A stretch of 64,000 nucleotides of DNA from contig JACPVI010000062.1 of assembly GCA_016191815.1 (NCBI GenBank), positions 1 through 64,000 on the forward strand, written 5' to 3'. Below the pieces are notes generated by a model. That model made no database searches. It saw only the letters and a list, made by a program, of their open reading frames with translations, and was not told the origin of the DNA. Both the position numbers and the translations under genes were made by a program. Positions within the stretch are counted from its first letter, which is position 1. Every line of letters begins with the position of its first letter. This stretch comes from Myxococcales bacterium. GTDB taxonomy: Bacteria > Myxococcota > Myxococcia > Myxococcales > Myxococcaceae. Shown in pieces: positions 1-64,000 of this stretch.

Positions 1-1988
1 CGAGCGCGGAGCCCGAGCCTGCCCCCGAGATTCCGACGCTCGCCGCCGAGCCTCCCGGCCTGAGCGCGGAGCCCGAGCCGAGCCAGGAGGAACTCCCCTC
101 CATCGTCCTGGCGCCCGACCTTGCCGAGGCCGCCGCCGCCCTCGCCGCGGAGTCCAGGACCTCATCGTTGCCGCCGTCGCTCCCCGGTCATTCGCGCGGC
201 GAGTCTGAGCTCGAGACATCCATCGAGATCCACCAGCCCGGACCTCAACCTCCCCTCGCGCAGGCATCTTTCGACCCGGAAGCCTTCACCGCTCCGGAGT
301 CCGCAATCTCCGCGGCCGAGGCTGGCCCCGAACAAGCCGCCGCTCCGCTGCCGTTGCTCGACAGCGCCTATGCCGACGCCGAGCAGCAACCCACGTACGC
401 GCCGCCGACGTCGAACCTCGAACCGGAATTCGCTCCTGAACCTTCCCCCCAGCCTCCGCCCGAGCCCCTGCAACTGCGAGAGCTCGCCGCCGAGCCACCG
501 ATACCGCTCGTCCATGAGGCAGGCGATCTCGGGTTCCACTCGCCTGCGCCAGAGCCACCTCACGCCCTGCCCTTGCCGCTGCTGGAGGTCGCCGCGGAGC
601 CTCCGCTCGCCGGCCCACCGCCGGAGGACCTCGCCGCGTCCGGTCCGGCGCTCGAGGCAATCGGACCTGCGCCGGAACCGCCCCAGCTCGATTCCGCCCT
701 GGACCTCGGCATGCCGCTCGCCGACTCGGAGGCCGCGCCCACCATCGAGGCTCCCACCATCGAGCTCTCGGAGGATCTCGTCGCCCCCGATACTGCGGGC
801 GTGCCCGACCTCGCTCCGGTGGACGCCTACGGCTCGGACCAAACCGAGCCTGAGCTCGATCTGAGCACCGAGATGCCGCCGGCAGCGCAGGACCAGCCCT
901 CGCCGGAACAGTCGGAGGTGCCGGTCATCGACCTCCTCGAGTCGGAGACCGAGCCTCAGGCGGAAGCGCCCGAGAACGTCGACCTCACCGGCAATCCCGC
1001 CGATGCGGTGCCGCTCGCCAGCGCGGCCGACTTCCTGACCTACGAGACGGCCAGCCCCGACGCCCCTGCTTCAGTAGACGGGGGCCAGGAGGACTTCGGC
1101 GGCCTGGTCGAATCCGGTCCCCTCGCCGATGCCGCCTACCAACAGATGCAGCCGGAATCGGTGGCCCCCCCGCCGGAGGACCAGGTACCGCTAGCGAGCG
1201 CGGCAGACTTCTTGTCCGCGCCGGAGGTCCAGTCCTCTGGCGCCGGGTGGGGCGAACCAGCCGCACCCGAGGCTGAGCTGTTCGACGCGACGCCACCCGA
1301 ATGGGCCGCCGACCAGCCTCCACAGGCCCCCGAGCAGCCGGCCTCGGACGGCTGGAGCAATCCGACCCCCACCGAGCCGGGCGCGCCGGCCTGGGAGACA
1401 CCTCCGGCAGTCATCATCGAGGAGGAGCAACCCGCGGCCGAAGAGCCGCCCGAGGCGCAGCTCATCGAGGAGGAGATTCCGGCCCCACCGCCCGCGCCCC
1501 CTCGGCTGGCGCCGGCGGCCGTGCCGCTCGCGCGCATTCCTCTCAAGTCCGTCTCGAAGGAGGAGCTGTTCGACCGCGGCGGGCTCAACCTGACCGGGGA
1601 AGCGGCGCAGCGCAAGTCCTTCGTGGAAGGCGAGCACCGGGTGATCATCCACACCGTGGAAGGGCTGGTGAAGCGCGGCACCGTGCGCGATATCGACCTT
1701 CAGGAAGAGGTCATCCCCCTGGAGAACCAGGCGGGAGGCGCCCCGGAACGCATCGCCACCAGCCGGGTGAAGGCGGTCTTCTTCATGCTGCAGCCGGGAA
1801 GTCGCCAACCGCCGACCGCTGGCAAGAAAATCCGCGTCACCTTCATCGATGGCCGCCAGGTGGCCGGCTTCTCCAGCGACTTTGGGAACGATGAGCCGGG
1901 CTTCTTCATGGTGCCCGCGGACAACCGCACCAACACCGCTCGGATTTACATCTTCCGGTCCAGCGTGCAGACGGTCGCCGAAGGATAG
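1..1988 (+). CDS. Pro/Glu/Ala-rich protein with conserved C-terminal domain (5' end outside window)
   Basis: The frame is open from base 3, so the start lies upstream of the window. About 500 residues are low-complexity, dominated by Pro, Glu, Ala and acidic stretches, and look disordered. A short motif, VPLASAADFL, occurs twice (near bases 1008 and 1188), suggesting docking repeats. The last ~150 residues (from about base 1540) form an ordered domain with alternating strands, roughly ELFDRGGLNLTGEAAQRKS to the end, which resembles small beta-barrel (PilZ-like or DUF6982-type) domains of myxobacteria. Antisense ORFs across it are composition shadows. The function is not known; a regulatory scaffold is an inference. 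Confidence 0.8.
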   Translation, partial: SAEPEPAPEIPTLAAEPPGLSAEPEPSQEELPSIVLAPDLAEAAAALAAESRTSSLPPSLPGHSRGESELETSIEIHQPGPQPPLAQASFDPEAFTAPESAISAAEAGPEQAAAPLPLLDSAYADAEQQPTYAPPTSNLEPEFAPEPSPQPPPEPLQLRELAAEPPIPLVHEAGDLGFHSPAPEPPHALPLPLLEVAAEPPLAGPPPEDLAASGPALEAIGPAPEPPQLDSALDLGMPLADSEAAPTIEAPTIELSEDLVAPDTAGVPDLAPVDAYGSDQTEPELDLSTEMPPAAQDQPSPEQSEVPVIDLLESETEPQAEAPENVDLTGNPADAVPLASAADFLTYETASPDAPASVDGGQEDFGGLVESGPLADAAYQQMQPESVAPPPEDQVPLASAADFLSAPEVQSSGAGWGEPAAPEAELFDATPPEWAADQPPQAPEQPASDGWSNPTPTEPGAPAWETPPAVIIEEEQPAAEEPPEAQLIEEEIPAPPPAPPRLAPAAVPLARIPLKSVSKEELFDRGGLNLTGEAAQRKSFVEGEHRVIIHTVEGLVKRGTVRDIDLQEEVIPLENQAGGAPERIATSRVKAVFFMLQPGSRQPPTAGKKIRVTFIDGRQVAGFSSDFGNDEPGFFMVPADNRTNTARIYIFRSSVQTVAEG

Positions 1989-1999
1989 AAGCGAGCGGG

Positions 2000-2437
2000 C
2001 TAGGGTGAGGGAGGCCGGGGCGGTTCGGGTGGCCTCGGCGGAGGCGGCCGGTCGGGCATCCCTCTGCGCTCCTCCTGTCTCATCGCCTCCAGTCGGTGCC
2101 AGATTTCGCTCCCGAGCACCTTGCGCACTTTCAGCATGAGGCCGATCCGGTTCTTCCGAACCGCAGTCTCGGCGCGAGAGACCGCCTCCACCCACTTCTC
2201 CACTTGCGCCTCCTCGGGCGAGTCGGACTGGAGCTGGCGCTCCAGCGAGAGCTGCGCCTTCTTCAGCTCCGCCTCGAGGGGAATCAACGCTTCGTTGGCC
2301 TCGAAGGCCAAGTCCCGCACCTTGCGGACCTTCTCCTGGGGAATGCCCAGCTCGGCGGCGAGGTGCGGCGGAATCATTCCTTCCTGGGCCGCGGCGGCCG
2401 GAACGGCCAGGAGCACTAAAGTGGCGATGAGCCTCAT
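2000..2437 (-). CDS. Spy/CpxP-like periplasmic protein
   Basis: A 145-residue protein starting MRLIATLVLLAVPAAAAQ, a clear signal peptide. The mature part is helical and charged (EKVRKVRDLAFEANEALIPL), as in the Spy/CpxP/heavy-metal-sensor family, and ends in a Pro/Arg tail. I chose the ATG at 2437 because AGGAGGT lies 5 bases upstream and the ATG overlaps the anti-sigma stop as ATGA. It is the last gene of a four-gene run (M28 peptidase, ECF sigma, anti-sigma, this), so a role as periplasmic sensor or modulator of the sigma/anti-sigma pair is likely but inferred. Confidence 0.8.
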   Translation of the reverse strand: MRLIATLVLLAVPAAAAQEGMIPPHLAAELGIPQEKVRKVRDLAFEANEALIPLEAELKKAQLSLERQLQSDSPEEAQVEKWVEAVSRAETAVRKNRIGLMLKVRKVLGSEIWHRLEAMRQEERRGMPDRPPPPRPPEPPRPPSP

Positions 2438-2913
2438 GGGGTGACCTCCTCTTTCCCCTCCCAGGGGAAGACCTTCCGGAATGGATCCGCCTCCAGCGCG
2501 CCGCCGGCGGGAGGCGCCAGCCAGCCTGGCAATGGGCCGAAGGAGACGTAGGTGACGTCCTCGCGCACCGGATCGCGGCGAGCGTACGAGCGGACCTCGG
2601 CCACCAGATCTGCCACCGGGGCTCCGGTGTCTGTTGCTTCGCGGCGGCCAGCGAAAAGGAACGCGCCCACTCCAAGGGCGAGGCACAGCGAAGCTCCCGC
2701 GGCCCGGCGCACCAATCGGCGCCGCCGCGCCACCGCGATCGCCCCGGCCGGTTCCAAAGGCCTGGGCAGCGCCGACTCCGCCGAAGCAAGCCCGGCGGCC
2801 GCTCGGTGCGCGGCGAGCAGCTCAGAACAGCGGGGGCAGCCGGCGGCGTGCTCCGGCGCGCCTCCCTCGAGGATGGCGGCCACCGCGCGCTCACACTCCG
2901 GGGTGGACTTCAT
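2434..2913 (-). CDS. anti-sigma factor, zinc-finger type
   Basis: 159 residues starting MKSTPECERAVAAILEGG. The N-terminus carries HAAGCPRC, the HxxxCxxC signature of ZAS (zinc-binding anti-sigma) domains. A transmembrane helix follows a run of Arg (about residues 60-95, GASLCLALGVGAFLF), leaving a periplasmic C-terminal domain of about 65 residues. The start overlaps the sigma stop as ATGA, so translation is coupled and near-stoichiometric production with the sigma factor is expected. It probably holds the sigma factor at the membrane until an envelope signal arrives. Confidence 0.88.
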   Translation of the reverse strand: MKSTPECERAVAAILEGGAPEHAAGCPRCSELLAAHRAAAGLASAESALPRPLEPAGAIAVARRRRLVRRAAGASLCLALGVGAFLFAGRREATDTGAPVADLVAEVRSYARRDPVREDVTYVSFGPLPGWLAPPAGGALEADPFRKVFPWEGKEEVTP

Positions 2914-3452
2914 GGCGAGTCTCCCTCGGGCGCAAGCGCGGCTCTCATCGAGCCCAGCGCCCGTCGAAGATGGGTGCGCGCGGTGCCGACCCCGACGCCC
3001 ATCGCCTCGGCGACCTTGGCGACCTCCAACCCCTCCAGGTAGCGCAGGGTGAAGGCAGCGGCCTGCTTCGGAGGCAGCTTTCGGAGTCTCCGCGTCACCG
3101 CGGCGAGCCCGCGAGCCCGTTCGTCGAGCGCCTCGGGGGACTCGGCTTTCGGCTCCTCGGCGGTCCCGAGCAGGCCGGCGATGGCGTTCCACAACCTCCG
3201 CCGGCGCAGGTGATTGAGGGCTCGGCGGAGCAGACAGCGGCGGAGCCAGCTGGCCGCCGCGCGCGGCTCCCTGAGCGAGCCCAGCTTCTCGTAGGCGTCG
3301 GCGAAGGTGGCCTGGACGAGGTCCCTGGCCTCTTCGGGATCCCACACCAGCCGCTGGGCGAGCCGCAAGAGCGCCCGCTGCTCCGCGTCCACCAACTGCG
3401 CGAGGTCCGGCGCGGTCGGTTCTACCGGTAGGGCGAGCGCAGTGGGAGCCAC
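2910..3452 (-). CDS. ECF-type RNA polymerase sigma factor
   Basis: Sigma region 2 is visible (LVWDPEEARDLVQATFADAY), then a linker, then region 4 (LPPKQAAAFTLRYLEGLEVA and a helix-turn-helix with GVGTARTHLRRA). I prefer the GTG at 3452, which has GAGAGG 4 bases upstream and gives 180 residues. An ATG at 3554 would add 34 residues and overlap the peptidase gene by 35 bases. It lies between the M28 peptidase and its anti-sigma factor, with coupled ATGA junctions downstream. Promoter targets cannot be told from the window. Confidence 0.88.
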   Translation of the reverse strand: MAPTALALPVEPTAPDLAQLVDAEQRALLRLAQRLVWDPEEARDLVQATFADAYEKLGSLREPRAAASWLRRCLLRRALNHLRRRRLWNAIAGLLGTAEEPKAESPEALDERARGLAAVTRRLRKLPPKQAAAFTLRYLEGLEVAKVAEAMGVGVGTARTHLRRALGSMRAALAPEGDSP

Positions 3453-3519
3453 GGCACCTCTCAAGTCCTGCCTCCGTGCCCCTTGGGACACCCGAGCGCC
3501 GAGGACGGCATACACGATG

Positions 3520-4527
3520 TCACTCCGCCAGGGCGTGTACCGCGGCGAAGACACCCTCCACCACCAAGCCCATCCGCCGGTAGTCGAGCCGGTCGGCGGT
3601 GTCGTCCGCGGTGTGGTACCGCTCGTTCCGGTAGAAGGCGGTGTCGGTGATCATCACTGCGGGGAACCCGGCGTTCCAGTAGCTCGCGTGGTCCGAAAGG
3701 TCGATCCCCGGCACCAGCCTGGGCGCGTTGATGGAGTGCGCCGGAAGCGTCGAGGCGGCCCGCATCGCGCGCTTCACCTGACGGACCAGCGAGGCCTGGC
3801 CCAGGTTTCCCACCACCGCGATGAAGTTCCCCTCGCTCGGGTAGAAGAGCGAGAGCACGCGGGCCGGGAAGCGCTGGCTCCCTCGCGCGTCGTCGAAACA
3901 GCCGATCATCTCCAGCGAGAGCATCGCTCGGACCCGCACTCCCTCGCGGATGAGCGCCGAGGCGTGGGTGGCGCTGCCCATCATCCGGGTGCGGAAGAAG
4001 GGCGGCTCCTCGAGCGAGTACGCCACCAGCTCCACCTGAATCGGCGGGGGATGGGCGGCGAGCAGCCGCGCCAGCTCCAGGAGGCCGGCCACGCCGCTCG
4101 CGTTGTCGTCGGCGCCGGGCAGCGGCCCGGCCGAGTCGTAGTGCGCGCCCACCACCACCCGCTCGGGGGTCGCCGGCCCGAGGAGGGTCCGCACGTTGCG
4201 GAACGCACGGCCCTGGACCTCGAAGGTCTGCTCGGAGACCTCCGCCCCGGCGCCCTCCAGCCGCTGGCGGATGTACCCGGCCACGCGGTCCAGGTTCTCC
4301 GGGTGGAGGTAGTCGCGCGGGCCCAGCTCCTCGGACAGCGCGCGGACGTGCGAGCGGAGCGCCTGCTCGTCGGGGTGGACCTTGGGGCCGGGGCGGGACC
4401 GCGAGGTGACCGGCTGGATCATGAAGCAGGCCGCGGCCGCCACGAGGAAGGCGAGCCCGAGCAGGGCGAGAAGCACGATGCGAGACCTCCGGCTGCGGAG
4501 GGGCGCCATCGCGCGAGCATGCCTCAA
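3520..4527 (-). CDS. M28-family zinc aminopeptidase, membrane-anchored
   Basis: 335 residues with an N-terminal hydrophobic segment (IVLLALLGLAFLVAAAACF) that is either a signal anchor or an uncleaved leader. The metal ligands of the M28 fold are visible: GAHYDS, GADDNASG, an EE pair in YSLEEPPF, a later LEMIG and the C-terminal YHTADDT. The length fits the catalytic domain alone. It should release N-terminal residues from peptides outside the cytoplasm. It leads the sigma/anti-sigma/CpxP-like run; the stop lies upstream of or inside the sigma gene depending on the sigma start. Confidence 0.88.
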   Translation of the reverse strand: MRHARAMAPLRSRRSRIVLLALLGLAFLVAAAACFMIQPVTSRSRPGPKVHPDEQALRSHVRALSEELGPRDYLHPENLDRVAGYIRQRLEGAGAEVSEQTFEVQGRAFRNVRTLLGPATPERVVVGAHYDSAGPLPGADDNASGVAGLLELARLLAAHPPPIQVELVAYSLEEPPFFRTRMMGSATHASALIREGVRVRAMLSLEMIGCFDDARGSQRFPARVLSLFYPSEGNFIAVVGNLGQASLVRQVKRAMRAASTLPAHSINAPRLVPGIDLSDHASYWNAGFPAVMITDTAFYRNERYHTADDTADRLDYRRMGLVVEGVFAAVHALAE

Positions 4528-4718
4528 TTTGCACGGGCGGCGGAGACCGACCAGGATTCCGAGCGCCGATGGGCCTCGCCCAGGCGGGGATCTCCCCTGG
4601 GGAGCGGTGCCTCCGGAGCCCGGGAATTCGGCGGGTTACGGGTGACGTGGCGCGGCGTAGGAAACGGAAGAAATTTCTCCTCGATGTAGGCGATAATCGG
4701 GGGCAGCGAGGCCCCGCG

Positions 4719-5069
4719 ATGAAAACGACTGCGCCGCCCACCGAGAAGCGGGGAGCCGCCCGCGTTCCGGTCGCACTCACCGCCCACTGCCGGATCGGCA
4801 GTCGCTACGTGCGAGATCCGATCGCCGACCTCTCGGTGATCGGGCTGTACCTTCGCACGCGTGAGCCGGCGAGGGAGGGGACGCCGGTGAGAGTGGCGCT
4901 GGCGCTGCCGCACTCGCACGGCCCTCGATTCTGCATGTTGGTGGGGAACGTGGCGCGCATCGACCGCGACGGCCATGGCCACCTGCAGGGCCTGGGGGTG
5001 AGCTTCGCCGAGGAGCAGATGAGCGCGCTCGACGTGGACGCGCTCCGCGATTTCATCGGCGCTCGCTGA
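4719..5069 (+). CDS. single-domain PilZ protein
   Basis: 116 residues starting MKTTAPPTEKRGAARVPV. Both halves of the c-di-GMP-binding signature are present: the basic KRGAARVPV element (RxxxR) and ADLSVIGLYL (D/NxSxxG, with I at the third variable place). The rest is a small beta-barrel. An adapter role, binding c-di-GMP and then a partner, is typical of stand-alone PilZ proteins. Its neighbours do not reveal the partner. The 190 bases upstream hold no gene. Confidence 0.85.
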   Translation: MKTTAPPTEKRGAARVPVALTAHCRIGSRYVRDPIADLSVIGLYLRTREPAREGTPVRVALALPHSHGPRFCMLVGNVARIDRDGHGHLQGLGVSFAEEQMSALDVDALRDFIGAR

Positions 5070-5117
5070 CCGGGCTGAGCGGATCGAGGCTCGGGTGACG
5101 CGCGACCGGCGGCGCGG

Positions 5118-5840
5118 TCAGTGAAGGTAGCGATCCGAGTCGCCCGGCATGTTCCGCTCTCCGCCGATGACCCGCAGGTGCCGCGAGCGCGCCTTTAGCT
5201 GCCTCTGCAGCCGCCAAGACTGCAGCCTCAGCCAGAACACCCTCGGGCTTCCCACTCTCACGTAGAGGAAGGTGAGGAGGAGTGCGAAGACCTCCGGGAC
5301 TACCAACTGCCAGCCGCTGAAGACGGCCGTCAAGGCGACGAAGCCGACGCCGATCAGCGCGAGCACGTTGCCGGAGACCGGCAAACCCCAGAAGTTGGTC
5401 ATCCTCCGGCCGAAGGAGAGCCCGTAGGCCACCCACACGATGCTGGCCATCACCGTGCCGCCGCCGTAGGGGAATCCCGCGATCGAGCTCACCAATAGGG
5501 AGAGCGCAACGGTGAGCAGGCCCGCGGCGAAGGTGGTGCCCACCGCAAACCAGAAGAGCCGGCCGGAGCCCCAGGTCATCTCCAGCGCACCGCCCATCAT
5601 CCAGAGGATGAGCGCGCCGAAGATGATGCCCAACGGAGAGTATTCCAGCGGGATGTAGGTGATCGGCTGCCAGACGGCCAGCTTGAGCACCGCCGTGGGC
5701 ACCAGACGCAAGAGCGGGAGCCCCACCGCCCGCTCGATCAGCACCCCCACCACCGAGCACGCCAACAGAGCGATGGCGAGCTTGGCGGCCATCGTCCTCA
5801 CCGGGGGAAAGCCGAACCGACCGACCTGCATGGGCCTCAT
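5118..5840 (-). CDS. rhomboid-like polytopic membrane protein, probably not a protease
   Basis: 240 residues with about six hydrophobic segments and a basic cytoplasmic tail. The layout (FGALILWMMGGALEMTWGSG, then GGGTVMASIVWVAYG) matches rhomboid/Der1-like folds. The position where active rhomboids carry GxSG reads GGGTVMA, with no Ser, and no catalytic His is visible in the last helix. I therefore read it as an inactive rhomboid relative (derlin/TMEM115-like). No operon partner is evident; it converges with the PilZ gene. Confidence 0.7.
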   Translation of the reverse strand: MRPMQVGRFGFPPVRTMAAKLAIALLACSVVGVLIERAVGLPLLRLVPTAVLKLAVWQPITYIPLEYSPLGIIFGALILWMMGGALEMTWGSGRLFWFAVGTTFAAGLLTVALSLLVSSIAGFPYGGGTVMASIVWVAYGLSFGRRMTNFWGLPVSGNVLALIGVGFVALTAVFSGWQLVVPEVFALLLTFLYVRVGSPRVFWLRLQSWRLQRQLKARSRHLRVIGGERNMPGDSDRYLH

Positions 5841-5964
5841 TCTAGGAGCCGACCTCCGCGCGGGCCACGCCCGGCCATTCCCCAGGCGGCGGCTTGGCGT
5901 GCGGGCAACGCTCCGCTCGGGCGGATTGTTCCCCCCAAACGCTTCAGCGCTCGGCTCGCGCCGC

Positions 5965-6168
5965 TCAGGACTTCGGGCGGTAGAAGAGCGTGATGGTGAG
6001 GCAGTGGAACTCCTTGTCGGAGGACTGCGTCACCGCCCGATCCACGATTTCCGCGTTCGGGTTGTCCTTGATCCACCTGGTGATGTTCTCTCCCATTTGC
6101 TCGCGGTCGCGCGCCAGCGTGGTGGAGAACACCTTGATGCCGGTGAAGCCGTTCGTGATTTCAGCCAT
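5965..6168 (-). CDS. small conserved-looking protein, unknown function
   Basis: 67 residues, MAEITNGFTGIKVFSTT at the start and CLTITLFYRPKS at the end. It is compact and balanced in composition, unlike a shadow ORF, with a predicted helix (RDREQMGENITRWIKDN) between strands. No domain is recognised. It lies between the rhomboid-like gene and the LeuA-like gene on the same strand. Confidence 0.65.
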   Translation of the reverse strand: MAEITNGFTGIKVFSTTLARDREQMGENITRWIKDNPNAEIVDRAVTQSSDKEFHCLTITLFYRPKS

Positions 6169-6230
6169 GCCCGTCCCCGGTTTCTCACCCGTAAGGCCGA
6201 CGGCTGTTTACCCCCAAACCGGGGCTCCTG

Positions 6231-7550
6231 TCACCTCCGCCTGCCGCCGGCTCGCCGCTTCGGGGAGCTGCGCTTCCTCCCCGCGCCGATCACCTCCCGG
6301 ACCTCCTGCTCCGAGAGGGTCCAGGCGCAAGACTTGGCGCGCTGGAGGATGGCCCGGCACAGCTCCTCGGTGGGACGAATGCGGCGCTGCTCCAGCCAGT
6401 GGCGCACGTTGCTCATCCCGCTCATGTGGCCGATCTCGATCTGTTGCCGGCGCCCGAACTCCCCCGCGGGGACACCCGAGTAGACGCGGTCGGCCAGCCA
6501 GTCGTTTCCCCGCCGGGTGGCTTTGATGATCGCCGCCGCGTGGACGCCGGTGGCGGTCCGGAAGGCATCTCCTCCGGAGAGCGGATAGTTGACCGGAATG
6601 CCCACTCCGGTCGCCTGGGAGACCTTGCGCACGTACGGCACCAGCCGGCGGAGCTCGTGCTCGAACCAGCCCATCAAGCGCAGGTTCAAGAGCAAGAGGT
6701 CCATCGAGGTGTTGCCCACCCGCTCGCCGATCCCCAGCCCGCAGGCGTGGAGCCGGTGCGCTCCGGCCTCCAGCGCGGCGATGGCGTTCACCATCGCGAG
6801 CCCGCGGTCGTTGTGCCCGTGCCAGTCGATCTTCACCTCGGCCCCGGTGCCCTCGACCAGGCCCGAGGTCCACTCCACCAGCGAGCGAACCCCACCGGGC
6901 GTGGCGTGCCCCACCGTGTCGCAGAGCACCAGCCTGGAGGCGCCGTGGTCGATCGCGCTGCGGAAGAGCACGTCCAGGTTCCGCGGCGAGGAGCGGGTGG
7001 TGTCCTCGGTGACGTAGGCCACCTCAAGCCCCTCCTTCACCGCGAGCTGGATCGCCTCCCGGGACGTCCTCTCGATGAAGGAGAGGTCCCACTCCTCCGC
7101 CCACTGGCGGATCGGCGAGGAGCCGATGAAGGCGTAGACGGCGATCTTTTGGCCGCTCCTCTGCGCCGCCTCGGCGACCGGCTTGATGTCCGCGGCCACG
7201 GTGCGGGCGGCGCAGTTCGGCTCGATGCGGAGCTTCTTTTTCTTGATGTGCTTGGCCAGCGCCACCACGTCCTCGAAGGCGCGCTTCCCCGCCCCCGGAA
7301 GACCAATGTCGGCGGCGCGCACTCCGATCGCGTCCATCAACTCCAAGAGCTCGAGCTTGTCCTCGATGGAGGGATCCCTCACCGAGGGAGACTGCACCCC
7401 GTCGCGCAAGGTCTCGTCGTTGAGATCGAAGGGCTGCTGCGGCCTCGGAGCGGCCTGCAGCTCGTTCCAGTCGAAGATGATCTCCTCCGGCAGCCCGGGC
7501 ACCTTCTCGCCGCCGCGCCGGTGGGCCCCCCTCGGCCGTCGAGCCTTCAT
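6231..7550 (-). CDS. LeuA-like DRE-TIM acyltransferase (2-isopropylmalate/homocitrate synthase family)
   Basis: 439 residues. NDETLRDGVQSPS (about residues 40-53) is the catalytic DRE-TIM loop, and DWHGHNDRG near residue 245 supplies the metal-binding HxH. Such enzymes condense acetyl-CoA (or similar) with a 2-oxo acid. The C-terminus is a short basic tail instead of the ~130-residue LeuA regulatory domain, so leucine feedback is not expected. The ATG at 7550 overlaps the stop of the preceding small gene (TGATG). An aconitase-family dehydratase lies three genes upstream on the same strand, which suggests a chain-extension pathway (isopropylmalate, homocitrate or citramalate type); the substrate is not resolved. 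Confidence 0.85.
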   Translation of the reverse strand: MKARRPRGAHRRGGEKVPGLPEEIIFDWNELQAAPRPQQPFDLNDETLRDGVQSPSVRDPSIEDKLELLELMDAIGVRAADIGLPGAGKRAFEDVVALAKHIKKKKLRIEPNCAARTVAADIKPVAEAAQRSGQKIAVYAFIGSSPIRQWAEEWDLSFIERTSREAIQLAVKEGLEVAYVTEDTTRSSPRNLDVLFRSAIDHGASRLVLCDTVGHATPGGVRSLVEWTSGLVEGTGAEVKIDWHGHNDRGLAMVNAIAALEAGAHRLHACGLGIGERVGNTSMDLLLLNLRLMGWFEHELRRLVPYVRKVSQATGVGIPVNYPLSGGDAFRTATGVHAAAIIKATRRGNDWLADRVYSGVPAGEFGRRQQIEIGHMSGMSNVRHWLEQRRIRPTEELCRAILQRAKSCAWTLSEQEVREVIGAGRKRSSPKRRAGGRRR

Positions 7551-7759
7551 CAGCGCGCGGCTCGCCGCGACTGGCAAGCCATCTCGTCGCGGCAGGAAGG
7601 CCCGATGCCGTCCGGGTGGGGCCCCAAGGGAGTCTTGTCCGACTCCTCCGCGCCGCACAGGACGCACTTGCGCTTCCGCTGGCGCCGCTCGGCCCGCCGC
7701 TCCTCGGCGATCTGCTTGGCCTTCTCTCTGGCTGCCTTGGCGTCGAACTGGTCGCTCAT
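7550..7759 (-). CDS. small protein with zinc-ribbon-like cysteines
   Basis: 69 residues. The N-terminal half is a highly charged helix rich in Ala, Lys, Arg and Glu; the C-terminal half contains CVLCG and two later Cys (PSCRDEMAC), enough for one structural zinc. It is translationally coupled to the LeuA-like gene (TGATG). The function is not recognised. Confidence 0.65.
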   Translation of the reverse strand: MSDQFDAKAAREKAKQIAEERRAERRQRKRKCVLCGAEESDKTPLGPHPDGIGPSCRDEMACQSRRAAR

Positions 7760-7868
7760 CGCTCGGTCTCGCTCGCTGAACTCTGAGTCCGCTGGTTAGT
7801 GGCTGGAAGCCGCTCCGTCAAGGCTCCAGATTCCCTCGCTCCTGGATGCGGCGCTCATCGATACCTCC

Positions 7869-8513
7869 TCATCGCTTGCCGAAGACGGCGACCGCCACCA
7901 TGCCAAGGGAGGCCAGGCTCCACAACAGGCCGTGGAGGTTCTTTTGGCGGACCTCGACCCTCCCCGGGCCGGAGAACCAGTGCCTCGCCGCCTCGAGCCT
8001 CCCCTCCTGGTCCAGCCGGCCGATCGGCGCGCCGAAGGAGGCGGTGCGGCGGAGGTGGGCCTTGTAGACGCGCTCGGGAGAGACGTCCTCCAGCCCGGCG
8101 GAGAAGTAGCGGCCGGGCACCTCGCGCGCGGGACGCCGGTAGTTGGCGGAGATGACGAAAGCGCCCTGGTCGGTGCGGGTGAGGAAGTAGAGCCTCGGGC
8201 TCCCGTCGCGGGAGAGGTAGAGGGTGGCGAAGGCGCCGTCCTTGTCGCAGGCGTAGTCGTAGCTGATGGTCTCGCGGGTGAAGCGGGGCTTCTCGAAGCG
8301 GCTGCCCACCGGCCGAAAGCCGAGCGAGAGGACCTCCTTCTCCAGCGCGGAAAGCTCGGCGGGCACCTGCATCTTGTCGGCGGGCACCTCGGCCTCGATG
8401 CGGATGGAGGGTGGCCAAAGGCACAGCACCGCCCGCCAGAGGTTGAGGTAGAGCACCACTCCCGCCAGGAAAAGGGCGAGGAGCGTCACCAGGGTGTCGA
8501 GGGTGATGGGCAT
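7869..8513 (-). CDS. membrane-anchored protein of unknown function
   Basis: 214 residues with a hydrophobic segment at each end (LVTLLALFLAGVVLYL near residue 10 and GLLWSLASLGMVAVAVF near the C-terminus). The ~150 residues between are mixed alpha/beta and soluble-looking (ETISYDYACDKDGAFATLYL), giving a hairpin-like topology. The ATG at 8513 abuts the aconitase stop with no spacer, so it is probably co-transcribed with it. No family is recognised. Confidence 0.72.
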   Translation of the reverse strand: MPITLDTLVTLLALFLAGVVLYLNLWRAVLCLWPPSIRIEAEVPADKMQVPAELSALEKEVLSLGFRPVGSRFEKPRFTRETISYDYACDKDGAFATLYLSRDGSPRLYFLTRTDQGAFVISANYRRPAREVPGRYFSAGLEDVSPERVYKAHLRRTASFGAPIGRLDQEGRLEAARHWFSGPGRVEVRQKNLHGLLWSLASLGMVAVAVFGKR

Positions 8514-10487
8514 CTACCCGCTCAAGGCTTCGAACACGGCCTTGCCATGTCGCCTGATGGCCGCCACCAGGCCGCCCTCCCGCTGGAGGGCCTGGACGAT
8601 CGGGCTTTGCTGCTCGGCGCGGAAGGAGCGCATGCTCGGAAGGTGCGTCACCACGCCCGAGCCCAGGTCGATGGACAGCTCAGCGTCCTCCTTGGCCAGC
8701 TCGTAGAAGGCCGGCTCGCGCACCACGAGGTAGGACAGCGCCTCGTTCACCAGATTTCGCTTGTGGATGAAGGCGTAGCTCTTGGCGATCACCGCCTTCA
8801 CTCCGGCGCCCTGGAGCGCCCACACCGCCTGCTCTCGAGAGCTGCCCGAGCCCCAGCCCTCCCCGGCCACGACGATGCAACGTCCTTCCTTCGCCCGGGC
8901 GGGGAGCTCCGGGCGGACGAAGTGGAAGCACTTCTCGCCCAGCTCTTCGGTGGTGGTGAGGTGGCAGAACTGCCCGGGAATGATGGCGTCGGTGTCGACG
9001 TGGTCCCCGAAGCGCTGCACCCGTCCTCGAAGCGTGGTGCCCGTCGCCTCTTTCCCGCCGGCGCGGCGTGCTCGCCTCTGCTCCAGGGAGACGGAGGGCT
9101 CGGCGGCGCGGACCTCCGGGGAGGGGTGCGTGGGCTCACGCCCGAGGATGCGCTCGAAGCGGTCGCGGTTGACTCTGGCCAAATACTTCCGTGGATCGGT
9201 CACCCGCATCTCTGGGGCGGAGGCGGCCACGGTGGCCGCCGAGGCCAGCCAGGCGAGCGAGTTGGGGCCCATCCGGTTTTCGTAGTTCCGGTTCTGCGAG
9301 GTGAGCCACACTTCGCCCGGCCCGGCCTTCTCCGAGGCGATCCCCAGGCACATCGAGCACCCCGGCGGCCCGACGCGGAAGCCGGCCTTCTCGTAGTGGC
9401 GCCACAGGCCCGCCTCGCGCATCCGGGCCTGGATGGAGAGGTCTCCCGGGACCACGAGCTGCTTCGTCGACGGCGCGCGGGCGGGCTTTTCGCGGAAGGC
9501 CTCCTCGAGGATGAGGGCAGCGAGCACCAGCTCCTCCTCGGTGGTGGTGCAGGCGCCGATGAAGCAGCCGTCGATGCCCATGCCGGCCACCTTCTCCACC
9601 TCGACCACGTTGTCGGGGGAAAACGGCTTGGCGAGGAGCGGCGACAGCGAGCCCAGCTCTACGCGGCGGGTCTCGAGGTAAGGCGCTTGGGGGTCGGCGC
9701 GGAAGTAGAGGGCCTGGTCGTTCTCGGAGCCGCGGCGGCCGAGCCAGGAGGCGATCACCTCGTCGGGCTCGAAGATGCCGTTGAGCCCCCCCAGCTCGGC
9801 GGTCATGTTGCAGATGGTGAAGCGCACATCGGTGGAGAAGTGGCGCACGGCGCTGCCGCGGTATTCCACCGTGCGCTCCATGGCGACGGTGTTCCGGCGC
9901 AGCTCGCCCAGGGTGCGGAGGATGACGTCCTTCCCGCCGAAGCCGAAGGGCAGCACGCCCTCGTACTCGATGCTGATGGCCTGGGGGACTTCGAGCCAGG
10001 ACTGGCCGAGCACCATCGCGGCGGTGATGTCGGCTCCTCCCAGGCCGATGGCGAAGGCGCCCAGTCCCCCGTGCGAGGAGGTGTGCGAGTCGGCGCCGAG
10101 GACCACCTGGCCGGGCTGCAAGAGCTCCCGGTAGAACTTGGTGTGCAGGATGGTGACGTTGGCGTCGTAGAAGTGGCGGATGCCGGACTCCCTGGCGAAG
10201 TCGCGGGAGAGCTGGGCGAGCCGCTGGGCGCGGGGATCAGAGGCGAGGGTGACCGGATCGACGGTGTGGTCCACCGCGAGCAGGAAGCGGTCCTTGTCGT
10301 GGAGCGGGGGGCGGCCGAGGGCCTGGTAGGTGCGCTCCATGCCGTTCCAGGCGAGCTCGGAGGCGATGGTCCAGTCGACGGCGATCTGCAGGATGTCGCC
10401 CGCCTCCACCCATGGGCGCGAGAGGTTGCGCGCGTGGTGGGCGAGGATCTTCTGGGTGAGCGTCATCGGCTTGGAGTCGATCGCCAT
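8514..10487 (-). CDS. aconitase-family hydratase with fused swivel (LeuD-like) domain
   Basis: 657 residues. GADSHTSSHGGLGAFAIG and three cluster-ligand Cys (CTTTEEE near 313; GPPGCSMCLG near 373 and 376) are the [4Fe-4S] signatures of aconitase/isopropylmalate dehydratase. The last ~150 residues are the swivelling domain (GWGSGSSREQAV). The fused ~650-residue form fits 'aconitate hydratase' or homoaconitase of the compact type. I chose the ATG at 10487; MTLTQKILA at 10466 is an alternative. Being in a same-strand run with a LeuA-like synthase makes homoaconitase or isopropylmalate dehydratase as likely as citrate-cycle aconitase. Confidence 0.88.
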   Translation of the reverse strand: MAIDSKPMTLTQKILAHHARNLSRPWVEAGDILQIAVDWTIASELAWNGMERTYQALGRPPLHDKDRFLLAVDHTVDPVTLASDPRAQRLAQLSRDFARESGIRHFYDANVTILHTKFYRELLQPGQVVLGADSHTSSHGGLGAFAIGLGGADITAAMVLGQSWLEVPQAISIEYEGVLPFGFGGKDVILRTLGELRRNTVAMERTVEYRGSAVRHFSTDVRFTICNMTAELGGLNGIFEPDEVIASWLGRRGSENDQALYFRADPQAPYLETRRVELGSLSPLLAKPFSPDNVVEVEKVAGMGIDGCFIGACTTTEEELVLAALILEEAFREKPARAPSTKQLVVPGDLSIQARMREAGLWRHYEKAGFRVGPPGCSMCLGIASEKAGPGEVWLTSQNRNYENRMGPNSLAWLASAATVAASAPEMRVTDPRKYLARVNRDRFERILGREPTHPSPEVRAAEPSVSLEQRRARRAGGKEATGTTLRGRVQRFGDHVDTDAIIPGQFCHLTTTEELGEKCFHFVRPELPARAKEGRCIVVAGEGWGSGSSREQAVWALQGAGVKAVIAKSYAFIHKRNLVNEALSYLVVREPAFYELAKEDAELSIDLGSGVVTHLPSMRSFRAEQQSPIVQALQREGGLVAAIRRHGKAVFEALSG

Positions 10488-10600
10488 GGGGCCTGCGAAG
10501 CTAACCCAAGCGCGCCCATCGGGGCAGCGCTCGCGGCGCCGGCCCATTCAACAATCGGCCGGTGGACGGCCGCATCGGCCCGCCCGCCCGGCTGGGGGCC

Positions 10601-11020
10601 TCAGCCCTTGCTCACGCGCCGGACGCCGCGGCGGAGCAAGAGGTCGGGCAGCTTGAGCCTATGGTCCCCCTGGAGGACGAGGGCGCCGTCCTCCAAGGTG
10701 CCGCCCGTCCCGAGCGCGCGCTTGAGCGCGCCCAGCCACTCGCTCAGCTCGGCGTCCGAAAGCCCCAGCCCCTCCACCACGGTCACTTCCTTCCCTCCCC
10801 TGCCCTTCCGCTCGAGCCGGACCACCGCGCGCGCCGGCCCGGCCGAGGGAGGTTGCTCGGGAAAGTCCGAGCGCGACACCTCGGGTGAGCCCGAAGGCAA
10901 TTCGTCGCGCAGCGCGCCCAGCTTGGCGAAGGGGCTGTTGAACGCTCCCTTCCCGCCAGGGTCGATGAAATCGTTCGGCCTGGACGGACCGGCCGATCCG
11001 CTCCGCGGCGGCTTGCGCAT
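10601..11020 (-). CDS. SUI1/eIF1-like protein (YciH family)
   Basis: 139 residues. The last ~80 form the SUI1 fold: VVRLERKGRGGKEVTVVEGL, then LGTGGTLEDGALVLQGDH, the typical 'RKGRGGK' and 'GTGG' loops. The first ~55 residues are Pro/Ser/Gly-rich and probably disordered, longer than in E. coli YciH. Bacterial SUI1 proteins bind the 30S subunit and affect start-codon choice. It is divergent from the hicA-like gene. Confidence 0.85.
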   Translation of the reverse strand: MRKPPRSGSAGPSRPNDFIDPGGKGAFNSPFAKLGALRDELPSGSPEVSRSDFPEQPPSAGPARAVVRLERKGRGGKEVTVVEGLGLSDAELSEWLGALKRALGTGGTLEDGALVLQGDHRLKLPDLLLRRGVRRVSKG

Positions 11021-11074
11021 CGTGCGAGATCCCGAAGTCGTCTATGTTGCTCGATCCATCGACTGAGTGCGCGC

Positions 11075-11304
11075 GTGGGCACGCTTCCCATCATCTCAGG
11101 AGCCGAGGCCGTCCGGGCGTTCGCCAGGCTGGGCTACGAGGTCGATCATCAGTCGGGTAGCCACGTCATTCTCCGGCATCGCGACCCGCCGCATCGGCAC
11201 CTTTCCGTGCCCAATCATCGCGAGCTCGCCAGGGGGACCTGCGCGCATTGATCCGCGAGGCGGGGCTTACGGTGGATCAGTTCCTCGAGCTGCTTGACGG
11301 CTAA
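11075..11304 (+). pseudogene. hicA: hicA-like mRNA interferase, interrupted by a one-base frameshift
   Basis: GTG at 11075 opens a classic HicA N-terminus (LPIISGAEAVRAFARLGYEV, then SGSHVILRH with the catalytic His). The frame hits TGA at 11249 after 58 codons. Adding one base in the G run at 11232-11236 restores the reading frame into LRALIREAGLTVDQFLELL and a TAA at 11302, exactly the expected HicA C-terminal helix. It is therefore decayed, phase-variable, or a homopolymer sequencing error. It converges on a HicB-like gene with 2 bases between the stops, unlike the usual tandem hicAB order. Confidence 0.75.
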
Positions 11305-11306
11305 CT

Positions 11307-11519
11307 CTAGAAAGCGACCTCGACGACATCCTCCTGGATCGGCGGAGGGATCGGATCGCCGTGCTTCTTCAGGCTCGCCAAGTAGCCTGCGATCGCGTCC
11401 TGGATGTTTGCCCGCGCCTCTTCCCGCGTACTCCCTTGTGACACGCAGCCCGGAAGAGAAGGGCAGACGGCGACGAAGACGCCGTCCTCATCAGGCTCGA
11501 TGAACACTCGGAACTTCAC
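11307..11519 (-). CDS. hicB: HicB-family antitoxin-like protein
   Basis: 70 residues starting MKFRVFIEPDEDGVFVAVCP, followed by LPGCVSQGSTREEARANIQD, the partial RNase H-like fold of HicB. No DNA-binding C-terminal domain is visible, so it matches short HicB proteins. GTG at 11519 is the start. It is convergent with the hicA-like gene at 11075-11304; both are likely parts of one toxin-antitoxin locus, unusually arranged tail to tail. Confidence 0.82.
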   Translation of the reverse strand: MKFRVFIEPDEDGVFVAVCPSLPGCVSQGSTREEARANIQDAIAGYLASLKKHGDPIPPPIQEDVVEVAF

Positions 11520-11610
11520 GCCTTTGTAGATATCGCACGCGTGGCCCGGATACCAACCTGCGCCGTGCGTGCACTCGGCGCGCCGCTTGTCAGCCGAAGG
11601 AGCGCCGGCC

Positions 11611-12597
11611 CTATTCCGACCGCTTGAGGTAAGTGCCCACCATGTTGATGAGCTCGGCGAGGGCGACCGGCTTGGGCAAGTAGTCGCTGGCGCCGGCCTC
11701 GTCCGCCACCTGGTGCAGCCGGTCGGGGTCCAGCGCCGAGACGAAGATCACCGGCACGTCGGCGATCTCCTCGTCCGAGCGCATCATCTTGCAGATGTCC
11801 ACCCCGTCGATCCCCGGCATGAGGATGTCCAAGATCACCAGCTTCGGCCTCAGCTCGCGGACCAGCGCCAGGGCCTCCTCGCCCCGGCGGGCCTTGTGCA
11901 CCTCGTAGCCGTAGCGGGTGAGGGCCTTGCTCAAGAACTCCAGGATGGTGGGGTCATCGTCGGCGATCACCACCGTGCGCATGTGCGGCGGTGGCCTCAC
12001 CTCCGCCAGCCGATCCACGCAGGCGGCGATGGCGGCGATCACCTCGGGCGGCGGGTCGAGGAAGCGCACCCCGGCGAGCCTCTGCGCGGTGCCGGCCCTG
12101 GTCACCTCGCACCGCATGGTGAAACAGGCGCCGTCGTCCAAGGTGAGGTCCAGCTCGAGGTACTGCCCGGAGTACAGCTCGACCGGGCTGGCCAAGAGGA
12201 TGCCGATCTCCGAGAGGTTCTTCGCCAGCGCCGGCTCGGGCGAGGCCGGGTGGCGGAGCGCCACCTTCAGCTCGCAGGGCACCCGCTTCGCCTTCCGGCC
12301 GTGCTCGTAGCGGTCGGGCGACTGGCTGAGCCCGAGGAAGCGGCGGCACTTGTCGATCTCCTCGTCGGGGAACCGGAAGTAGACGCCGGCGGCGAAGCGC
12401 TCGCTCCTTCGGCGAATGCCGATCACCAGCCCGTGGATCACCAGGCTCACCGGCAACCCGTGCAGCGAAAGCTCCACCGGCGCCCGGGAGCCGATCCGCA
12501 ACAGCTCCTCGGTGGCGATGAAGACACGGTCGGTGTTTCCCTGGATCAGGTCCGACCACAGCCGGTACTTGTCGGGGTATTCGAGGCGCAGCGACAT
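11611..12597 (-). CDS. PilZ-domain protein with C-terminal receiver domain
   Basis: 328 residues. The first ~95 look like a degenerate PilZ barrel. Residues ~100-200 are a second PilZ-like domain (RKAKRVPCELKVAL, then NLSEIGILL). Residues ~207-326 are a response-regulator receiver: ADDDPT acidic pocket near 212, phospho-acceptor Asp in VILDILMPG near 255, and Lys in LPKPVA near 307. It lacks an effector domain after the receiver. It follows the channel-like gene on the same strand (84 bases). A link of phosphorelay and c-di-GMP input is inferred from the domains. Confidence 0.85.
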   Translation of the reverse strand: MSLRLEYPDKYRLWSDLIQGNTDRVFIATEELLRIGSRAPVELSLHGLPVSLVIHGLVIGIRRRSERFAAGVYFRFPDEEIDKCRRFLGLSQSPDRYEHGRKAKRVPCELKVALRHPASPEPALAKNLSEIGILLASPVELYSGQYLELDLTLDDGACFTMRCEVTRAGTAQRLAGVRFLDPPPEVIAAIAACVDRLAEVRPPPHMRTVVIADDDPTILEFLSKALTRYGYEVHKARRGEEALALVRELRPKLVILDILMPGIDGVDICKMMRSDEEIADVPVIFVSALDPDRLHQVADEAGASDYLPKPVALAELINMVGTYLKRSE

Positions 12598-12681
12598 GGG
12601 GTGGGCTGGCTTCGGATGCTAGGAAGGCCGGTGCCAACTGTCCAGCGGGCGCCACGCCCCCCACTGAACCTTTGGCCGCGG

Positions 12682-13743
12682 TCAAGAGCCGTGGGCGGAG
12701 AGGGGAGGCGCCTTCTCGTCGGTGAGCTCCCTAAGGCGGCGGTAGTCCTCGTAGGTGGACTGCACGGTTAGCACCTCTCCCTGGGCGATGGTCACCTCGT
12801 TGCGGGGGTGCAGCTCCTCGGGCTTGCCGGCCCGGCGGATGGCCAGGGTGAGCCCTCCGAAGCGGTCTCGCAGCTCGCCGATGGTCATCCCCGGCAGCCC
12901 GCGGATGGCGGTGAACTGGGAGACCACCATGAGGTGGGCCCCGACGTGGAAGGAGTGGACGATGCGCGGGTCCAAGGCGGCCAGGGCGAAGGCGGGCGCG
13001 GAGAGCGACGAGGTGGAGAGCGCCTCGGCGCGGAAGTTGTCCCTCACCCTCGCCACCAGGTCGTCGTCGAACAGCCGGATGACCACCCGGATGCTGGGAT
13101 TGAGCATGCGGGCATCGAGGGCGACGTTGAGGTTGGCCAAATCGTCGTTGGTGGCGCAGACGATCGCGGCGGCCCCCTTGGCGTTGGTGCGGGAGAGCGT
13201 CTTGGGGTTGTTGATGTCGTCGATCAGCACCGGGACGCCCTGGTCGCGCAGGGTGCTGACGAAGGTGGCGGCCTCGGCCTTGTCGATCACCACCACCTCC
13301 CGGCCGAGGGCGAGCAGCTGGGTGGTGACGCGGTAGCCCACGCGGCCGGCGCCGCAGACGATGACGTGATCTCGAAAAGTCTGGCTCATGACGGCGACCC
13401 ACTCCTTGTCGTCGCGGTGTTTGGCGAAATAGAGGTAGGCGAAGCGCACCACTCCGTCGACGATGATCGCCACCCCGAACGGGGGGATGAGCAGGTTCAG
13501 CACCTCGATGAGGGCGTTGTCGACGTACTCCAGGCTCGGCTGGCCGAAGAGCAGGAAGTAGATGTGGTGGAGCGCCTCGCCGTAGCCGATCCGGTGCCCG
13601 TCCGGCTTGACGTAGAGGGCGATGTAGACGTGGGGCAGCACCAAGAACAGGATCCCCACCAGGATGAGCGTCACCCGGAAGCGCTTGGCGAGCGCCACGA
13701 GGTAGCGCAGGTGGGCGACCAGCCGCCGCCTGGGGCGCTTCAT
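12682..13743 (-). CDS. two-TM protein with TrkA-N/RCK domain, K+-channel-like
   Basis: 353 residues. TM1 near residues 22-45 (VTLILVGILFLVLPHVYIAL), a re-entrant region, and TM2 near 78-100 (LIEVLNLLIPPFGVAIIVDG), then a Rossmann domain with HVIVCGAGRVGYRV near residue 125 and a C-terminal TrkA-C-like part. This is the layout of RCK-gated K+ channels, but the pore loop reads YFLLFGQPSLEY, without TVGYG. It is therefore either a non-selective or non-conducting relative. It lies between tatC and the PilZ-receiver gene, all on the minus strand. Confidence 0.78.
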   Translation of the reverse strand: MKRPRRRLVAHLRYLVALAKRFRVTLILVGILFLVLPHVYIALYVKPDGHRIGYGEALHHIYFLLFGQPSLEYVDNALIEVLNLLIPPFGVAIIVDGVVRFAYLYFAKHRDDKEWVAVMSQTFRDHVIVCGAGRVGYRVTTQLLALGREVVVIDKAEAATFVSTLRDQGVPVLIDDINNPKTLSRTNAKGAAAIVCATNDDLANLNVALDARMLNPSIRVVIRLFDDDLVARVRDNFRAEALSTSSLSAPAFALAALDPRIVHSFHVGAHLMVVSQFTAIRGLPGMTIGELRDRFGGLTLAIRRAGKPEELHPRNEVTIAQGEVLTVQSTYEDYRRLRELTDEKAPPLSAHGS

Positions 13744-13846
13744 GGGAGCGTCCTACTTCGGCTCGACTCGACGCGCCAGTTCCCGCGGCCAGCCTCCGCC
13801 ACTCCCCCCTCCCTCCGGGGGTGAGCCAGGGTGAGGGTGCCTCTTT

Positions 13847-15076
13847 TCAGCTCGCCGCGGCGGAGGCATCGGCGCTCTTTCTCCGCCGCTCGATGAGCCA
13901 CACCGCCAAGACGCCCAGCTCGTAGCAGAGGAGCATCGGCCCGCCGAGCATGGCCAGGTTGACCGCGTCGCCGGTGGGGGTGATGACCGCCGCCAGGATG
14001 AGACAGACCACCAGGGCGTGCCTCTGGTAGCGCATCAGCCACTTGGCCTGAACCAGCCCGGCCAGGCCCAACAGGGCCATCACCAGCGGCAGCTCGAAGA
14101 TGATCCCCAGGGCCAGCTCGAGCAGGAGCACCAAGGAGAGCTGCTCGTTCATCGAGAGCATCGGCCGGGTCCAGTTCATCGCCTCATAGCGGGCGCGGCC
14201 GGTGCCGAGGGCCTTCTCCAGCCTCCACAGCTCGAACAGCTCGCTGGTGCGGGCGGGGGCGGCGGCGGTGAGGCGGCTCGCCGCCTCGTCGGTGAGCTTC
14301 ACCGCCTCGGAGTGCCGTCCCTCCGAGAACGCCTCCACCGCCTGGAGGCGCTTTTCCACCACCTCGCGCAAGACCGGCCTCGCCTGGGGGCCGAGTCCCT
14401 CCTGGGCGGCGTCCAACAGGCGCCCCAGGCCTTCCAGCCGGCCGAGCACGTCGGCGCGCTCCTTGGGCACCAGGGAGAGGCCCATGTCGCCCTCGGCCAC
14501 GCCGCGACTTCCGAGCGCGTCCGAGGTTTCCTTGGCCACCTTGCCTGCCCTGGCCAACTCGCCCATGCGCAGGTAGCGGATGGCGTCCTGCTCCTTGAGC
14601 CTGGCGGCGTCGAGCTGGGTCTCCATCGAGGCCGCGCCCTCCTCTCGGAGGAGGAACTGGAACATGGTGGGGAGCAACACCAGGTAGCAGAAGGCGGCCC
14701 CGGCGAGGAAGGCGGCCGAGCCGAAGACGACGAAGGGGCCGGCAAGCCGTCTCTCCTTGGGGTAGAGGCCGGGGGAGATGAAGCCCCACAGCTGCCAGAG
14801 CACCACCGGAGTGGAGAGGAACAGCCCGGTGTACAGCCCCACCTTCATGTACACGTTCAGCTCTTCGATGGCGGAGGTGTAGATGAAGTGGGCGGTCTGT
14901 GGCGGGAGCGAGGCGAGCACCGGCCGCATGAGCAGGCCGTAGATCTGCTTGGCGAAGACCAGCGAGGCGGCGCCCAGCACCACCACCGAGATCACGCACT
15001 TGAGCAGCCGGGAGCGCAGCTCTCCCAGGTGCTCGGAGAGGGTCATCCGGAGGTCGGTGTGGGCCACTTCGGCCAT
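13847..15076 (-). CDS. tatC: twin-arginine translocase subunit TatC with a large periplasmic insertion
   Basis: 409 residues against ~250 for typical TatC. The N-terminal core is clear (MTLSEHLGELRSRLLKCV, then EELNVYMKVGLYTGLFLSTP and LWGFISPGLYPKERR) and the C-terminal helices resume at ELALGIIFELPLVMALL. Between them, roughly residues 145-300 are a helical, charged insert located in the loop between TM3 and TM4, which faces the periplasm. It follows tatB by 4 bases. It works as the signal-peptide receptor of the Tat system; the insert's role is unknown. Confidence 0.92.
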   Translation of the reverse strand: MAEVAHTDLRMTLSEHLGELRSRLLKCVISVVVLGAASLVFAKQIYGLLMRPVLASLPPQTAHFIYTSAIEELNVYMKVGLYTGLFLSTPVVLWQLWGFISPGLYPKERRLAGPFVVFGSAAFLAGAAFCYLVLLPTMFQFLLREEGAASMETQLDAARLKEQDAIRYLRMGELARAGKVAKETSDALGSRGVAEGDMGLSLVPKERADVLGRLEGLGRLLDAAQEGLGPQARPVLREVVEKRLQAVEAFSEGRHSEAVKLTDEAASRLTAAAPARTSELFELWRLEKALGTGRARYEAMNWTRPMLSMNEQLSLVLLLELALGIIFELPLVMALLGLAGLVQAKWLMRYQRHALVVCLILAAVITPTGDAVNLAMLGGPMLLCYELGVLAVWLIERRRKSADASAAAS

Positions 15077-15080
15077 CGGG

Positions 15081-15413
15081 CTAGGCCTTCTCCTTGGGCG
15101 CCGCCTCTGCCGCCTCGACGGTCACGGTGGGGGCGAGACTCGGGTCCAGGGGTGCCGGCTTGGGGACCTCGCGCGCGGGCAAGGCCTCGGGGGGCGGCTT
15201 GGGGGCCGAGGGGGCGGGGAGGGGCGCTTCCAGCTCCTGGTCCATCTTGTAGAACTCGCGTTCGACGACGCCGCGGACCTCGTCGGTCTGGCGGCGGAAC
15301 TCGCGGAGGAAGCGGCCGATGCCGCGGGCGAACTCGGGGAGGCGCTTGGGCCCGAGCACGAGCAGCGCGAGAACCAGGATGAGGACGAGCTCGCCGGCGC
15401 CGACGTTGAACAT
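15081..15413 (-). CDS. tatB: twin-arginine translocase subunit TatB
   Basis: 110 residues. It opens MFNVGAGELVLILVLALLVL then GPKRLPEFARGIGRFLREF: a single N-terminal helix with Glu at position 8, the GP hinge and an amphipathic helix, as in TatB. The tail is Pro/Ala-rich. It is directly followed by tatC, so the pair makes the substrate-binding TatBC complex. No separate tatA is seen in the window; it must be elsewhere, or this protein may serve both roles. Confidence 0.88.
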   Translation of the reverse strand: MFNVGAGELVLILVLALLVLGPKRLPEFARGIGRFLREFRRQTDEVRGVVEREFYKMDQELEAPLPAPSAPKPPPEALPAREVPKPAPLDPSLAPTVTVEAAEAAPKEKA

Positions 15414-15461
15414 GCAGGTCCGCGCCGGTTATCGCGCCCTCACCGTTCCGCCGCAACCCCG

Positions 15462-16961
15462 CTAGCGGCGGACCGGGAACGCGGTGCCCTTGCCGCAGTA
15501 GACGAAGGTGCCGTCCTTGCCCTTGCCCGCCCTCCTCAGGCCCGAGAACGCGAGGCTGGAGCCGGCGCGGGCCGGGCCGAGGCTCGGGTCCTCGATGCGC
15601 AGCACCACGGGCGTGCCGGCGGCCATGCCGTCGAAGGGGCCAACAAGCTCGCCGGTGACGAAGCTCTTGCCGGCGCTGCACCCGTTCTGGGGGATGCCGA
15701 AGTAGGGGTAGCCGGTGGCGAGCGAAACCACCTTCACCTTGGCGTCCTCCACCACGGAGCCGGCGCGGAAGCGGGGGTCGGCCTTGGCTTCGTCCAGGTT
15801 CGCGGCGGGGCGGAGGCCCCCGGGCGCGGCGCCGCCGAGGTAGGCGGCGGGAGTGAGAGGCGCGGGCGCGGCGGCGTGCGAGGGAGGCGGCTTGGGCGGA
15901 GGCGGCTGCCCCGGCTGCAACACGGTGCGCTTGGGCTCTGGCGGCTCGGGCTCTTCGGCCTTCTTCTGCTCGGCGGCGAGGAGGGCGGCCTCCCGGGCCT
16001 GCTGGGCCTCGAGGCGCTTGGCCTCGGCGGCGAGGCGCTTGGCCTCCTCGGCGGCGCGCCTCTCTTCTTCCTTGCGGCGCTTCTCTTCTTCCAGGGCGCG
16101 CTTCTCTTCTTCCAGGGCGCGCTTCTTCTCTTCGAGGGTGAGGCGCTTTTTCTCTTCGGCCTCGCGGGCCTTTCGCTCCTTCTCCTCGGCGAGGGCCTTG
16201 GTCTTGGCCTCGTCGGTGGCCCGGCGCTCGGCGTCCTTCTGGCGTTTGTCCTCTTCGAGCTTGGCCTTGGCCTCCTCCATCTCCTTCTTCTTGGCCTCGA
16301 GCTCTTCCTTCTTCTTGGAAAGCTCGGCCTCGCGGGCCTCGGCGGCGGCCTTCTTCTTCTCCAGCTCCTCCTGGCGGCGCTTCTCGGCGGCGAGGCGCTT
16401 CTCTTCGGCCTTCCTCAGCTTCTCCTCCTCCGCGAGGCGCTTCTTCTCCTCGGCCTCCATGCGCTTTCGCTCGGCCTCGAGGCGCTTCTCCTCTTCCTTG
16501 CGCTTCTTCTCCTCGGCGGCGAGGCGCTTCTTTTCCTGCTCGGCCTTCTTGGCGCGCTCCTTGGCCTCGGCCTCTTCGCGGATGCGCTTGGCTTCGGCTT
16601 CCGCCTTGGCCTTGGTCTCCGCTGCGGCCTTGGCCTTGGCGGCGGCTTCCTCTTCGGCCCTCCGCTTGGCTTCGGCCTCGGCCTTTCGTTTGGCCTCGGC
16701 TTCGGCGGCGAGACGGGCGCGCTCTTCGGCTTCCGCCTTGGCCTTGGCTTCGGCCTCGGCTCGCTTCCGTTCGGCCTCGGCCTTCAAGGCCTCCTCGCGG
16801 TCCTTGGCGGTGAGGACTTTGCGGGGCTTGGAGGCGCCCTCTTCTTCCTCCTCTTCGGCGGCGGACTTGGGCCCGAGGACTTCGGGGATGTCTTCTTGGG
16901 CTGAGGCGGCGAGGGGGCCGGCGAGGAGGGCGAGGGCCAAGGCGAGGTGCTGTCTCTTCAT
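15462..16961 (-). CDS. secreted or periplasmic TolA-like coiled-coil protein
   Basis: 499 residues. Signal peptide MKRQHLALALALLAGPLAAS, then ~320 residues of Ala/Glu/Lys/Arg heptads (for example KRALEEEKRALEEEKRRK), a long single helix or coiled coil. The C-terminal ~100 residues are globular (GYPYFGIPQNGCSAGKSFV) and unrecognised. Because it has a cleavable leader instead of a membrane anchor it is not TolA itself. I chose the ATG at 16961 over 17000 because the signal peptide begins there. The gene ends 49 bases before tatB and could be transcribed with it. Confidence 0.78.
   Translation of the reverse strand: MKRQHLALALALLAGPLAASAQEDIPEVLGPKSAAEEEEEEGASKPRKVLTAKDREEALKAEAERKRAEAEAKAKAEAEERARLAAEAEAKRKAEAEAKRRAEEEAAAKAKAAAETKAKAEAEAKRIREEAEAKERAKKAEQEKKRLAAEEKKRKEEEKRLEAERKRMEAEEKKRLAEEEKLRKAEEKRLAAEKRRQEELEKKKAAAEAREAELSKKKEELEAKKKEMEEAKAKLEEDKRQKDAERRATDEAKTKALAEEKERKAREAEEKKRLTLEEKKRALEEEKRALEEEKRRKEEERRAAEEAKRLAAEAKRLEAQQAREAALLAAEQKKAEEPEPPEPKRTVLQPGQPPPPKPPPSHAAAPAPLTPAAYLGGAAPGGLRPAANLDEAKADPRFRAGSVVEDAKVKVVSLATGYPYFGIPQNGCSAGKSFVTGELVGPFDGMAAGTPVVLRIEDPSLGPARAGSSLAFSGLRRAGKGKDGTFVYCGKGTAFPVRR
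16077..16120 (-). repeat. tandem 21-bp repeat in the coiled-coil gene
   Basis: Two near-identical 21-bp units encode the heptad RALEEEK twice; a third, diverged copy follows. They suggest recent heptad duplication within the charged helix and a hotspot for length change. Confidence 0.6.
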
Positions 16962-17051
16962 GGAGCGGAAGGATGTATCCCTCTCCGGCGGGCCGATCAA
17001 CCCGGGGCCGTCAGCGCTGGCTTTCCGGCGCCACCGCGACGGGCGCCAGGG

Positions 17052-18455
17052 TCAGCCTCGCCGTGCCCCGGCGGCGGCGTACAGGTCCTCCAGTGAATGC
17101 CAGCGAGGCCTCCTCACACCTCGCGGCAATTGGCGGAGAAAGAATCGGCGCCCCAGAGTGTGATTCCGCGGATTCGGATACGCCAGGACCTTCCGCTCGA
17201 GCTCGGTGGTCAGGCCGGATGGAGACCTGACCGAGCCCCACTTGCACTCGCCCAGCTCAGTCCAACCGTCGTCCCGCATCCCCACCACATCGATCTGCAC
17301 CTCCTTGTCCCAGTACTCACCCACCCTCACTGATGCCTCCACTCCTTCTTGGGCGAGCAGCTTGGGGAGCGCCTCGCGGCAGAGCCGCTCGAAGCAGGAG
17401 CCGAAGTAGGATTCCAGATTCGGCCTCAAAAGCTCCTGGAAGGCGTGGCGCGGCCCGTGCTGCTGCACGAAGCTCTGGTTGGGGAAGACGAAGCGGAACC
17501 AGAAGCGAAGGAGCGGATCCTCCAGCGAGAAGCGCACGTGGCGCTTGGCCTCCCGCTCGCCGGTGAGCGGGAAGCGGCGGGCGACGTACCCGAGCTGAAC
17601 CAACTGCTCGAGGTAGTAGTGGAGGCTTCGTTCGGGCAGCCCCGAGACGCGGGCAATCTCGCGGCCGGAGCCCAAGTTCTGCGCGATCGCCAGCAGTACC
17701 GCGTGGTAGCCGGTGACGTCGCGTAGCTCCTCGCGCAGGAGGAATTCCGGCTCGCGGAAGAGCGGGGCGAACTCCGTCAAGAGGTTCGCCTCGATGTTGG
17801 CGGTGAGGGATTTTTCCGGCGCGAAGGCGAGCAGGTACTGCGGCACCCCTCCCACGATGAAATAGGCGCCGGCCCGCTGCGGCAAGGACCAGGAGCGATG
17901 GAACCGGGCGGCCTCCGAGTAGCTCAGGGGCTGGAGGTGAATCTGGGCGGTCCTCCGGCCGAAGAGGGGGCTCTGCCGGCCGAGGATTTCTCGTTCCATG
18001 AAGCCGATGAAGGAGCCGCAGAGAATCAGGAGCACCTTGCCGGACCGTTTCCACCGGCGATCCCACAGCTCCTGCAAGAGCGAGGGAAGCTCGGGAGAGG
18101 CGCCGGCCGTCCACTGGAACTCGTCGAACGCCAGCACCAGCTTGCCCGGGCGCTTCCAGTGCGGCTCCAGCTGATCGAGCGCGGTCCGCCAGCTGTCGGC
18201 CGGCAAGGCGGCCAAGAGGGGCTGTTTGAGCTCGCGGGCCGCCTCGGCAAGGAACTCGCGGAGCTGCAAGGCGGCGGGAGCGACCTTGCCCACGTGGTAG
18301 ATCCCTGGGCGCTTGCGCATGAAATGGAGGATGAGCTCGCTCTTCCCGACGCGCCGGCGTCCATAGAGGGGGATGAATGCCGCCGCGGGGGACGCCCAAG
18401 CCTCCTCGAGGAGGGCGATCTCGCGCTCCCGGCCGACGAACCGATCTCCGCTCAT
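17052..18455 (-). CDS. archaeal-type AAA ATPase with C-terminal nuclease-like (DUF234) domain
   Basis: 467 residues. Near the N-terminus FVGREREIALLEEA is followed by the Walker A YGRRRVGKSELI, and Walker B is LVLAFDEFQW. The middle holds a winged-helix segment (AIAQNLGSGREIARVSGLPE). The C-terminal part carries DKEVQIDVVGMRDDGWTELG and ECKWG, a PD-(D/E)xK-like arrangement as in the DUF234 partner domain. The family is common in archaea and patchy in bacteria, with functions unproven. Three 15-bp repeats sit directly before the start, so autoregulation is plausible. Confidence 0.85.
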   Translation of the reverse strand: MSGDRFVGREREIALLEEAWASPAAAFIPLYGRRRVGKSELILHFMRKRPGIYHVGKVAPAALQLREFLAEAARELKQPLLAALPADSWRTALDQLEPHWKRPGKLVLAFDEFQWTAGASPELPSLLQELWDRRWKRSGKVLLILCGSFIGFMEREILGRQSPLFGRRTAQIHLQPLSYSEAARFHRSWSLPQRAGAYFIVGGVPQYLLAFAPEKSLTANIEANLLTEFAPLFREPEFLLREELRDVTGYHAVLLAIAQNLGSGREIARVSGLPERSLHYYLEQLVQLGYVARRFPLTGEREAKRHVRFSLEDPLLRFWFRFVFPNQSFVQQHGPRHAFQELLRPNLESYFGSCFERLCREALPKLLAQEGVEASVRVGEYWDKEVQIDVVGMRDDGWTELGECKWGSVRSPSGLTTELERKVLAYPNPRNHTLGRRFFLRQLPRGVRRPRWHSLEDLYAAAGARRG

Positions 18456-18458
18456 GTC

Positions 18459-18503
18459 GCAAGACTCGACTCGTCAAGTCGTAACTTGTCAAGGTTAAAC
18501 TTG
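18459..18503 (-). promoter_or_regulatory. three tandem 15-bp pseudo-palindromic repeats before the ATPase start
   Basis: On the plus strand the units are gCAAGACTCGACTCG, tCAAGTCGTAACTTG and tCAAGGTTAAACTTG, in perfect 15-base register. The last two are dyads of the form CAAG-N6-CTTG. On the minus strand a TTGACA hexamer lies across a junction and could be a -35 element. They end 3 bases before the ATG, so a bound protein would block both transcription and initiation. Confidence 0.65.
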
Positions 18504-18599
18504 CTGTTCGGTGGGCGGTGGTGGATCGACGGACGACCGGCGCCTTTGCTGGGGGATTCGCAGCCGCTAGAATTCAGGGCACGTCTCAAGGGGGTTGCC

Positions 18600-19451
18600 A
18601 TGTTGAAGGTGAGAGGCAATCGAAGTGCGCGTCAGGTAAGCGGCCGCGAGGGCGCCAAGGAGAGGCCCGGCTCGCCGGCGGCGGAGAAGCCCGGAGGATG
18701 GATTCCCAGGCCGCGGCTTCGGCAGAGGCCGGTGGAGGCGCTGGTGAGCCATCTGTCCTCGAAGCTGGACCGGGCGCTCTCGTTCCTCGACCCCTCCGGG
18801 CCGAAGCCCATCACCCTCACCGGGGTGACCGACCGGCATTTCGCGGAGATGGAGGGGAAGGTGGCGTCGCTGGAGGCGGGCGAGCGGCCGCTGACGGCGA
18901 AGGAGAAGGCGGCGCTCGCACAGGGGAAGGTGTTGAGCGAGGCCAGCCGGCGCGCGGACGGCTCGGTGGAGGAGCGGACCATCGGGGTGGTGGACCTCCC
19001 GCTCGAGCGCTTCCTTAAGAAGGTGCCCGCGAAGGATTGGGGCCGGCACCTGGCGGACTACAAGGGCGGAGAGGTTCGGGAGGCGGGTCCGGGGCGTCAG
19101 GTGGAGCGGATGGTGCTGGGGGCGCCCGGGAAGGATCTGGACATGACGAAGGTGGAGACGGTGCGCGAGGAGCGGGACTCGAGCGGGCGGATCTCCGCGG
19201 CGCGGGTGCGCTGGGAGGTGCTGAAGTCGGACAACGGCTCGGTGGCGAAGGACATCGGGACCGTGCGCTTCGAGCGGTTCGGGGAGAAGACGCTGGTGAC
19301 TTGGCACTCGGCTCACGATCTCGCGGTGGCGCCCTTTTCGAGCCCGGTGCTCCCCGGAGCGGTGAAGGACGCGCTGCTCGGCGCGACGCTCTCCGGCTAC
19401 TTCAGCCGGGCGATCGAGCACTACCGCGCGGAGGCCGGCGCCGGAAGCTAG
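18600..19451 (+). CDS. SRPBCC-like protein of unknown function with basic N-terminal tail
   Basis: 283 residues from the ATG at 18600 (AAGGGGG 5 bases upstream). The first ~45 residues are basic and disordered-looking (Arg/Pro/Gly-rich) with no signal peptide. The remainder resembles a START/SRPBCC ligand-binding fold: repeated strands such as RVRWEVLKSDNGSVAKDIGT, then TLVTWHSAHDLAVAP, ending in a long helix (GYFSRAIEHYRAEAG). The family call is by shape only. It is convergent with the MFS gene. Confidence 0.7.
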   Translation: MLKVRGNRSARQVSGREGAKERPGSPAAEKPGGWIPRPRLRQRPVEALVSHLSSKLDRALSFLDPSGPKPITLTGVTDRHFAEMEGKVASLEAGERPLTAKEKAALAQGKVLSEASRRADGSVEERTIGVVDLPLERFLKKVPAKDWGRHLADYKGGEVREAGPGRQVERMVLGAPGKDLDMTKVETVREERDSSGRISAARVRWEVLKSDNGSVAKDIGTVRFERFGEKTLVTWHSAHDLAVAPFSSPVLPGAVKDALLGATLSGYFSRAIEHYRAEAGAGS

Positions 19452-19458
19452 CGCCGGC
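19434..19458. terminator. GC-rich hairpin at the stop of the SRPBCC-like gene, between convergent genes
   Basis: Perfect 8-bp arms, GCCGGCGC (19434-19441) and GCGCCGGC (19451-19458), with a 9-base loop that contains the TAG stop. No U-tract follows, so it is a weak candidate for a bidirectional terminator. Confidence 0.35.
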
Positions 19459-19470
19459 GCGTTCAGCCAA

Positions 19471-20715
19471 TCAGCCGGCCCCAGGTGGCGTCCGTGCGCT
19501 GGAGGACGCCTGCTCGGCGCGGCGAACCCGCGCCTCCACGGCGCGCATCAGGATCGGCAGCGCCAACGACAGCGCGATCGACAAGAGCGCCACCCTCGGC
19601 ATCCCCACCAGCCGGCGCACCGGGGCGGCGCCCGGCTCCTCCGAGAGCATCTGCGCCGAGACGAATGCGCCGACCGCCGAGGAGGCGTGCTGCACCGCCG
19701 ACTGCAACGACTGGAATCGCGCCCGCTCGAACGGCCTCGGCACCCGCGTCGCCAGCGCGGCGTACGGCACGTTCCGGAACGACATCGCCACCATCATCGA
19801 GAGGAACAACACCATCACCGGCAACCGCACCGGCTCCTCCAGGAAGAACAGCCCCATCGCCACCACCAGCATCAGCGAACCCACCGCCCCCACCCGGAAC
19901 GAGCCGAACCGATCCACCAGCGCCCCCACCACCCGGATCGCCGCGAAGCTCACGAAGCCACCCACGAAGTACAGCCACTTCAACCCCTCCCGCGGATAGC
20001 CCAGGTTCCCCTGCAAGTACGCCGAGAGATTCGGCAACACCATGAAGCTCGCCGACATCGCCAGCGCCGTCATCAGATACGAAAGCCACACCGACGGCTG
20101 CGACAGTAACGACCTCGTCCCCGCCAACTCCGCGCCCGCCGCCCCCAAGTGCCCCCGAAGCGGCGGCAACACCGCAATCGCCGCCAGCACCAGTGTGAGC
20201 CCCAGCCCCGCCACCGCGAAGAACGGGCTCCGCCATCCCAGCTCCTCCGCCAGGTACAGCCCCGTCGGCACCCCCAGCACCGACGCCACCGAAAACGCCC
20301 CCATCACCGTCCCGATCGCCCTCCCCCTCCGCTCCGGCGGAATCACGTCCGAGATGATCGATAGCGACAGCGACGTCGCCGGGCCGCCGAATCCCCCCGC
20401 CACCACCCGCGCCAATACCAGCGAGTGAAAGCCCTGCGCGAAACCGCCGAGCGCCGTCCCCAACACCAACCCCAACATCGCCCCTCCCAACGCCAGCCTC
20501 CGGTCGAAGCGGTCCAGAAACGGTGACGCGATCAGCCCCGTCACCGCCGCCGAGGCCGTGTAGCTGCCACCGATGAGCCCCAGGTCGGATTCCGGAATTC
20601 CCAGCGCCCGCGCGAAGTCCGGACCCAGCGGCATCACCATCATGAAGTCCAGCACGTTGACGAACTGGACCGCCGCGATGAGGTAGATGACCGAGCGGCC
20701 TTTTTCCACCCTCAC
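19471..20715 (-). CDS. MFS transporter
   Basis: 414 residues, about 12 hydrophobic segments. MMVMPLGPDFARALG at the N-terminus and the loop-2 element LDRFDRRLALGG, then SIISDVIPPERRGRAIGTVM, are hallmarks of the major facilitator superfamily, closest in style to the drug:H+ antiporter-1 group. The GTG at 20715 lies in a G-rich tract; GTG at 20709 is an alternative with better ribosome-binding context. The substrate is unknown. It follows the chemoreceptor gene and a strong hairpin. Confidence 0.88.
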   Translation of the reverse strand: MRVEKGRSVIYLIAAVQFVNVLDFMMVMPLGPDFARALGIPESDLGLIGGSYTASAAVTGLIASPFLDRFDRRLALGGAMLGLVLGTALGGFAQGFHSLVLARVVAGGFGGPATSLSLSIISDVIPPERRGRAIGTVMGAFSVASVLGVPTGLYLAEELGWRSPFFAVAGLGLTLVLAAIAVLPPLRGHLGAAGAELAGTRSLLSQPSVWLSYLMTALAMSASFMVLPNLSAYLQGNLGYPREGLKWLYFVGGFVSFAAIRVVGALVDRFGSFRVGAVGSLMLVVAMGLFFLEEPVRLPVMVLFLSMMVAMSFRNVPYAALATRVPRPFERARFQSLQSAVQHASSAVGAFVSAQMLSEEPGAAPVRRLVGMPRVALLSIALSLALPILMRAVEARVRRAEQASSSARTPPGAG

Positions 20716-20758
20716 CCCTCCCTCGCCCCTGCCCCTCTCCCGCCAGGCGGGACAGGGG
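20708..20758 (-). terminator. hairpin and G-rich tract between chemoreceptor and MFS genes
   Basis: Directly after the chemoreceptor stop, 20732-20743 and 20747-20758 form a stem with 11 of 12 pairs and a 3-base loop. It is followed on the minus strand by five G-runs (GGGG, GGGG, GGG, GGGG, GGG) spaced 1-3 bases apart, a G-quadruplex-type motif that ends at the MFS start. It may insulate the two genes or tune MFS translation. Confidence 0.5.
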
Positions 20759-20760
20759 AC

Positions 20761-22842
20761 CTACACCTTGAACCGCCGCACCTCGGCGCGCAAGACGTCC
20801 GCCTGCTGCCGCAAGGACTCGATCGCCTCCTCGAGCTGCTTCACCGAACGCGACTGGTGCTCCGAGACCGACTTGATCGTCTCCACCGCCTTCAAGACCT
20901 GCTCCGAACCCTTCGTCTGCTCCTTCTGCGCCCGATTCAGGTGGGTCACCATCTCGTTGATGCTCTCGATCGACTTCGTGATCTGCTTCGAGCCGTGCGC
21001 CTGTTCCTGCGAGCTGCGCTGCACGTGCGCGGTGATCAGCTTCATCTTCTCCGCGCCCTTCATGATCTGCTCCGTCCCCTTCGCCTGAGCGTTCGACGCC
21101 TCGCTCACCTGCTGCACCGTCCGCGCGATCCGCTGGATCGACGCCGTCACCTGCTTCGACCCCCGCGCCTGCTCCACCGTCGCCCGCGCAATCGCCTTCA
21201 CCATCATCGTGCTCTTGTTCGCCGAGTCGAAAATCTTCTTGAGCGCCCCCTCCGCCTCCCGGCCCAACAGCACCCCCTCCTCTACGTTCCGCACCCCCTG
21301 GTTCATCGCCGCCACCGCGTTGCGCGACTCCTCCTGCACGCTCCGGATCAGATCCGCGATCTCCTTCGTCGACGCCCCCGTCCGCTCCGCCAGGTCCTTG
21401 ATCTCCTCCGCCACCACCGCGAACCCCTTGCCGTGCTCCCCCGCCTGCGCCGCGATGATCGCCGCGTTCAACGCCAAGAGGTTCGTCTGCTCCGCCACCT
21501 CGTCGATCACGTTCAGGATGTTGCCGATCTCCTGGATCCGCTTCCCCAACGACTCGATCACCGAGAGCGCCGTCCGCGAGGACTCCTTGATCTTGTCGAT
21601 GCCCGCCATCGTCTTCTGCAGGCTCTCCACCCCCAGCTCCGAGTCCTTCGAGGCCTGCTCCGACAGCCGGGCCGTCTCGTTGGCGTTCGTCTCCACCTGC
21701 CCGATCGAGATGTCCATCTCGCTCATCGAGGAGGAGGTCTCCTCCGTCGAGGCGTACAGCTCCTCGATGTTCTTCGCCACCTCCTTGATCGAGTTCGTCA
21801 TCTGCTCGATCGCCGCGGTGGTCTCCTGCACCGAGTGCGCCATCGCCTGGACGTTCTCCGCCACCTCGTCGTTGGTGGCCGCCATCTCCATGATCGACGA
21901 GCTGCTCTCCTCCGCGCTCTGGTAGAGCACCTCCACGTTCTCGGCGATGCCCCGGAGCGAGGCCATCATCTCCACCATCGAGGAGGAGGTCTCCTCCACC
22001 CGCTGCAGCGCCGTCGACGCCCCCGAAGTCACCGTCTGCCCGGTGAGGGAGATCTGCTCGATCACCTGGGCCACGCCCTCAGAGACGCCCCGCACCCGCC
22101 CAAGCGTGTCCCGGAGCGACTGGTTGATCCCGTTGAGCGCGTCCGCCAGGCTCCCCAGCTCGCTGGTGGAGACCTCCTCCACCCTCCCCGAGAGATCCGC
22201 CTCCGAGAGCTTCGAGGCCACCGCGAGCATCGAGCCGAGCGGCTGGAGGATGAACCAGCGCGAGATGAACCACACCAGGAGGAGGAAGACGATGCACCCG
22301 ATGCCCAGGGCCACCAGCACGGTGCGCTCGAGCTGCCCCACCGCCTGCTCGATCACCTTCCGGTCGAGCACCACCAGCACGTAGCCCACGCCCTCGCCGG
22401 AGGCGGGCGCCACCGAGTCGGCGACCAGCAGCGCCCCGCTCCTCAGCGGGTGCCGCCCCAGCGGCTGCTCGGCGGAGATGAACTCCTCCCTCACGTCCTG
22501 CACCAGCTTGGGGTCGACCCCCGGCTTCACCGCCACCATCTCGCACTGCTCGTGGGGAGCGCAGTACAGCACCGCCACCAACTGCACCTCGCGATCGCCC
22601 TCGGTCACCCGCTCGATCTCCAGGGCGGCCTCGTTGACGTCCACCCCGCGGGCGACCTTCACCTTGCGCTTCACCTCGCGGGCCACCGCGTTTCCGCGCT
22701 GGGCGAGAGTGCCCTCGAGATACGCGCGGGCCTGCGCCGGCACGATGAGGTAGAGCACCAGGAGGATGATCACCAGCGCCACCGCGAAGAAGATGAAGAT
22801 GGCCCAGGAAAGGCTCACCCTCTTTCGCGCTCGCGTGTCCAA
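20761..22842 (-). CDS. methyl-accepting chemotaxis protein with a double set of 28-residue repeats
   Basis: 693 residues: TM1 near 12-34, a periplasmic sensor domain of ~140 residues, TM2 near 175-195 (VALGIGCIVFLLLVWFI), HAMP, then a very long coiled-coil. The hairpin tip is conserved (AGEHGKGFAVVAEEIKDLAE near residue 470), so it should contact CheA and CheW. Before the tip four 28-residue units start EETSSSMVEM, EESSSSIMEM, QETTAAIEQM and EETSSSMSEM. After it four more start EQARGSKQV, AQAKGTEQI, EQAHGSKQI and EQTKGSEQV. No che genes lie nearby. Confidence 0.92.
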   Translation of the reverse strand: MDTRARKRVSLSWAIFIFFAVALVIILLVLYLIVPAQARAYLEGTLAQRGNAVAREVKRKVKVARGVDVNEAALEIERVTEGDREVQLVAVLYCAPHEQCEMVAVKPGVDPKLVQDVREEFISAEQPLGRHPLRSGALLVADSVAPASGEGVGYVLVVLDRKVIEQAVGQLERTVLVALGIGCIVFLLLVWFISRWFILQPLGSMLAVASKLSEADLSGRVEEVSTSELGSLADALNGINQSLRDTLGRVRGVSEGVAQVIEQISLTGQTVTSGASTALQRVEETSSSMVEMMASLRGIAENVEVLYQSAEESSSSIMEMAATNDEVAENVQAMAHSVQETTAAIEQMTNSIKEVAKNIEELYASTEETSSSMSEMDISIGQVETNANETARLSEQASKDSELGVESLQKTMAGIDKIKESSRTALSVIESLGKRIQEIGNILNVIDEVAEQTNLLALNAAIIAAQAGEHGKGFAVVAEEIKDLAERTGASTKEIADLIRSVQEESRNAVAAMNQGVRNVEEGVLLGREAEGALKKIFDSANKSTMMVKAIARATVEQARGSKQVTASIQRIARTVQQVSEASNAQAKGTEQIMKGAEKMKLITAHVQRSSQEQAHGSKQITKSIESINEMVTHLNRAQKEQTKGSEQVLKAVETIKSVSEHQSRSVKQLEEAIESLRQQADVLRAEVRRFKV

Positions 22843-22919
22843 GCGGGCTGACTGTATGGAGGGACCTCCCGCGAGGGCAAGAAACTGATGAGAACGTCCC
22901 TCCCGCCCCGAGGCGACTG

Positions 22920-23699
22920 ATGGCCGGCTACATCCACGGGGAGACCGACCCGCGCGAGGTGGCCCGGCTGGAGAAACAGGCCCGCTTCGCCTCGCCCTTC
23001 ATCCTCCGCGAGCTGGACGCCACCCCCGGCATGCGCGTGCTCGACCTCGCCACCGGCGTGGGCGCGATGGCCCAGCAGCTATTCGAGCGCTTCCCCGGCG
23101 TCCGGCTGTTCGCGCTGGATCTCGACCGCCGGAAGCTCTCCCACGCCGCAGCCCACCATCCCGGGCCGGGCTACGTCCGCGGCGACGCTTCTCGCCTGCC
23201 CTTCAAAGGCGGCGCCTTCGAGCGGGTGCACTGCTCGTGGCTGCTCGAGCACCTCGCCCGGCCGGTCGAGGTGCTCCGCGAGGTGCGCCGGGTGCTCGCC
23301 GCCGGCGGCTACTGCCACCTCACCGAGGTGGACAACTCCACCTTCCGCACCTCGCCCGAAAGCCCCGAGGTGGCGCAGACGCTGAGCGCCCTCAACACCG
23401 CCCAGATCGCCGCGGGAGGGGACCCCTTCATCGGCCAGAGGCTCGAGGCCCTCTTCCGGGAGGCCGGCTTTTCCCGGGTGAGGCTGATCCCCGCCGAGCT
23501 TCGCGGCACGGGGGACGACTTGCGCTTCTTCCACGCCTTTGCCGAGGAGTTCGCCGAGATCTTCGAGAGCCTGGACGAGGCGCTGGGGCCGAAGATGGCG
23601 CCCACGCTGCGGGCGGCGGCGCGGCGGCTGAGAGAGCTGCCGGGGACCCCCGGCGCCGAGATGTACTACCGCGGAGTCATCGGCCAAGCGTGGCGGTGA
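22920..23699 (+). CDS. SAM-dependent methyltransferase (class I)
   Basis: 259 residues. Motif I is VLDLATGVGAMAQQL near residue 40, followed by the acidic end of beta-2 (FALDLDRRKL), then YVRGDASRLPFKGGAFERVH (motifs II/III), the Methyltransf_11 pattern. The C-terminal helices (AEEFAEIFESLDEALGPKM) are typical of ubiE/CmoA-like small-molecule enzymes. The substrate cannot be inferred. It is divergent from the chemoreceptor with 77 bases between starts. Confidence 0.88.
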   Translation: MAGYIHGETDPREVARLEKQARFASPFILRELDATPGMRVLDLATGVGAMAQQLFERFPGVRLFALDLDRRKLSHAAAHHPGPGYVRGDASRLPFKGGAFERVHCSWLLEHLARPVEVLREVRRVLAAGGYCHLTEVDNSTFRTSPESPEVAQTLSALNTAQIAAGGDPFIGQRLEALFREAGFSRVRLIPAELRGTGDDLRFFHAFAEEFAEIFESLDEALGPKMAPTLRAAARRLRELPGTPGAEMYYRGVIGQAWR

Positions 23700-23769
23700 G
23701 GCCGGGGCTCCCTTGCCTGGGCACTGCCGCGCGGTAGCGCGGGTGTTGGCTCGAGCGTAGATTGGCGCC

Positions 23770-24393
23770 ATGGATGAGTCGTTCGAGCAAACTCTCGCAA
23801 ACGCCCCATCGGTTTCGGAGGAGACGCGCATCCTCCTGCGCGGAGTCGACTGGAAGCAGTTCCAGCACTGGCTCCGCATGCGTGCCGACAATCGCAGCGT
23901 GCACATCGCCTACCGGGAAGGGGATCTGGAGCTGATGGCGCCCTCCTACGGGCATGAAGTCTCGACGTATGACATCTCGATTCTGGTCACGGCTTGGTCG
24001 GAGGTGACGGGGACGGAGCTGAGCGGATGCGGTTCGTGGACCATTCAGGACGAGCGCGCCAAGCGTGGGGTCGAGCCTGACAGTTGCTTCATCGTCGGCC
24101 CCCGAGAAGAGCGGCCTCCCGACATCGCCATCGAGGTGATTTGGACCAAGCCGTTGCTCGACCGGTTGGACATCTACTGGCACCTCGGCGTGCGAGAGGT
24201 CTGGTGCTGGAAGCGCTCCGGCGGTTTCGACGTCTTCGCGCGGCGGCGCAGGAGCTACGCACGCGTGCGGGGCAGTGAGCTTCTGCCTGATCTGGATTTG
24301 GAATTGCTTGCCAAGCACGTGGGCAAGAAGCGCCCCATTCTCGCCGCGAAGGCGTACCGCGCGGCGCTGAGGAAGCGCGCCGGGCGGCAGTAA
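23770..24393 (+). CDS. Uma2-family (DUF820) PD-(D/E)xK nuclease-like protein
   Basis: 207 residues. The family pattern is present: LMAPSYGHEVSTYDI, GVEPDSCFI and PPDIAIEVIWT (Asp...Glu-x-Val catalytic core), then the YWHLGVREVWCW helix-strand. The Lys usually after ExK is replaced by a Trp/Thr region, as is frequent in Uma2 proteins. These occur in many copies in cyanobacteria and myxobacteria; the biological role is unclear. Confidence 0.85.
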   Translation: MDESFEQTLANAPSVSEETRILLRGVDWKQFQHWLRMRADNRSVHIAYREGDLELMAPSYGHEVSTYDISILVTAWSEVTGTELSGCGSWTIQDERAKRGVEPDSCFIVGPREERPPDIAIEVIWTKPLLDRLDIYWHLGVREVWCWKRSGGFDVFARRRRSYARVRGSELLPDLDLELLAKHVGKKRPILAAKAYRAALRKRAGRQ

Positions 24394-24435
24394 CCTCACG
24401 AGCCAGCGCGCCGGGCCGGTGCAAGGAGGACGGAG

Positions 24436-25245
24436 GTGCGCGTCGCAGCCCTCGAGCTGCCGGCTTCGTTCGGCGAGGTGGCGTCCGCCCTGGCGCGGGT
24501 GGACGCGCTGCTCGCGCCCATCGCCGGTCAGGTGGACCTCGCGCTGCTCCCCGAGCTGGCCCTCACCGGCTACGTCTCGCCCTCCTTCGACTTCGACCTC
24601 AGCCGCTTCGCCGAGCCGGTCGACGGCCCCACCGCGCGCGCGCTCGCCGCCCTGGCGCGCAAGCACCGCCTCGCCCTGTGCGGCCCGCTGGTCGAGCGCC
24701 ACGGCCAGCGGCTTCACAACACCCTCCTCGGCTTCGAGCGGGACGGAACTTTGGCCCTCTGCTACCGCAAGCGTCATCCGTGGCATCCCGAGCTTTGGGC
24801 TGCTCCAGGGAACCTGCCCGTCGGCCCGGTGAGCCTGGCCGGCGCCCTGGTGGCGGCGGCGGTCTGCTACGACGTGCACTTCTTGCTCGAGGGGGGCGAT
24901 CGGCTTCCCGACGCGCGCCCGGACGACGCCGAGGCGAGGGCGAGCCTGGCCCGGGCCGACCTCCTCCTCTTCCCCAGCGCCTGGGTGGACGAGGGCGAGG
25001 ATGCGCGGGATTCGCTCCTTCCGGCCGTGGCGCGCGCGCACGCGGTGCACGTACTGAACGCCAACTGGGGCCGCGGCTCCCCTCCGCTACCGGGGCAAGG
25101 CGGCTCTCGGATCATCGAGGCCTCCGGCGAGGTCGTGGCCCGCGCCAAGCTCCCCTCGATGCAGCCCTCTCCGGGGGGCAGCGGGGGAGTTGGGCACGTC
25201 ACCGGCGCTGCGCTCATCCTGGCCGAGCTTCCCGTCGGAAAGTGA
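24436..25245 (+). CDS. carbon-nitrogen hydrolase (nitrilase superfamily)
   Basis: 269 residues from GTG 24436, with AAGGAGG 8 bases upstream. The Glu-Lys-Cys triad is visible: LLPELALTGY (Glu near 38), CYRKRHPW (Lys near 113) and AVCYDVHF (Cys near 146). The core matches amidases such as omega-amidase or NAD synthetase-like glutaminase domains, but the substrate pocket is not diagnostic. It is co-directional with the Uma2 gene upstream and the lipoprotein gene downstream. Confidence 0.9.
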   Translation: MRVAALELPASFGEVASALARVDALLAPIAGQVDLALLPELALTGYVSPSFDFDLSRFAEPVDGPTARALAALARKHRLALCGPLVERHGQRLHNTLLGFERDGTLALCYRKRHPWHPELWAAPGNLPVGPVSLAGALVAAAVCYDVHFLLEGGDRLPDARPDDAEARASLARADLLLFPSAWVDEGEDARDSLLPAVARAHAVHVLNANWGRGSPPLPGQGGSRIIEASGEVVARAKLPSMQPSPGGSGGVGHVTGAALILAELPVGK

Positions 25246-25367
25246 CCTCGGCGCAGGCTGTCCCAGCGGGACGAGCCCGGTGGCGCGACGCACCGCGGCA
25301 AGCCTGGCCGCTTGATTGTCGGCCTGGCAGCCGCGAGCATGCGCGCCTTCGTCTCCGGGGGTGCCCA

Positions 25368-28300
25368 ATGGTGCGCTCGCGTTTCCTCCTGCTCCTCGCC
25401 TTGTCGCTCGCCGGCTGCGAGTGCGGCCGAAAAGCCCAGGTCAGCGAGCGGTTCGCGGAGATCGGCATCCCGTGGACCGATCCCGACGGCGCGGAGGTGG
25501 TGAACCGCGACGCCACCTTCGACTTCGGCATGGCCCTGGTGGGCGACCGGGTGGCGCGGAAGCTCATCGTCCGAAACGTCGGCTCCGGGCCGCTCACCCT
25601 CGTCTCGCTCGAGAGAGTGGAGGGAGACCCGGTGACGATCGCCGACGCCAGCGAGATGGGCTCGGCGTTCGAAGTCCGCTTCGCGCCGGGCAGCAGCCTG
25701 GCTCCGCTCGAAGAGGCGGCGTTCGACATGGTCTTCACGCCCACCCGGCCGGCCGAGGCGGGCCTCGACCACTACGCCCGGCTGCTCCTGAAAGGCGGCG
25801 GCACCAGGCCCGGGGAGGGAGAGGCCACCATCGTCCTCAAGGGAAGCTCCGGCTCCAGCACCTGCCAGCTCCCCAAGCTCCTCGACTTCGGGAAGGTCGC
25901 CTCCGGCGCGTTCGCCGAGCTTCCCTACGACGTGCCCAATCAGACCGCGCTTCCCGCCACCGGAGCGGCTGGCGAGCCCACCTCGGCGACTGGAGATCAT
26001 CAGGCATTCACCTTCGCCGCCTCCTCGCCCAGGGGCAGCTTCCCCGTCCCGCCCAACGGCGCCACCCGGCTCACCTTCCGCTTCTCCCCCACCGAGGTCC
26101 GCGCCTACCAGGCGGCGGTGAAGGTGCGCGCGGCGGCGGGTTGTCCCGAGGTGGAAGTGACCCTCGAGGGCGAAGGCGTGGACACCGTGCTGAGCTGGAC
26201 TCCCTCGCAGCTCGACTTCGGCGCGGTGGGCCTGAGCAAGCTCTACACGCGGGAGCTGACCTTCTTCAATGCCGGCGCGACTCCTTTGAAGCTGACCCAA
26301 CTCGCCACCACCATGGCCAGCGACTTCGGAGTGGTGGCCGGCCCCGGCGGAAACCCCTCCGAGCTGGAGATTCCTCCCGGCTCGGTCCCCACTCCGCTCA
26401 CCGTGGGCTGCCGGCCTTCTTCGCTTGGGCCCCGCACCGCCCAGCTCACCTTCCAGACCGGCATCGCCAAGCAGCCCTCCGGCTCGGTGGGCCTCAAGTG
26501 CTACGGCGGCGGGCCGAAGATCAGCGTCATGCCCAGGCCCACGCTCGCCTTCGGCAAGGTCGGATATTTCGCCAACACCACCCCGCCCGCGTCAGTGGTG
26601 CGAAAGCTCACCGTGATGAACGTGGGCGCGCGGCCGAACCCGCCGGATCCGAACGTCAACCTCCGGCTCGGCTCGGTCGGCCCCAAAGGGCCCGGGCAGC
26701 TTCCCTATCTCGCCCTCACCCCGCAAAACGCCAGCACCGCGCCCGGAGAGTTCAGCGTGGGGATTCCTTCCTCCTACGATCCGGCGGTCGGGCTGGAAGC
26801 GACGGTGGGGAAGAACCTCGTGGACCTGGTGGTCACCCTCACTCCCGCTTCGCTCGGCGCCAAGGAGGCGGAGGTGACCATCTTCTCCAACGACCCCGAC
26901 GAGCCGCAGGTGAAGATCCGCCTCACCGCCGACGCGGTGCAGGTGCCTCCCTGCCGCTACTCGGTGAGCCCGGCCCAGCTCAACTTCGGCCTGGTGACGC
27001 CGCCCAGCTTCAAGGAGCTTCCGGTGGTCATCCGCAACCTGAGCCAGACCGCCGGAGACATCTGCCTCGTCTCGGGAGTGGACCTCTCCTCGAGCACCGA
27101 CCCGGCCTACAGCCTCATCGGCGGACCGGTCCCCTCGAGGGAGCTTCAGCCGAACGAGTCCTGGCAGCTCACGGTCAAGGTCTGGCCGCAGGGCCCCCAG
27201 CCCCAGACCACGGTGAGCCTGCTCGGGCACTTGCAGTTCAGCATCTCCTCGCCCCAAAGCCCGCAAGGCTCGGTGCCGCTCATCACCGCGGTCGGGCCCT
27301 CCTGCCTGACCATCGCTCCCGACAAGCTCGACTTCGGGACGGTGAAGAAGGGCTGCAACTCCTCGACGAAGACGTTCAGCATCTACAACACCTGCACGCA
27401 GAACGTGACCATCACCTCCTTCGCGATGCAGGCGGGGGCGGGCCAGATTGCGGGCGGCCCCGACTGCCCAGGCACCCAGCCCTGCCCGGAGTTCCATCTC
27501 GTCTCCACTCCGGCCATCTTTGGCTCGGGGCTCACCCTGCAGCCCGGCGCCTCGCCCGTCACCTTCCAGGCCAAGTACTCGCCGATCGACATGGGCGCCG
27601 ACTCGGGCGCGGTGGCGATCAACGCCATCCAGGGAGGGCAGAACGTCGTCTACCTGGTGACGCTGCAGGGCAAAGGAGACGCCACCGGGCTGCACACCGA
27701 CGTCTTCACCCAGAGCGCCAAGCCCGAGGCGGACATCCTGCTCACCATCGACAACTCCTGCTCGATGGGCGACGAGCAGAGCTCGCTCGCCAACAACTTC
27801 GCCGCCTTCATCCAGTACGCCAACTCCACCAACGCCGACTACCACCTCGGCGTCACCACCACCGACGACGACGAGCCGATGCAGACCCCGCTCGGCCCGA
27901 TGGGCGGCGGCGAGCGCGGGAGGCTCTTGGGCGACGCCAACAACCCCAAGGTCCTCACCCCCACCACCCCGGACGTGGAGAACAAGTTCAAGGCCAAGGT
28001 GAAGGTGGGCACCAACGGCAGCGCCAGCGAGACCGGGATTTCTCCTTCGCTCAAGGCGGTCACCGCGCCGCTGGTGACTGCCGACAACGCCGGCTTCCTC
28101 CGCTTCAACGCCTACCTCGCGGTGGTGGTGGTGACCGACGCCATCGATCAGGACCCCAAGCCGGTGAGCTACTTCTACAACCAGTTCCTCAACGTGAAGG
28201 GGGTCAACCGAGCCAACCTCTTCACCTTCAACGTGATCGGCCCCTTCGATCCCAACCCGCCCACCGGGTGCTCCTACGACGGCTCCTCCGACGACGGCCG

Positions 28301-28598
28301 CTACGCCCAGATGGTGAGCCTCACCAACGGCGTCCGGGAGGAGATCTGCAACGCCAACTGGGCCCAGAAGCTCCAGGACCTCGGCAAGGTGGCCTTCGGC
28401 TACCGCACCAGCTTCTTCCTCAACTCCACGCCCGACCAGAGCGGCGGGAAGACCATCGAGGTGAAGGTGAACGGAGTGGTGGTGCCGAGCACTGACTGGA
28501 CCTACGACCCGGTGGCCAACGCGATCGTCTTCAACGCCGGGAAGGCGCCCGGGGCGGGACAGACTCTGTCGGTGAGCTACACCGTGGCCTGCCTCTGA
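25368..28598 (+). CDS. large lipoprotein with choice-of-anchor-D repeats and a VWA-like domain
   Basis: 1076 residues. Lipobox LSLAGC places the lipidated Cys at 17. Several immunoglobulin-like ASH/choice-of-anchor-D modules follow (recurring LDFGxVxxG: LLDFGKVASG, LDFGAVGL, LAFGKVGYF, LNFGLVTP, LDFGTVKKG). Near residue 794 TIDNSCSM supplies a VWA MIDAS DxSxS motif in a ~180-residue von Willebrand A-like domain. The C-terminal module is a strand-rich domain. The protein should be on the cell surface or in the envelope and bind other proteins in a metal-dependent way. Chosen start: the ATG at 25368, giving the signal peptide. Confidence 0.88.
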   Translation: MVRSRFLLLLALSLAGCECGRKAQVSERFAEIGIPWTDPDGAEVVNRDATFDFGMALVGDRVARKLIVRNVGSGPLTLVSLERVEGDPVTIADASEMGSAFEVRFAPGSSLAPLEEAAFDMVFTPTRPAEAGLDHYARLLLKGGGTRPGEGEATIVLKGSSGSSTCQLPKLLDFGKVASGAFAELPYDVPNQTALPATGAAGEPTSATGDHQAFTFAASSPRGSFPVPPNGATRLTFRFSPTEVRAYQAAVKVRAAAGCPEVEVTLEGEGVDTVLSWTPSQLDFGAVGLSKLYTRELTFFNAGATPLKLTQLATTMASDFGVVAGPGGNPSELEIPPGSVPTPLTVGCRPSSLGPRTAQLTFQTGIAKQPSGSVGLKCYGGGPKISVMPRPTLAFGKVGYFANTTPPASVVRKLTVMNVGARPNPPDPNVNLRLGSVGPKGPGQLPYLALTPQNASTAPGEFSVGIPSSYDPAVGLEATVGKNLVDLVVTLTPASLGAKEAEVTIFSNDPDEPQVKIRLTADAVQVPPCRYSVSPAQLNFGLVTPPSFKELPVVIRNLSQTAGDICLVSGVDLSSSTDPAYSLIGGPVPSRELQPNESWQLTVKVWPQGPQPQTTVSLLGHLQFSISSPQSPQGSVPLITAVGPSCLTIAPDKLDFGTVKKGCNSSTKTFSIYNTCTQNVTITSFAMQAGAGQIAGGPDCPGTQPCPEFHLVSTPAIFGSGLTLQPGASPVTFQAKYSPIDMGADSGAVAINAIQGGQNVVYLVTLQGKGDATGLHTDVFTQSAKPEADILLTIDNSCSMGDEQSSLANNFAAFIQYANSTNADYHLGVTTTDDDEPMQTPLGPMGGGERGRLLGDANNPKVLTPTTPDVENKFKAKVKVGTNGSASETGISPSLKAVTAPLVTADNAGFLRFNAYLAVVVVTDAIDQDPKPVSYFYNQFLNVKGVNRANLFTFNVIGPFDPNPPTGCSYDGSSDDGRYAQMVSLTNGVREEICNANWAQKLQDLGKVAFGYRTSFFLNSTPDQSGGKTIEVKVNGVVVPSTDWTYDPVANAIVFNAGKAPGAGQTLSVSYTVACL

Positions 28599-28680
28599 CC
28601 GCTTTGGGCCCGTTGGCGGCGGGCGGGTTGCAGGCCGAAAGCGCCGCGTGGTCCAATGCCGCTGTTCGCAGGGGGACGTC

Positions 28681-30714
28681 ATGCCGAGAATCACCGAAGC
28701 CACCTCCGTCAAGGCGCGAGAGCTCGCCGAGTACATCGACACCAAGTACGGCAACCGCTCGGGAGTCCTCTCGCGGCCGGAGGCCAACCGCGCCTTGGCC
28801 GCGGTGGTCAACGATCCGGTGCTGAAGGCGAAGATGCAGGATCTCTTCGCGACCACGCCGCAGAAGGCGTCGGAGCTCATCCGGGCGCTCTTCACCCCGG
28901 CCCCGCCCGCTCTGACGGGCGAGGGCATCTCGGTGGGGAATCGGGCCGGCGGCCCGGGCGCGATCTTCCTGCAGCCGGACGGCAGCTTCTCCATCGGGCC
29001 GAGGCCGCAGGGCCAAGGGCCGATCGCCTCCGCGCCGGCGCTGTACGAGGGGGCGCTCTTGGTGGCCGAGGGGAAGAACCCCTTCGCCTCCGCTTCCGCG
29101 GCGGTGAGGGCGCGCTCAGCGGTGTCGCTCGAGGCGAGCGCCAAGCTCGGAGCGGAGCGCGCCGCCGGCGAGCCCACCGCTTCGGAGACCACCATGCAGC
29201 TCAAGTCGGGCTCGGCCACCGCGCTGTTGGCGCTCGCCGAAGCCGCCTCCGCTCCCGAGGAGGCCGCGGTCCGGCAGAAGGCGATGGGCCTCTACCTGGA
29301 CATCGCCGAGAAGGAGATCCACCGCGGGCTCCGCACCTCGATGGCGCTGAACCTCGACGCGGTGAAGGCGAACCTGGGGCTGACCACCGAGCAGGTGGGC
29401 CGGCTGGACGCCTTGGTGAAGAAGGCGCTCCCCGACCAGCCTCCGTACGAGGAGTGGTTCAAGAACGGCAACGACACCATCAAGGTCAAGCACTATGTCC
29501 ACGAGGAGTTCTACGACCAGCTCATCCAGCCCTACATCCAGCGCGGCTTCACCCGCACCACCCTGGCGCCGGGCCGCGAGCTGTTCGAGGGCACCCTGAA
29601 GGACCCGGCCGGCCGCGCCCCGGACACCAAGTTCCGGGTGGAGATCTTCAAGGTCGAGGACTACTCCACCGACCGGCAGATGCTCCGGGACATGAACGAC
29701 CCGGAGGTGCAGGTGGAGATGTACACCGGGCACTCCAACCTGGGCGGCAACATCTCGATGGCGCTGAGGGCGGCGCCGAAGACCGAGCTGGGCACCAAGC
29801 TGGTGCAGCTCGGCATGTGCCGCGGGAAGCAGAACGTGGCGGAGTTCACCAACCGCTTCCCCAACGCGCACCTGGTCACCACCTCGGCGCCGGAGTACGG
29901 CTACGGCATCAACATGATGACCAGCGCGCTCTTGGAGATGATCGCCGCCCGGAAGGGCTACGACTCCATCAAGGACCGCACCCGCTCTCCGGGCGACTAC
30001 CTGGTGCCCAACGACCGGCGGCTGTACGACCACCGGGACCTGGACGTGGACGGGCGCATCGACGGCGGGGGGAGGATGGACAAGGTGTTCGACATCTACC
30101 CGCGGGCGGCGCGCGGCTCGAAGGTGGACTTCCGGCCGGGCGAGTCGGTGGATCCGGCGAAGCTCGACGGCACCTCGGTGGTGAACGCGCTCGCCTTCTC
30201 CAACACCCTGCTCACCTACCACGTGGAGCACGGCGACGGCCGCTCGCCCATCACCGGGGCGTTCACCGACAAGATGATCGCCGACGGCTACTACAAGTCG
30301 GAGGGCGACGAGTTCATGCGGGTGACTCCGGAGACGGTGAACGGCGCCACCCAGTACCGGGTGGCGATCAACTCCAAGCACGCCGGCCAGTCCGAGGACG
30401 TGCTGGGGATGCGGGCCCTCTACGAGCTGAACCGCTACATCACCCAGCAGCGCGGGGCGCCCAGCCTGGACGACAAGCTCCGGGGGATGCTGCTGGCATC
30501 CGAGTGGATCGCCTACATGGTCGGCCCCGGACGCCAGGCGGACGAGCTGGTCCGCAACATGGGCCGCACCTACGGCTGGCCGCCTTCGGTGACGCACTCC
30601 CAGCTCGCCTCCGCCCTCGAGCGCGACCGGCACGGGTACGTCTCGATGGACTCGGTCACCGCCCTCAAGCAGGCGCTCGGGCCCGAGCTGGGCGACGGCT
30701 CGAACATCCAGTAG
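28681..30714 (+). CDS. leaderless protein with predicted caspase-like (clan CD) fold
   Basis: 677 residues with no signal peptide. Residues ~1-75 are helical (NRSGVLSRPEANRALAAVV), followed by a Pro-rich linker. The central region reads VQVEMYTGHSNLGG (His351), then, after a helix, LVQLGMCRGKQNV (Cys380), then AHLVTTSAPEYGYG. Strand-H-G and strand-C-R-G at this spacing (29 residues; gingipain has 33) is the His/Cys dyad layout of clan CD peptidases. The C-terminal ~200 residues are unrecognised and include an EF-hand-like DLDVDGRIDGGG. Function as a peptidase is inferred from the pattern only. Confidence 0.72.
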   Translation: MPRITEATSVKARELAEYIDTKYGNRSGVLSRPEANRALAAVVNDPVLKAKMQDLFATTPQKASELIRALFTPAPPALTGEGISVGNRAGGPGAIFLQPDGSFSIGPRPQGQGPIASAPALYEGALLVAEGKNPFASASAAVRARSAVSLEASAKLGAERAAGEPTASETTMQLKSGSATALLALAEAASAPEEAAVRQKAMGLYLDIAEKEIHRGLRTSMALNLDAVKANLGLTTEQVGRLDALVKKALPDQPPYEEWFKNGNDTIKVKHYVHEEFYDQLIQPYIQRGFTRTTLAPGRELFEGTLKDPAGRAPDTKFRVEIFKVEDYSTDRQMLRDMNDPEVQVEMYTGHSNLGGNISMALRAAPKTELGTKLVQLGMCRGKQNVAEFTNRFPNAHLVTTSAPEYGYGINMMTSALLEMIAARKGYDSIKDRTRSPGDYLVPNDRRLYDHRDLDVDGRIDGGGRMDKVFDIYPRAARGSKVDFRPGESVDPAKLDGTSVVNALAFSNTLLTYHVEHGDGRSPITGAFTDKMIADGYYKSEGDEFMRVTPETVNGATQYRVAINSKHAGQSEDVLGMRALYELNRYITQQRGAPSLDDKLRGMLLASEWIAYMVGPGRQADELVRNMGRTYGWPPSVTHSQLASALERDRHGYVSMDSVTALKQALGPELGDGSNIQ

Positions 30715-30743
30715 CGAGGCCGGCTCACTGTGCTGACACCACC

Positions 30744-31919
30744 CTAGGGAAGGTTGGCCAAAAGGCGCGAGGCGGCGATGACCCGCACCTCGGTGCGGCC
30801 CAGATCGGGCAAGCGGCGCTCCCGCACGTTCCGCAGCACGACCTGGAGGGCGAACGGCGGCCGGGCGCGCTCGATGAAGTAGCGCAGGCTGGGGGCGAGA
30901 TCATCGTCGGTCAGCTTGGTCTCGATCGCGAGCCAGAGCTTGCCGCCTCGCAGCACGACGAAGTCGACTTCGCCCCCCTCGCGGCGGCGGAAGAAGCGCA
31001 GCGCGAGTTTCTCGCCCTCCACGTCGGCAGCCCAGTCCACCGCGCGGAGCAGGTGCATCGCGACCAGGTTCTCGAAACGTGCTCCCTCGGTGGCGCACCG
31101 GGCCCAGTCCCAGAAGTAGAGCTTCTGTTCCTTCTTCACCGCCTTGATGCGCGGCGGCCCGTACGGCGGGACCCGGAAGACAGCGTCAAGCCGCTCGAGG
31201 ATCGCGAGCCACGAGCGCACGGTCTCGAAGGAGACTTCAAGGTCCTCTCGCAGGCTATTGATCGAGAGCAGGCCCCCGGCCACCTCGCCGAGCTGGTCGT
31301 AGAGGAGTTCCAGACGCTCTATCTCCCGCACCCTTTCGAGCGAGGCGATCTCCTCCCGGACCAGGCGCTCGCCATACGCCAACCGCCAACGGGCCGCCTC
31401 GCGCTCGGAGCCCGAGAGCAGGGGCTCCGGAAAGCCGCCCAGGCGCAGGAGGTCGTCGAGGGACCTCCGTGCCGGATCCGTGGGGAGGCGCGGGAGGTCG
31501 CCGACCGCCCGAAAAGGCAGACCGTGCAGCTCCGAGAAGGTGATCGGGTGCAGATGGTGCCCGTAGTAGCGCCCCTGCAGCGAGTCACCGCCGCGCCCGT
31601 AAAGCTCGAGCCGCGCGCTGCCGGTGACGAGGATTCGTTTCCGGCGGCCGTAGGAATCGGAGAGGTCCTTGAGAAACGCGCGCCAGCGCCTGAACTTGTG
31701 CAGCTCATCGAACACCCATAGGGCGCGATCGAAGTCCAGCGCCCGCTTCTGAATGGCGAGCCGATCGGGGGCAGCGTCCCAGTTGTAGTAGGCGCCGTCG
31801 CCCTCGGCGGCGAGCGCCCGAACGAGGACCGTCTTGCCGCACTGCCGCGGCCCCGAGAGCAACACCATCTTCCGGCTCAGGTCGGAAGGCAGCACCTCGC
31901 TGAGGCGGCGAGAGATCAT
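30744..31919 (-). CDS. AAA_14/DUF4143 ATPase
   Basis: 391 residues. Walker A is LLSGPRQCGKTVLV; Walker B is LWVFDELHKF, followed by an arginine-sensor region (ILVTGSARLELY). The C-terminal DUF4143 portion contains GARFENLVAMHLL and GGEVDFVVLRGGKLWLAIET, a nuclease-like ExK segment. This family is widespread and mobile-element associated, without a settled role. A 64-bp inverted repeat lies immediately before the ATG. It converges with the caspase-like gene. Confidence 0.88.
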   Translation of the reverse strand: MISRRLSEVLPSDLSRKMVLLSGPRQCGKTVLVRALAAEGDGAYYNWDAAPDRLAIQKRALDFDRALWVFDELHKFRRWRAFLKDLSDSYGRRKRILVTGSARLELYGRGGDSLQGRYYGHHLHPITFSELHGLPFRAVGDLPRLPTDPARRSLDDLLRLGGFPEPLLSGSEREAARWRLAYGERLVREEIASLERVREIERLELLYDQLGEVAGGLLSINSLREDLEVSFETVRSWLAILERLDAVFRVPPYGPPRIKAVKKEQKLYFWDWARCATEGARFENLVAMHLLRAVDWAADVEGEKLALRFFRRREGGEVDFVVLRGGKLWLAIETKLTDDDLAPSLRYFIERARPPFALQVVLRNVRERRLPDLGRTEVRVIAASRLLANLP

Positions 31920-31920
31920 G

Positions 31921-31988
31921 CTGGACAATCTTAGACCAAACTCTGATTCTGTCCGGACAAGGTTAGAGTTTGGTCCAAATATGTCCAA
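31921..31988 (-). promoter_or_regulatory. 68-bp imperfect palindrome before the DUF4143 ATPase gene
   Basis: All arms share one axis at 31954/31955: the central TGTCCGGACA (31950-31959), GACCAAACTCT (31934-31944) against its complement (31965-31975), and GGACA (31923-31927) against TGTCC (31982-31986). Each half follows TGGACA-N3-TT-N-GACCAAACTCT. The region is AT-richer than its surroundings. On the minus strand, TTGGAC and TAACCT 17 bases apart could be -35/-10. It ends 1 base before the start codon, so a repressor site that also hides the start is likely. Confidence 0.65.
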
Positions 31989-32017
31989 AGGGTTCGCGTG
32001 GGGCGTGAGGCGCGGCG

Positions 32018-33040
32018 TCAGCCGAGCTTGGCCGCGCCGCTGCCTCCGCACTCGCAGAATCCCCTCCCTTTGAGCGCACGCTCCCTCCCGCCGCGCGCCG
32101 TCCAGCCGGCTTCGAAATCGAAGCCCAAGAAACCGCCTCCCGGCGCCACCGGGGCGATGGGCGTCGCCGCCCTTGCCTCGTAGCGGAGCGCTCCGCGCCG
32201 GCTGTTCACCGTACCGCGCCAGCGCCTGGGGTAGGTCGCCGCTCCCTCCGAGGCCAGCTCCAGATACTCCACGGCGCCCGAGGGCGACGCGGCCTCCGCC
32301 TCGGGCAGGCGGCCGCGGGAACGGATCACCCGCCAGCCCAACACAGGCAGCCGGATGGACAGCACCATCAACGCGGCGGTGTCCCCCTCGAAGACGAGCA
32401 CGTCCCAGTGCCAGCGCTCGGGCGCGCGCCGCGCCGGATCGAACGGCACCCGTCCGCCGAAGGCGTGCTCCACCATGCCCAGGCCGGACGACGCCACTGA
32501 CTCGCCGCCGATGCCAAAGGCGCCTCGCGCCGCTCCGAACGCGCCGCCGTAGGAGAGCAGCCCTCCCAGGCCGATCCATTTCACCGGCTCGCAGCCCAGA
32601 AGCTCCACTTCGAATCCGCAGCGCTCGCCACCGGCCGAGGCGAGCAGCCGCGAAGGCTCCTCGGAGAGCCGAAACCGCTCCGGTGCGGCGACTGACAGCG
32701 GTGATCGCTCGAATTCAGCCCGGCCCTCCACTTCGCTCGGGCCAATCGGCCCCGCCGGGGATGACGGCGCCTCGCGGGACGATTGCACCTCTCGCCGGTC
32801 CAGCTCGAAGCGGGCCCGGTGCACCGCGCCTTCCTCGGCGATCAAGGCCACCGCCTCGCCCGGGGCCACGAGCCCCTCCACCGCCGAGATGGGATGCCAT
32901 CCTGGAATCGGCCGCGAGAGGAACAGGTGAGACTTGGCCCAGCGCACCCGCCCGCCGCCGCCCACGAAGATGAAGAACCAGCCCTCCCACGCCGCCTCGG
33001 GACGCGGCGCCCCGAGCGCGGCGCCGTAGCCTCCGTTCAA
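32018..33040 (-). CDS. lipocalin-like/CrtC-like protein, unknown function
   Basis: 340 residues starting at a TTG (33040) that overlaps the GMC oxidoreductase stop as TTGA, with GAGAGG 5 bases upstream. It is strand-rich, with Trp/Gly elements such as EGWFFIFVGGGGRVRWAKSH and LGWRVIRSRG, like the double lipocalin fold of hydroxyneurosporene hydratase (CrtC) or AttH. It is third in an operon with an NAD(P)-epimerase and a GMC oxidoreductase, so a lipid, terpenoid or sterol-like substrate is plausible. Family assignment is tentative. Confidence 0.65.
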   Translation of the reverse strand: MNGGYGAALGAPRPEAAWEGWFFIFVGGGGRVRWAKSHLFLSRPIPGWHPISAVEGLVAPGEAVALIAEEGAVHRARFELDRREVQSSREAPSSPAGPIGPSEVEGRAEFERSPLSVAAPERFRLSEEPSRLLASAGGERCGFEVELLGCEPVKWIGLGGLLSYGGAFGAARGAFGIGGESVASSGLGMVEHAFGGRVPFDPARRAPERWHWDVLVFEGDTAALMVLSIRLPVLGWRVIRSRGRLPEAEAASPSGAVEYLELASEGAATYPRRWRGTVNSRRGALRYEARAATPIAPVAPGGGFLGFDFEAGWTARGGRERALKGRGFCECGGSGAAKLG

Positions 33041-35388
33041 GCAAGCCTCTCGGAGATGAGCCGGGCGGCCCGGTCGGCGAAGGCCATGATGGTGACCTGC
33101 GGATTGACCGCGGTCGGCCCGGGGAGCGCGCTGCCGTCCACGATGAACAGCCGCTCCACCTCGTGCGACTGGTGGTCCAGCCCCACCACGCTCTTCTTCG
33201 GATCGGTCCCCATCCGGCAGGTGCCGAGCGGGTGGAAGCTCGTGGCGAAGAAGTCCCAGGCCCGAAGGTTCGCCTCGGAGAGCCGCTTCAACCCCTCCCT
33301 GCCCTCCAGCTCCGGCATCCTTTGCAGGAGCGGGAACAGCTTCTTCGCGCCGGCGGCGAGGAAGATCTCGCCGATGTGCGCCATTCCCTGCTGCAACCGC
33401 TCCACGTCCCGCTTGGAGAGGAAGTAGGTGATCGCCGGCGAGCCGTCGGGCCTTGGCCGCACCCGGCCCCGGCCCTCGTCCTCCACCATCACCCCGAAGG
33501 AGGCGATCCGGTCGTAGGCCTCCATCACCTCCATCAGCCGCTTCCCGGTGAAGGGGAACATGTTGGCGGCGACGTCGATCGGCGCGGAGGCCCCGAGGAG
33601 CAGCATCCCCTCGCGGTGGAACTGATCGCAGCAGTAGCCCTGGGGAATCGCGTTGTACCCGGCGATCCGCTCCTCGAAGAGCGCCGACACCGCGGTGGCC
33701 GGGTGCAAGGAGAGGTTCCTCCCCACCTGCCCGCTCTGGCTGCACAGCCCCTGCTTGAGCAAGAGGAGCGGAGTGGGAATGGCGCCTCCCGCCAGCACCA
33801 CCGCCTGGGCGCGCACCGTGAGATGGCCGCCGCCCGCGGTCCTTGCTTCCACGCCCACCGCGCGCCCTCCCTCCAGGAGCACTTTCTCGGCGCGAGAGCC
33901 GGTGCAGAGCTGCGCCCCTCGCTCGAGCGCCCTCGGCACGTAGGAGAGGTTGGTGCTCTTGCGCGCGTCGGTCGGGCAGCCGAAGTCGCACACCCCCTGG
34001 CCGTCGCAGCCCGGGGCGTTTCGGAGCAAGGGGAAGTGGCTCCAGCCCAAGGCATCGCAGCCGCGCGCCACCACCTTCGCCGCGCCGCCGAGGGCGTCCC
34101 ACTTGGCGCGCTCCACCTCCAGCTCCCGCTCCACCCGCTCGAAGTGGGGATCGAGCTTTTCGCGCGCCAGCTCGCCGGTGCCCAAGTCCTCGCACCAGCG
34201 CGAGAGCACCCACTCGGGGGTCCGGAAGCAGGTGCCGGTGTTCACCGCGGTCGAGCCGCCCACCATCCGGCCCATCAGCACCGGGACGATGCCGTTGCCC
34301 ACCGCGAGGCTGCCTTTGAGGCGGTAGAAGCGGCCGTGCGTGCCGCGGGCGCGGCCGATGAAGGCGTCGCGGCGGTAGTGCTCGCCCTCCTCGAGGAGGA
34401 GCACCGCGTGCCCCCGCTCGGCCAGTTCCTTCCCCACCACCGCCCCGCCCGCGCCGGTGCCCACCACCACCACCTCGCACTCCAAGGTCTCGTCAGAGGT
34501 GATCGATCGGCCGGGCCGCACCTGCGAGAGCCACCTCGCCGGCTCGGGCTTGCCACCCTTGGCGTAAGTGGCGCCGAGGGAGGCGTAGATCTCCGGGTCG
34601 TCGAAGTGCGCCGCCTTCACCGCGAAGGCGAAGAGGAAGAGCGGGAGGCGGATCAACGGATCCCGCTCCCAGCGCCGGAGCAGCGCCTGCTGCTTCTCCG
34701 GCTCGAGCGCGCGGAAGCGGCGGCCGGTACGAAGCACCGCGGCGCGGTCCAGGAGCAGGGCCAGCGCACCGAGATATCCGGCAGCGGCGGGAGAGAACTC
34801 CGCCACCAGCTCGCAGGCCCGCTCCACCGTCTCCTCGCCGCCTCCCCGGAAGCGGCGACCGGGAGGGAGGATGGCCCGCGCGAGATGGGCAGACGCCTCC
34901 CGCTCGTCGGGGCCGAGCTGCCTCCGCAAAGTGGAGGAAACTTCGGCAAGCCGGAAGCTCCCCAAGAGCGGCCCGAGCTGGCGGCGAAGGTCGAAGCGCG
35001 CCTTCACCTTGCCCACGCTCGCTCCACTCCCCTCCTCGAACACCTCGCCGTCCAACGTGGTCCAGCTCGTGAGCGGCCGCAGCCAGCGGATTTGCTTCTG
35101 GCCCTCGAACCGGTAGCGGCGCCCATCCAAGCCGGGGAAGCGAAGGGCGTAGCGCACCACCCGCTTGGAGAAGGGCGCCAATTCCAAGGTGCCCTCGGCG
35201 GGCGCGTCCTCGGCGACCCCGGCCATGGTGAGCTTCCCTTGGCACTGGCCGACGATCTCCTCGAGCGGCCGGGACACCTCGAGGCAGTTCACCGAAACGT
35301 CGAAGTGGAACGGCAGCTCTCTTTGGCCGGCGCGCTCATGAGTGCCGGCCATCTGCTCGCGGAAGAAGAAAGCGGGAAAGAGGTTCAT
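33037..35388 (-). CDS. GMC-type FAD oxidoreductase with ~300-residue N-terminal extension
   Basis: 783 residues. The FAD-binding Rossmann motif CEVVVVGTGAGGAVVGKE starts near residue 305, and GRMVGGSTAVNTGT, GCPTDARKSTN and the C-terminal SFHPLGTCRMGT and NPQVTIMAFADRAA follow, as in cholesterol-oxidase-like and long-chain-alcohol GMC enzymes. The N-terminal extension has no known domain but includes a beta-rich first part (FHFDVSVNCLEVSRPLEEIV). The ATG at 35388 overlaps the epimerase stop (ATGA). It should oxidise an alcohol or steroid-like hydroxyl. Confidence 0.88.
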   Translation of the reverse strand: MNLFPAFFFREQMAGTHERAGQRELPFHFDVSVNCLEVSRPLEEIVGQCQGKLTMAGVAEDAPAEGTLELAPFSKRVVRYALRFPGLDGRRYRFEGQKQIRWLRPLTSWTTLDGEVFEEGSGASVGKVKARFDLRRQLGPLLGSFRLAEVSSTLRRQLGPDEREASAHLARAILPPGRRFRGGGEETVERACELVAEFSPAAAGYLGALALLLDRAAVLRTGRRFRALEPEKQQALLRRWERDPLIRLPLFLFAFAVKAAHFDDPEIYASLGATYAKGGKPEPARWLSQVRPGRSITSDETLECEVVVVGTGAGGAVVGKELAERGHAVLLLEEGEHYRRDAFIGRARGTHGRFYRLKGSLAVGNGIVPVLMGRMVGGSTAVNTGTCFRTPEWVLSRWCEDLGTGELAREKLDPHFERVERELEVERAKWDALGGAAKVVARGCDALGWSHFPLLRNAPGCDGQGVCDFGCPTDARKSTNLSYVPRALERGAQLCTGSRAEKVLLEGGRAVGVEARTAGGGHLTVRAQAVVLAGGAIPTPLLLLKQGLCSQSGQVGRNLSLHPATAVSALFEERIAGYNAIPQGYCCDQFHREGMLLLGASAPIDVAANMFPFTGKRLMEVMEAYDRIASFGVMVEDEGRGRVRPRPDGSPAITYFLSKRDVERLQQGMAHIGEIFLAAGAKKLFPLLQRMPELEGREGLKRLSEANLRAWDFFATSFHPLGTCRMGTDPKKSVVGLDHQSHEVERLFIVDGSALPGPTAVNPQVTIMAFADRAARLISERLA

Positions 35389-36428
35389 GCGAGGGCTCCA
35401 AGGACAGTCTCGAGAGCGGCCCTTCCCTGCTCGGTGCGGGGCCGGAAGCGGCGGCCTCCCTCGGGGTCGAAGGCAACCAGGGTGCGCGCGAGGGCCAGCT
35501 CGAAGTCGGTGGGGCTCCAGCCCAGCTCCCGCCGCGCGCGCTCGGAGGAGAACATCCACGAGCGGCCCTCGGCCATCGCCAGGCCGTCTTTCAGGGTGTC
35601 GGGCGCCATCTTGAACAGCGGCGCGAAGAGGGGGAAGGCCGCCGCGGCGGCGCGGATCAGCCCGCGCGGGAGCTGCCGGCGCGGAGGCTCGATGCCGGTG
35701 ATGTCGGCCATCTTCTCCAGCCACTCGCCCACGCGGAGCACCCGGTCGGCGAAGATGTACTCGCCGCCCATCGCGCCTCGAAAGGCGGCGAGCTGGAGCC
35801 CGGCGGCGCAGTCGTCCACCAGCACCATGCTCAGGGCGAGGTCCGAGAAGGCCCTGAAGCGGATCCGCCCGCGGAGGTGGGCCTGCACCGCGGTGGCCAC
35901 CAGGCTCTTGTCCCCCGGGCCAAAGATGGTGCCGGGGAGAGCGATCCGCACCGGGGCCCCTTCCCGGGCGAGCTCGCGGGCGACCTCATGCGATTCGAAC
36001 TTGGTGCGCTCGTAGGCGGAGGCGAAATCCCCCGGGTGCCGATGGCCCTCGTCCACCAGCTTCCCGCCAGTGGAGCCGAGCGCGGCCACCGAGCTGGTGT
36101 GCACGATGGAGCGGGCGCCGGCCTCCGCGGCGACCTCCAAGACGTTCCTGGTGCCCTCGACGTTGATCCGCCGCATCCGCTCCAGGTCCCGCACCCCCAA
36201 CTCGTACCACGCCGCCACGTGGAAGACGGTGTCCACATGGGCCATCGGCTCCCTCAGGCTGGCCCGGTCCACGACGTCACCCACTGCGATCCGCACCCCA
36301 TTCCGCGAGAGCGCGGAGGCGTCGCTCGTCTTGCGAGCGAGCGCGATCACCTCATGACGCTCCGCGGCGAGGCGCGCCGCGAGGGCGCCTCCCAAGAAAC
36401 CCGTTCCTCCCGTGAGGAAGATCCGCAC
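35385..36428 (-). CDS. NAD(P)-dependent epimerase/dehydratase (extended SDR)
   Basis: 347 residues. TGGTGFLGGALAARLA is the nucleotide-binding glycine motif; HTSSVAALGS supplies Ser and YERTK the YxxxK catalytic pair. The length and GPGD motif (FGPGDKSLV) fit extended SDRs such as dihydroflavonol reductase or 3-beta-hydroxysteroid dehydrogenase-like enzymes. It is first in an operon with the GMC oxidoreductase, which would act on the same sort of hydroxyl. The 172 bases upstream separate it from the divergent NlpC/P60 gene. Confidence 0.9.
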   Translation of the reverse strand: MRIFLTGGTGFLGGALAARLAAERHEVIALARKTSDASALSRNGVRIAVGDVVDRASLREPMAHVDTVFHVAAWYELGVRDLERMRRINVEGTRNVLEVAAEAGARSIVHTSSVAALGSTGGKLVDEGHRHPGDFASAYERTKFESHEVARELAREGAPVRIALPGTIFGPGDKSLVATAVQAHLRGRIRFRAFSDLALSMVLVDDCAAGLQLAAFRGAMGGEYIFADRVLRVGEWLEKMADITGIEPPRRQLPRGLIRAAAAAFPLFAPLFKMAPDTLKDGLAMAEGRSWMFSSERARRELGWSPTDFELALARTLVAFDPEGGRRFRPRTEQGRAALETVLGALA

Positions 36429-36600
36429 CGCCGTCTCCGCCGCGCGCTTTTATCAGACAGGCACTCGCCCGGCCTTGTCCCCCGCGGGCGGACGCCGCTG
36501 GCACGCTCATGCTCCAAAATACTCAATTATTCCAACGCATTACAGGCAACGCTCGGAGCGGCCGCGCGAGAATTCGAACAGGCGACACAAGGAGGCGGCG

Positions 36601-37716
36601 ATGTCAGCTCCCTACGTTCGGCGGGTGCTTCCCAAGTTTGCAAAGAGGGTGCGGGAGGGGTTGGGCGAGATGGCGGCCGCGGTGAAGGCGGGGGGTGCTC
36701 TGGCGCCGGGCGCGCAGGGCGATGCGGTGGTAGCGCTCCAGCGGCGGATGAGGGCGGTGGGGCTGTTGAGCGGGCCGGTGGACGGGACGTACGGCCACGC
36801 GCTCGCCGAAGCGGTGAAGGAGTTCCAGGCCGCGAAGAAACTGCCCGAGACCGGACGGGTGGACGCGGACACCTTGGCGGCGATCCGGGACAACCAGCTC
36901 TTCGTGAAGGACGGCTTCGAGGGGACCCCCGCGAGGCTGGGCCAACGGGGACACGACATCCGCAAGGTGGAGCAGCGGCTCGAGGGGCTGGGCTTCAAGC
37001 CAGGAAGTGTGGACGGCGTTTTCGATCGCGACACGCTGGCCGCGCTCGAGCGGTTCCGCTCCGCCGACAAGGAAGTGCCGGACCGCGGCAGCGCCATCAC
37101 CGGGAAGCTGGCCTCGAAGCTGCGCGAGAGGGCCAGGAGGGTGGAGCAAGACTTGAAGAAGCTCGGTCTCAAGCCGGGGAAGGTGGACGGCAACTTCGGC
37201 GAGCAGACCGAAGAGGCTATCCGCGCCTTCCAGCGGAAGAACGGCTTGGGCCGCACCGGAATCGCGGACAAGAAGACGCGCGCGCTCTTGCACGAGAAGG
37301 CCGAGAACGCGGGCTCCGCGGTGAGCGACCGGGTGCAGAAGTTCATCGACGTGGCGCTGGCGCAAAGGGGCGATCCGTACGTCTTCGGCGCCGAGGGCCC
37401 CAACGCATTCGACTGCTCCGGGCTCATCGACTACGCGCTCAAGAAGGCGGGCGTGAACATCCCGCGCATGTCGGCGGCGGGCTATCAGAGGCACTTCGCC
37501 GGCTCGAAGGTCTCGCGAGAGAATCTGAAGCCCGGGGACCTCATCTTCTACTGGTACCCCAACACCCGGGGCATCCCGCCCGGCCAGGCCTCGCACGTGG
37601 AGATCTACCTGGGCAACGGCAAGTCGATGGGCACGGACAACCCGAGCGAGGGCGCCCGCGTCGAGTCGGTGGACTGGGGTGCCTTCATCGGCGGCGCGCG
37701 GGTGAAGCAACTGTAG
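36601..37716 (+). CDS. NlpC/P60 endopeptidase with three peptidoglycan-binding domains, leaderless
   Basis: 371 residues from an ATG with AAGGAGG 6 bases upstream. Three PG_binding_1 domains follow each other (GDAVVALQRRMRAVGLL, DIRKVEQRLEGLGFKPG, ARRVEQDLKKLGLKPG), each with a GxVDGxFG turn. The C-terminal NlpC/P60 domain has Cys272 (AFDCSGLIDY) and His332 (ASHVEIYLG). There is no signal peptide despite a cell-wall substrate, so a non-Sec export route, lysis or phage-like use is likely. It is divergent from the epimerase operon and convergent with the ferredoxin oxidoreductase operon. Confidence 0.92.
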   Translation: MSAPYVRRVLPKFAKRVREGLGEMAAAVKAGGALAPGAQGDAVVALQRRMRAVGLLSGPVDGTYGHALAEAVKEFQAAKKLPETGRVDADTLAAIRDNQLFVKDGFEGTPARLGQRGHDIRKVEQRLEGLGFKPGSVDGVFDRDTLAALERFRSADKEVPDRGSAITGKLASKLRERARRVEQDLKKLGLKPGKVDGNFGEQTEEAIRAFQRKNGLGRTGIADKKTRALLHEKAENAGSAVSDRVQKFIDVALAQRGDPYVFGAEGPNAFDCSGLIDYALKKAGVNIPRMSAAGYQRHFAGSKVSRENLKPGDLIFYWYPNTRGIPPGQASHVEIYLGNGKSMGTDNPSEGARVESVDWGAFIGGARVKQL

Positions 37717-37729
37717 GGTGCCGCTCGCG

Positions 37730-38731
37730 TCAAAGCTGAGCCAGCCGGCCGAGCCGCTCCACGTTCTTGTCCGCCCAGGCCTGAATCGCCGCCACCTCGG
37801 CCTCCTTGCCCTTCACCACCGCCGGCTTGCCGTCCACCGTCCGCACCAAGTGCTCGAAGCGCTGCTGCAAGGCCAGGTACTTCTCCACCGGCGGCCGCTT
37901 GGCTTTCTCCGGGACGTGTTTCAGCTCCCCGGGCTGGCCGGCCCGCTTGCGAAACATCGGGAACAGGCCGGCCTGGCAGGCCAGCTTCCCCAGCTCGGCG
38001 GTCAGGCCCTCGCTGAACTTCCACCCGGCGATGCAGGGCGAAGGCACGAACACCACCGCGGTGGAGTCGCAGCTCAACGCCTCGTTCACCACCTCGGCGA
38101 AGAAGGGCGCGAAGGCCGGCGAGGCCTGGGCCACGAAACCCGCGCCGGCGACCACTGCCAGCCCGATGTGGTCCATCGGCTCCTGCGGCCCGCCGTAAGG
38201 CAGCGTGGAGCTGTCGGCGAACGGAGTGGCGGTGGGGCTGTACTGGAAGCCGGTGTTGGCGAACACCTCGTTGATGTTGATGAAGAGTGCCGCCTTCACC
38301 CTGCGGTTGATGGTGTGGAGGAAGGCGCGCAGGCCGATCGCCAGCCCGCCCCCGTCGCCGGACCAGGAGACGACGTTGGGCGGAGGCCCCTTCCACGCAC
38401 CAGCGTCCTCCAGGGCGGTGGCCGCGTCGCGGATTCCCTCGGCCACCGTGGGGGCGCTCTCGAAGACGTGGTGGATCACGCCCACGCTCTTCTCCACCTT
38501 GTCCGGCTCCTGCTCGCCGCGGCCCCAGGCGATCACGTTGGGGTACATCAGCGTGGACACCTCGCCGCAGGAGGTGCCCAGCACGTACACCGTCTTCCTC
38601 CCGTTGTCGGTGGCGCGGCCGATGGTGTGGAAGGTGACCGCCTCCTCGCAGCCAGGGCAGAGGGTGTGCCCCTCGCAGAAGGCGCTCTCGCGCAGAGAGA
38701 GGTCCTTGAACAGCGCGAGCGGCTTGATCAT
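37730..38731 (-). CDS. porB: 2-oxoacid:ferredoxin oxidoreductase, beta subunit (TPP-binding)
   Basis: 333 residues. N-terminal cluster Cys in GHTLCPGCEE, the TPP motif WSGDGGGLAIGLRA near residue 125 with ININEVFANTG, and a C-terminal Cys-containing part. It starts 2 bases after the alpha-subunit stop. With the alpha and gamma-delta subunits upstream it makes a pyruvate-type oxidoreductase that links 2-oxoacid decarboxylation to ferredoxin reduction and CoA acylation. The exact 2-oxoacid is not settled. Confidence 0.9.
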   Translation of the reverse strand: MIKPLALFKDLSLRESAFCEGHTLCPGCEEAVTFHTIGRATDNGRKTVYVLGTSCGEVSTLMYPNVIAWGRGEQEPDKVEKSVGVIHHVFESAPTVAEGIRDAATALEDAGAWKGPPPNVVSWSGDGGGLAIGLRAFLHTINRRVKAALFININEVFANTGFQYSPTATPFADSSTLPYGGPQEPMDHIGLAVVAGAGFVAQASPAFAPFFAEVVNEALSCDSTAVVFVPSPCIAGWKFSEGLTAELGKLACQAGLFPMFRKRAGQPGELKHVPEKAKRPPVEKYLALQQRFEHLVRTVDGKPAVVKGKEAEVAAIQAWADKNVERLGRLAQL

Positions 38732-38733
38732 GG

Positions 38734-40149
38734 CTAGGCCTCCTCCAGGTTGACGCCGTCGTGCAAGAGGTGCCACCGCCGGGCGACCTTGCCTCGGCCG
38801 GCGGCCTCGCAGGTGGTGCGGGCGATGGCGCGCCAGGTGGCCTCGGAGACGTCTGCACCGCCCAAGCCACAGAAGAACGCCTCCACCGGCGGGCACCTTC
38901 CGCTCTGGGTCAAAGCCTCCGTCACATCCAGGGTGAGGTGCCCGCGGCCGAAGTGGTGCGCGTTGTTCACCACTCCCACCGCCGCGCAGCCGGAGAGCCC
39001 GGAGGCCAGCGCCTCCGAGGGGAAGGGGGTGAGCAGCCTGACGATCACGAGCCCGATGCGCGCCTTCAGCTCCTTGCGAAGCTCGGGGAGCAGGTGCACC
39101 GCGGTGCCGGCGTCGGGGCCCATCGCCACCAGCGCCACCTCCGGGGAGTCGTCCATCCCGAAGCGCTCGAAGGGGACGATGCCCGGCCGGCCGAAGCGCT
39201 GCTCGAACAGCCGCGCCACCTCGGGGAGCACGGTGAGCGCGCGCTGGATACGCTGCTTCTGCCCCACCTTGAAGCCCTGGAAGAAGGCGCTGGTGACGCA
39301 GTTGCCCATCGAGGTGTCGCCGTCGAGCAGGCCCGGGGGAGTCCGCGGCCCGCTCTTGGCGCCGTCGAGGAAGTCGTTGGAGGTGCCGCCGCGCGCTTCG
39401 GCCAAGGCCTGCTCCAGAAAGGCGTTCACCTCGGAGTCGGGCTCGACGAGGAGGCTTCCGTTCCGGTGGCTGTCCTTGATGCCGTAGAAGGCCGGCATGG
39501 TGGGGGTCAGGACCTCGGGGTGCATGCCCACCGCAGGCAGCTGCAGGAGGGTGTCGTAGATCTGCTGCTTGCCGCGGCAGATCACCTGGATGAAGCCGGA
39601 GTCGCGGTGGCCGAGGGTGTCGGAGGGATCTCCCTCGATGCACAAGGGGTAATTGGCGGTGGCCCGGCAGACGTCGACCAGCACCACGCTGCCCAGGCCG
39701 GAGGCGCCGAGCGAGCGCACCGACTCGGTCATGTGGTCCAGCCCCACCGAGCTGGTGGCGGTGCCCACGATGAGGCCGCGGCAGGCGGCGGCGATCCCGG
39801 TGAGGTAGTCGGCGGCGGCGTGCTCGGACTCGAGCTGCTTCACCTTCTTGAGGCGGACCTTCTTCCCGCCGCGGTCCACGTCGTAGCGGCCGGAGGCGGT
39901 CTCGGCGGCGAGGTGCTCGAGCCACTTGGTGGCCGGGGTGATGGGAAAGCCGGCGACGATCGGGCAGCGCCACCACTGGAGGAAGGGGATGGCGGCGGCG
40001 ACGTTGCCGTCCACCGTCATCTTGGTGCGCTCGGTGTAGGTCGGCCGGTGGGAGCGCTGCAGGGCCTCGAGGTCGATGGCGCCTTCGTAGGTGGCGCCGT
40101 AGGGGCCGACGTAGCGGCGGGTGGCGGGCTCGGGTTGGGGGACGCGCAT
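38734..40149 (-). CDS. porA: 2-oxoacid:ferredoxin oxidoreductase, alpha subunit
   Basis: 471 residues. The POR_N fold is apparent (TVDGNVAAAIPFLQW, FPITPATKWLEHLA, GLIVGTATSSVGLDHMTES) with the usual SSxGL loop, and the C-terminal transketolase-like domain (RIGLVIVRLLTPFPSEAL). An N-terminal ~40-residue extension precedes the core. Its ATG overlaps the stop of the gamma-delta gene (TGATG). Confidence 0.9.
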   Translation of the reverse strand: MRVPQPEPATRRYVGPYGATYEGAIDLEALQRSHRPTYTERTKMTVDGNVAAAIPFLQWWRCPIVAGFPITPATKWLEHLAAETASGRYDVDRGGKKVRLKKVKQLESEHAAADYLTGIAAACRGLIVGTATSSVGLDHMTESVRSLGASGLGSVVLVDVCRATANYPLCIEGDPSDTLGHRDSGFIQVICRGKQQIYDTLLQLPAVGMHPEVLTPTMPAFYGIKDSHRNGSLLVEPDSEVNAFLEQALAEARGGTSNDFLDGAKSGPRTPPGLLDGDTSMGNCVTSAFFQGFKVGQKQRIQRALTVLPEVARLFEQRFGRPGIVPFERFGMDDSPEVALVAMGPDAGTAVHLLPELRKELKARIGLVIVRLLTPFPSEALASGLSGCAAVGVVNNAHHFGRGHLTLDVTEALTQSGRCPPVEAFFCGLGGADVSEATWRAIARTTCEAAGRGKVARRWHLLHDGVNLEEA

Positions 40150-41129
40150 CAGGCACCTCCGACGGCGGCGGCCTCTTCGGGGCGGACCACCGCGGCGATC
40201 TCAGAGAACAGGTCCAACGGGCAGGCGGTCACGCACTCGCGGCACACCTTGCAGTACTGGTCGAAGCGGGCCCCGTGGACGATGGGCCCTTTGCCCGGGT
40301 CCGGGGTGAATTCGATGATCCCTTCCGGGCACTGCACCACGCACAGCGCGCAGCCGTTGCACTTGTGGCTGGGGTCGGCGAAGGCGACCTTGATGCCCGG
40401 GCGGCCGTAGCCGGCGGTGCGGTTCTGCTTGGCGGCGCGGAGGGCGGCCTGCGCTCCGGCGGGGAGCGCGCCGTAGCCTTTGAAACTCGGCTTGCGGTGG
40501 TCGGTCTGTGGCCCGGCCGGGACGGTGGCGGTGCGGACCTTCTCCAGCGCGTCGTCGAAGAGCTTCGAGTTGGAATCCACGATGCGGGCCGGGAGGCGGC
40601 GCTTCTCGAGGATGTGCCTTAGGCTCTCCCTGGCCTGGTCCGGCTTGACGAGCCCGGTGGTGCGGACCAGCGCCGCGTACACCGCGATGTTGCCGAGCGG
40701 CCGGCCGAGGTGGATGGTGCCCAGCGCGTCGCCGGAGACGGCGGCCACTGTGCCGCCGAGCCGGTGTTTCCGAGCGGTGGACTCCGGGTCGGCAGGGGTG
40801 TTGACGATGTAGAGCGCTCCGTTGGTGCCCTCGGCGAAGTCGGACACCTCGGCCGCCGCCTCGTTCATCAGCACGGCGATCGACGGCTCGGTGACCTGGC
40901 AGGTGGCCTCGACGCGTCCCTTGGCGAGCCTGAGGTAGGCGCGCACGTTGGCGCCCTTCCGGGCCGAGGAGAAGAGCGGCCAGTCCTGCACGTCGTAGCC
41001 GGCCTCGGCGAGGGCGGCTCCGAAGGCTTGCACCACCAGCACCAGTCCGCCGCCGGCCTTGCCGTCTCCCCGGAGGTCTACCGTGCCGCCGCCGTCCAGG
41101 CGGGCGGCGAGTTGACTGTTGGCGTCCAT
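40149..41129 (-). CDS. 2-oxoacid:ferredoxin oxidoreductase, fused gamma and delta subunits
   Basis: 326 residues. The N-terminal part is the POR gamma domain (GGGLVLVVQAFGAALAEAGY). The C-terminal ~90 residues are the delta ferredoxin with two [4Fe-4S] motifs, CNGCALCVVQCP near residue 251 and CKVCRECVTACP near 293. In many bacteria gamma and delta are separate; here they are joined. It heads the operon. Divergent short ORF upstream. Confidence 0.9.
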   Translation of the reverse strand: MDANSQLAARLDGGGTVDLRGDGKAGGGLVLVVQAFGAALAEAGYDVQDWPLFSSARKGANVRAYLRLAKGRVEATCQVTEPSIAVLMNEAAAEVSDFAEGTNGALYIVNTPADPESTARKHRLGGTVAAVSGDALGTIHLGRPLGNIAVYAALVRTTGLVKPDQARESLRHILEKRRLPARIVDSNSKLFDDALEKVRTATVPAGPQTDHRKPSFKGYGALPAGAQAALRAAKQNRTAGYGRPGIKVAFADPSHKCNGCALCVVQCPEGIIEFTPDPGKGPIVHGARFDQYCKVCRECVTACPLDLFSEIAAVVRPEEAAAVGGA

Positions 41130-41352
41130 GCGAGCACCTCGGGCTCTAGCAGCCTCGTGAAAACGCTCATCTCACTCGAGGCGGCCCCGGTCAAGGCCGG
41201 CGCGGCTGGAGCCCGAGGAGCCGAGGCGGCGGTCGCGATCGGCGGGGCGACTCAGGAAGCCGATTGCCGGTGCAGTTTTTTTGACCTCCTGCGCGACGGG
41301 TTTCTGATCGGGGCACAGGCCTGAAGCGGCCTGTCACTCCCGGGAGGCGGAC

Positions 41353-41538
41353 GTGCACGAGCCCAGCAACGAAGGCAACGCGGAAAGGACCGAGCGGAGG
41401 AAGGGCAAGCCATCGGCGCCGCTCTTTGGCGAGCTGCTCATCGAATCGAACTGGAGGCCAGCGGACCGGCCTCCGGTGAGCAGCGAGGGATGGCTCCGCG
41501 CGCACGGCTACGCGCCGGAACGCCGCAAGGGCGCCTGA
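41353..41538 (+). CDS. small hypothetical protein
   Basis: 61 residues from GTG 41353, with GGGAGG 5 bases upstream. The N-terminus is Glu/Arg/Lys-rich; the C-terminal half (FGELLIESNWRPADRPP, then EGWLRAHGY) looks ordered and not like a translated shadow. A TTGACC/TCTGAT pair (41281-41286, 41303-41308) might be its promoter. No family recognised; it fills the gap between the oxidoreductase operon and the ATP-grasp gene. Confidence 0.45.
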   Translation: MHEPSNEGNAERTERRKGKPSAPLFGELLIESNWRPADRPPVSSEGWLRAHGYAPERRKGA

Positions 41539-41576
41539 ACGAACGCTGGTCTTGTCTCTCGGATATGCGTCCCTCG

Positions 41577-43031
41577 CTACGGCCGGGCAACGTGTTCGGT
41601 GCTGTATGGCGCCTGCGACCGCGGACCGTCGGGGATGAGCACCCCGATGAGTCCGCCTCCCCTGGCCACGTTGACCACCGGAAACGGAGCCGCTCGGCCC
41701 AACACGCCCACACCTTCGTCGGTGGCGAGCACTCCGAACGTGGTGAAGAAGCTCTGGTCGGCGACTCGCCGTCCGGTGGCGGTTGGAACTCGGAGGCTCG
41801 CGCTGTGGATGCGCTCCTGCACCACCGCCGGCGCTCTGCCGGAGAGCGAGCCAGCGATGGCCCTCTCCCATTCCGGAGCGCGGGTTTCGCTTCCCAGGAG
41901 TACGCCCTCCCCGCCGCAGGACCGGTCAGGCTTTATCACCAGCTGCTCGCGGTTTCGCCTCGCGAGCTCCGGCAGGTCGACCCTCCGACCGTCGGGGCCC
42001 TCGGTGTGGCGCGCGGTGAGCCTCCGCGTCCAGGGCACGTGGCGGCGGAAGGCGGCGCGCTGCTCCTTGGAGAAGTGCGCCGAAAGCCCGGGGGTGGTCC
42101 ACACCTCGAAGTGGCTCTTGTGGTCCAGATCTCCGATGGGCGGGGACACCACCCGGCCGAGTCGCACCGCTTGGCGAATCGATTCGAGCGGACCGTCCCT
42201 TTTCTCGATCGCCAGCAGATCGCGCAGCTCGAGGCCACGGTAGAGCACGTCCACCGGCTTCCCCCGGCAGTAGAGCTGGCCGCGGCGCAAATCCACCTCG
42301 CGGGGGTCCGCCACCATCCCGCTCGCCCCCGAGCCTGACAGGCGGCGGATGAGGGTCGGCCCTTCGGTGATGCCGGTGGTCCAGGTCCGGTCCTCGAGCC
42401 AGGCGATGCGGGGAGAGGCGGCGCCGAGCTTTCGCGCGTGGCGGCGGAGGGCTCCGCTCCACAGCTCCTCCAGGGTGTGGGAGACGGCAAGTCCGCCCGG
42501 GCAGAGCGGCCAAATCCATTCGCTCAGCGCCTGCGAGGCGGCGCCCGCGTAGTAGAGGCCTCCGACCGCGCAGCCGTTCACCTCGAAGAGGGTGGCCCCC
42601 CGGGCGCCCAGCGCGAGGTCGATGTTCATATCCCAGCGCGCCAGCAGCGGGGCTCGGGCCGGGGGCGAAAGGCGCAGCCACTCCTCCTCTCCCGGCTCGA
42701 CCGGGAGCGCCTCCCTCACCCTCGGGTCCCCGAGCCAGGCGGAAGCTGTGCGCTGGAAGGCCGCGGTGAGGGTGAGGCACAGCCAGTGGAGGTAGGCGAA
42801 GTCGTCGCCAGAGAGCAGCGCCGGCGCCGGCAAGAGGCGGATGACCACCGTCCGCCCGCTGCCGCGGGTGTAGGTGAGCTCGCGGCGGCGGGAGGTCTCC
42901 ACGATGGCGCGCTCGAGGTAGCGCAGGCCTCCCGAGCCGAGACCGCCCAGCGCCCGCCCGAGGGAGCGGGCGGCGGCGAGCGTCCCTCGCTGCTTCCGCC
43001 GCGCCGGGCTCCGCCTTCCCGATGGTGCCAT
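41577..43031 (-). CDS. circularly permuted ATP-grasp-like protein
   Basis: 484 residues from the ATG at 43031. LVIKPDRSCGGEGVLLG is the ATP-grasp phosphate-binding element as seen in circularly permuted families (compare 'VIKPS-YGGEG'), and DMNIDLALGARG with LFEVNGCAVGGLYYAG matches the substrate-side motifs. Such ligases form amide bonds on acids or peptides. No partner such as an alpha-E or transglutaminase-fold gene is adjacent, which is unusual for the type-2 permuted group. Confidence 0.75.
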   Translation of the reverse strand: MAPSGRRSPARRKQRGTLAAARSLGRALGGLGSGGLRYLERAIVETSRRRELTYTRGSGRTVVIRLLPAPALLSGDDFAYLHWLCLTLTAAFQRTASAWLGDPRVREALPVEPGEEEWLRLSPPARAPLLARWDMNIDLALGARGATLFEVNGCAVGGLYYAGAASQALSEWIWPLCPGGLAVSHTLEELWSGALRRHARKLGAASPRIAWLEDRTWTTGITEGPTLIRRLSGSGASGMVADPREVDLRRGQLYCRGKPVDVLYRGLELRDLLAIEKRDGPLESIRQAVRLGRVVSPPIGDLDHKSHFEVWTTPGLSAHFSKEQRAAFRRHVPWTRRLTARHTEGPDGRRVDLPELARRNREQLVIKPDRSCGGEGVLLGSETRAPEWERAIAGSLSGRAPAVVQERIHSASLRVPTATGRRVADQSFFTTFGVLATDEGVGVLGRAAPFPVVNVARGGGLIGVLIPDGPRSQAPYSTEHVARP

Positions 43032-43140
43032 GGCGGGGAGACTACACCGGGCAGATGCCAAACCCGGCCACCTCGTCCGCCCATCCAGACCGTCGCTTGG
43101 TCCAGAACAAATCCTAGCAATTTCAACTTCTTACGGGCGG

Positions 43141-43163
43141 CCTCGAAGTTTGAGAAACCGAGG
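43141..43163 (+). promoter_or_regulatory. stable hairpin in the 5' leader of the phosphodiesterase-fold gene
   Basis: CCTCG (43141-43145) pairs with CGAGG (43159-43163), and GTTT (43148-43151) with AAAC (43155-43158), leaving a 2-base bulge and a GAG loop. It ends 33 bases before the ATG in a locally AT-rich leader. Confidence 0.45.
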
Positions 43164-43196
43164 AAACCTGACGCCTACACCCACCGACAATGGAGC

Positions 43197-44267
43197 ATGG
43201 GCTTCGGGATTCCAGGCGCAGGCGTGTTCGGCAAGGCGGTGGAGGTGGTGAAGACGGCGGTGCGGGTGGTGGACGAGATGCGGCGCACCGCCACGAGCGA
43301 GGTGGAGGTTTGGAGAAACCCTGCGGCGCGGTCGCCGGCGGCGGGAAGGCCGATGCGGCTGACGACCTACAACGTGCTCAAGGGACCGCAGAACATGGAC
43401 GCGGTGGCGGCCGAGCTGCGAGGGCAGGCCCCTGACGTCGCCTGCCTGCAGGAGGTCTACGGGAAGGACAGGGCGCTCGAGCTGGGGCGCCGGCTGGGGA
43501 TGCACGTGGCTTTCTTCCCCGGCAACAAGGCCATCCTCTCCAGGTACCCGATCGCCGAGGCGCGCAACTTCAACTACCACGTTGGCTGGGCGCAGCGGAT
43601 CGACGCGGCGCTCGAGGCGAGCTCGACCGAGCCGCTCTCCACCCGCAGCGCGGGCCTGGTGTCGATCAAGGTCGGCGGCAAGACGCTGGACATCTTCGAC
43701 ACGCACCTCGCCTTGGCCGACGAGAAGGCCAACGCCACGCAGCTAAAGGAGCTGGACGCGCTGATCGATTCCCGGCGGTCGCTTGGCCACTCGGTCTTGG
43801 CGGCCGGCGACTTCAACCACAACTTCGCGCTGGTGCGCGGAGGGGTGGCCGATCCGAAAGGCACCTTCGCTACCCCGACCGACACCTTCGAGGAGTTCAA
43901 GTCCCGTTACCCGAAAAAGGTGGTGGGCAACGTGGGATACGCGCCGGCGCGGGCGGCGGCTCGCGAGCTATTGGACGGGGGCGTCCAGACCCACTGGGAG
44001 GCCGATCGTCGCTCGGTGCAGATCGGCGGGCGGGCCTACACCCCGGAGCAGGCTGCGGCGGAGCTTCCAAGCGGCGCGGTGAAACCCGGCTCGCGCCGCA
44101 CCCGGGAGCTGCTCGCGGTGGTCGACGGCATCTCGCACGGGGGAGCGGGAAAGCGCTTCGACAACGTGTTGGCCACGCCGGATCTCCGCTTCGTCTCGGC
44201 CTTCGTCAACGCCGACACCCGCGCCTCCGACCACCAGCCGGTGAGCGTGGAGGTGGCCTGGCGCTAG
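43197..44267 (+). CDS. endonuclease/exonuclease/phosphatase-fold protein, leaderless
   Basis: 356 residues. DNase I-like motifs appear in order: LTTYNVLKG, ACLQEVYG (Glu86), FDTHLAL, AAGDFNHN (Asp205, Asn207) and SDHQPVSVEV (Asp345, His346). It should hydrolyse phosphodiesters (DNA, phosphoinositide or sphingolipid). The N-terminal ~40 residues are amphipathic (FGKAVEVVKTAVRVVDEM), not a signal peptide. It is one of five leaderless hydrolase-type or unknown proteins in this window. A 5' hairpin sits at 43141-43163. Confidence 0.88.
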   Translation: MGFGIPGAGVFGKAVEVVKTAVRVVDEMRRTATSEVEVWRNPAARSPAAGRPMRLTTYNVLKGPQNMDAVAAELRGQAPDVACLQEVYGKDRALELGRRLGMHVAFFPGNKAILSRYPIAEARNFNYHVGWAQRIDAALEASSTEPLSTRSAGLVSIKVGGKTLDIFDTHLALADEKANATQLKELDALIDSRRSLGHSVLAAGDFNHNFALVRGGVADPKGTFATPTDTFEEFKSRYPKKVVGNVGYAPARAAARELLDGGVQTHWEADRRSVQIGGRAYTPEQAAAELPSGAVKPGSRRTRELLAVVDGISHGGAGKRFDNVLATPDLRFVSAFVNADTRASDHQPVSVEVAWR

Positions 44268-44294
44268 CCACCCGGTGCTGCCGGCGCCAAAGCC

Positions 44295-44723
44295 TCAGGC
44301 GAGCGGGTTTTCCCAGCGAAGCCCCTCGAACCGGGCGAAACCCCGGTCGGCCGTGCAGAGGATCAGCCCGTGCTCGAGGGCGAGCGCGGCCAGGTGCGCG
44401 TCGGCGACCAGGCTGGAGGTGAGGCCGCCCAGGCGCATCAGGCGATCCAGGATAGCCGGGTGATCGTCGCCGGGAGCGGGGATCCACACCTGGGGCTGGC
44501 CAAGCCACTCCCTCACGCGCGCCCAGGCGGCTGGCACCGGAGTCGGCCGCTCCACGATGCGAGGATTGGAAACCAGGCGGACGAACGCTAGCAGCGACGG
44601 CCACGGGAGGCCGACCTTCGCCGCACCTGACAAGCGGCCCTCGAGCCATCGGCGCGCCGCCGGGTGATGAGGGGACGCAAGCTCGTGCGCGTACACCAGC
44701 AAGTTGGCGTCGACGAGGATCAG
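44295..44723 (-). CDS. vapC: VapC-like PIN-domain ribonuclease toxin
   Basis: The conserved VapC N-terminus LILVDANLLVYAHE requires a start upstream of TTG 44702, at a CTG (44723) that overlaps the vapB stop as CTGA, with GAGGAG 4 bases before it. That gives 142 residues. The PIN acidic residues are visible: Asp of VDAN, Asp in LVADAHLAA and Asp in CTADRGF. It is translationally coupled to vapB, as in most vapBC loci. It would cleave tRNA or rRNA when freed from VapB. Confidence 0.87.
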   Translation of the reverse strand: MILVDANLLVYAHELASPHHPAARRWLEGRLSGAAKVGLPWPSLLAFVRLVSNPRIVERPTPVPAAWARVREWLGQPQVWIPAPGDDHPAILDRLMRLGGLTSSLVADAHLAALALEHGLILCTADRGFARFEGLRWENPLA

Positions 44724-44959
44724 CGGTGCTCCTCGCCCTCGGCGTAGCGCAGCGCCTCCGATACGGAGTCCAGGGGGAAGAGCAGTCGCTTGCCGTCGTG
44801 TGGAACGAGCCGGTACCGGGGCGGCGCGGCCCTGCCGGGGCCCTGCAAACCCCGCCGGAGCGCCGCGTTGACGATCTCCTTGAGCGACTTGCGCGACCTC
44901 TTCATCTCTCCGCGAAGCAAGGCGGCGACGTCGTCTTCGAGAGTCAGTGTCGTCCGCAT
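44720..44959 (-). CDS. vapB: VapB-like antitoxin (ribbon-helix-helix)
   Basis: 79 residues starting MRTTLTLEDDVAALLRGEM, then KSLKEIVNAALRRGL, a ribbon-helix-helix DNA-binding pattern, with a basic/aromatic C-terminal toxin-binding tail. It is followed by vapC with a CTGA overlap. It is expected to repress its own promoter together with VapC; two 9-bp palindromes overlap the start. Confidence 0.87.
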   Translation of the reverse strand: MRTTLTLEDDVAALLRGEMKRSRKSLKEIVNAALRRGLQGPGRAAPPRYRLVPHDGKRLLFPLDSVSEALRYAEGEEHR

Positions 44960-44997
44960 GATGCTCGAAGCATAAGAAGCATGATGCCTTGATGCAA
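44956..44997 (-). promoter_or_regulatory. vapBC promoter and operator; leaderless mRNA
   Basis: On the minus strand a -35 TTGCAT (44992-44997) and a -10 TATGCT (44969-44974) are 17 bases apart. The palindrome GCATGATGC occurs twice, at 44956-44964 (it includes the vapB ATG) and 44979-44987, 23 bases between centres. Transcription should start about 6-8 bases after the -10, at or 2-3 bases before the ATG, so the mRNA has almost no leader. Confidence 0.6.
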
Positions 44998-45059
44998 GTC
45001 GACCCCCATGGGCGGCCCAGGCACCCGGGTCAGGGGAATTCCCACGATCCGCCGGTAGC

Positions 45060-46733
45060 TCAGTGGCGCGGAAGACGTCGGACCAGCTCCAGCTCCTTCC
45101 CCGTCGCGGTGTCCTGGGGCCGCTGCCGAAGGTACTCCTCGTAGCTCGCCACCGCGGCGTCTGGCTTCCCCAGGGCGACGAGCGCCCGTGCCACCGACAG
45201 ATGCGCATCCGCGTGCGATGGATAGTCGCGCAGCACCTCGGCACCGGCGCGAACGGTCTCCTCCCAGATGAGGCGCTTGTCGCGGGCGCGCTCGAAAGAT
45301 GGGCCGGCCGCCTCTCGTCGCACGAACAGCATCGCATTCGGCTCGACCTCGAGCAGTAGCCACCGGTCGTCTTGGGCCAGCGAGGGAATGAGCGGGATGA
45401 GCTTCCCGGAGAAAGGAAGCGTGGGGGGGGTGAGGATGACGCTTGCCCGATAGCGAGCGAGCACCTCCCCCCAGCCAGGCTCCGCGTTGAGCACGCGGTC
45501 GTGCTCGATGAGGGAGATGTCCAGCGAGTTGTGCCGCCCGTCGATGAAGACCGTCTGCGCCCCGTCCAGCTCCCAGGCGAGGTAGCTGCCCAAGTGGTAG
45601 AAGTTGAAGACCGTCCCTTGCGGGCGGAGCTGCTTCAACGCCGCGGCCGCCCTCTGGGGGAAGGCGCGCTCCTTGAGGCCGTAGCCCCACATCCCCGACG
45701 CAGCCGGCAACACCGGGAGCGCAACCAGCGCGGCGAGCTGACCAAGTCTCGAGGCGAAAAGCCCGCCGCGCGAGCGGAGCCAAGCAAATCGCTCTGGGAG
45801 GTGACCCGCCGCCCGGGCGATGGGGAGGTGCATCACCAGCGCGAAGAGGCCCACGTTCCTCGCATGGCGGAAGCCGAGGTAGCCAAAGACGAGCAGCAGC
45901 ACCAATTCGAGCGGCCGCCTCCGCGGAGCGAGCGCGACCGCGGCGGCGGAGACGGCCAACAGGCACAGGTAGGGCCACCTCTGCTCGGTCTGAAGCGTGG
46001 GGAGGAACTCCGTCACCAGCCCGACGTCGCCGCGCAGCGCGTACCGGAGCGGCAGGAAGACCTGCTCCCACCCGTACGGATTGCAGGCCGCCGCCAGAAG
46101 CGAAAGCGCCCCGATGCCAAAGAGGCTGGCGCCCACCCGCACGCGCGAGCCGGGCGGAGACTCGAGGATGCACTGGAGCGAATAGAGGCCGAAGACGCCC
46201 AGCACCAGCAGCCCAGACGGGTGCGCCTGAGCGTGGAGCAACGTCAGCGCGGGCATCGGCAAGAGCCAGCGCCAGCGCCGGTCCGCCAGGAAGCGCTCGA
46301 AGAGGCAGACCGTGGCCGCGAGGGAGAGGAACAGCGTCAGCTCTGCCCGATAGACCAGCCGGTAGTTGAGCCAGGCCACCGTGGCGCAGAGGGCGAGCAC
46401 CGGCAGGGGCTCGAGGAGACTCCTCCCGCGCGTGGCGGTGCGATGCATTAGGTAGAGCGCCAGCGCGGCGAGCGCCGCATTCACCACCGCGAGGCCGAGC
46501 CACCCTGAGTAGCGCTGCACCACGAAGTAGAGCAGCCCGAAGCCCCACTCGTTGAACTCGCCCCGTTGGCCCAGCAAGGGGGTGATGTAGAACTCCTCCG
46601 GCGGCACCTGCCCGGTGCGGAAAACCTCACGGCCGGCGTTCAGGTAGAACCAGAGGTCGTAGTCATCGACCTTCCTCAGCAGCGAGGCGGCGAGGAAGAG
46701 AAACAGGCCCCCCGAAGCAGCCCGGCTGCGCAT
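45060..46733 (-). CDS. polytopic membrane protein with C-terminal TPR-like tail
   Basis: 557 residues with about 10-11 hydrophobic segments (for example FGIGALSLLAAACNPYG and LELVLLLVFGYLGF), a soluble domain near residues 370-480 (GTVFNFYHLGSYLAWELDG) and a helical tail. The overall plan recalls GT-C glycosyltransferase-like proteins with a periplasmic loop. The tail HLSVARALVALGKPDAAVAS resembles one TPR unit. It directly follows another membrane protein gene (0 bases between). Function unknown. Confidence 0.8.
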   Translation of the reverse strand: MRSRAASGGLFLFLAASLLRKVDDYDLWFYLNAGREVFRTGQVPPEEFYITPLLGQRGEFNEWGFGLLYFVVQRYSGWLGLAVVNAALAALALYLMHRTATRGRSLLEPLPVLALCATVAWLNYRLVYRAELTLFLSLAATVCLFERFLADRRWRWLLPMPALTLLHAQAHPSGLLVLGVFGLYSLQCILESPPGSRVRVGASLFGIGALSLLAAACNPYGWEQVFLPLRYALRGDVGLVTEFLPTLQTEQRWPYLCLLAVSAAAVALAPRRRPLELVLLLVFGYLGFRHARNVGLFALVMHLPIARAAGHLPERFAWLRSRGGLFASRLGQLAALVALPVLPAASGMWGYGLKERAFPQRAAAALKQLRPQGTVFNFYHLGSYLAWELDGAQTVFIDGRHNSLDISLIEHDRVLNAEPGWGEVLARYRASVILTPPTLPFSGKLIPLIPSLAQDDRWLLLEVEPNAMLFVRREAAGPSFERARDKRLIWEETVRAGAEVLRDYPSHADAHLSVARALVALGKPDAAVASYEEYLRQRPQDTATGKELELVRRLPRH

Positions 46734-48389
46734 TCAGCGGCCCCCTCTCAGGTAGAGCCACCACGCCCCCGACCTCGCCACTGGCCTGGCTTGCCGCGAT
46801 AAGTACTCGAGGAAGTCCGGCGGCGCTCCCCGCACGAGGAAGGCGTCGTAGTCGGAGCCGTGCTCCTCCCAGCGGAAGCGCCCCGGCTCGTACTGGGGCG
46901 GCGCGGGCCGCCTCTGTTCCGGCCGGATGGCGATCGAGTCGGACGGCGTGGGGAAGAGGTACGGGGTGAAGCCGGCCTTGCGCCGGAGTTGATGAAAGAA
47001 GTGGGTGTGCAGGTGCGGGTCGAACGACCCTCGCTCCAGCTCGGGGCTGGAGGCGTCGAACACCAACGGCAGCACCAGAGCCTCGGGGGGAAGGCGCTCG
47101 GCAAGTGCTAACGGCTCGGCCATTTCTTTGGAAAGCCGCCGCAGATGGAGGCCCTGCTCAAGCACCAGCGCGAACGCCAGCGCCACCACCGCAAAGCGCG
47201 CGAGGCCCTGCACCCGCACCGTTCCCGCGAGCACTGCCAGCGCGAGGTAGGCGGCCCCCGACAGCCGCAGATTGAAGTAGTGGAAGGTGCCGTTGGAGAA
47301 CGGCAATGTGAAGAACGCGATCAAGGTCACGAGCAGGATGCCCGCCCAGCGCCGCTGCTCCAAACGTTCCGGGGCGCCCAACTCCCGCCGCCCGCGCCAC
47401 CAGAGGTGGAAGAGCAGCGCCGCCGCTCCCAGCCACAGGCCCACCGAGAGGAAATCCGGCCCGGACTCCAGCCGGAACCCGGTGAACTGGAGCGCCAGGA
47501 AACCGAGGTTGGCTCCGAATGGGTGCCACCACGAATCGCCGAGCGTCCCGGCGCCCACTTTCTCGCCGCGCAGCAGGAGCCAGGTTCCGACCACCGCGAG
47601 CGCTACTCCCGAGCAGGCGGCGCCCCTCGCCACCTGCGCCGGCGAGCGATAGGACGCCAGGGCTGCAACCAGCGAAAGCCCGACGTAGGCGAGGGCTGTG
47701 TACGGGTGGGTGGCCAGCATCAAAAGCAGGAGCAAACCCTGTGCGGCAAGCGCGCTGGGCGCGAGCGGGCCGTCTTCGATCCGCCGCTGGTGGAGCAGCG
47801 CGGCCATCAGGATCGGCAGTGAGAAGCAGTAGTTGACGAGCCCGAGCAGGTACACCGGGCTCACGGCCAGCGGAAAAGCAAGCAGCAAGGCCCAGCTCGC
47901 CTCGCTGCGCGGGGCGATGGAGCACAGCTTTCGATTCGCCATCCACAGGGCTCCAGCGACCGACAGCCAGTAGATGGTGAGACAAAGCTTGCCCGCCGTC
48001 TCGATGGACACCACGCGGTAGAAGAGTCCAACGAGGAAATAGAAGGCCGCGTAGGCGACGGAGAGGCCCTCGGCGCGGTAGTAGCGGGCAAGCGGTAACT
48101 CGGGATTGCCGCGCTCGGCGATCAACAGCGCGTCGAAGAGGTGCTGGGGGTAGTCCTGGAGCGGAGGGACCTCCGAGGCCCAGATGGGCCAGAGTGCGGC
48201 AAGCGTGAGCCCGAGCACCGCCGCCTGCCATAGTCTCGTCTCGCGCAAGGTATGAGCCGAAGCACCAGCGAGGGCGCATTCTCGCCGCCGTTCCAGCCGG
48301 GTGGCGACCACTTCGTGCACCTTGTTGCGGCTGGGGCGCAAAGAAGCGCCCCGCGCGCGGCGCACGGGGCTCACCTTCGCTATTGGCAC
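46734..48389 (-). CDS. polytopic membrane protein, probable GT-C-like
   Basis: 551 residues, about 11 hydrophobic helices, with an N-terminal periplasmic-facing acidic loop (EVPPLQDYPQHLFDALL) that recalls the Asp-containing first loop of GT-C enzymes and a C-terminal soluble domain. The GTG at 48389 overlaps the stop of the HExxH lipoprotein gene by 10 bases; a later GTG is possible. Together with the next gene it may act on a polyprenyl-linked glycan, but this is inferred. Confidence 0.78.
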   Translation of the reverse strand: MPIAKVSPVRRARGASLRPSRNKVHEVVATRLERRRECALAGASAHTLRETRLWQAAVLGLTLAALWPIWASEVPPLQDYPQHLFDALLIAERGNPELPLARYYRAEGLSVAYAAFYFLVGLFYRVVSIETAGKLCLTIYWLSVAGALWMANRKLCSIAPRSEASWALLLAFPLAVSPVYLLGLVNYCFSLPILMAALLHQRRIEDGPLAPSALAAQGLLLLLMLATHPYTALAYVGLSLVAALASYRSPAQVARGAACSGVALAVVGTWLLLRGEKVGAGTLGDSWWHPFGANLGFLALQFTGFRLESGPDFLSVGLWLGAAALLFHLWWRGRRELGAPERLEQRRWAGILLVTLIAFFTLPFSNGTFHYFNLRLSGAAYLALAVLAGTVRVQGLARFAVVALAFALVLEQGLHLRRLSKEMAEPLALAERLPPEALVLPLVFDASSPELERGSFDPHLHTHFFHQLRRKAGFTPYLFPTPSDSIAIRPEQRRPAPPQYEPGRFRWEEHGSDYDAFLVRGAPPDFLEYLSRQARPVARSGAWWLYLRGGR

Positions 48390-49843
48390 CCCTCTTGGCG
48401 ATCGAACGCTTCGGCAAACCGCGCATAGGGTTTGCCGAGGAACGACTCAAAAGCGCGCTCGAACTCGACGCCGCGCTTGATCTCTCGCAAGAGCATCTGG
48501 ATTCCCGCGGCGCCGCGGGCTTTCCACAATCCTTCCACTGCGTGATGCGCGGTTGGATATGCCGCCTGGGCCTGCGCCGCGTTCAGCCGCATGAAGGGAC
48601 CGTGGAGCTGGCGCAAGGGCGCCAGATGCCCGAAGCCGCAACTGGTGATCACCGAGGGGTTCTCCGCCAGTTGGGCGAGGCCTTCGTTCAACCACGCGGG
48701 TGCGCGCACTCCGCCGGTGGCCCGATGAAAGAGCGCGTGGGCGTACTCGTGGGCGAGCGTTCGCTGGAAGTCGACCCGGTGGCTCATCGCCCCACCCGTG
48801 GGGATGTGAAGCTTTCCGTCGTAGAACGCGCTCGTCCATTCCGCGCGATGCTGGAGCCCCTCGAAAGTCTTGGTCGGGTACAACATCACCGCGACCCGCT
48901 CTTCGGGGAACAGATCGAACAGCTTTCCCACATCGGTTCGGGCCGCCTCGAGAGACTCCAGGGTGAAGGCGACGACCGCCGCATCCTCCTCACCGTCGAA
49001 GGCCAGCCAAAAGTGAGTCGAGCTTTCCTTGCGGAATCCGCGGGTCGCTGTGACTTCCTTCCTGGCGCTCGCCAGTCGGCTCATCAGCAGGGCGTGGCCG
49101 GGGTTGAGTCGCAACCCGAGCTCCCACTCCGAGATGGCGGCATTCAAGTCATTGCGATCATGCGCCAAGTCCCCCAGCACGCATCTGGGGAGGGGCGCCT
49201 CGGGATCGATCGAGAGCCCGACCCGGGCGAAGCGGAGCGCATCGTCGGGACTGGGCTTCTGCCTCAGACCCTGGGCAATCTCACCTGCCGCGTTGGCGAC
49301 GGCTGTTCGGAAGGCGGCTCCGCCCTGGCGGCGCGCCTCCTCCAGAAGATCATCGGCTGTCTCCAGCTTTCCGCCGGCGGCAGCCTCCCTCGCCTCCGAT
49401 AGGGTCGCCTCGACGCGCCGCCGAACGGCCTCGGGCTCGTCTTCGGCGGGAGCCTTCGAGGTGTTCGACTGGGCCTCGGTTCCCCTCGGGGCGGGGTTGC
49501 TCGCTTCCGTCGGCGCAGCCGCGGAACGAGCGGCGTTGTTCTCCGCCTCCATCGCGAGCCGCTTCAGCTCCTCGAGCTTTTCCAATGACGCGCGAAGTTT
49601 CGGGTCGTCGAACGGGTCACGCGCGGCTGTGCCGGCGTCCCGAGGGGCCTCGGCGTCCGCGGGCCCCGGAGGATGAGCGCATCGGCCGCAGGAGGTCGCC
49701 CCGAGCGCGATGGCCAGGATCCAGGCGGCGGCTGCGCGCAGGCGGCCGTCCGATGTCGGTTGCCTCAACCGGAGGCCTTGCCTCTGTTCGACCAAGAACG
49801 ACGAGCGCCGCGCGACTGCCACGGGCTCGATCCTCCGGCACAT
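48380..49843 (-). CDS. lipoprotein with peptidase_MA-like HExxH zinc protease domain and TPR-like region
   Basis: 487 residues. The hydrophobic stretch AAAWILAIALGATSC ends in a lipobox-like Cys, but it begins about 45 residues in. A TTG near residue 27 preceded by AGAGG would give a normal lipoprotein leader, so the real start may be there. Residues ~130-260 contain TPR-like helices; LAHEYAHALFH holds the zinc-binding HExxH, with a distal Glu in PAWLNEGLAQLAEN. It lies 12 bases after the transglutaminase-like gene. Confidence 0.85.
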   Translation of the reverse strand: MCRRIEPVAVARRSSFLVEQRQGLRLRQPTSDGRLRAAAAWILAIALGATSCGRCAHPPGPADAEAPRDAGTAARDPFDDPKLRASLEKLEELKRLAMEAENNAARSAAAPTEASNPAPRGTEAQSNTSKAPAEDEPEAVRRRVEATLSEAREAAAGGKLETADDLLEEARRQGGAAFRTAVANAAGEIAQGLRQKPSPDDALRFARVGLSIDPEAPLPRCVLGDLAHDRNDLNAAISEWELGLRLNPGHALLMSRLASARKEVTATRGFRKESSTHFWLAFDGEEDAAVVAFTLESLEAARTDVGKLFDLFPEERVAVMLYPTKTFEGLQHRAEWTSAFYDGKLHIPTGGAMSHRVDFQRTLAHEYAHALFHRATGGVRAPAWLNEGLAQLAENPSVITSCGFGHLAPLRQLHGPFMRLNAAQAQAAYPTAHHAVEGLWKARGAAGIQMLLREIKRGVEFERAFESFLGKPYARFAEAFDRQEGCQ

Positions 49844-49854
49844 CCGCTGGCCGG

Positions 49855-51639
49855 CTACTCGATGGACTTGAGGTACAGCTCCTTCACCAGCGCCGGGTCC
49901 ACGAAGGGGTTCCGCTCGTTGTACCCGGTGAAGGTCGCCTCCCGCGCCGGGCCCCAGAGGAAGTCCGGGTTCGACGAGTAGGGCGCCCAGCCGCTGTTCA
50001 CCACCTTGCCGTTCTTCTCCTCCAGCCAGTACTGGTAGTTCACCGTCGAGCCGCCGCCGCCCAGCTCCACCTCCCGGTCCACGTAGGTGATCTTCCCGTC
50101 GCCCGCCGGGCCGTTGAACCCCACCAGCTTGCCCGAGGCCCAGTCAGGCTTGGTGGTGGCCTCCTTGTCCTCCACCTTCCAGAAGTTGTAGTTCCACACG
50201 TGGTCGCCGGAGTCCTTGTCCATCACCGCCGGCATCCCCGTCTTCAGCCATTCGCGGATGGTGGTGTGGAACAAGGCCGGGTCGTCCTTGCGGTCCTCGC
50301 GCCGCAAGACCGCGATGTCCTCGGCCTTGAGGGTCTTCACCTCTCCGCTGTTGGTCCGGATCTTTACCTCTGGGGGGAAGTTCTTCGTCAGCTCGACCCA
50401 GTCCTCGCCGGCGCGGCGCATCCCCTCCTGGTACATCTCCACTTGCGTCTCCAGCTTGCCGGTGACCGAGCTGCCGTTCTTGAGCCGGATGGTGTCCGGC
50501 CGCGCGTCGTAGCGGTTGCCGGCCCACTTGCTCTGCGGGCTCTGGCTGTCGGCGATCACCGTGAGCAGGCCCTTGATGTCCTGGGCGGTGAAGGTGACCC
50601 CGTTCAGGGTGACGTCCTTCTTCGGCTCCTTGAACAGGTTGCCCGCCAGCGCCACCTTGTCGCAGGAGCCCCACCAGCCCACCGACATGGTGCCGTCTTT
50701 CTTCCCGTCGGTGCCGAACTGCCCGTAGCCGTCGAGGAAGTCCCACTCCACGTTGGCGTCGATCTTCCCGTTCTTGTTGAAGTCCACCCCGGTGGTCCGC
50801 TCGGCGTCCTTCTCCGAGAGCATCGAGTCGGGGATGTATTGCCCGCTCTCCTTGTTCACCAGCCAGTTCAACGAGGGCGTGCGCTCGAACTTGAGCGCCC
50901 CCTCCTCCTTGCCCTTCGCCTTGAGCAGCTTGTCGAACTTGTCCAGCGCCCCGTCCTTCGCCCAGAGGTTGGAGGAGGGGGAGCCGTTCGGGTCGTTCAT
51001 GCTCCCGGCCATCGGCCAGTAGGTGGTGGTCCACGGCTTGTGGTTTGCCCGCACCGTGTACGCATCGGGGCTGTCGCCGAGCATCAGCTCCACCCCCGCC
51101 GCCACCCCGTCCTTGTCGTTGTCCGCGTTCACCATCGAGCCGAAGTTGAGCGAGCGGAGCGTCTCGCCGAACTCCTTCGCCGCCTTGGCCCGATCGCCCT
51201 CGTCCATCCCGGAGGTGAGCGTCTGGAAACGCGAGGCGTAGGCCTGGAAGAACTCGAAGGTGCGGTTGGCCTTGTCGTTCTCCGAGAGGGAAGCGTGCCC
51301 GACCAGCTCCGCCTGCACCGCCTGGTAGTCGGCCTTGAACCGGTTCGGGAGCGTCTTGGGTTCGGTCACCTCCGAGAGGCTGGGGGTCAGCTCGCGGACC
51401 GGCTTCGGCGTCCCGGTGGGAGGAGGAGGCGGGGCGCTCCCGAGGAAGGCCTCCAGGGTCTGCCGGCCCTTCACGGTGAACTTGTCGGCGAAATCCGGCG
51501 AGGTGAGCAAAGACCTCAGCTCGGCCTTCTCGGCGTCGGTGACTCCGTCCACCTTCGCCTTCTCGATGAGGGTCCGGGCGTCCCGTACGCCGATGCCGCC
51601 CCGAAGCAATGTCCTCGCAAGATCGCTGATCTGACCCAT
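49855..51639 (-). CDS. transglutaminase-elicitor-like protein, leaderless
   Basis: 594 residues from the ATG at 51639 (GGGAG 8 bases upstream). An N-terminal helical domain (residues ~1-70, KVDGVTDAEKAELRSLL) and a PPPP linker precede the enzyme part. WWGSCDKVALAGN puts the catalytic Cys at 326 and SGDHVWNYNFWK the His at 480; this Cys/His arrangement matches the GP42-type transglutaminase elicitors of oomycetes and their bacterial relatives. EF-hand-like loops DADN-type NADNDKDGVAAG and DFNKNGKIDAN suggest calcium binding. No signal peptide is present. Confidence 0.8.
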   Translation of the reverse strand: MGQISDLARTLLRGGIGVRDARTLIEKAKVDGVTDAEKAELRSLLTSPDFADKFTVKGRQTLEAFLGSAPPPPPTGTPKPVRELTPSLSEVTEPKTLPNRFKADYQAVQAELVGHASLSENDKANRTFEFFQAYASRFQTLTSGMDEGDRAKAAKEFGETLRSLNFGSMVNADNDKDGVAAGVELMLGDSPDAYTVRANHKPWTTTYWPMAGSMNDPNGSPSSNLWAKDGALDKFDKLLKAKGKEEGALKFERTPSLNWLVNKESGQYIPDSMLSEKDAERTTGVDFNKNGKIDANVEWDFLDGYGQFGTDGKKDGTMSVGWWGSCDKVALAGNLFKEPKKDVTLNGVTFTAQDIKGLLTVIADSQSPQSKWAGNRYDARPDTIRLKNGSSVTGKLETQVEMYQEGMRRAGEDWVELTKNFPPEVKIRTNSGEVKTLKAEDIAVLRREDRKDDPALFHTTIREWLKTGMPAVMDKDSGDHVWNYNFWKVEDKEATTKPDWASGKLVGFNGPAGDGKITYVDREVELGGGGSTVNYQYWLEEKNGKVVNSGWAPYSSNPDFLWGPAREATFTGYNERNPFVDPALVKELYLKSIE

Positions 51640-51657
51640 GGCGCTACTCCCGAGAAA

Positions 51658-51677
51658 GAGGGGCGACGCCGCCCCTC
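51658..51677 (-). promoter_or_regulatory. perfect hairpin in the 5' leader of the transglutaminase-like gene
   Basis: Arms GAGGGGCG (51658-51665) and CGCCCCTC (51670-51677) with a 4-base loop end 18 bases before the ATG, close enough to affect ribosome access. Confidence 0.45.
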
Positions 51678-51796
51678 GTTGAAACAGGCCCCCCTCGGGC
51701 CCGAACCGGCTTCGAAGCCTAGCCCAAGTGGGCCCCTCCATGCATCGAGCCCCCCGCCCTGCGGCGAATGGTGTTATCTAGGGCCCGGTCCTCCAG

Positions 51797-52276
51797 ATGA
51801 ACTCGCTGCGCTTCACCGTCCATCGGCGCCCGGACGGCGCGAACGCCGTCGCCCTCTCCGGGGCGATCGACGAGCGAGCCGACCTGGACGCGGTGGTCGC
51901 CGCCATCGGCGACACGCTGGAGGCAGTGTTGAACCTCGAAGGCATCGACCGCATCAACTCCGTCGGCGTGCTGCGTTGGGTCCGTTTCGTGCGGGCCCTC
52001 TCCACCCGCCACAAGGTGGTGCTGGAGATGCTCTCCTACCCGCTGGTGGCCCAGTCCCAGACGGTGGCCGGTTTCTTCGGGAAGGCCCAAGTCCTCTCCT
52101 GCCTGGCGCCCTACTTCTGCTCGAGCTGCCAGCAGGGCCGGATGGCGCTCGTCTCCTCCTCCGAGGTCTGCCGGGGTGGTCCCCCCCCGGCCCGGAGCTG
52201 CGAGGTGTGCGGCACCCAGATGAACTTCGACGAGGAGGACGAATACCTCTCCGTCCTCCGCTCGAGCGCGAGCTGA
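51797..52276 (+). CDS. STAS-domain protein with C-terminal zinc-finger tail
   Basis: 159 residues. The STAS fold is visible (AVALSGAIDERADLDAVVAA, then LNLEGIDRINSVGVLRWVRF), with Ser at the usual phospho-switch position in NSVGVLRW. The last ~55 residues add two Cys pairs (CSSCQ and CEVCG), a zinc-ribbon not typical of SpoIIAA-like antagonists. It precedes the ATPase-containing GGDEF protein by 2 bases; the pair would form an antagonist/kinase couple. Confidence 0.85.
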   Translation: MNSLRFTVHRRPDGANAVALSGAIDERADLDAVVAAIGDTLEAVLNLEGIDRINSVGVLRWVRFVRALSTRHKVVLEMLSYPLVAQSQTVAGFFGKAQVLSCLAPYFCSSCQQGRMALVSSSEVCRGGPPPARSCEVCGTQMNFDEEDEYLSVLRSSAS

Positions 52277-52278
52277 CG

Positions 52279-54984
52279 ATGTCTCTCGATCGCTCTCGGC
52301 TCAAGGACGTCGCCGTCCTGGACGTGGCCGGCTCCGTGGGCCGGCGGCTCGAGGAGAGCGTCAGGGCGACCGGCTTCTCCCCGCGGCCCTACCCGGGGCT
52401 GGATCCCCTCGGCGCGGCGCTCCAGTCTGGCGAGGCCTACCTCGCCGTCCTCGCCTACGAGGCCCTGAGCCCAGTGCCGGAGAAGGCCCTCCGCGCCCTT
52501 CGCCAGCGCGCCCCCGAGTCTCGGCTGTTGGTGGCCTTCCCCGATGGGGACCTGCGCCTTCGCCCAGTCGAGCCTTTGAGCCCTGGGCTGTTCGATGCGC
52601 TTTTGCCCAGGTCCACCCCTCCGAAGAAGCTGGGCGCGGTGCTCAAGCAAGCCTTCGCGGACCTTCTCATCGAGGCCCGGACGAGGGAGCTGGAGGGCCA
52701 AGACCCCGCCTCGGCGGAACGTCAGGCGCGAGCCCGCGCCCTCAGACAGCTCGGGGCCGCGCTCTTGGGCCAGCGCTCGGTCGACGGCGTCTTTCGCGAG
52801 CTGTGCGCCCACCTGCCTGGCCTCTCGGACGTGCAGGTGATCGGGCTGCTCGGCTTTGACAAGGGCCGCCCTCGCTTCGACAGCTTCCAGGTGCGCCCCG
52901 CCCAGCCCGAGGCCATCTGGGACCTGGCGGACGAGGTGACCATCACCGCCGCGCCGCACGCCTCGATGCCGCTGGGCCCGGAGGACCTGCTCGCCGAGCC
53001 CCGTTCGGGGGACCTGCGCGTCCCTCGGGAGCGCCTGTGGTCCTATCCGCTGGTCAGCGGAGGCGAGCTGCAGGGCTGCCTGGGGCTTTTGCTCGGCGGC
53101 CCACTCGGGGCGGAGGCGCGTTCGGAGCTGCCGTTGATTGGCCAGCTGGCCGCCTCGGCCATCCGGGCGGCGCGCCTCGCCTCCGAGCCGGACTTCGGGC
53201 CGCCGCTCGACGAGCTGACCGGGGTGTACGACCGGCACTTCCTCGGGCGGGCGCTGGAGGCGGAGTGGAGGCGTTCGCGCCGCTACAAGTCCCAGTTCTC
53301 GGTCGTCCTCTTGGACCTCGACTCGTTCGACCGGCTCAACGAGGCCCACGGGCACCTCGCCGGGGACGAGCTGCTCCGCGGGCTGGCCAGGGTGCTGCGG
53401 GAGTCGCTGCGCGACACCGACCTCGTCATCCGCTACGGGGGCGAGGAATTCCTCCTGCTCCTCCCGGAGACCGGTCCGAAAGAGGCCGAGGTGGTGCTCG
53501 AGCGCACCAGGCTGCTCCTCGAGCGGCAGCCGCTGCGCGCCCACGACACGCCGGTGCGCCTCTCTTTCAGCGCCGGGGTGGCTTCCTACCCCTCGGTGCC
53601 CGCGGAGGTGCCGGAAAAGCTCTTGCGCGCCGCGGAGGAGGCGCTCCGCGAGGCGAAGCGGGAGGGCGGAGGCCGATTCCGTCTCGCCTCCGAATCGAGC
53701 GCCGCGATTTCCTCCCGGCCCACCGGCCGGGCCAACAAGCGGCGCTTCCAGCGCACCGCCTCGGAGGTGAAGGTCGGCTTCCTCGAGCTGGCCGAGTTCG
53801 ACCCGAGGGCGGTGTCGATGGAGACCACCGACGTCTCGGCGGGAGGCGCCGCCATCCGTGGCCCGAGCGAGCACCTGAGGCGCAACGCCTACGCGCTGGT
53901 GTTCCTGGGCAACGACCAGCGGCCGGTCCTCTCGCGAGTGGTGTGGACCAGAGACTCCGAGAACGGCTTGCGCACCGCCGGCCTGGAGTTCGTCCGCGGC
54001 ACCGAGCTGCCCAGGGGCCCCTTCGCCCCAATGGGCAGAGCCAAGGCGCTGCTGCTCCTGGAGAGCACCGCCGTGCGGAGGGTGGTGGAACGGGTGGCCG
54101 CGGCCGCCCGCTGCGAGCCCAAGAGCATCGCCGCCACCCCGGAGGCCTTGGAGCGCGAGCGGCTGGAGGACTACGCGCTCGTGGTGGTGGGGGAGAGCGC
54201 CCTCAAAGGCGAGCTGGGGCAGAAGCTGGCCGAGCGGAGGTTGCGCCCCGGGCAGCCCTGGCGCCTGGTGGTGATCGGTGAGGCCGAGGACCGGCGGCGG
54301 GCCCTGGAGACCATCCACTCCCACCGCCTCACCCAGCTGCTCTCTCCCGAGTGTTCTCCCGAGGCGCTCTTCTCCACCTTGGCCAAGCTGGTGCTGGACG
54401 ACTTTTTCGGGGTGCGAAAATACCTGATGTCGGGCGCCTCCACCCGGTGGTGGACGGTGGCTGACGCCGAGCAGAAGGCGCAGGTCCTGGAGGGGATCGA
54501 GGAAGTAGCGCGCTCGGTCCAGTGCCACCCGCGGCTGGTGGACCTCCTGGTGGCCGCGGTGGACGAGATGCTGGTGAACGCGCTCTCCTCCCCGCGTTCC
54601 GGGCCGGAGGAGCCGCTGGACCCGGTGGTGGTGGAGTGCGGCTCGGACGGGCGGCTGTTGGCGGTAGCGGTGCGCGACGAGCACGGCCGCTTCCGCGCCG
54701 AGGAGATGTTTAGGGGAATCGGCGAGGCCTTGGAGTTGGAGGCGAAGGGCCTTCCGCCGGAGTCCTCCAAGGCCAACCTGGGCTTCCGCATCATGCTGAG
54801 CAACCTGAGCCACCTGGTAGTGAACGTCGACCCCGGCCGGTGCACTGAGATCATCGGGATCATCGACCTCAACCTGACGCTGAGGGCGCTCAGGGCGACT
54901 GCCCCCTCGGTGGGTCTGTTCACCCGCGAGCAGGAGCTGCCGCCCTTGCCGAAGGCCGCGCCGCGAAAGGATGGGGAAGGGTAG
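52279..54984 (+). CDS. REC-GAF-GGDEF-PilZ-REC-like-HATPase signalling protein
   Basis: 901 residues. In order: a receiver-like domain (1-125) without clear acidic pocket; GAF-like (150-310); GGDEF with intact GGEEF at 387-391 and the inhibitory RxxD (RDTD, 378-381); PilZ (488-590, KRRFQRTASEVKV and DVSAGGAAIRG); a second receiver-like domain; and a C-terminal RsbW/SpoIIAB-type ATPase (N-box DEMLVNAL near 762, VRDEHG near 799, NLGFRIML near 832). It should make c-di-GMP, sense it, and phosphorylate a STAS partner, the adjacent Zn-STAS protein. Domains are read from motifs; the coupling is inferred. Confidence 0.88.
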   Translation: MSLDRSRLKDVAVLDVAGSVGRRLEESVRATGFSPRPYPGLDPLGAALQSGEAYLAVLAYEALSPVPEKALRALRQRAPESRLLVAFPDGDLRLRPVEPLSPGLFDALLPRSTPPKKLGAVLKQAFADLLIEARTRELEGQDPASAERQARARALRQLGAALLGQRSVDGVFRELCAHLPGLSDVQVIGLLGFDKGRPRFDSFQVRPAQPEAIWDLADEVTITAAPHASMPLGPEDLLAEPRSGDLRVPRERLWSYPLVSGGELQGCLGLLLGGPLGAEARSELPLIGQLAASAIRAARLASEPDFGPPLDELTGVYDRHFLGRALEAEWRRSRRYKSQFSVVLLDLDSFDRLNEAHGHLAGDELLRGLARVLRESLRDTDLVIRYGGEEFLLLLPETGPKEAEVVLERTRLLLERQPLRAHDTPVRLSFSAGVASYPSVPAEVPEKLLRAAEEALREAKREGGGRFRLASESSAAISSRPTGRANKRRFQRTASEVKVGFLELAEFDPRAVSMETTDVSAGGAAIRGPSEHLRRNAYALVFLGNDQRPVLSRVVWTRDSENGLRTAGLEFVRGTELPRGPFAPMGRAKALLLLESTAVRRVVERVAAAARCEPKSIAATPEALERERLEDYALVVVGESALKGELGQKLAERRLRPGQPWRLVVIGEAEDRRRALETIHSHRLTQLLSPECSPEALFSTLAKLVLDDFFGVRKYLMSGASTRWWTVADAEQKAQVLEGIEEVARSVQCHPRLVDLLVAAVDEMLVNALSSPRSGPEEPLDPVVVECGSDGRLLAVAVRDEHGRFRAEEMFRGIGEALELEAKGLPPESSKANLGFRIMLSNLSHLVVNVDPGRCTEIIGIIDLNLTLRALRATAPSVGLFTREQELPPLPKAAPRKDGEG

Positions 54985-55012
54985 CGGCCGGCCGCGCCGC
55001 GAAGCCGCGAGG

Positions 55013-56071
55013 CTACCCGTGGAGGAAGTAGTCCACCAGGGGCACCCCGAAGGCGTCCTGGACGGTGAGCTTGTTCCCCCGCTTGAGCGCCGCCGCCGAG
55101 AGGAGGGGCCTCCCGCTCGGATCCAGGTCCTTGGGCCGGGCCACCGCGATGAGGGCGATCTTCACGTCCTTCGGCATCACCAGCACCGGCATCCCTGCCC
55201 CGGCCGCCTCCACCGCCCGCTGCACCGGCACCCGGTGCCAGCCCAGCCCCGGCCCCTCCTGCCGGAGCCAGTTGCAGGTCTGCGGCGAGCCCAGCTCCCG
55301 CCCGCCGTAGAAGTGCGGCACCTCGACGTTCAACGCCCTGGTCACGTCCCACACGAAGATGTGGCCCCGGGGCTTCCCCGGCGCGTCCGGGTCGTAACGG
55401 GGGTTCTTCCCCACCGCGAACTGATCGATCACCAGCTGGTAGATTTTCTGCGATCTCCGCCCCTCGCGGCTCTGCAGGGGCGCCACGATGGCGATCATCT
55501 CCCGCGAGGTGACGCCCTTGGCCGGAGTCTCCCCGTCGAAGACCTGGTCGACGGCGGTGGCCTCTTCTTCCTCGTCGTCCGCCAGGGTCCAGCGCCGCTG
55601 CTTGCCGGTGAGCACGTCGAACTGCGAGCGCTCGTCGTCCCCGAAGTCCGAGGTGAGGATCTGCTTGCGCGCCTCTTCGGCCGAGCCAACCCCCGAGAGC
55701 TTCGCCGGCAAAAAGGACGACAGCCCGCCCGGCGGGGTGTGCCCGGGCGTGCTCTTCGCTGGGCCCGAGCTGGTCTTGAGCGGCTTCGCCCCGGAGGCGG
55801 TGGTCTCGTCGAAGTCCGAGGCCCCTTGCTGGGGGTAGGAGCCCGACTTGGTCGGCTTGCCCTGCGCCAGAGGCCGCAGGTTCGGGCTGGAGCCCTCGGA
55901 GGTCTTCCCCGAGAGCGGGTTCAGCGCCGGACGCGAGACCGGGCGAGGCGCTGGCGGCTTCGTCGCGCCGGGAGAGGTGGGCGTCCTTTGCGGAGCCGGA
56001 GCACCGGGAGGCTTCCGTCCATCCCCGGAGCCGGAGCCGGAACCACCTCCCTGGCTCGGGTGCCGGGGCAT
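55013..56071 (-). CDS. Pro-rich protein with degenerate amidase/CHAP-like C-terminal domain
   Basis: 352 residues. The first ~180 are Pro/Ser/Gly-rich and disordered, with an acidic patch (LADDEEEEATAVDQ). The C-terminal ~150 residues (YQLVIDQFAVGKNPRYDP, then FVWDVTRALNVEVPHFYGG and GLGWHRVPV) follow the pattern of NlpC/P60-CHAP amidases of the 'CNIFVWDVTRAL' type, but the Cys position reads RGHIFVWD and no GHxAVV His is seen. It is therefore probably a binding or scaffold pseudo-enzyme. It lies downstream of the YD/TPR gene on the same strand. Confidence 0.65.
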   Translation of the reverse strand: MPRHPSQGGGSGSGSGDGRKPPGAPAPQRTPTSPGATKPPAPRPVSRPALNPLSGKTSEGSSPNLRPLAQGKPTKSGSYPQQGASDFDETTASGAKPLKTSSGPAKSTPGHTPPGGLSSFLPAKLSGVGSAEEARKQILTSDFGDDERSQFDVLTGKQRRWTLADDEEEEATAVDQVFDGETPAKGVTSREMIAIVAPLQSREGRRSQKIYQLVIDQFAVGKNPRYDPDAPGKPRGHIFVWDVTRALNVEVPHFYGGRELGSPQTCNWLRQEGPGLGWHRVPVQRAVEAAGAGMPVLVMPKDVKIALIAVARPKDLDPSGRPLLSAAALKRGNKLTVQDAFGVPLVDYFLHG

Positions 56072-56097
56072 GTCTGGGAGCCTATCCCCTTTCGCCG

Positions 56098-57333
56098 CTA
56101 CTTCCTCGCCGCGGCCTGGCTGATCGCGGTGACGACCGCCCTCGCCCGGCGCACCACGGGGTCGTCCATCGAAGGGGCCTGGGTGAAGACCTCTTTGTAC
56201 AGCTCGAGGGCGCGGTCGATGTTGCCGAGCTGCAGGTGCACCTCCGCCTTCCCCACCAGGCTGGGCACGTGCCCCGGGGAGCGCGCCAGCGCCCGGTCGT
56301 ACCAGCTCATCGCCACCTGCGGCTGCTCCAAAGACAGGGCCGCCGCCCCCGCGCCGGCCGGGTAGATGGGGTTCTTCGGCTCGAGCGAGGCCAGGGCCTC
56401 GTAGAGCGAGCGCGCCTCCTGGAAGCGCCCCTTTTCGAAGTAGCTGTACGCCACGGTGGCCAGCGCGTTGACCTGTTCGGAGCTGACGTTCGCCAGCTCC
56501 ATCAGCGGCTTGCCCTCCAGCGAGGCCGCCGGGGAGCGGCCCGCCTCCTGCGGCGGCGGAGCGAGCCAGGCCTTCTCCTTGCCTTCCTCGCCTTTCCCCT
56601 CGCGAGCGATCGCCGCGCCCTTGCCGTCCGTGTACTCGGTGGCCTTGCGCCTGCCCTGCTCGTCGTACTCGATGCGGGAGGCCATGGTGCGCTGGCCGGC
56701 CGCCTCGACGTTGATCTCGATCCGCCGGTCGTTCGCGTCGTACTTGTAGGCGAAGGCGTTCTTCGCCTTCCCGTCGGCGCCGTGCCACTCCCTCCGGACG
56801 ATGCGGCCCTTGTCGTCGTAGGAGACGGTGAGGAAGCCCACCAGGGTCGTCCCGTCCGGACCGAAGTGCTGGTCCTTGGTCACGTTCCCCTTCGAGTCGT
56901 ACTCGTAGGTGTGCCGCTCTTGCAGCCGCTTGCTGCGGTCGTAGATCTTCTCTTCCGAGAAGCGGCCCTGCTCGTCGCACTTCACCTCGATGCGGAAGCG
57001 CACCCGGCCGTTGGGGTCGGTCTCCTGGCGGGCGCACAGACAGCCCCGCTCGTCGTACTCGTAGCTGTTCCGCCCGGTCATCCCGGTGGTGGGGTCGTTG
57101 TAGTCGGAGTGCTGCAGCCGCTTCTTCGCGTCGAAGGCCGGCTTGCGGACCAGCGGATCCTTGTGGCCTTCGAAGAACTCCTTCACCCCGACCACCTGGT
57201 CTTTGTCCAGCTCCAGCTCGGTGTACTCCTCGGGCTGGAGCCCAGGGCCAATCGGGAAGGCTCCGACGATCTTCCCCTTCCCGGTGAGCTGCCAAGATTG
57301 GAAACGCTTCTTCGTCGTCGCTGCGCCGGCCAT
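56098..57333 (-). CDS. YD-repeat-like and TPR-containing protein
   Basis: 411 residues. Residues ~60-235 contain YD/RHS-like strands (NSYEYDERGCLCARQETD, HTYEYDSKGNVTKDQHF, VSYDDKGRIVRREWHG, YKYDANDRRIEINVE, IEYDEQGRRKATEYTDG), five units of ~22-30 residues. Residues ~290-400 form TPR helices (ATVAYSYFEKGRFQEARSLY and SWYDRALARSPGHVPSL). No signal peptide. It follows the radical SAM gene by 11 bases and is followed by the Pro-rich gene, so it may be a scaffold in that cluster. Confidence 0.78.
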   Translation of the reverse strand: MAGAATTKKRFQSWQLTGKGKIVGAFPIGPGLQPEEYTELELDKDQVVGVKEFFEGHKDPLVRKPAFDAKKRLQHSDYNDPTTGMTGRNSYEYDERGCLCARQETDPNGRVRFRIEVKCDEQGRFSEEKIYDRSKRLQERHTYEYDSKGNVTKDQHFGPDGTTLVGFLTVSYDDKGRIVRREWHGADGKAKNAFAYKYDANDRRIEINVEAAGQRTMASRIEYDEQGRRKATEYTDGKGAAIAREGKGEEGKEKAWLAPPPQEAGRSPAASLEGKPLMELANVSSEQVNALATVAYSYFEKGRFQEARSLYEALASLEPKNPIYPAGAGAAALSLEQPQVAMSWYDRALARSPGHVPSLVGKAEVHLQLGNIDRALELYKEVFTQAPSMDDPVVRRARAVVTAISQAAARK

Positions 57334-57344
57334 GCGGCCTCCCG

Positions 57345-59201
57345 TCAGAAGATGAACTCGGCCTCCGCTTGGGCCGAATCCTCGTTGAAGCGATAGTGCT
57401 GGACGAAATCCCGGCCGTGGTGCGCCAGGTACAAGTGCAACGCCTCGCGCGAGCGGAGCGCCATCCACAGGGGATCCCCGTAGGCGGCTCGGCACTGCTC
57501 GTTGCAGCGCCGCGACACCTCGGCCAGCTCGCGCGACTGGATCCCCTGCGCCACCTCGTAGTGCAGGTTGGTCGAAAGCTCCTGTTTGTCCTCCACGATC
57601 GAGAGGATGCCGCTCTTTTGAGGGTCTTTCACCAACGGACTGTGCTTGCCCAAGGTGAAGACGCTCCGGCCATACGCGTGGATGATGTCCACGTTCTGCC
57701 GGATGAGGTCGATGGTCGCCTGCGCTTCCTCGTGGGTCTCCGAGGGGTACCCGAAGAAGACGTAGGCGAAGTTCCAGATCCCCGCCTGGGCCGCCCTCCG
57801 GAGGATCTCCAGCCGCCCTTCCGCCGAGACACCCTTCCGCATCAGCTTGAGGAGCCTCTGGCTGCCGGACTCGACGCCCCACATGATCATCGTGTTCCCG
57901 GCCCGGTGGATCCGCTCCAGGAGCTCCGAGGTGAAGCCGGCCTCGGTCCTGGCGTTGCAGAACCAGCGGACGGAAAGGTCGGCCTCGAGCAGCGCGTCGG
58001 AGAGCAGCGCCAGATACTGCGGCGAGATGCACTGGTCCACGAACTCGAAGTGGCGGACCCCGTAGGCGTCCTCGAGGTGCCGCATCTCCGCCACCACCCG
58101 CTCCACCTGCACCGAGTCGTTGGCCAGCCCGTAGTAGCTGTCGCAGAAGCTGCACTGCCCCCAGTAGCAGCCCTTGCTCGCCCTCAGGCACACCACCCGG
58201 TCCGGGGCCAGGTAGCGCTCGAGCGGGAAGCCCGCCAGTTCCTGGAACGCCATCTCCCCCATGCGGAAGTTGGGAGCCTCCGCGTTGCAGCACACCTTCT
58301 TTTGGCCCTCGGGGAGGTAGAGGAGGTTCGGCACCTCCTTGAGCCTCTCTCCTCCGCCTTGCCCGATCGCCTGGGCGAGCTTCACGATCGGCCGCTCTCC
58401 CTCGCCGATCACCAGGCTGTCGGCATAGGTGGAGAAGAAGAGCGGCTTCTCCGAGAGCGCCTCGCGCAGCCGGCTGAAGAAATTCCCTCCCAAAGAGAGG
58501 TGCGGCCGCCCCTGCCGCTTGGAAAGCTCCTTGCGCAGCATCATCGCCAGGGTGAGCCCGGGCACCACCTGAGAGAAGGAGTTGATGGAGATGGCGAACA
58601 GCCCACCGTCGGAGCCCAGAAGCTCCTCGAGCCTTGCCTCGAAGAAGCGGACGAAGGGGTTGGCCTGCCGGTCGGCGCAGAAAGCCGCCAGCGGCGCCAG
58701 GTTGAACGGCACCGCCGGATGGGCGAAGTCGTTCCAGCGCACCGCGGAGGGGAAATAGGAGGCCGAGTACAGCTCCAGGGCGGCGTCCATCGCCACCATC
58801 GCGGCCGCGTGGGCCTTGGGCTCGTAGTACCGCCATGGGTCGCGCAAGGTCCCCGGCACCGCGCCGGCCGCCCGGACGATGGCCTCGAAGTCTCCCCCGC
58901 GCCGCTCCCGGTAGGACTCCAGATGGGAGAGTCTGGTGCCGGCCCGGGCGAGCTTCTCGCCGTGGTCCAAGGTGGCGAGCCTCAGGCCTGCCTCCGCGGC
59001 GGCGAAGCGGATCTCCGAGGAGAGCCTCCGCTCGGCCAGCTTGAGCGCCGGCGCGGAGAGCGCGTGCTCGACGAGCTCGAGGTTCAGATCGCGGATCTCC
59101 ACCTCGTGCCCCTCGCGCCGGAGCTGAGCGTTGAGGGTGGCCAGCGCGAAGTACGGCTGGGCCGCGGTCCACTGGGGCGGGAAGAGGAGGAGGACCTTCA
59201 T
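57345..59201 (-). CDS. B12-binding-domain radical SAM protein
   Basis: 618 residues. The N-terminus MKVLLLFPPQWTAAQPYFAL with RREGHEVEIRDLN is the cobalamin-binding-like Rossmann domain, though the DxHxxG loop is not seen. The radical SAM cluster reads SKGCYWGQCSFC (Cys 345, 350, 353; CX4CX2C), followed by MIMWGVESGSQRLLKLM and FAYVFFGYPSETHEEA. Such enzymes modify peptides, lipids or cofactors. A small Lys/Pro-tailed protein lies 37 bases upstream; it may or may not be the substrate. Confidence 0.88.
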   Translation of the reverse strand: MKVLLLFPPQWTAAQPYFALATLNAQLRREGHEVEIRDLNLELVEHALSAPALKLAERRLSSEIRFAAAEAGLRLATLDHGEKLARAGTRLSHLESYRERRGGDFEAIVRAAGAVPGTLRDPWRYYEPKAHAAAMVAMDAALELYSASYFPSAVRWNDFAHPAVPFNLAPLAAFCADRQANPFVRFFEARLEELLGSDGGLFAISINSFSQVVPGLTLAMMLRKELSKRQGRPHLSLGGNFFSRLREALSEKPLFFSTYADSLVIGEGERPIVKLAQAIGQGGGERLKEVPNLLYLPEGQKKVCCNAEAPNFRMGEMAFQELAGFPLERYLAPDRVVCLRASKGCYWGQCSFCDSYYGLANDSVQVERVVAEMRHLEDAYGVRHFEFVDQCISPQYLALLSDALLEADLSVRWFCNARTEAGFTSELLERIHRAGNTMIMWGVESGSQRLLKLMRKGVSAEGRLEILRRAAQAGIWNFAYVFFGYPSETHEEAQATIDLIRQNVDIIHAYGRSVFTLGKHSPLVKDPQKSGILSIVEDKQELSTNLHYEVAQGIQSRELAEVSRRCNEQCRAAYGDPLWMALRSREALHLYLAHHGRDFVQHYRFNEDSAQAEAEFIF

Positions 59202-59238
59202 CGTGCTACCCCGCGGAGCAGTCCGCTCCGGGCCCCGC

Positions 59239-59619
59239 CTAGCGGCCTTTCTTGGCAGCCGGTTTCTTCGCCGGCTCGGCGGGCTTCGACTTCGGTGGCG
59301 GTTTGGCCTGGGCCTTGGGAGCGGCGGCCTTGGCCTGCGCCTTCGGCGGCGCCGGCTTGGCGGGAGGCTTGGCCAAGCCGAGCTGGATCTGCCTTTGGGA
59401 GACGAACTCCGCCATCTCGTTGATTACGGGGAGCATCTTCTCCTGACGAACGCTGTCGAGCTGGCGGAGCAGCTCGCTCTGCCGCCCGAGCGCCTTCTGT
59501 ACCTCATGCTCGCTCACCCCGTTGAAATCCAGCGAGGACAGCTCATCGCGGATCTCCGCCTCCTCCCGGAGGTGCTGGAGGAAAAGCTCCATCTTCTGCC
59601 GCACGGCCGCTTGGTCCAT
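59239..59619 (-). CDS. small coiled-coil protein with Lys/Pro/Ala-rich tail
   Basis: 126 residues from the ATG at 59619 (AGGGGC 5 bases upstream). The first ~75 residues are helical (QKMELFLQHLREEAEIRDEL and ELLRQLDSVRQEKMLPVIN); the tail is KPPAKPAPPKAQAKAAAP-like, basic and histone-H1-like. It may bind nucleic acid or another polyanion. A longer ATG at 59694 would add a non-conserved-looking segment. It sits directly before the radical SAM gene. Confidence 0.65.
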   Translation of the reverse strand: MDQAAVRQKMELFLQHLREEAEIRDELSSLDFNGVSEHEVQKALGRQSELLRQLDSVRQEKMLPVINEMAEFVSQRQIQLGLAKPPAKPAPPKAQAKAAAPKAQAKPPPKSKPAEPAKKPAAKKGR

Positions 59620-59738
59620 GAAATGCCCCTGACGATTCTCGGGCCCAAAAAGCCCGGCGCGCGCCCCCGGGAGGATCCGAGGAGCGCGCGCCATGCTACC
59701 GCGAAGGCGCCGAAGCCGGAAGGCTTGGACGCGGACCG

Positions 59739-60848
59739 TCAGTTCAGGCTGGTGGCGCTCACTCCGGCGAACATGTACGCCTGGAAGAAGATCGAGCTCA
59801 CCTGCCCCATCGGGAAGGAGTACCGCTCATTCTGCCGGATCTTCCCTGCCTCGTAGGCCTTGATCATCTGGTTCAGCTCGTCGGCGGTGACGCCCCCGCC
59901 GAAGTGCAACGGCCCGGTGGTGGCCTGGAGGTCGTGATCGAGCTTGCCGTAGAGGTCGGCGGCCTCCTTCTCGAAGGCGGCGAGCTGCTTCCGGAAGTCG
60001 ACCATCGCCACCCGGTCCGCCTTGAACTCGGCGGCGTTCTTGGCGAACTGCTCGGGAGTCACCCCGGTGCGCTTGGTGATGTCGTCCACGGCGCCCTTGA
60101 AGTCGTAGTCGCGCAGCTCGAGCGCGCCGTCACCGGCGCCGTCGGCGAACACCGCGCCGTTCTCGAACTTGAGGGCGTTCAGCTCGTCGCCCTCCTTGGA
60201 CTTGACCTTGGTGACCTCGGCCTTGATGCCGTACTCGCTCTCCAGCTTCTTCGCCAGCTCGGCGGGGGTGAGGCCCTTGTAGGGGCCGGTCCCGTCGCGG
60301 TTGAGGATGTTGTAGATGGCGAGCTTGATGTGGTCCGAGTCGTTCATGTTGCTCGGGTTGTTCTTGCCCTCGCGGCAGGAGTGGTGGGTGGCGAACTTGT
60401 CCACCCCGCCCACCTGCTTCTCGGTCCCGAGCATCGCGGAGATGTCCTTGAGCTGGGTGGCCACGTTGCGGACGATGTCCTTCAAGAGCACCAGCGCCAT
60501 CCGCCGGCACCGGTCCAGCTCCACCACGTCGCCGGTGGCCGCGGCATGCTGTGCGTTCTGGAGGATGTAGTCCGCCCCCCAGCCGACCGAGGCGAGCACG
60601 TCGTGGGCCGCGCTGATCGACGGCTGGCCGAAGCCCGGAGGCTGCGGCAGAAGCCCAGCGTACGCGTTGGCCCCGCCGGTCAGCTGGGTGAACTGCGCCT
60701 GGGCGGCCGCCGAGAAGCCTGACTGAGAGCCAAGCAGGCCGAGAAGCTGCTGAGCCTGCGCCGCCTGGCCCACGTTCACGCTGTTGAACGCCGCGTACCC
60801 TTGGACCTGGATGTTAACGTTCGTCTGGATGTTGAGATTGACCGCCAT
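59739..60848 (-). CDS. leaderless protein of unknown function, effector-like
   Basis: 369 residues. The N-terminus MAVNLNIQTNVNIQVQGYAA is an unusual Asn/Gln/Val-rich, beta-prone segment followed by a Gln/Ser/Gly-rich region (AAQAQQLLGLLGSQSG). The middle has a His/Cys-containing segment (FATHHSCREGKNN) and a compact domain (LTPAELAKKLESEYGIK). The C-terminal ~130 residues are helical. No known family is recognised. Good RBS (AGGGGA). The composition of the first ~60 residues recalls leaderless secretion signals, which is an inference. Confidence 0.65.
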   Translation of the reverse strand: MAVNLNIQTNVNIQVQGYAAFNSVNVGQAAQAQQLLGLLGSQSGFSAAAQAQFTQLTGGANAYAGLLPQPPGFGQPSISAAHDVLASVGWGADYILQNAQHAAATGDVVELDRCRRMALVLLKDIVRNVATQLKDISAMLGTEKQVGGVDKFATHHSCREGKNNPSNMNDSDHIKLAIYNILNRDGTGPYKGLTPAELAKKLESEYGIKAEVTKVKSKEGDELNALKFENGAVFADGAGDGALELRDYDFKGAVDDITKRTGVTPEQFAKNAAEFKADRVAMVDFRKQLAAFEKEAADLYGKLDHDLQATTGPLHFGGGVTADELNQMIKAYEAGKIRQNERYSFPMGQVSSIFFQAYMFAGVSATSLN

Positions 60849-61079
60849 AGGAGTCTCCCCTTTGAGGCTCGAGATTTTGTCTGGTTGAACATCGCGCCGT
60901 CAATCGGCGCGTGCTTCCTCTTCCGTTTAAATCGGTCCAGACCTCTTACAAGTTGCGTGGAATTTCCGGAGGAATTTCGGCGGGGTGGGAGGTGTGTCAC
61001 CAAAGTGTGACATCCCGATATCCGGATCAGCGGGTCTCCGCGGGTTGAAACGCGGGGTTGAGTGGCATAAGCCGTTGGC
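60849..61079. promoter_or_regulatory. 231-bp intergenic region with two dyads between divergent genes
   Basis: Between the divergent unknown gene (start 60848) and alaS (start 61080). A perfect hairpin CGCGCCG-TCAAT-CGGCGCG occupies 60893-60911 in the leader of the minus-strand gene. A dyad TGTCAC-N6-GTGACA lies at 60995-61012, nearer alaS. The region is AT-richer than its surroundings (TTTAAA near 60929) and probably holds both promoters; I cannot fix -35/-10 boxes. Confidence 0.45.
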
Positions 61080-63763
<2,684 letters not shown>

Positions 63764-63767
<4 letters not shown>

Positions 63768-64000
63768 GCGCGCGTCCTCTCCTCCTTTCGCTGGCCCTCC
63801 CCGCGCTCCTTTCCTGTCCGGCGAGGGAGTCCGCCGAGGACCGCCTGTTTCGCAAGCTCGAGGAGGCCCAGCGCACTGCCCCCGAGCAGGGCCGCGCCAT
63901 GGCGCCGCAGAAAGAGAAGCTCGCCCAGATCGCCACCGGCGGCGGCCGGCGCGAGGGCGCGCTGCCGCTCCTTGGACCCAACCCCACGGTGCACCTGGGC
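63764..64000 (+). CDS. probable lipoprotein, 5' part only
   Basis: Starts at GTG 63764 overlapping the alaS stop and runs off the window. A leader of about 18 residues (MSARPLLLSLALPALLSC) ends in a lipobox-like LLSC. A charged helix (DRLFRKLEEAQRTAPE) and a Gly/Arg-rich part follow. Function unknown. Confidence 0.7.

Follow-up and report, generated by a model that had tools for sequence, protein, structure and literature searches.

The gene for an AAA_14-DUF4143 ATPase in the window, as the whole stretch of 64,000 nucleotides analyzed here is called, is preceded by a 66-bp palindrome that is confirmed as a real element. Many DUF4143 relatives across bacteria carry a differently spelled site in this position. 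These common candidate anti-phage proteins may therefore each control their own gene. The palindrome is probably a private DNA operator lying over a leaderless promoter, where the product of the adjoining gene would bind, repress the transcription initiation events starting from this site, and be released by a trigger. The positions of the gene, of the domains of its product, and of the proposed regulatory features are listed in Table 1.

Table 1. Positions of the ATPase gene, its domains and the upstream elements in the window
Feature	Position	Strand	Remark
AAA_14-DUF4143 ATPase gene, 391 aa, P0001, PADLOC PDC-S01 match	30744..31919	(-)	
C-terminal domain resembling PD-(D/E)XK, residues 278-388, with E317, D319, E333, K335	30756..31088	(-)	named after PMC12988326 and the conserved residues
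Winged-helix-like region, residues 200-269; helix 231-243 possible recognition helix	31113..31322	(-)	our reading of the AlphaFold2 secondary structure
NTPase domain AAA_14 (residues 16-131) with Walker A motif GPRQCGKT and, in Walker B, D71 E72	31527..31874	(-)	
Proposed operator with dyad symmetry, upstream of the ATPase gene	31922..31987	(-)	66 bp
Unit 2 (32 bp), proximal to the ATG, gene-strand sequence GGACA-N22-TGTCC	31923..31954	(-)	
Candidate -10 hexamer TAAGAT, differing from TATAAT at 2 positions, with its 5' end 14 nt ahead of the ATG	31928..31933	(-)	read from the sequence; position agrees with the clade enrichment at 12-16 nt
Unit 1 (32 bp), distal to the ATG, gene-strand sequence GGACA-N22-TGTCC	31955..31986	(-)	

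The axis of the palindrome lies between positions 31954 and 31955. Outer arms TGGACA and TGTCCA (31922-31927 and 31982-31987) enclose middle arms GACCAAACTCT and AGAGTTTGGTC (31934-31944 and 31965-31975), and both pairs are arranged around the center TGTCCGGACA (31950-31959). The nested palindrome with three pairs of arms on one axis, as described in the first-pass annotation, is thus present at this place. Its estimate of about 70% matching positions agrees with the 25 of 34 symmetric pairs counted over 31921-31988, and the palindrome is AT-richer than its surroundings, as had been claimed, with a GC content of 43% vs. 69% for the window. The same annotation gave a size of 68 bp and let the palindrome touch the start codon. 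Place and symmetry held, but the outermost 2 bases of 31921-31988 were unpaired, so that the true extent is 66 bp, and 2 bp separate the element from the downstream ATG at 31919 on the minus strand, which means that it adjoins the start codon and does not touch it. With a scoring of +1 for a match and -1 for a mismatch, the palindrome reached 17 and was the top dyad of the 64 kb, followed by a runner-up with 13. When the local 110 bp were shuffled 2,000 times with the dinucleotide composition kept, the highest score obtained was 10.

The gene-strand sequence of the element, GGACATATTTGGACCAAACTCTAACCTTGTCC and then GGACAGAATCAGAGTTTGGTCTAAGATTGTCC, consists of two tandem 32-bp units with GGACA and TGTCC at their ends and with identical letters at 20 of 32 positions. 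This direct-repeat reading (2 x 32 bp) was absent from the earlier description. The identity at lag 32 is the highest in the window, unequaled at any other of the 63,936 positions. The element is thus a direct repeat and an inverted repeat at the same time. Inside each of the two units, 9 of the 16 dyad pairs match, so that the 16-bp dyads are weak at this locus.

The same spacing characterizes the upstream regions of the 79 members of the clade of the window gene. Their excess self-identity at lag 32 was 0.140 (z 16.5), while all other lags from 5 to 60 yielded an excess of 0.03 at most, and control stretches from the same loci gave -0.013 and -0.024. Lag 32 was the best lag in 40 of the 79 clade members vs. 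16 of 130 other DUF4143 genes. The clade loci also showed an excess of second dyads at a distance of exactly 16 bp from the best one (0.206, z 13.1; control, -0.009), with a smaller peak of the dyad spacing at 32 bp (0.053). A recurrent spelling in the clade, as judged by eye, is of the type TCAAAAATACTCGCGAGT-TTTTTGAC followed by ACCTGTC. The clade pattern can be described as a lattice in one dimension that repeats every 32 bp, or about three helical turns. Upstream of six other loci (L014, L025, L045, L193, L195, and L205), the palindromes are replaced by tandem direct repeats of 22-23 bp, about two turns.

Start-site palindromes were surveyed in 209 non-duplicate bacterial DUF4143 genes, composed of 67 genes from the source genome and its relatives (set 1), 79 of 80 window-clade loci, which were the best 80 of 541 GTDB relatives (set 2), and 63 genes from 24 genomes (set 3). 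The best ungapped palindrome in the region from -150 to -40 of the Walker A codons was scored and compared to 200 dinucleotide shuffles. Left out were loci in which the Walker A motif was not found in frame (L016, L028, L029, L036, L038, L073, L078, L137, L185, L206, and L215), those in which the upstream sequence was too short (L034, L069, L072, and the second gene in L013), and duplicates (L007, L207, L208, L216, and L243). Palindromes with p<=0.01 occurred in 35 of 67, 38 of 79, and 25 of 63 genes of sets 1 to 3, respectively, in total 98 of 209 vs. 9 of 239 starts of neighboring open reading frames; here, sets 1 and 2 had been collected by similarity to the window protein, the rows are non-independent draws, and the control reading frames were scored in the 110 nt before a mechanically assigned start, so that some control starts may not be real. 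A score of at least 12 was reached by 60 of 209 family genes vs. 2 of 239 neighboring starts. AT-rich control windows from the same loci contributed 7 of 201 and 9 of 237 cases at p 0.01, and all control windows of set 3, with 100 shuffles each, 21 of 981 at this level and 8 of 981 with a score of at least 12. More than half of the family genes, 111 of 209, failed the palindrome test at p 0.01; some of these possess direct repeats and others are without a visible element.

The excess of start-site palindromes lends good support, for the DUF4143 family, to the "large operator" that had been one of the options for the palindrome, with a protein presumably binding to it. It also bears on the suggestion that such ATPase genes have a control site of their own, made because a second orphan ATPase gene is present in the window: this part is well supported for the DUF4143 genes by the 98 of 209 vs. 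9 of 239 palindromes, with no more than a hint for that second gene, of the DUF234 type, at 18455.

When the DNA of the element was searched for in the source genome (6.77 Mb, 89 contigs, 98.8% complete), the hits were limited to the site in question and its reverse copy, with no second copy elsewhere. A pattern of the half-site matched exclusively the two arms of the element across this genome, no further half-site with up to one mismatch was present in 29501-33500, and no copy was found at the 3' side of the gene. The site is single-copy in the source genome, so that the objection raised in the first-pass annotation, a half-site dispersed over unrelated loci, fails. This also disfavors a dispersed repeat or the terminal repeat of a mobile element as candidates. 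The possibility of non-conservation fails too, because the element was kept in relatives with 77% and 72% protein identity (L079 and L080), the closest among those found. The islands GGACA, CTCT, GTC/GGACA, and AGAGT are common to the window and both relatives, and the upstream flank differs. When both loci were compared by blastn and tblastn (open reading frames of at least 120 aa) to the region 28000-36000 of the window, the family gene alone aligned, plus a second family gene in the case of L080, and no neighboring genes common to the window and these two loci were found. An inherited feature of the locus is disfavored since only the family gene or genes align, and an insertion or recombination remnant, another of the earlier options, is not supported, given the lack of a second copy in the source genome and an element that travels with its gene between unrelated neighborhoods. 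In L080, a second family gene follows the 72% orthologue and has its own 32-bp dyad, GATCGTATTTTGGTCTAGACCGAACTACGATC (region 3677-3800).

Paralogues within one genome provide a further view of the relationship between gene and site. The ten DUF4143 matches in the source genome represent nine genes by our count. A start dyad with a score of at least 9 was present in five of the eight paralogues examined, L003 to L007, with L007 being the window gene, and each of the five has another spelling; such a dyad was not seen at L001, L002, and L008. A decayed paralogue of the clade on contig C46 of the same genome (L078, 701-1100; 42% identity) has kept a 64-bp element with the halves CGACC...TGGTCA and CGACC...TGGTCG, which is the 2 x 32-bp layout of the window with different letters. 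The distribution of the family is patchy: a match to the window protein occurred in 17 of 60 relatives of the source genome, and two relatives possess 17 and 18 matches.

The most extensive case is a 2.3-Mb genome (G060; loci L081 and L209 to L242) with 43 DUF4143 matches, many of them with distinct start palindromes. Palindromes with p<=0.01 preceded 13 of the 27 genes scored. The palindrome at L209 has 49 bp and arms without any mismatch. In a slightly wider stretch, 19 palindromes of this genome shared a longest word with a median of 5 bases and at most 10 bases. Because these palindromes are so different, one common host factor is unlikely to be the reader of all of them. In another genome, G083, 3 of 11 genes passed the palindrome test.

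The protein encoded downstream of the element can be compared to known domains and structures. Pfam listed AAA_14 (residues 16-131) and DUF4143 (189-336) over the cutoff and AAA_16 below the threshold, with no regulator-type helix-turn-helix family for the 391-aa protein. A separate small helix-turn-helix regulator of the R-M controller (C) type is rejected, since these three families are the only Pfam assignments of a protein of this size. The PADLOC profile PDLC04790 for PDC-S01 matched residues 2-364 (E 3.3e-51), the NCBIfam models gave no match, and a sequence search of the PDB gave no matching chain. In an alignment of 94 rows, G28, K29, D71, E72, E317, and E333 are invariant and D319 and K335 are conserved to at least 90%, and the protein has the combination by which PDC-S01 is recognized, AAA_14 plus DUF4143 with the NTPase and nuclease-like residues kept.

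An AlphaFold2 model (mean pLDDT 94.2, pTM 0.93) predicted the winged-helix-like region 200-269 and a PD-(D/E)XK-like C terminus. The solved structures with the highest Z scores were those of the archaeal ATPases PABY2304 (2qen; Z 15.3, rmsd 5.3, 243 aligned residues) and Sso1545 (2fna; Z 14.8, rmsd 4.7, 242 aligned residues), which are the best structural matches over residues 1-276 and cover the NTPase and winged-helix parts only, with 17% identity. They were followed by plant NLRs with Z scores of 12.7-13.0, mostly within residues 1 to about 300, and the ranking of Foldseek itself was topped by RuvB and 2fna. Judged by these fold matches, the ATPase may be STAND-like, with a NACHT/NB-ARC-like NTPase domain followed by a winged helix. 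We know of no operators of the PABY2304 and Sso1545 genes.

With these data, a mechanism can be proposed. The operator would belong to the gene downstream of it and overlap the promoter of a probably leaderless mRNA. The gene product, with its STAND-like ATPase, winged-helix, and PD-(D/E)XK parts, would bind as dimers or as a larger oligomer on a phased lattice with dyads every 16 bp and a repeat every 32 bp, about three turns. In the bound state, it would repress its own transcription until a trigger, for instance, the ATP state or invading DNA, leads to its release. The own site spelling of each family member means that copies in one genome need not cross-regulate each other.

The product of the adjoining gene, which is always at hand, is the reader that we infer as the most likely one. 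The similarity of operators rises with that of the proteins (r 0.40-0.47). In a partial Mantel test of 94 proteins with phylogeny partly controlled, the correlations were 0.115 for the winged helix and 0.132 for the PD-(D/E)XK domain, both small and reached in 0 of 500 permutations, 0.132 for the recognition helix (1 of 500), -0.05 for the AAA domain, and 0.039 for the linker, so that the test did not single out the winged helix over the PD-(D/E)XK domain as the reader. Winged helices in STAND proteins are not known to read DNA sequence. A separate host regulator encoded elsewhere could read the operator instead, with the family gene as one of its targets; this would agree with a domain test that is not decisive and with the fact that binding by the gene's own product is a matter of inference. 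It is nevertheless unlikely, considering that the site is single in the source genome, that the sites at paralogues of one genome are unrelated, and that the element accompanies its gene across groups and neighborhoods.

The palindrome may alternatively act in the transcript, as a leader hairpin with the function of an attenuator or translation block, which corresponds to the "foldable leader" among the earlier options. Its arms could form a hairpin, and its position is right beside the start codon. In 109 palindromes with 1,880 pairs, the mismatches comprised 47 G-T, 38 A-C, and 114 others, which is no clear preference for a G-U wobble, and the loop length was zero in 21 of the 109. A Shine-Dalgarno-like word preceded 3 of 78 clade starts, the level of the shuffles (mean 3.7), vs. 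48 of 159 neighboring reading frames. In 24 of 78 clade members, TATAAT with up to one mismatch was located 12-16 nt ahead of the start (shuffle mean 5.4, maximum 12 in 200) vs. 12 of 159 neighbors. These two counts leave little room for a leader. A search of Rfam with 31700-32200 gave nothing at the gathering score, the best hit over the palindrome having 19.7 bits vs. the required 80, and direct-repeat versions of the element occur in the family. Taken together, these results make an RNA-level element quite improbable. The Shine-Dalgarno and -10 counts fit a lattice that would be situated over and upstream of the -10 region of a leaderless promoter.

A similarly small probability is assigned to the reading that the nuclease-like protein anchors at its site or cuts it for mobility, replication, or self-recognition, with gene control as a secondary matter. 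The conserved PD-(D/E)XK residues, the similarity of this domain, which tracks operator similarity as well as that of the winged helix does, and the patchy occurrence of the family in 17 of 60 relatives would suit such a role; a single copy and none found 3' of the gene would not, and in the family sets the element was always sought and found at the promoter, with a control role as the simplest account. Coincidence, or a terminator belonging to the gene upstream, the region of which is on the same strand, can hardly explain a site that is the best dyad of the window, is out of reach of 2,000 shuffles, has AT-rich arms, and is conserved next to a different upstream neighborhood.

The proposed operator read by its own gene product resembles the C-box operators of restriction-modification systems, which are, in passages of PMC4824078, likewise short tandem dyad sites inside the promoter of the gene of their own reader; leaderless mRNA is common there, and one controller is fused to an endonuclease. 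Tandem dyad sites beside their own start were found in the window and in the family, and the proposed circuit would by analogy work like a C-box circuit. C proteins are separate regulators of restriction-modification genes, whereas the presumed reader here, with 391 aa, combines an ATPase and a nuclease-like domain; unlike C-boxes, the sites form a 16/32-bp lattice with a spelling that differs per gene.

Binding of gene products to palindromes in their own promoter is also the mode of autoregulated toxin-antitoxin promoters. PADLOC lists the window match as a single-gene candidate.

The window protein matches the models for PDC-S01, a single-gene candidate phage defense in PADLOC. As given in passages of PMC12988326, PDC-S01 is an ATPase fused to a member of the PD-(D/E)XK group and the fourth most common defense across prokaryotes, with 29,494 bacterial and 9,986 archaeal detections, and experimental validation is pending for most PDC candidates. 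The string "palindrom" occurs 0 times in the text of this paper, and its passages contain nothing on an operator or the regulation of PDC-S01. In a part of PMC13356809, PDC-S01 is the most frequent individual locus of the rumen set. The texts consulted yielded nothing on what PDC-S01 binds or what restrains it, and no description of an operator of the DUF4143 family, of a per-gene spelling, or of a 16/32-bp lattice was found in literature that lay outside most subscription papers and bioRxiv.

A far-reaching and rather doubtful extension would be a self-addressed immune system, in which an oligomer on its private 16/32-bp address silences the gene and acts as a resting sentinel, invading DNA or ATP turnover leads to release, and address and reader diverge together, so that dozens of copies might coexist without cross-talk. 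The private addresses suggest how the 2.3-Mb genome with its 43 DUF4143 matches could avoid cross-talk. A DNA address per gene would be a ready-made ligand for each protein in electrophoretic mobility shift assays, footprinting, and structural work, and the matched pairs of readers and sites form a large natural set for studies on the evolution of DNA specificity.

A regulatory test of the proposed operator is offered by the induction of a Thermus thermophilus gene in the presence of a plasmid. TT_P0211, an AAA_14-DUF4143 protein with "HTH motifs," was 6.6-fold upregulated with the plasmid in an Argonaute-positive strain, as given in a section of PMC4406477, and this section makes no mention of an operator. 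As judged from its position on pTT27 and its motifs, without a cross-reference, TT_P0211 is probably TT_RS11170, the DUF4143 gene of strain HB27 at L184 (14854-16074, minus strand), which has a small palindrome TGAATGA-cta-TCATTCA 3 nt before the ATG. The top-scoring palindrome of HB27 is GC-rich, and the small one did not score best. On named plasmid records, 4 of 12 genes had a palindrome with p<=0.05 (Agrobacterium, Thermus SNM7-6, Runella slithyformis, and T. thermophilus HB27) and 8 did not; L275 was left unscored, with an annotated gene starting inside the domain.

The second orphan ATPase gene of the window (ATPase_2-DUF234; 17052-18455, minus strand) matched PDC-S27 (9.2e-55). It gave no upstream palindrome, its best dyad having a score of 7 and a position inside the gene, and a search for inverted repeats in 17700-18700 gave none at its start. 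For DUF234 genes, nine of 13 loci were tried and four were read, because five of the nine gave no Walker A motif by our pattern; the scores were 12 for L266, 9 for L256, and 8.5 for L259, with the window gene as the fourth. The relatives L256, with a clear dyad, and L266, with another one, have start-site palindromes, and the upstream region of the window gene (18456-18500) shares TTGACAAGTTA.GACTTG.CGAG with L256, as seen by eye. The operator habit may extend to PDC-S27.

Follow-up and report, generated by a model that had tools for sequence, protein, structure and literature searches.

Partner switching and c-di-GMP in described systems

Control of diguanylate cyclases by partner switching is known from SiaABCD, HptB-HsbR-HsbA-HsbD (Pseudomonas aeruginosa) and BgrSTUWV-BgrR (Sinorhizobium meliloti), which combine a partner-switch kinase, a STAS protein and a cyclase and in which it matters whether the STAS protein is phosphorylated (PMC8457831, PMC5085249). 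An RsbW-like ATPase joined to a receiver is found in LvrC of Leptospira, a receiver-anti-sigma protein (PDB 9qih, PMC13269768), so the preliminary description of the present locus was slightly off in taking partner-switching kinases to be stand-alone proteins as a rule. Besides, c-di-GMP receptors linked to kinases have been described in SgmT of Myxococcus xanthus, with the order GAF-HK-REC-GGDEF (PMC3509222), and in ShkA of Caulobacter (PMC7010744).

Here we analysed a stretch of 64,000 nucleotides from a Myxococcales bacterium (the window), in which a protein of 901 residues carries a GGDEF domain, a PilZ domain and an ATPase and is encoded next to a small STAS protein with a four-cysteine tail (STAS-Zn). 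The locus resembles the Sia, Hsb and Bgr systems in bringing together a putative Ser/Thr partner-switch kinase, a STAS-type protein and a diguanylate cyclase, but in those systems kinase and cyclase are separate chains and control, as described, flows from the STAS protein to the cyclase. To our knowledge, none of the three has a built-in PilZ domain, and their STAS proteins are without a Cys4 tail. Like LvrC, the window protein places a receiver-like domain before an ATPase of RsbW/SpoIIAB fold, whereas LvrC has a canonical receiver with a phospho-Asp, no c-di-GMP modules and no described STAS-Zn partner. With SgmT and ShkA it shares the joining of a c-di-GMP-binding domain (an I-site GGDEF, or a pseudo-receiver) to a kinase ATPase, but both of those are histidine kinases with receivers as their targets rather than STAS kinases, and have no PilZ. 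ATPase fold, N-box, G1 box and STAS serine position are as in SpoIIAB-SpoIIAA and RsbW-RsbV, from which the window pair differs in the lack of an adjoining sigma factor, NSVG instead of DS[ST]G, the Cys4 tail, the fused sensors and an altered G2 box.

The literature covered, to which most subscription papers did not belong, contained no description of a protein that combines a cyclase, a PilZ domain and a STAS kinase, nor of a STAS-Cys4 family of Myxococcota. The parts, and partner-switch control of separate cyclases, are already known, while their union in a single polypeptide, cyclase, PilZ and kinase together, appears to be undescribed. Such a chain touches two open fields, the specificity of c-di-GMP signals and the meeting of messenger and phosphorylation switches.

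Organization of the gene pair

The two genes and the domains they encode were delineated as follows.

51797-52276, plus strand: STAS-Zn protein, 159 aa (translation, family alignment, PDB profile matches, conservation in 58 clusters)
52279-54984, plus strand: fusion protein, 901 aa, pREC-GAF-GGDEF-PilZ-pREC-HATPase (translation, Pfam, AlphaFold2 model)
52279-52653, plus strand: N-terminal receiver-like domain, residues ~1-125 (alpha/beta order in the AlphaFold2 model; strand 3 LAVLAYE without Asp)
52711-53184, plus strand: GAF-like sensor domain, residues ~145-302 (weak Pfam GAF_2 match, 0.03; AlphaFold2 secondary structure)
53206-53688, plus strand: GGDEF domain (Pfam 310-464, E 1e-39, over cut-off; fold comparison)
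53734-54018, plus strand: PilZ domain (Pfam 486-575, 3e-5, over cut-off; motif positions)
54034-54414, plus strand: second receiver-like domain, residues ~586-712 (alignments; the homologous domain in the model of the L068 fusion matches receivers, Z 13)
54421-54933, plus strand: SpoIIAB/RsbW-type ATPase (Pfam HATPase_c_2 728-808, 5e-7, over cut-off; invariant residues; homologue model compared with SpoIIAB)

The STAS-Zn gene lies upstream and is separated from the fusion gene by 2 bp (TGA-CG-ATG); the coordinates, the gene lengths and this gap proved exact, and both genes lie where the preliminary description had placed them. A second pair of STAS and fusion genes in identical order was found on contig C37 of the same genome, with identities to the window pair of 43 % for the STAS protein and 41 % for the fusion protein (residues 11-894). 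As the two-gene unit recurs within the genome at 41-43 % identity, the pair is not a chance arrangement. An artefact of ORF calling was rejected on the strength of the same second copy, and an ordinary hybrid histidine kinase was rejected as a HisKA match is absent and the ATPase is of SpoIIAB type.

A search of 146 further genomes from the class, with a few best candidates scored per genome, detected no full-length relative of the 901-residue protein, and a pattern scan with the protein across 84,980 species, which detects close relatives only, returned GGDEF-only relatives and no full-length one. No sigma factor occurs among the neighbours of the window pair that were examined, in line with the preliminary description; a target may be encoded elsewhere. 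No PP2C gene adjoins the pair either; PP2C genes are present elsewhere in the genome. The divergent neighbour on the minus strand (49855-51741) matches the transglutaminase-elicitor family PF16683, which is best known from oomycetes.

Cyclase, PilZ and receiver-like domains

The AlphaFold2 model of the whole 901-residue chain has a mean pLDDT of 77, with the PilZ part at low confidence. The GGDEF domain carries GGEEF at 387-391 and an I-site of the RxxD type (RDTD) at 378-381, along with the metal, base and K442-type residues D346, D348, N354, D363 and K460, and it matches 3ign (VIA Z 25.3, rmsd 1.7 over 166 residues). The characters expected of a diguanylate cyclase, namely GG[DE]EF, RxxD and the metal and base residues, were all found with one exception: the position equivalent to the phosphate-contact Arg R446 of PleD is Gly464. 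Judged on its motifs, the domain is likely but not certain to be an active cyclase. A fold search with the full model returned GGDEF matches only and is uninformative either way on the remaining domains.

The PilZ domain contains both c-di-GMP motifs of PilZ receptors (RxxxR and [DN]xSxxG), as RRFQR at 488 and DVSAGG at 518. Both receiver-like domains are devoid of the phospho-acceptor Asp, with LAVLAYE and LVVVGES in strand 3, and were therefore classed as pseudo-receivers only; the second is the family-typical companion of the ATPase. In the C37 paralogue the GGDEF motif is destroyed (EGAQL), with the I-site (RETD) and both PilZ motifs intact. The genome offers a built-in comparison between two paralogues, one with a probably live cyclase and the other with a dead one.

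The STAS-Zn protein and the ATPase domain

The STAS-Zn protein consists of a STAS fold (residues 1-105) with a candidate phospho-Ser55 (RINSVG), followed by a Cys4 tail (C108xxC111...C135xxC138). Pfam and NCBIfam gave no STAS match to the 159-residue protein alone, and the profile of its family matches solved STAS domains of the SpoIIAA and RsfB types (4hyl, 5e-5; SpoIIAA 1th8_B, 0.02). The four cysteines are kept in 56-58 of the 58 family clusters and Ser55, at the position of SpoIIAA Ser58, in 48; nearly all clusters without this serine are second copies in tandem STAS kinases, L138 being the one that is not clearly so.

The ATPase shows an N-box (DEMLVNA from 762, with E763 and N767), a G1 box (RDEHG from 799, with D800 and G803) and a G2 box (KANLGF). 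E763, N767, D800 and G803 are invariant across the 37 ATPase family clusters. The first glycine of the G2 box, present in 35 of the 37 clusters, is absent only from the window fusion, where it is Asn833, and from the C37 paralogue, where it is Ser; the second glycine (G835) is kept. Turnover of ATP by the window ATPase is likely but not certain from these residues, and the loss of the first G2 glycine lowers our confidence in its kinase activity. With that glycine replaced, the ATPase of the fusions could be a binding-only domain.

The profile of the ATPase family gave no significant match among PDB sequences, so a fold comparison was required. The ATPase region of the window model has pLDDT mostly at 80-95, and the fold evidence was taken from a homologue, a natural ATPase/STAS-Zn fusion from contig C1 of the window genome (AlphaFold2 pLDDT 82), which shares 23 % identity with the ATPase region of the window protein. 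Its ATPase superimposes on SpoIIAB 1th8_A with Z 14.0 and rmsd 2.2, 131 of 132 residues being aligned, and on RsbW 6m37 with Z 12.7. Receivers were matched by the first domain of this fusion at Z 13, and for the two domains together the best single match is LvrC (PDB 9qih). This supports the C-terminal domain of the 901-residue protein as a member of the SpoIIAB/RsbW-fold family.

The preliminary description had placed the GGEEF and RxxD motifs correctly and had recognized the PilZ domain, now over the Pfam cut-off, and a STAS domain with two extra Cys pairs, which the profile matches and cysteine conservation bear out. Its domain list for the large protein (GGDEF, PilZ, ATPase) holds, but it had missed the GAF-like domain and the two receiver-like regions; likewise, the fold and N-box of its RsbW/SpoIIAB-like ATPase stand, and the G2 element is not intact. 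The doubts it had raised, that the C-terminus might not fold as a HATPase or might lack the N-box Glu and Asn or the G1 Asp, are answered by the Pfam match, the homologue model and the conserved residues.

Pairing of the ATPase and STAS-Zn genes across Myxococcota

We searched 195 Myxococcota genomes with one profile for the ATPase and its receiver-like domain and another for the STAS-plus-Cys4 protein. The ATPase was found in 78 genomes, STAS-Zn in 77 and both in 71, and a STAS-Zn gene lies within 2.5 kb of 75 of the 92 ATPase hits, so the earlier worry that the STAS gene might not co-occur is allayed; many of the loci are orthologues, and the pair and neighbour counts are therefore not independent. 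The pairs extend over eight families, Myxococcaceae and seven others, and in three genomes both proteins form one chain (G000:C1, G090, G049). In Myxococcaceae the ATPase gene lies upstream of a gene for a Ser/Thr kinase whose N-terminus carries STAS-Zn domains in tandem. With this adjacency and the three fusions, STAS-Zn is supported as the genomic partner of the ATPase family throughout the phylum, and its window member has the phosphorylatable residue expected of a STAS partner, Ser55.

Phosphatases are also drawn into these neighbourhoods. Of 24 strong SpoIIE/PP2C genes (13 genomes), nine have a family ATPase at a distance of at most 8 kb against 0.12 expected, a statistic that is made too optimistic by Myxococcaceae orthologues, and compact ATPase/STAS/PP2C clusters occur in G161, G162 and G159.

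Recurrent association with c-di-GMP domains

Domains for c-di-GMP accompany the ATPase family in other lineages as well. Genome G194 encodes four ATPase-PilZ fusions (L141, L143, L155, L156), G192 a long ATPase protein with an N-terminal PilZ (L139) and G189 a PilZ-to-ATPase chain within one open frame, the cyclase being absent from all of them. Gene rows of the orders ATPase-PilZ-STAS (L142), GGDEF-PilZ-STAS (L158) and PilZ-STAS (L161) were also found, G159 has an ATPase-STAS-PAS-GGDEF operon (L130), and a PilZ-FHA gene adjoins a triad at L131. Seven genomes contributed 19 ATPase loci, of which 13 have a PilZ or GGDEF domain within the gene or within 3 kb (1.8 expected), an illustrative test, as the genomes were chosen after the hits had been seen and the loci are partly paralogous. 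Most ATPase-STAS pairs of Myxococcaceae occur with a Ser/Thr kinase and without a PilZ or GGDEF link.

Some of these loci show further features. The chains at L139 (3-4433) and L140 (4062-8000) are very long, with PilZ at one end, the family ATPase at the other and a charged, coiled or TPR middle part, and a STAS-Zn gene adjoins on the opposite strand. At L142, L158 and L161 the STAS-Zn proteins have TPR tails and are preceded by PilZ-TPR genes, and at L158 by a REC-GGDEF gene as well.

Candidate function of the pair

We consider it moderately probable, in line with the proposal of the preliminary description, that the pair is a partner switch gated by c-di-GMP, with Ser55 of the adjoining STAS-Zn protein as the phosphorylation site used by the ATPase. 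Domains and motifs, the duplicated pair, the conserved ATPase-STAS linkage and the recurrent PilZ/GGDEF and PP2C linkage were computed; phosphotransfer, c-di-GMP binding, the direction of control and the target are what we infer. Inputs at the GAF domain and the N-terminal pseudo-receiver would set the local cyclase, and c-di-GMP from this or other enzymes would bind PilZ and the GGDEF I-site. Binding may then move the second pseudo-receiver and the ATPase and alter the binding and phosphorylation of STAS-Zn, which, free or phosphorylated, would either be retained or be passed on to a downstream partner; a PP2C phosphatase from another locus could reset it. Counting against the gated switch are the loss of the G2 glycine in just the two fusions, the missing R446 equivalent, the lack of an adjoining PP2C or sigma factor, and the absence of PilZ/GGDEF from most ATPase-STAS pairs of Myxococcaceae.

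Information may instead flow in reverse, with STAS-Zn and its phosphorylation state controlling the cyclase, the ATPase serving as STAS docking or kinase part, c-di-GMP as the output and PilZ with the I-site as feedback. We regard this as unlikely and yet as a serious alternative, because the described precedents (HsbA-HsbD, SiaC-SiaD, BgrV-BgrR) all run from STAS to cyclase (PMC8457831, PMC5085249); a window cyclase with both GGEEF and RxxD and the PAS-GGDEF gene after ATPase-STAS in G159 also fit it. However, synthesis could not be the output of the C37 paralogue, which has the same architecture and a destroyed cyclase motif, nor of the G194 and G192 proteins, in which the ATPase is fused to PilZ and not to GGDEF. 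As PilZ is kept where the cyclase is dead or absent, c-di-GMP is favoured as an input to the ATPase over an output.

Rather improbable, though kept alive by the lost G2 glycine, is a scaffold in which the ATPase is without catalysis and holds STAS-Zn in a c-di-GMP- or nucleotide-dependent manner, phosphorylation being left to other family ATPases or Ser/Thr kinases. Pseudo-receivers without Asp would suit such a role, as would a genome with 13 STAS-Zn matches and two further family ATPases, but N-box Glu/Asn and G1 Asp/Gly are retained in both copies despite 41 % identity, which is unusual for a dead site. An accidental fusion of an independent cyclase and ATPase, uncoupled in function, is scarcely credible: the architecture was found in only one genome of the class (a few best candidates scored per genome), but the whole of it and its adjoining partner are retained in two paralogues at that same divergence, and c-di-GMP domains recur with the ATPase family in other lineages.

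If the c-di-GMP-gated switch is correct, c-di-GMP would act here via Ser phosphorylation and not via transcription factors or histidine kinases. Self-contained synthesis, reading and a switch kinase beside its likely substrate would make a minimal circuit that could be rebuilt from two purified proteins. On a broader scale we propose, tentatively and leaning slightly to the doubtful side, that Myxococcota possess a large undescribed class of pseudo-receiver-ATPase and STAS-Cys4 pairs that has repeatedly and independently taken up c-di-GMP sensing. In its most extreme member, the window pair, one chain would make c-di-GMP, read it and use it to phosphorylate a STAS protein. The wider family ties c-di-GMP, STAS proteins, Ser/Thr kinases and PP2C phosphatases together in social bacteria.

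Other loci of the window genome

Three further loci of the genome were noted. At L065 (contig C72, 3457-6456) tandem STAS-Zn domains, a Ser/Thr kinase and a C-terminal PilZ are encoded in one chain. A dense partner-switch cluster at L064 (contig C58, 5051-15938) has a STAS-Zn gene and three stand-alone HATPase_c_2 genes, together with two plain STAS antagonists (MNSS motifs), a SpoIIE phosphatase, two histidine kinases and a receiver. A tight operon on the minus strand at L066 (contig C32, 2459-11983) includes a pseudo-receiver-ATPase, a tandem STAS-Zn Ser/Thr kinase, a solute-binding protein and a HAMP-histidine kinase of 1391 aa with four receivers and a SpoIIE phosphatase.
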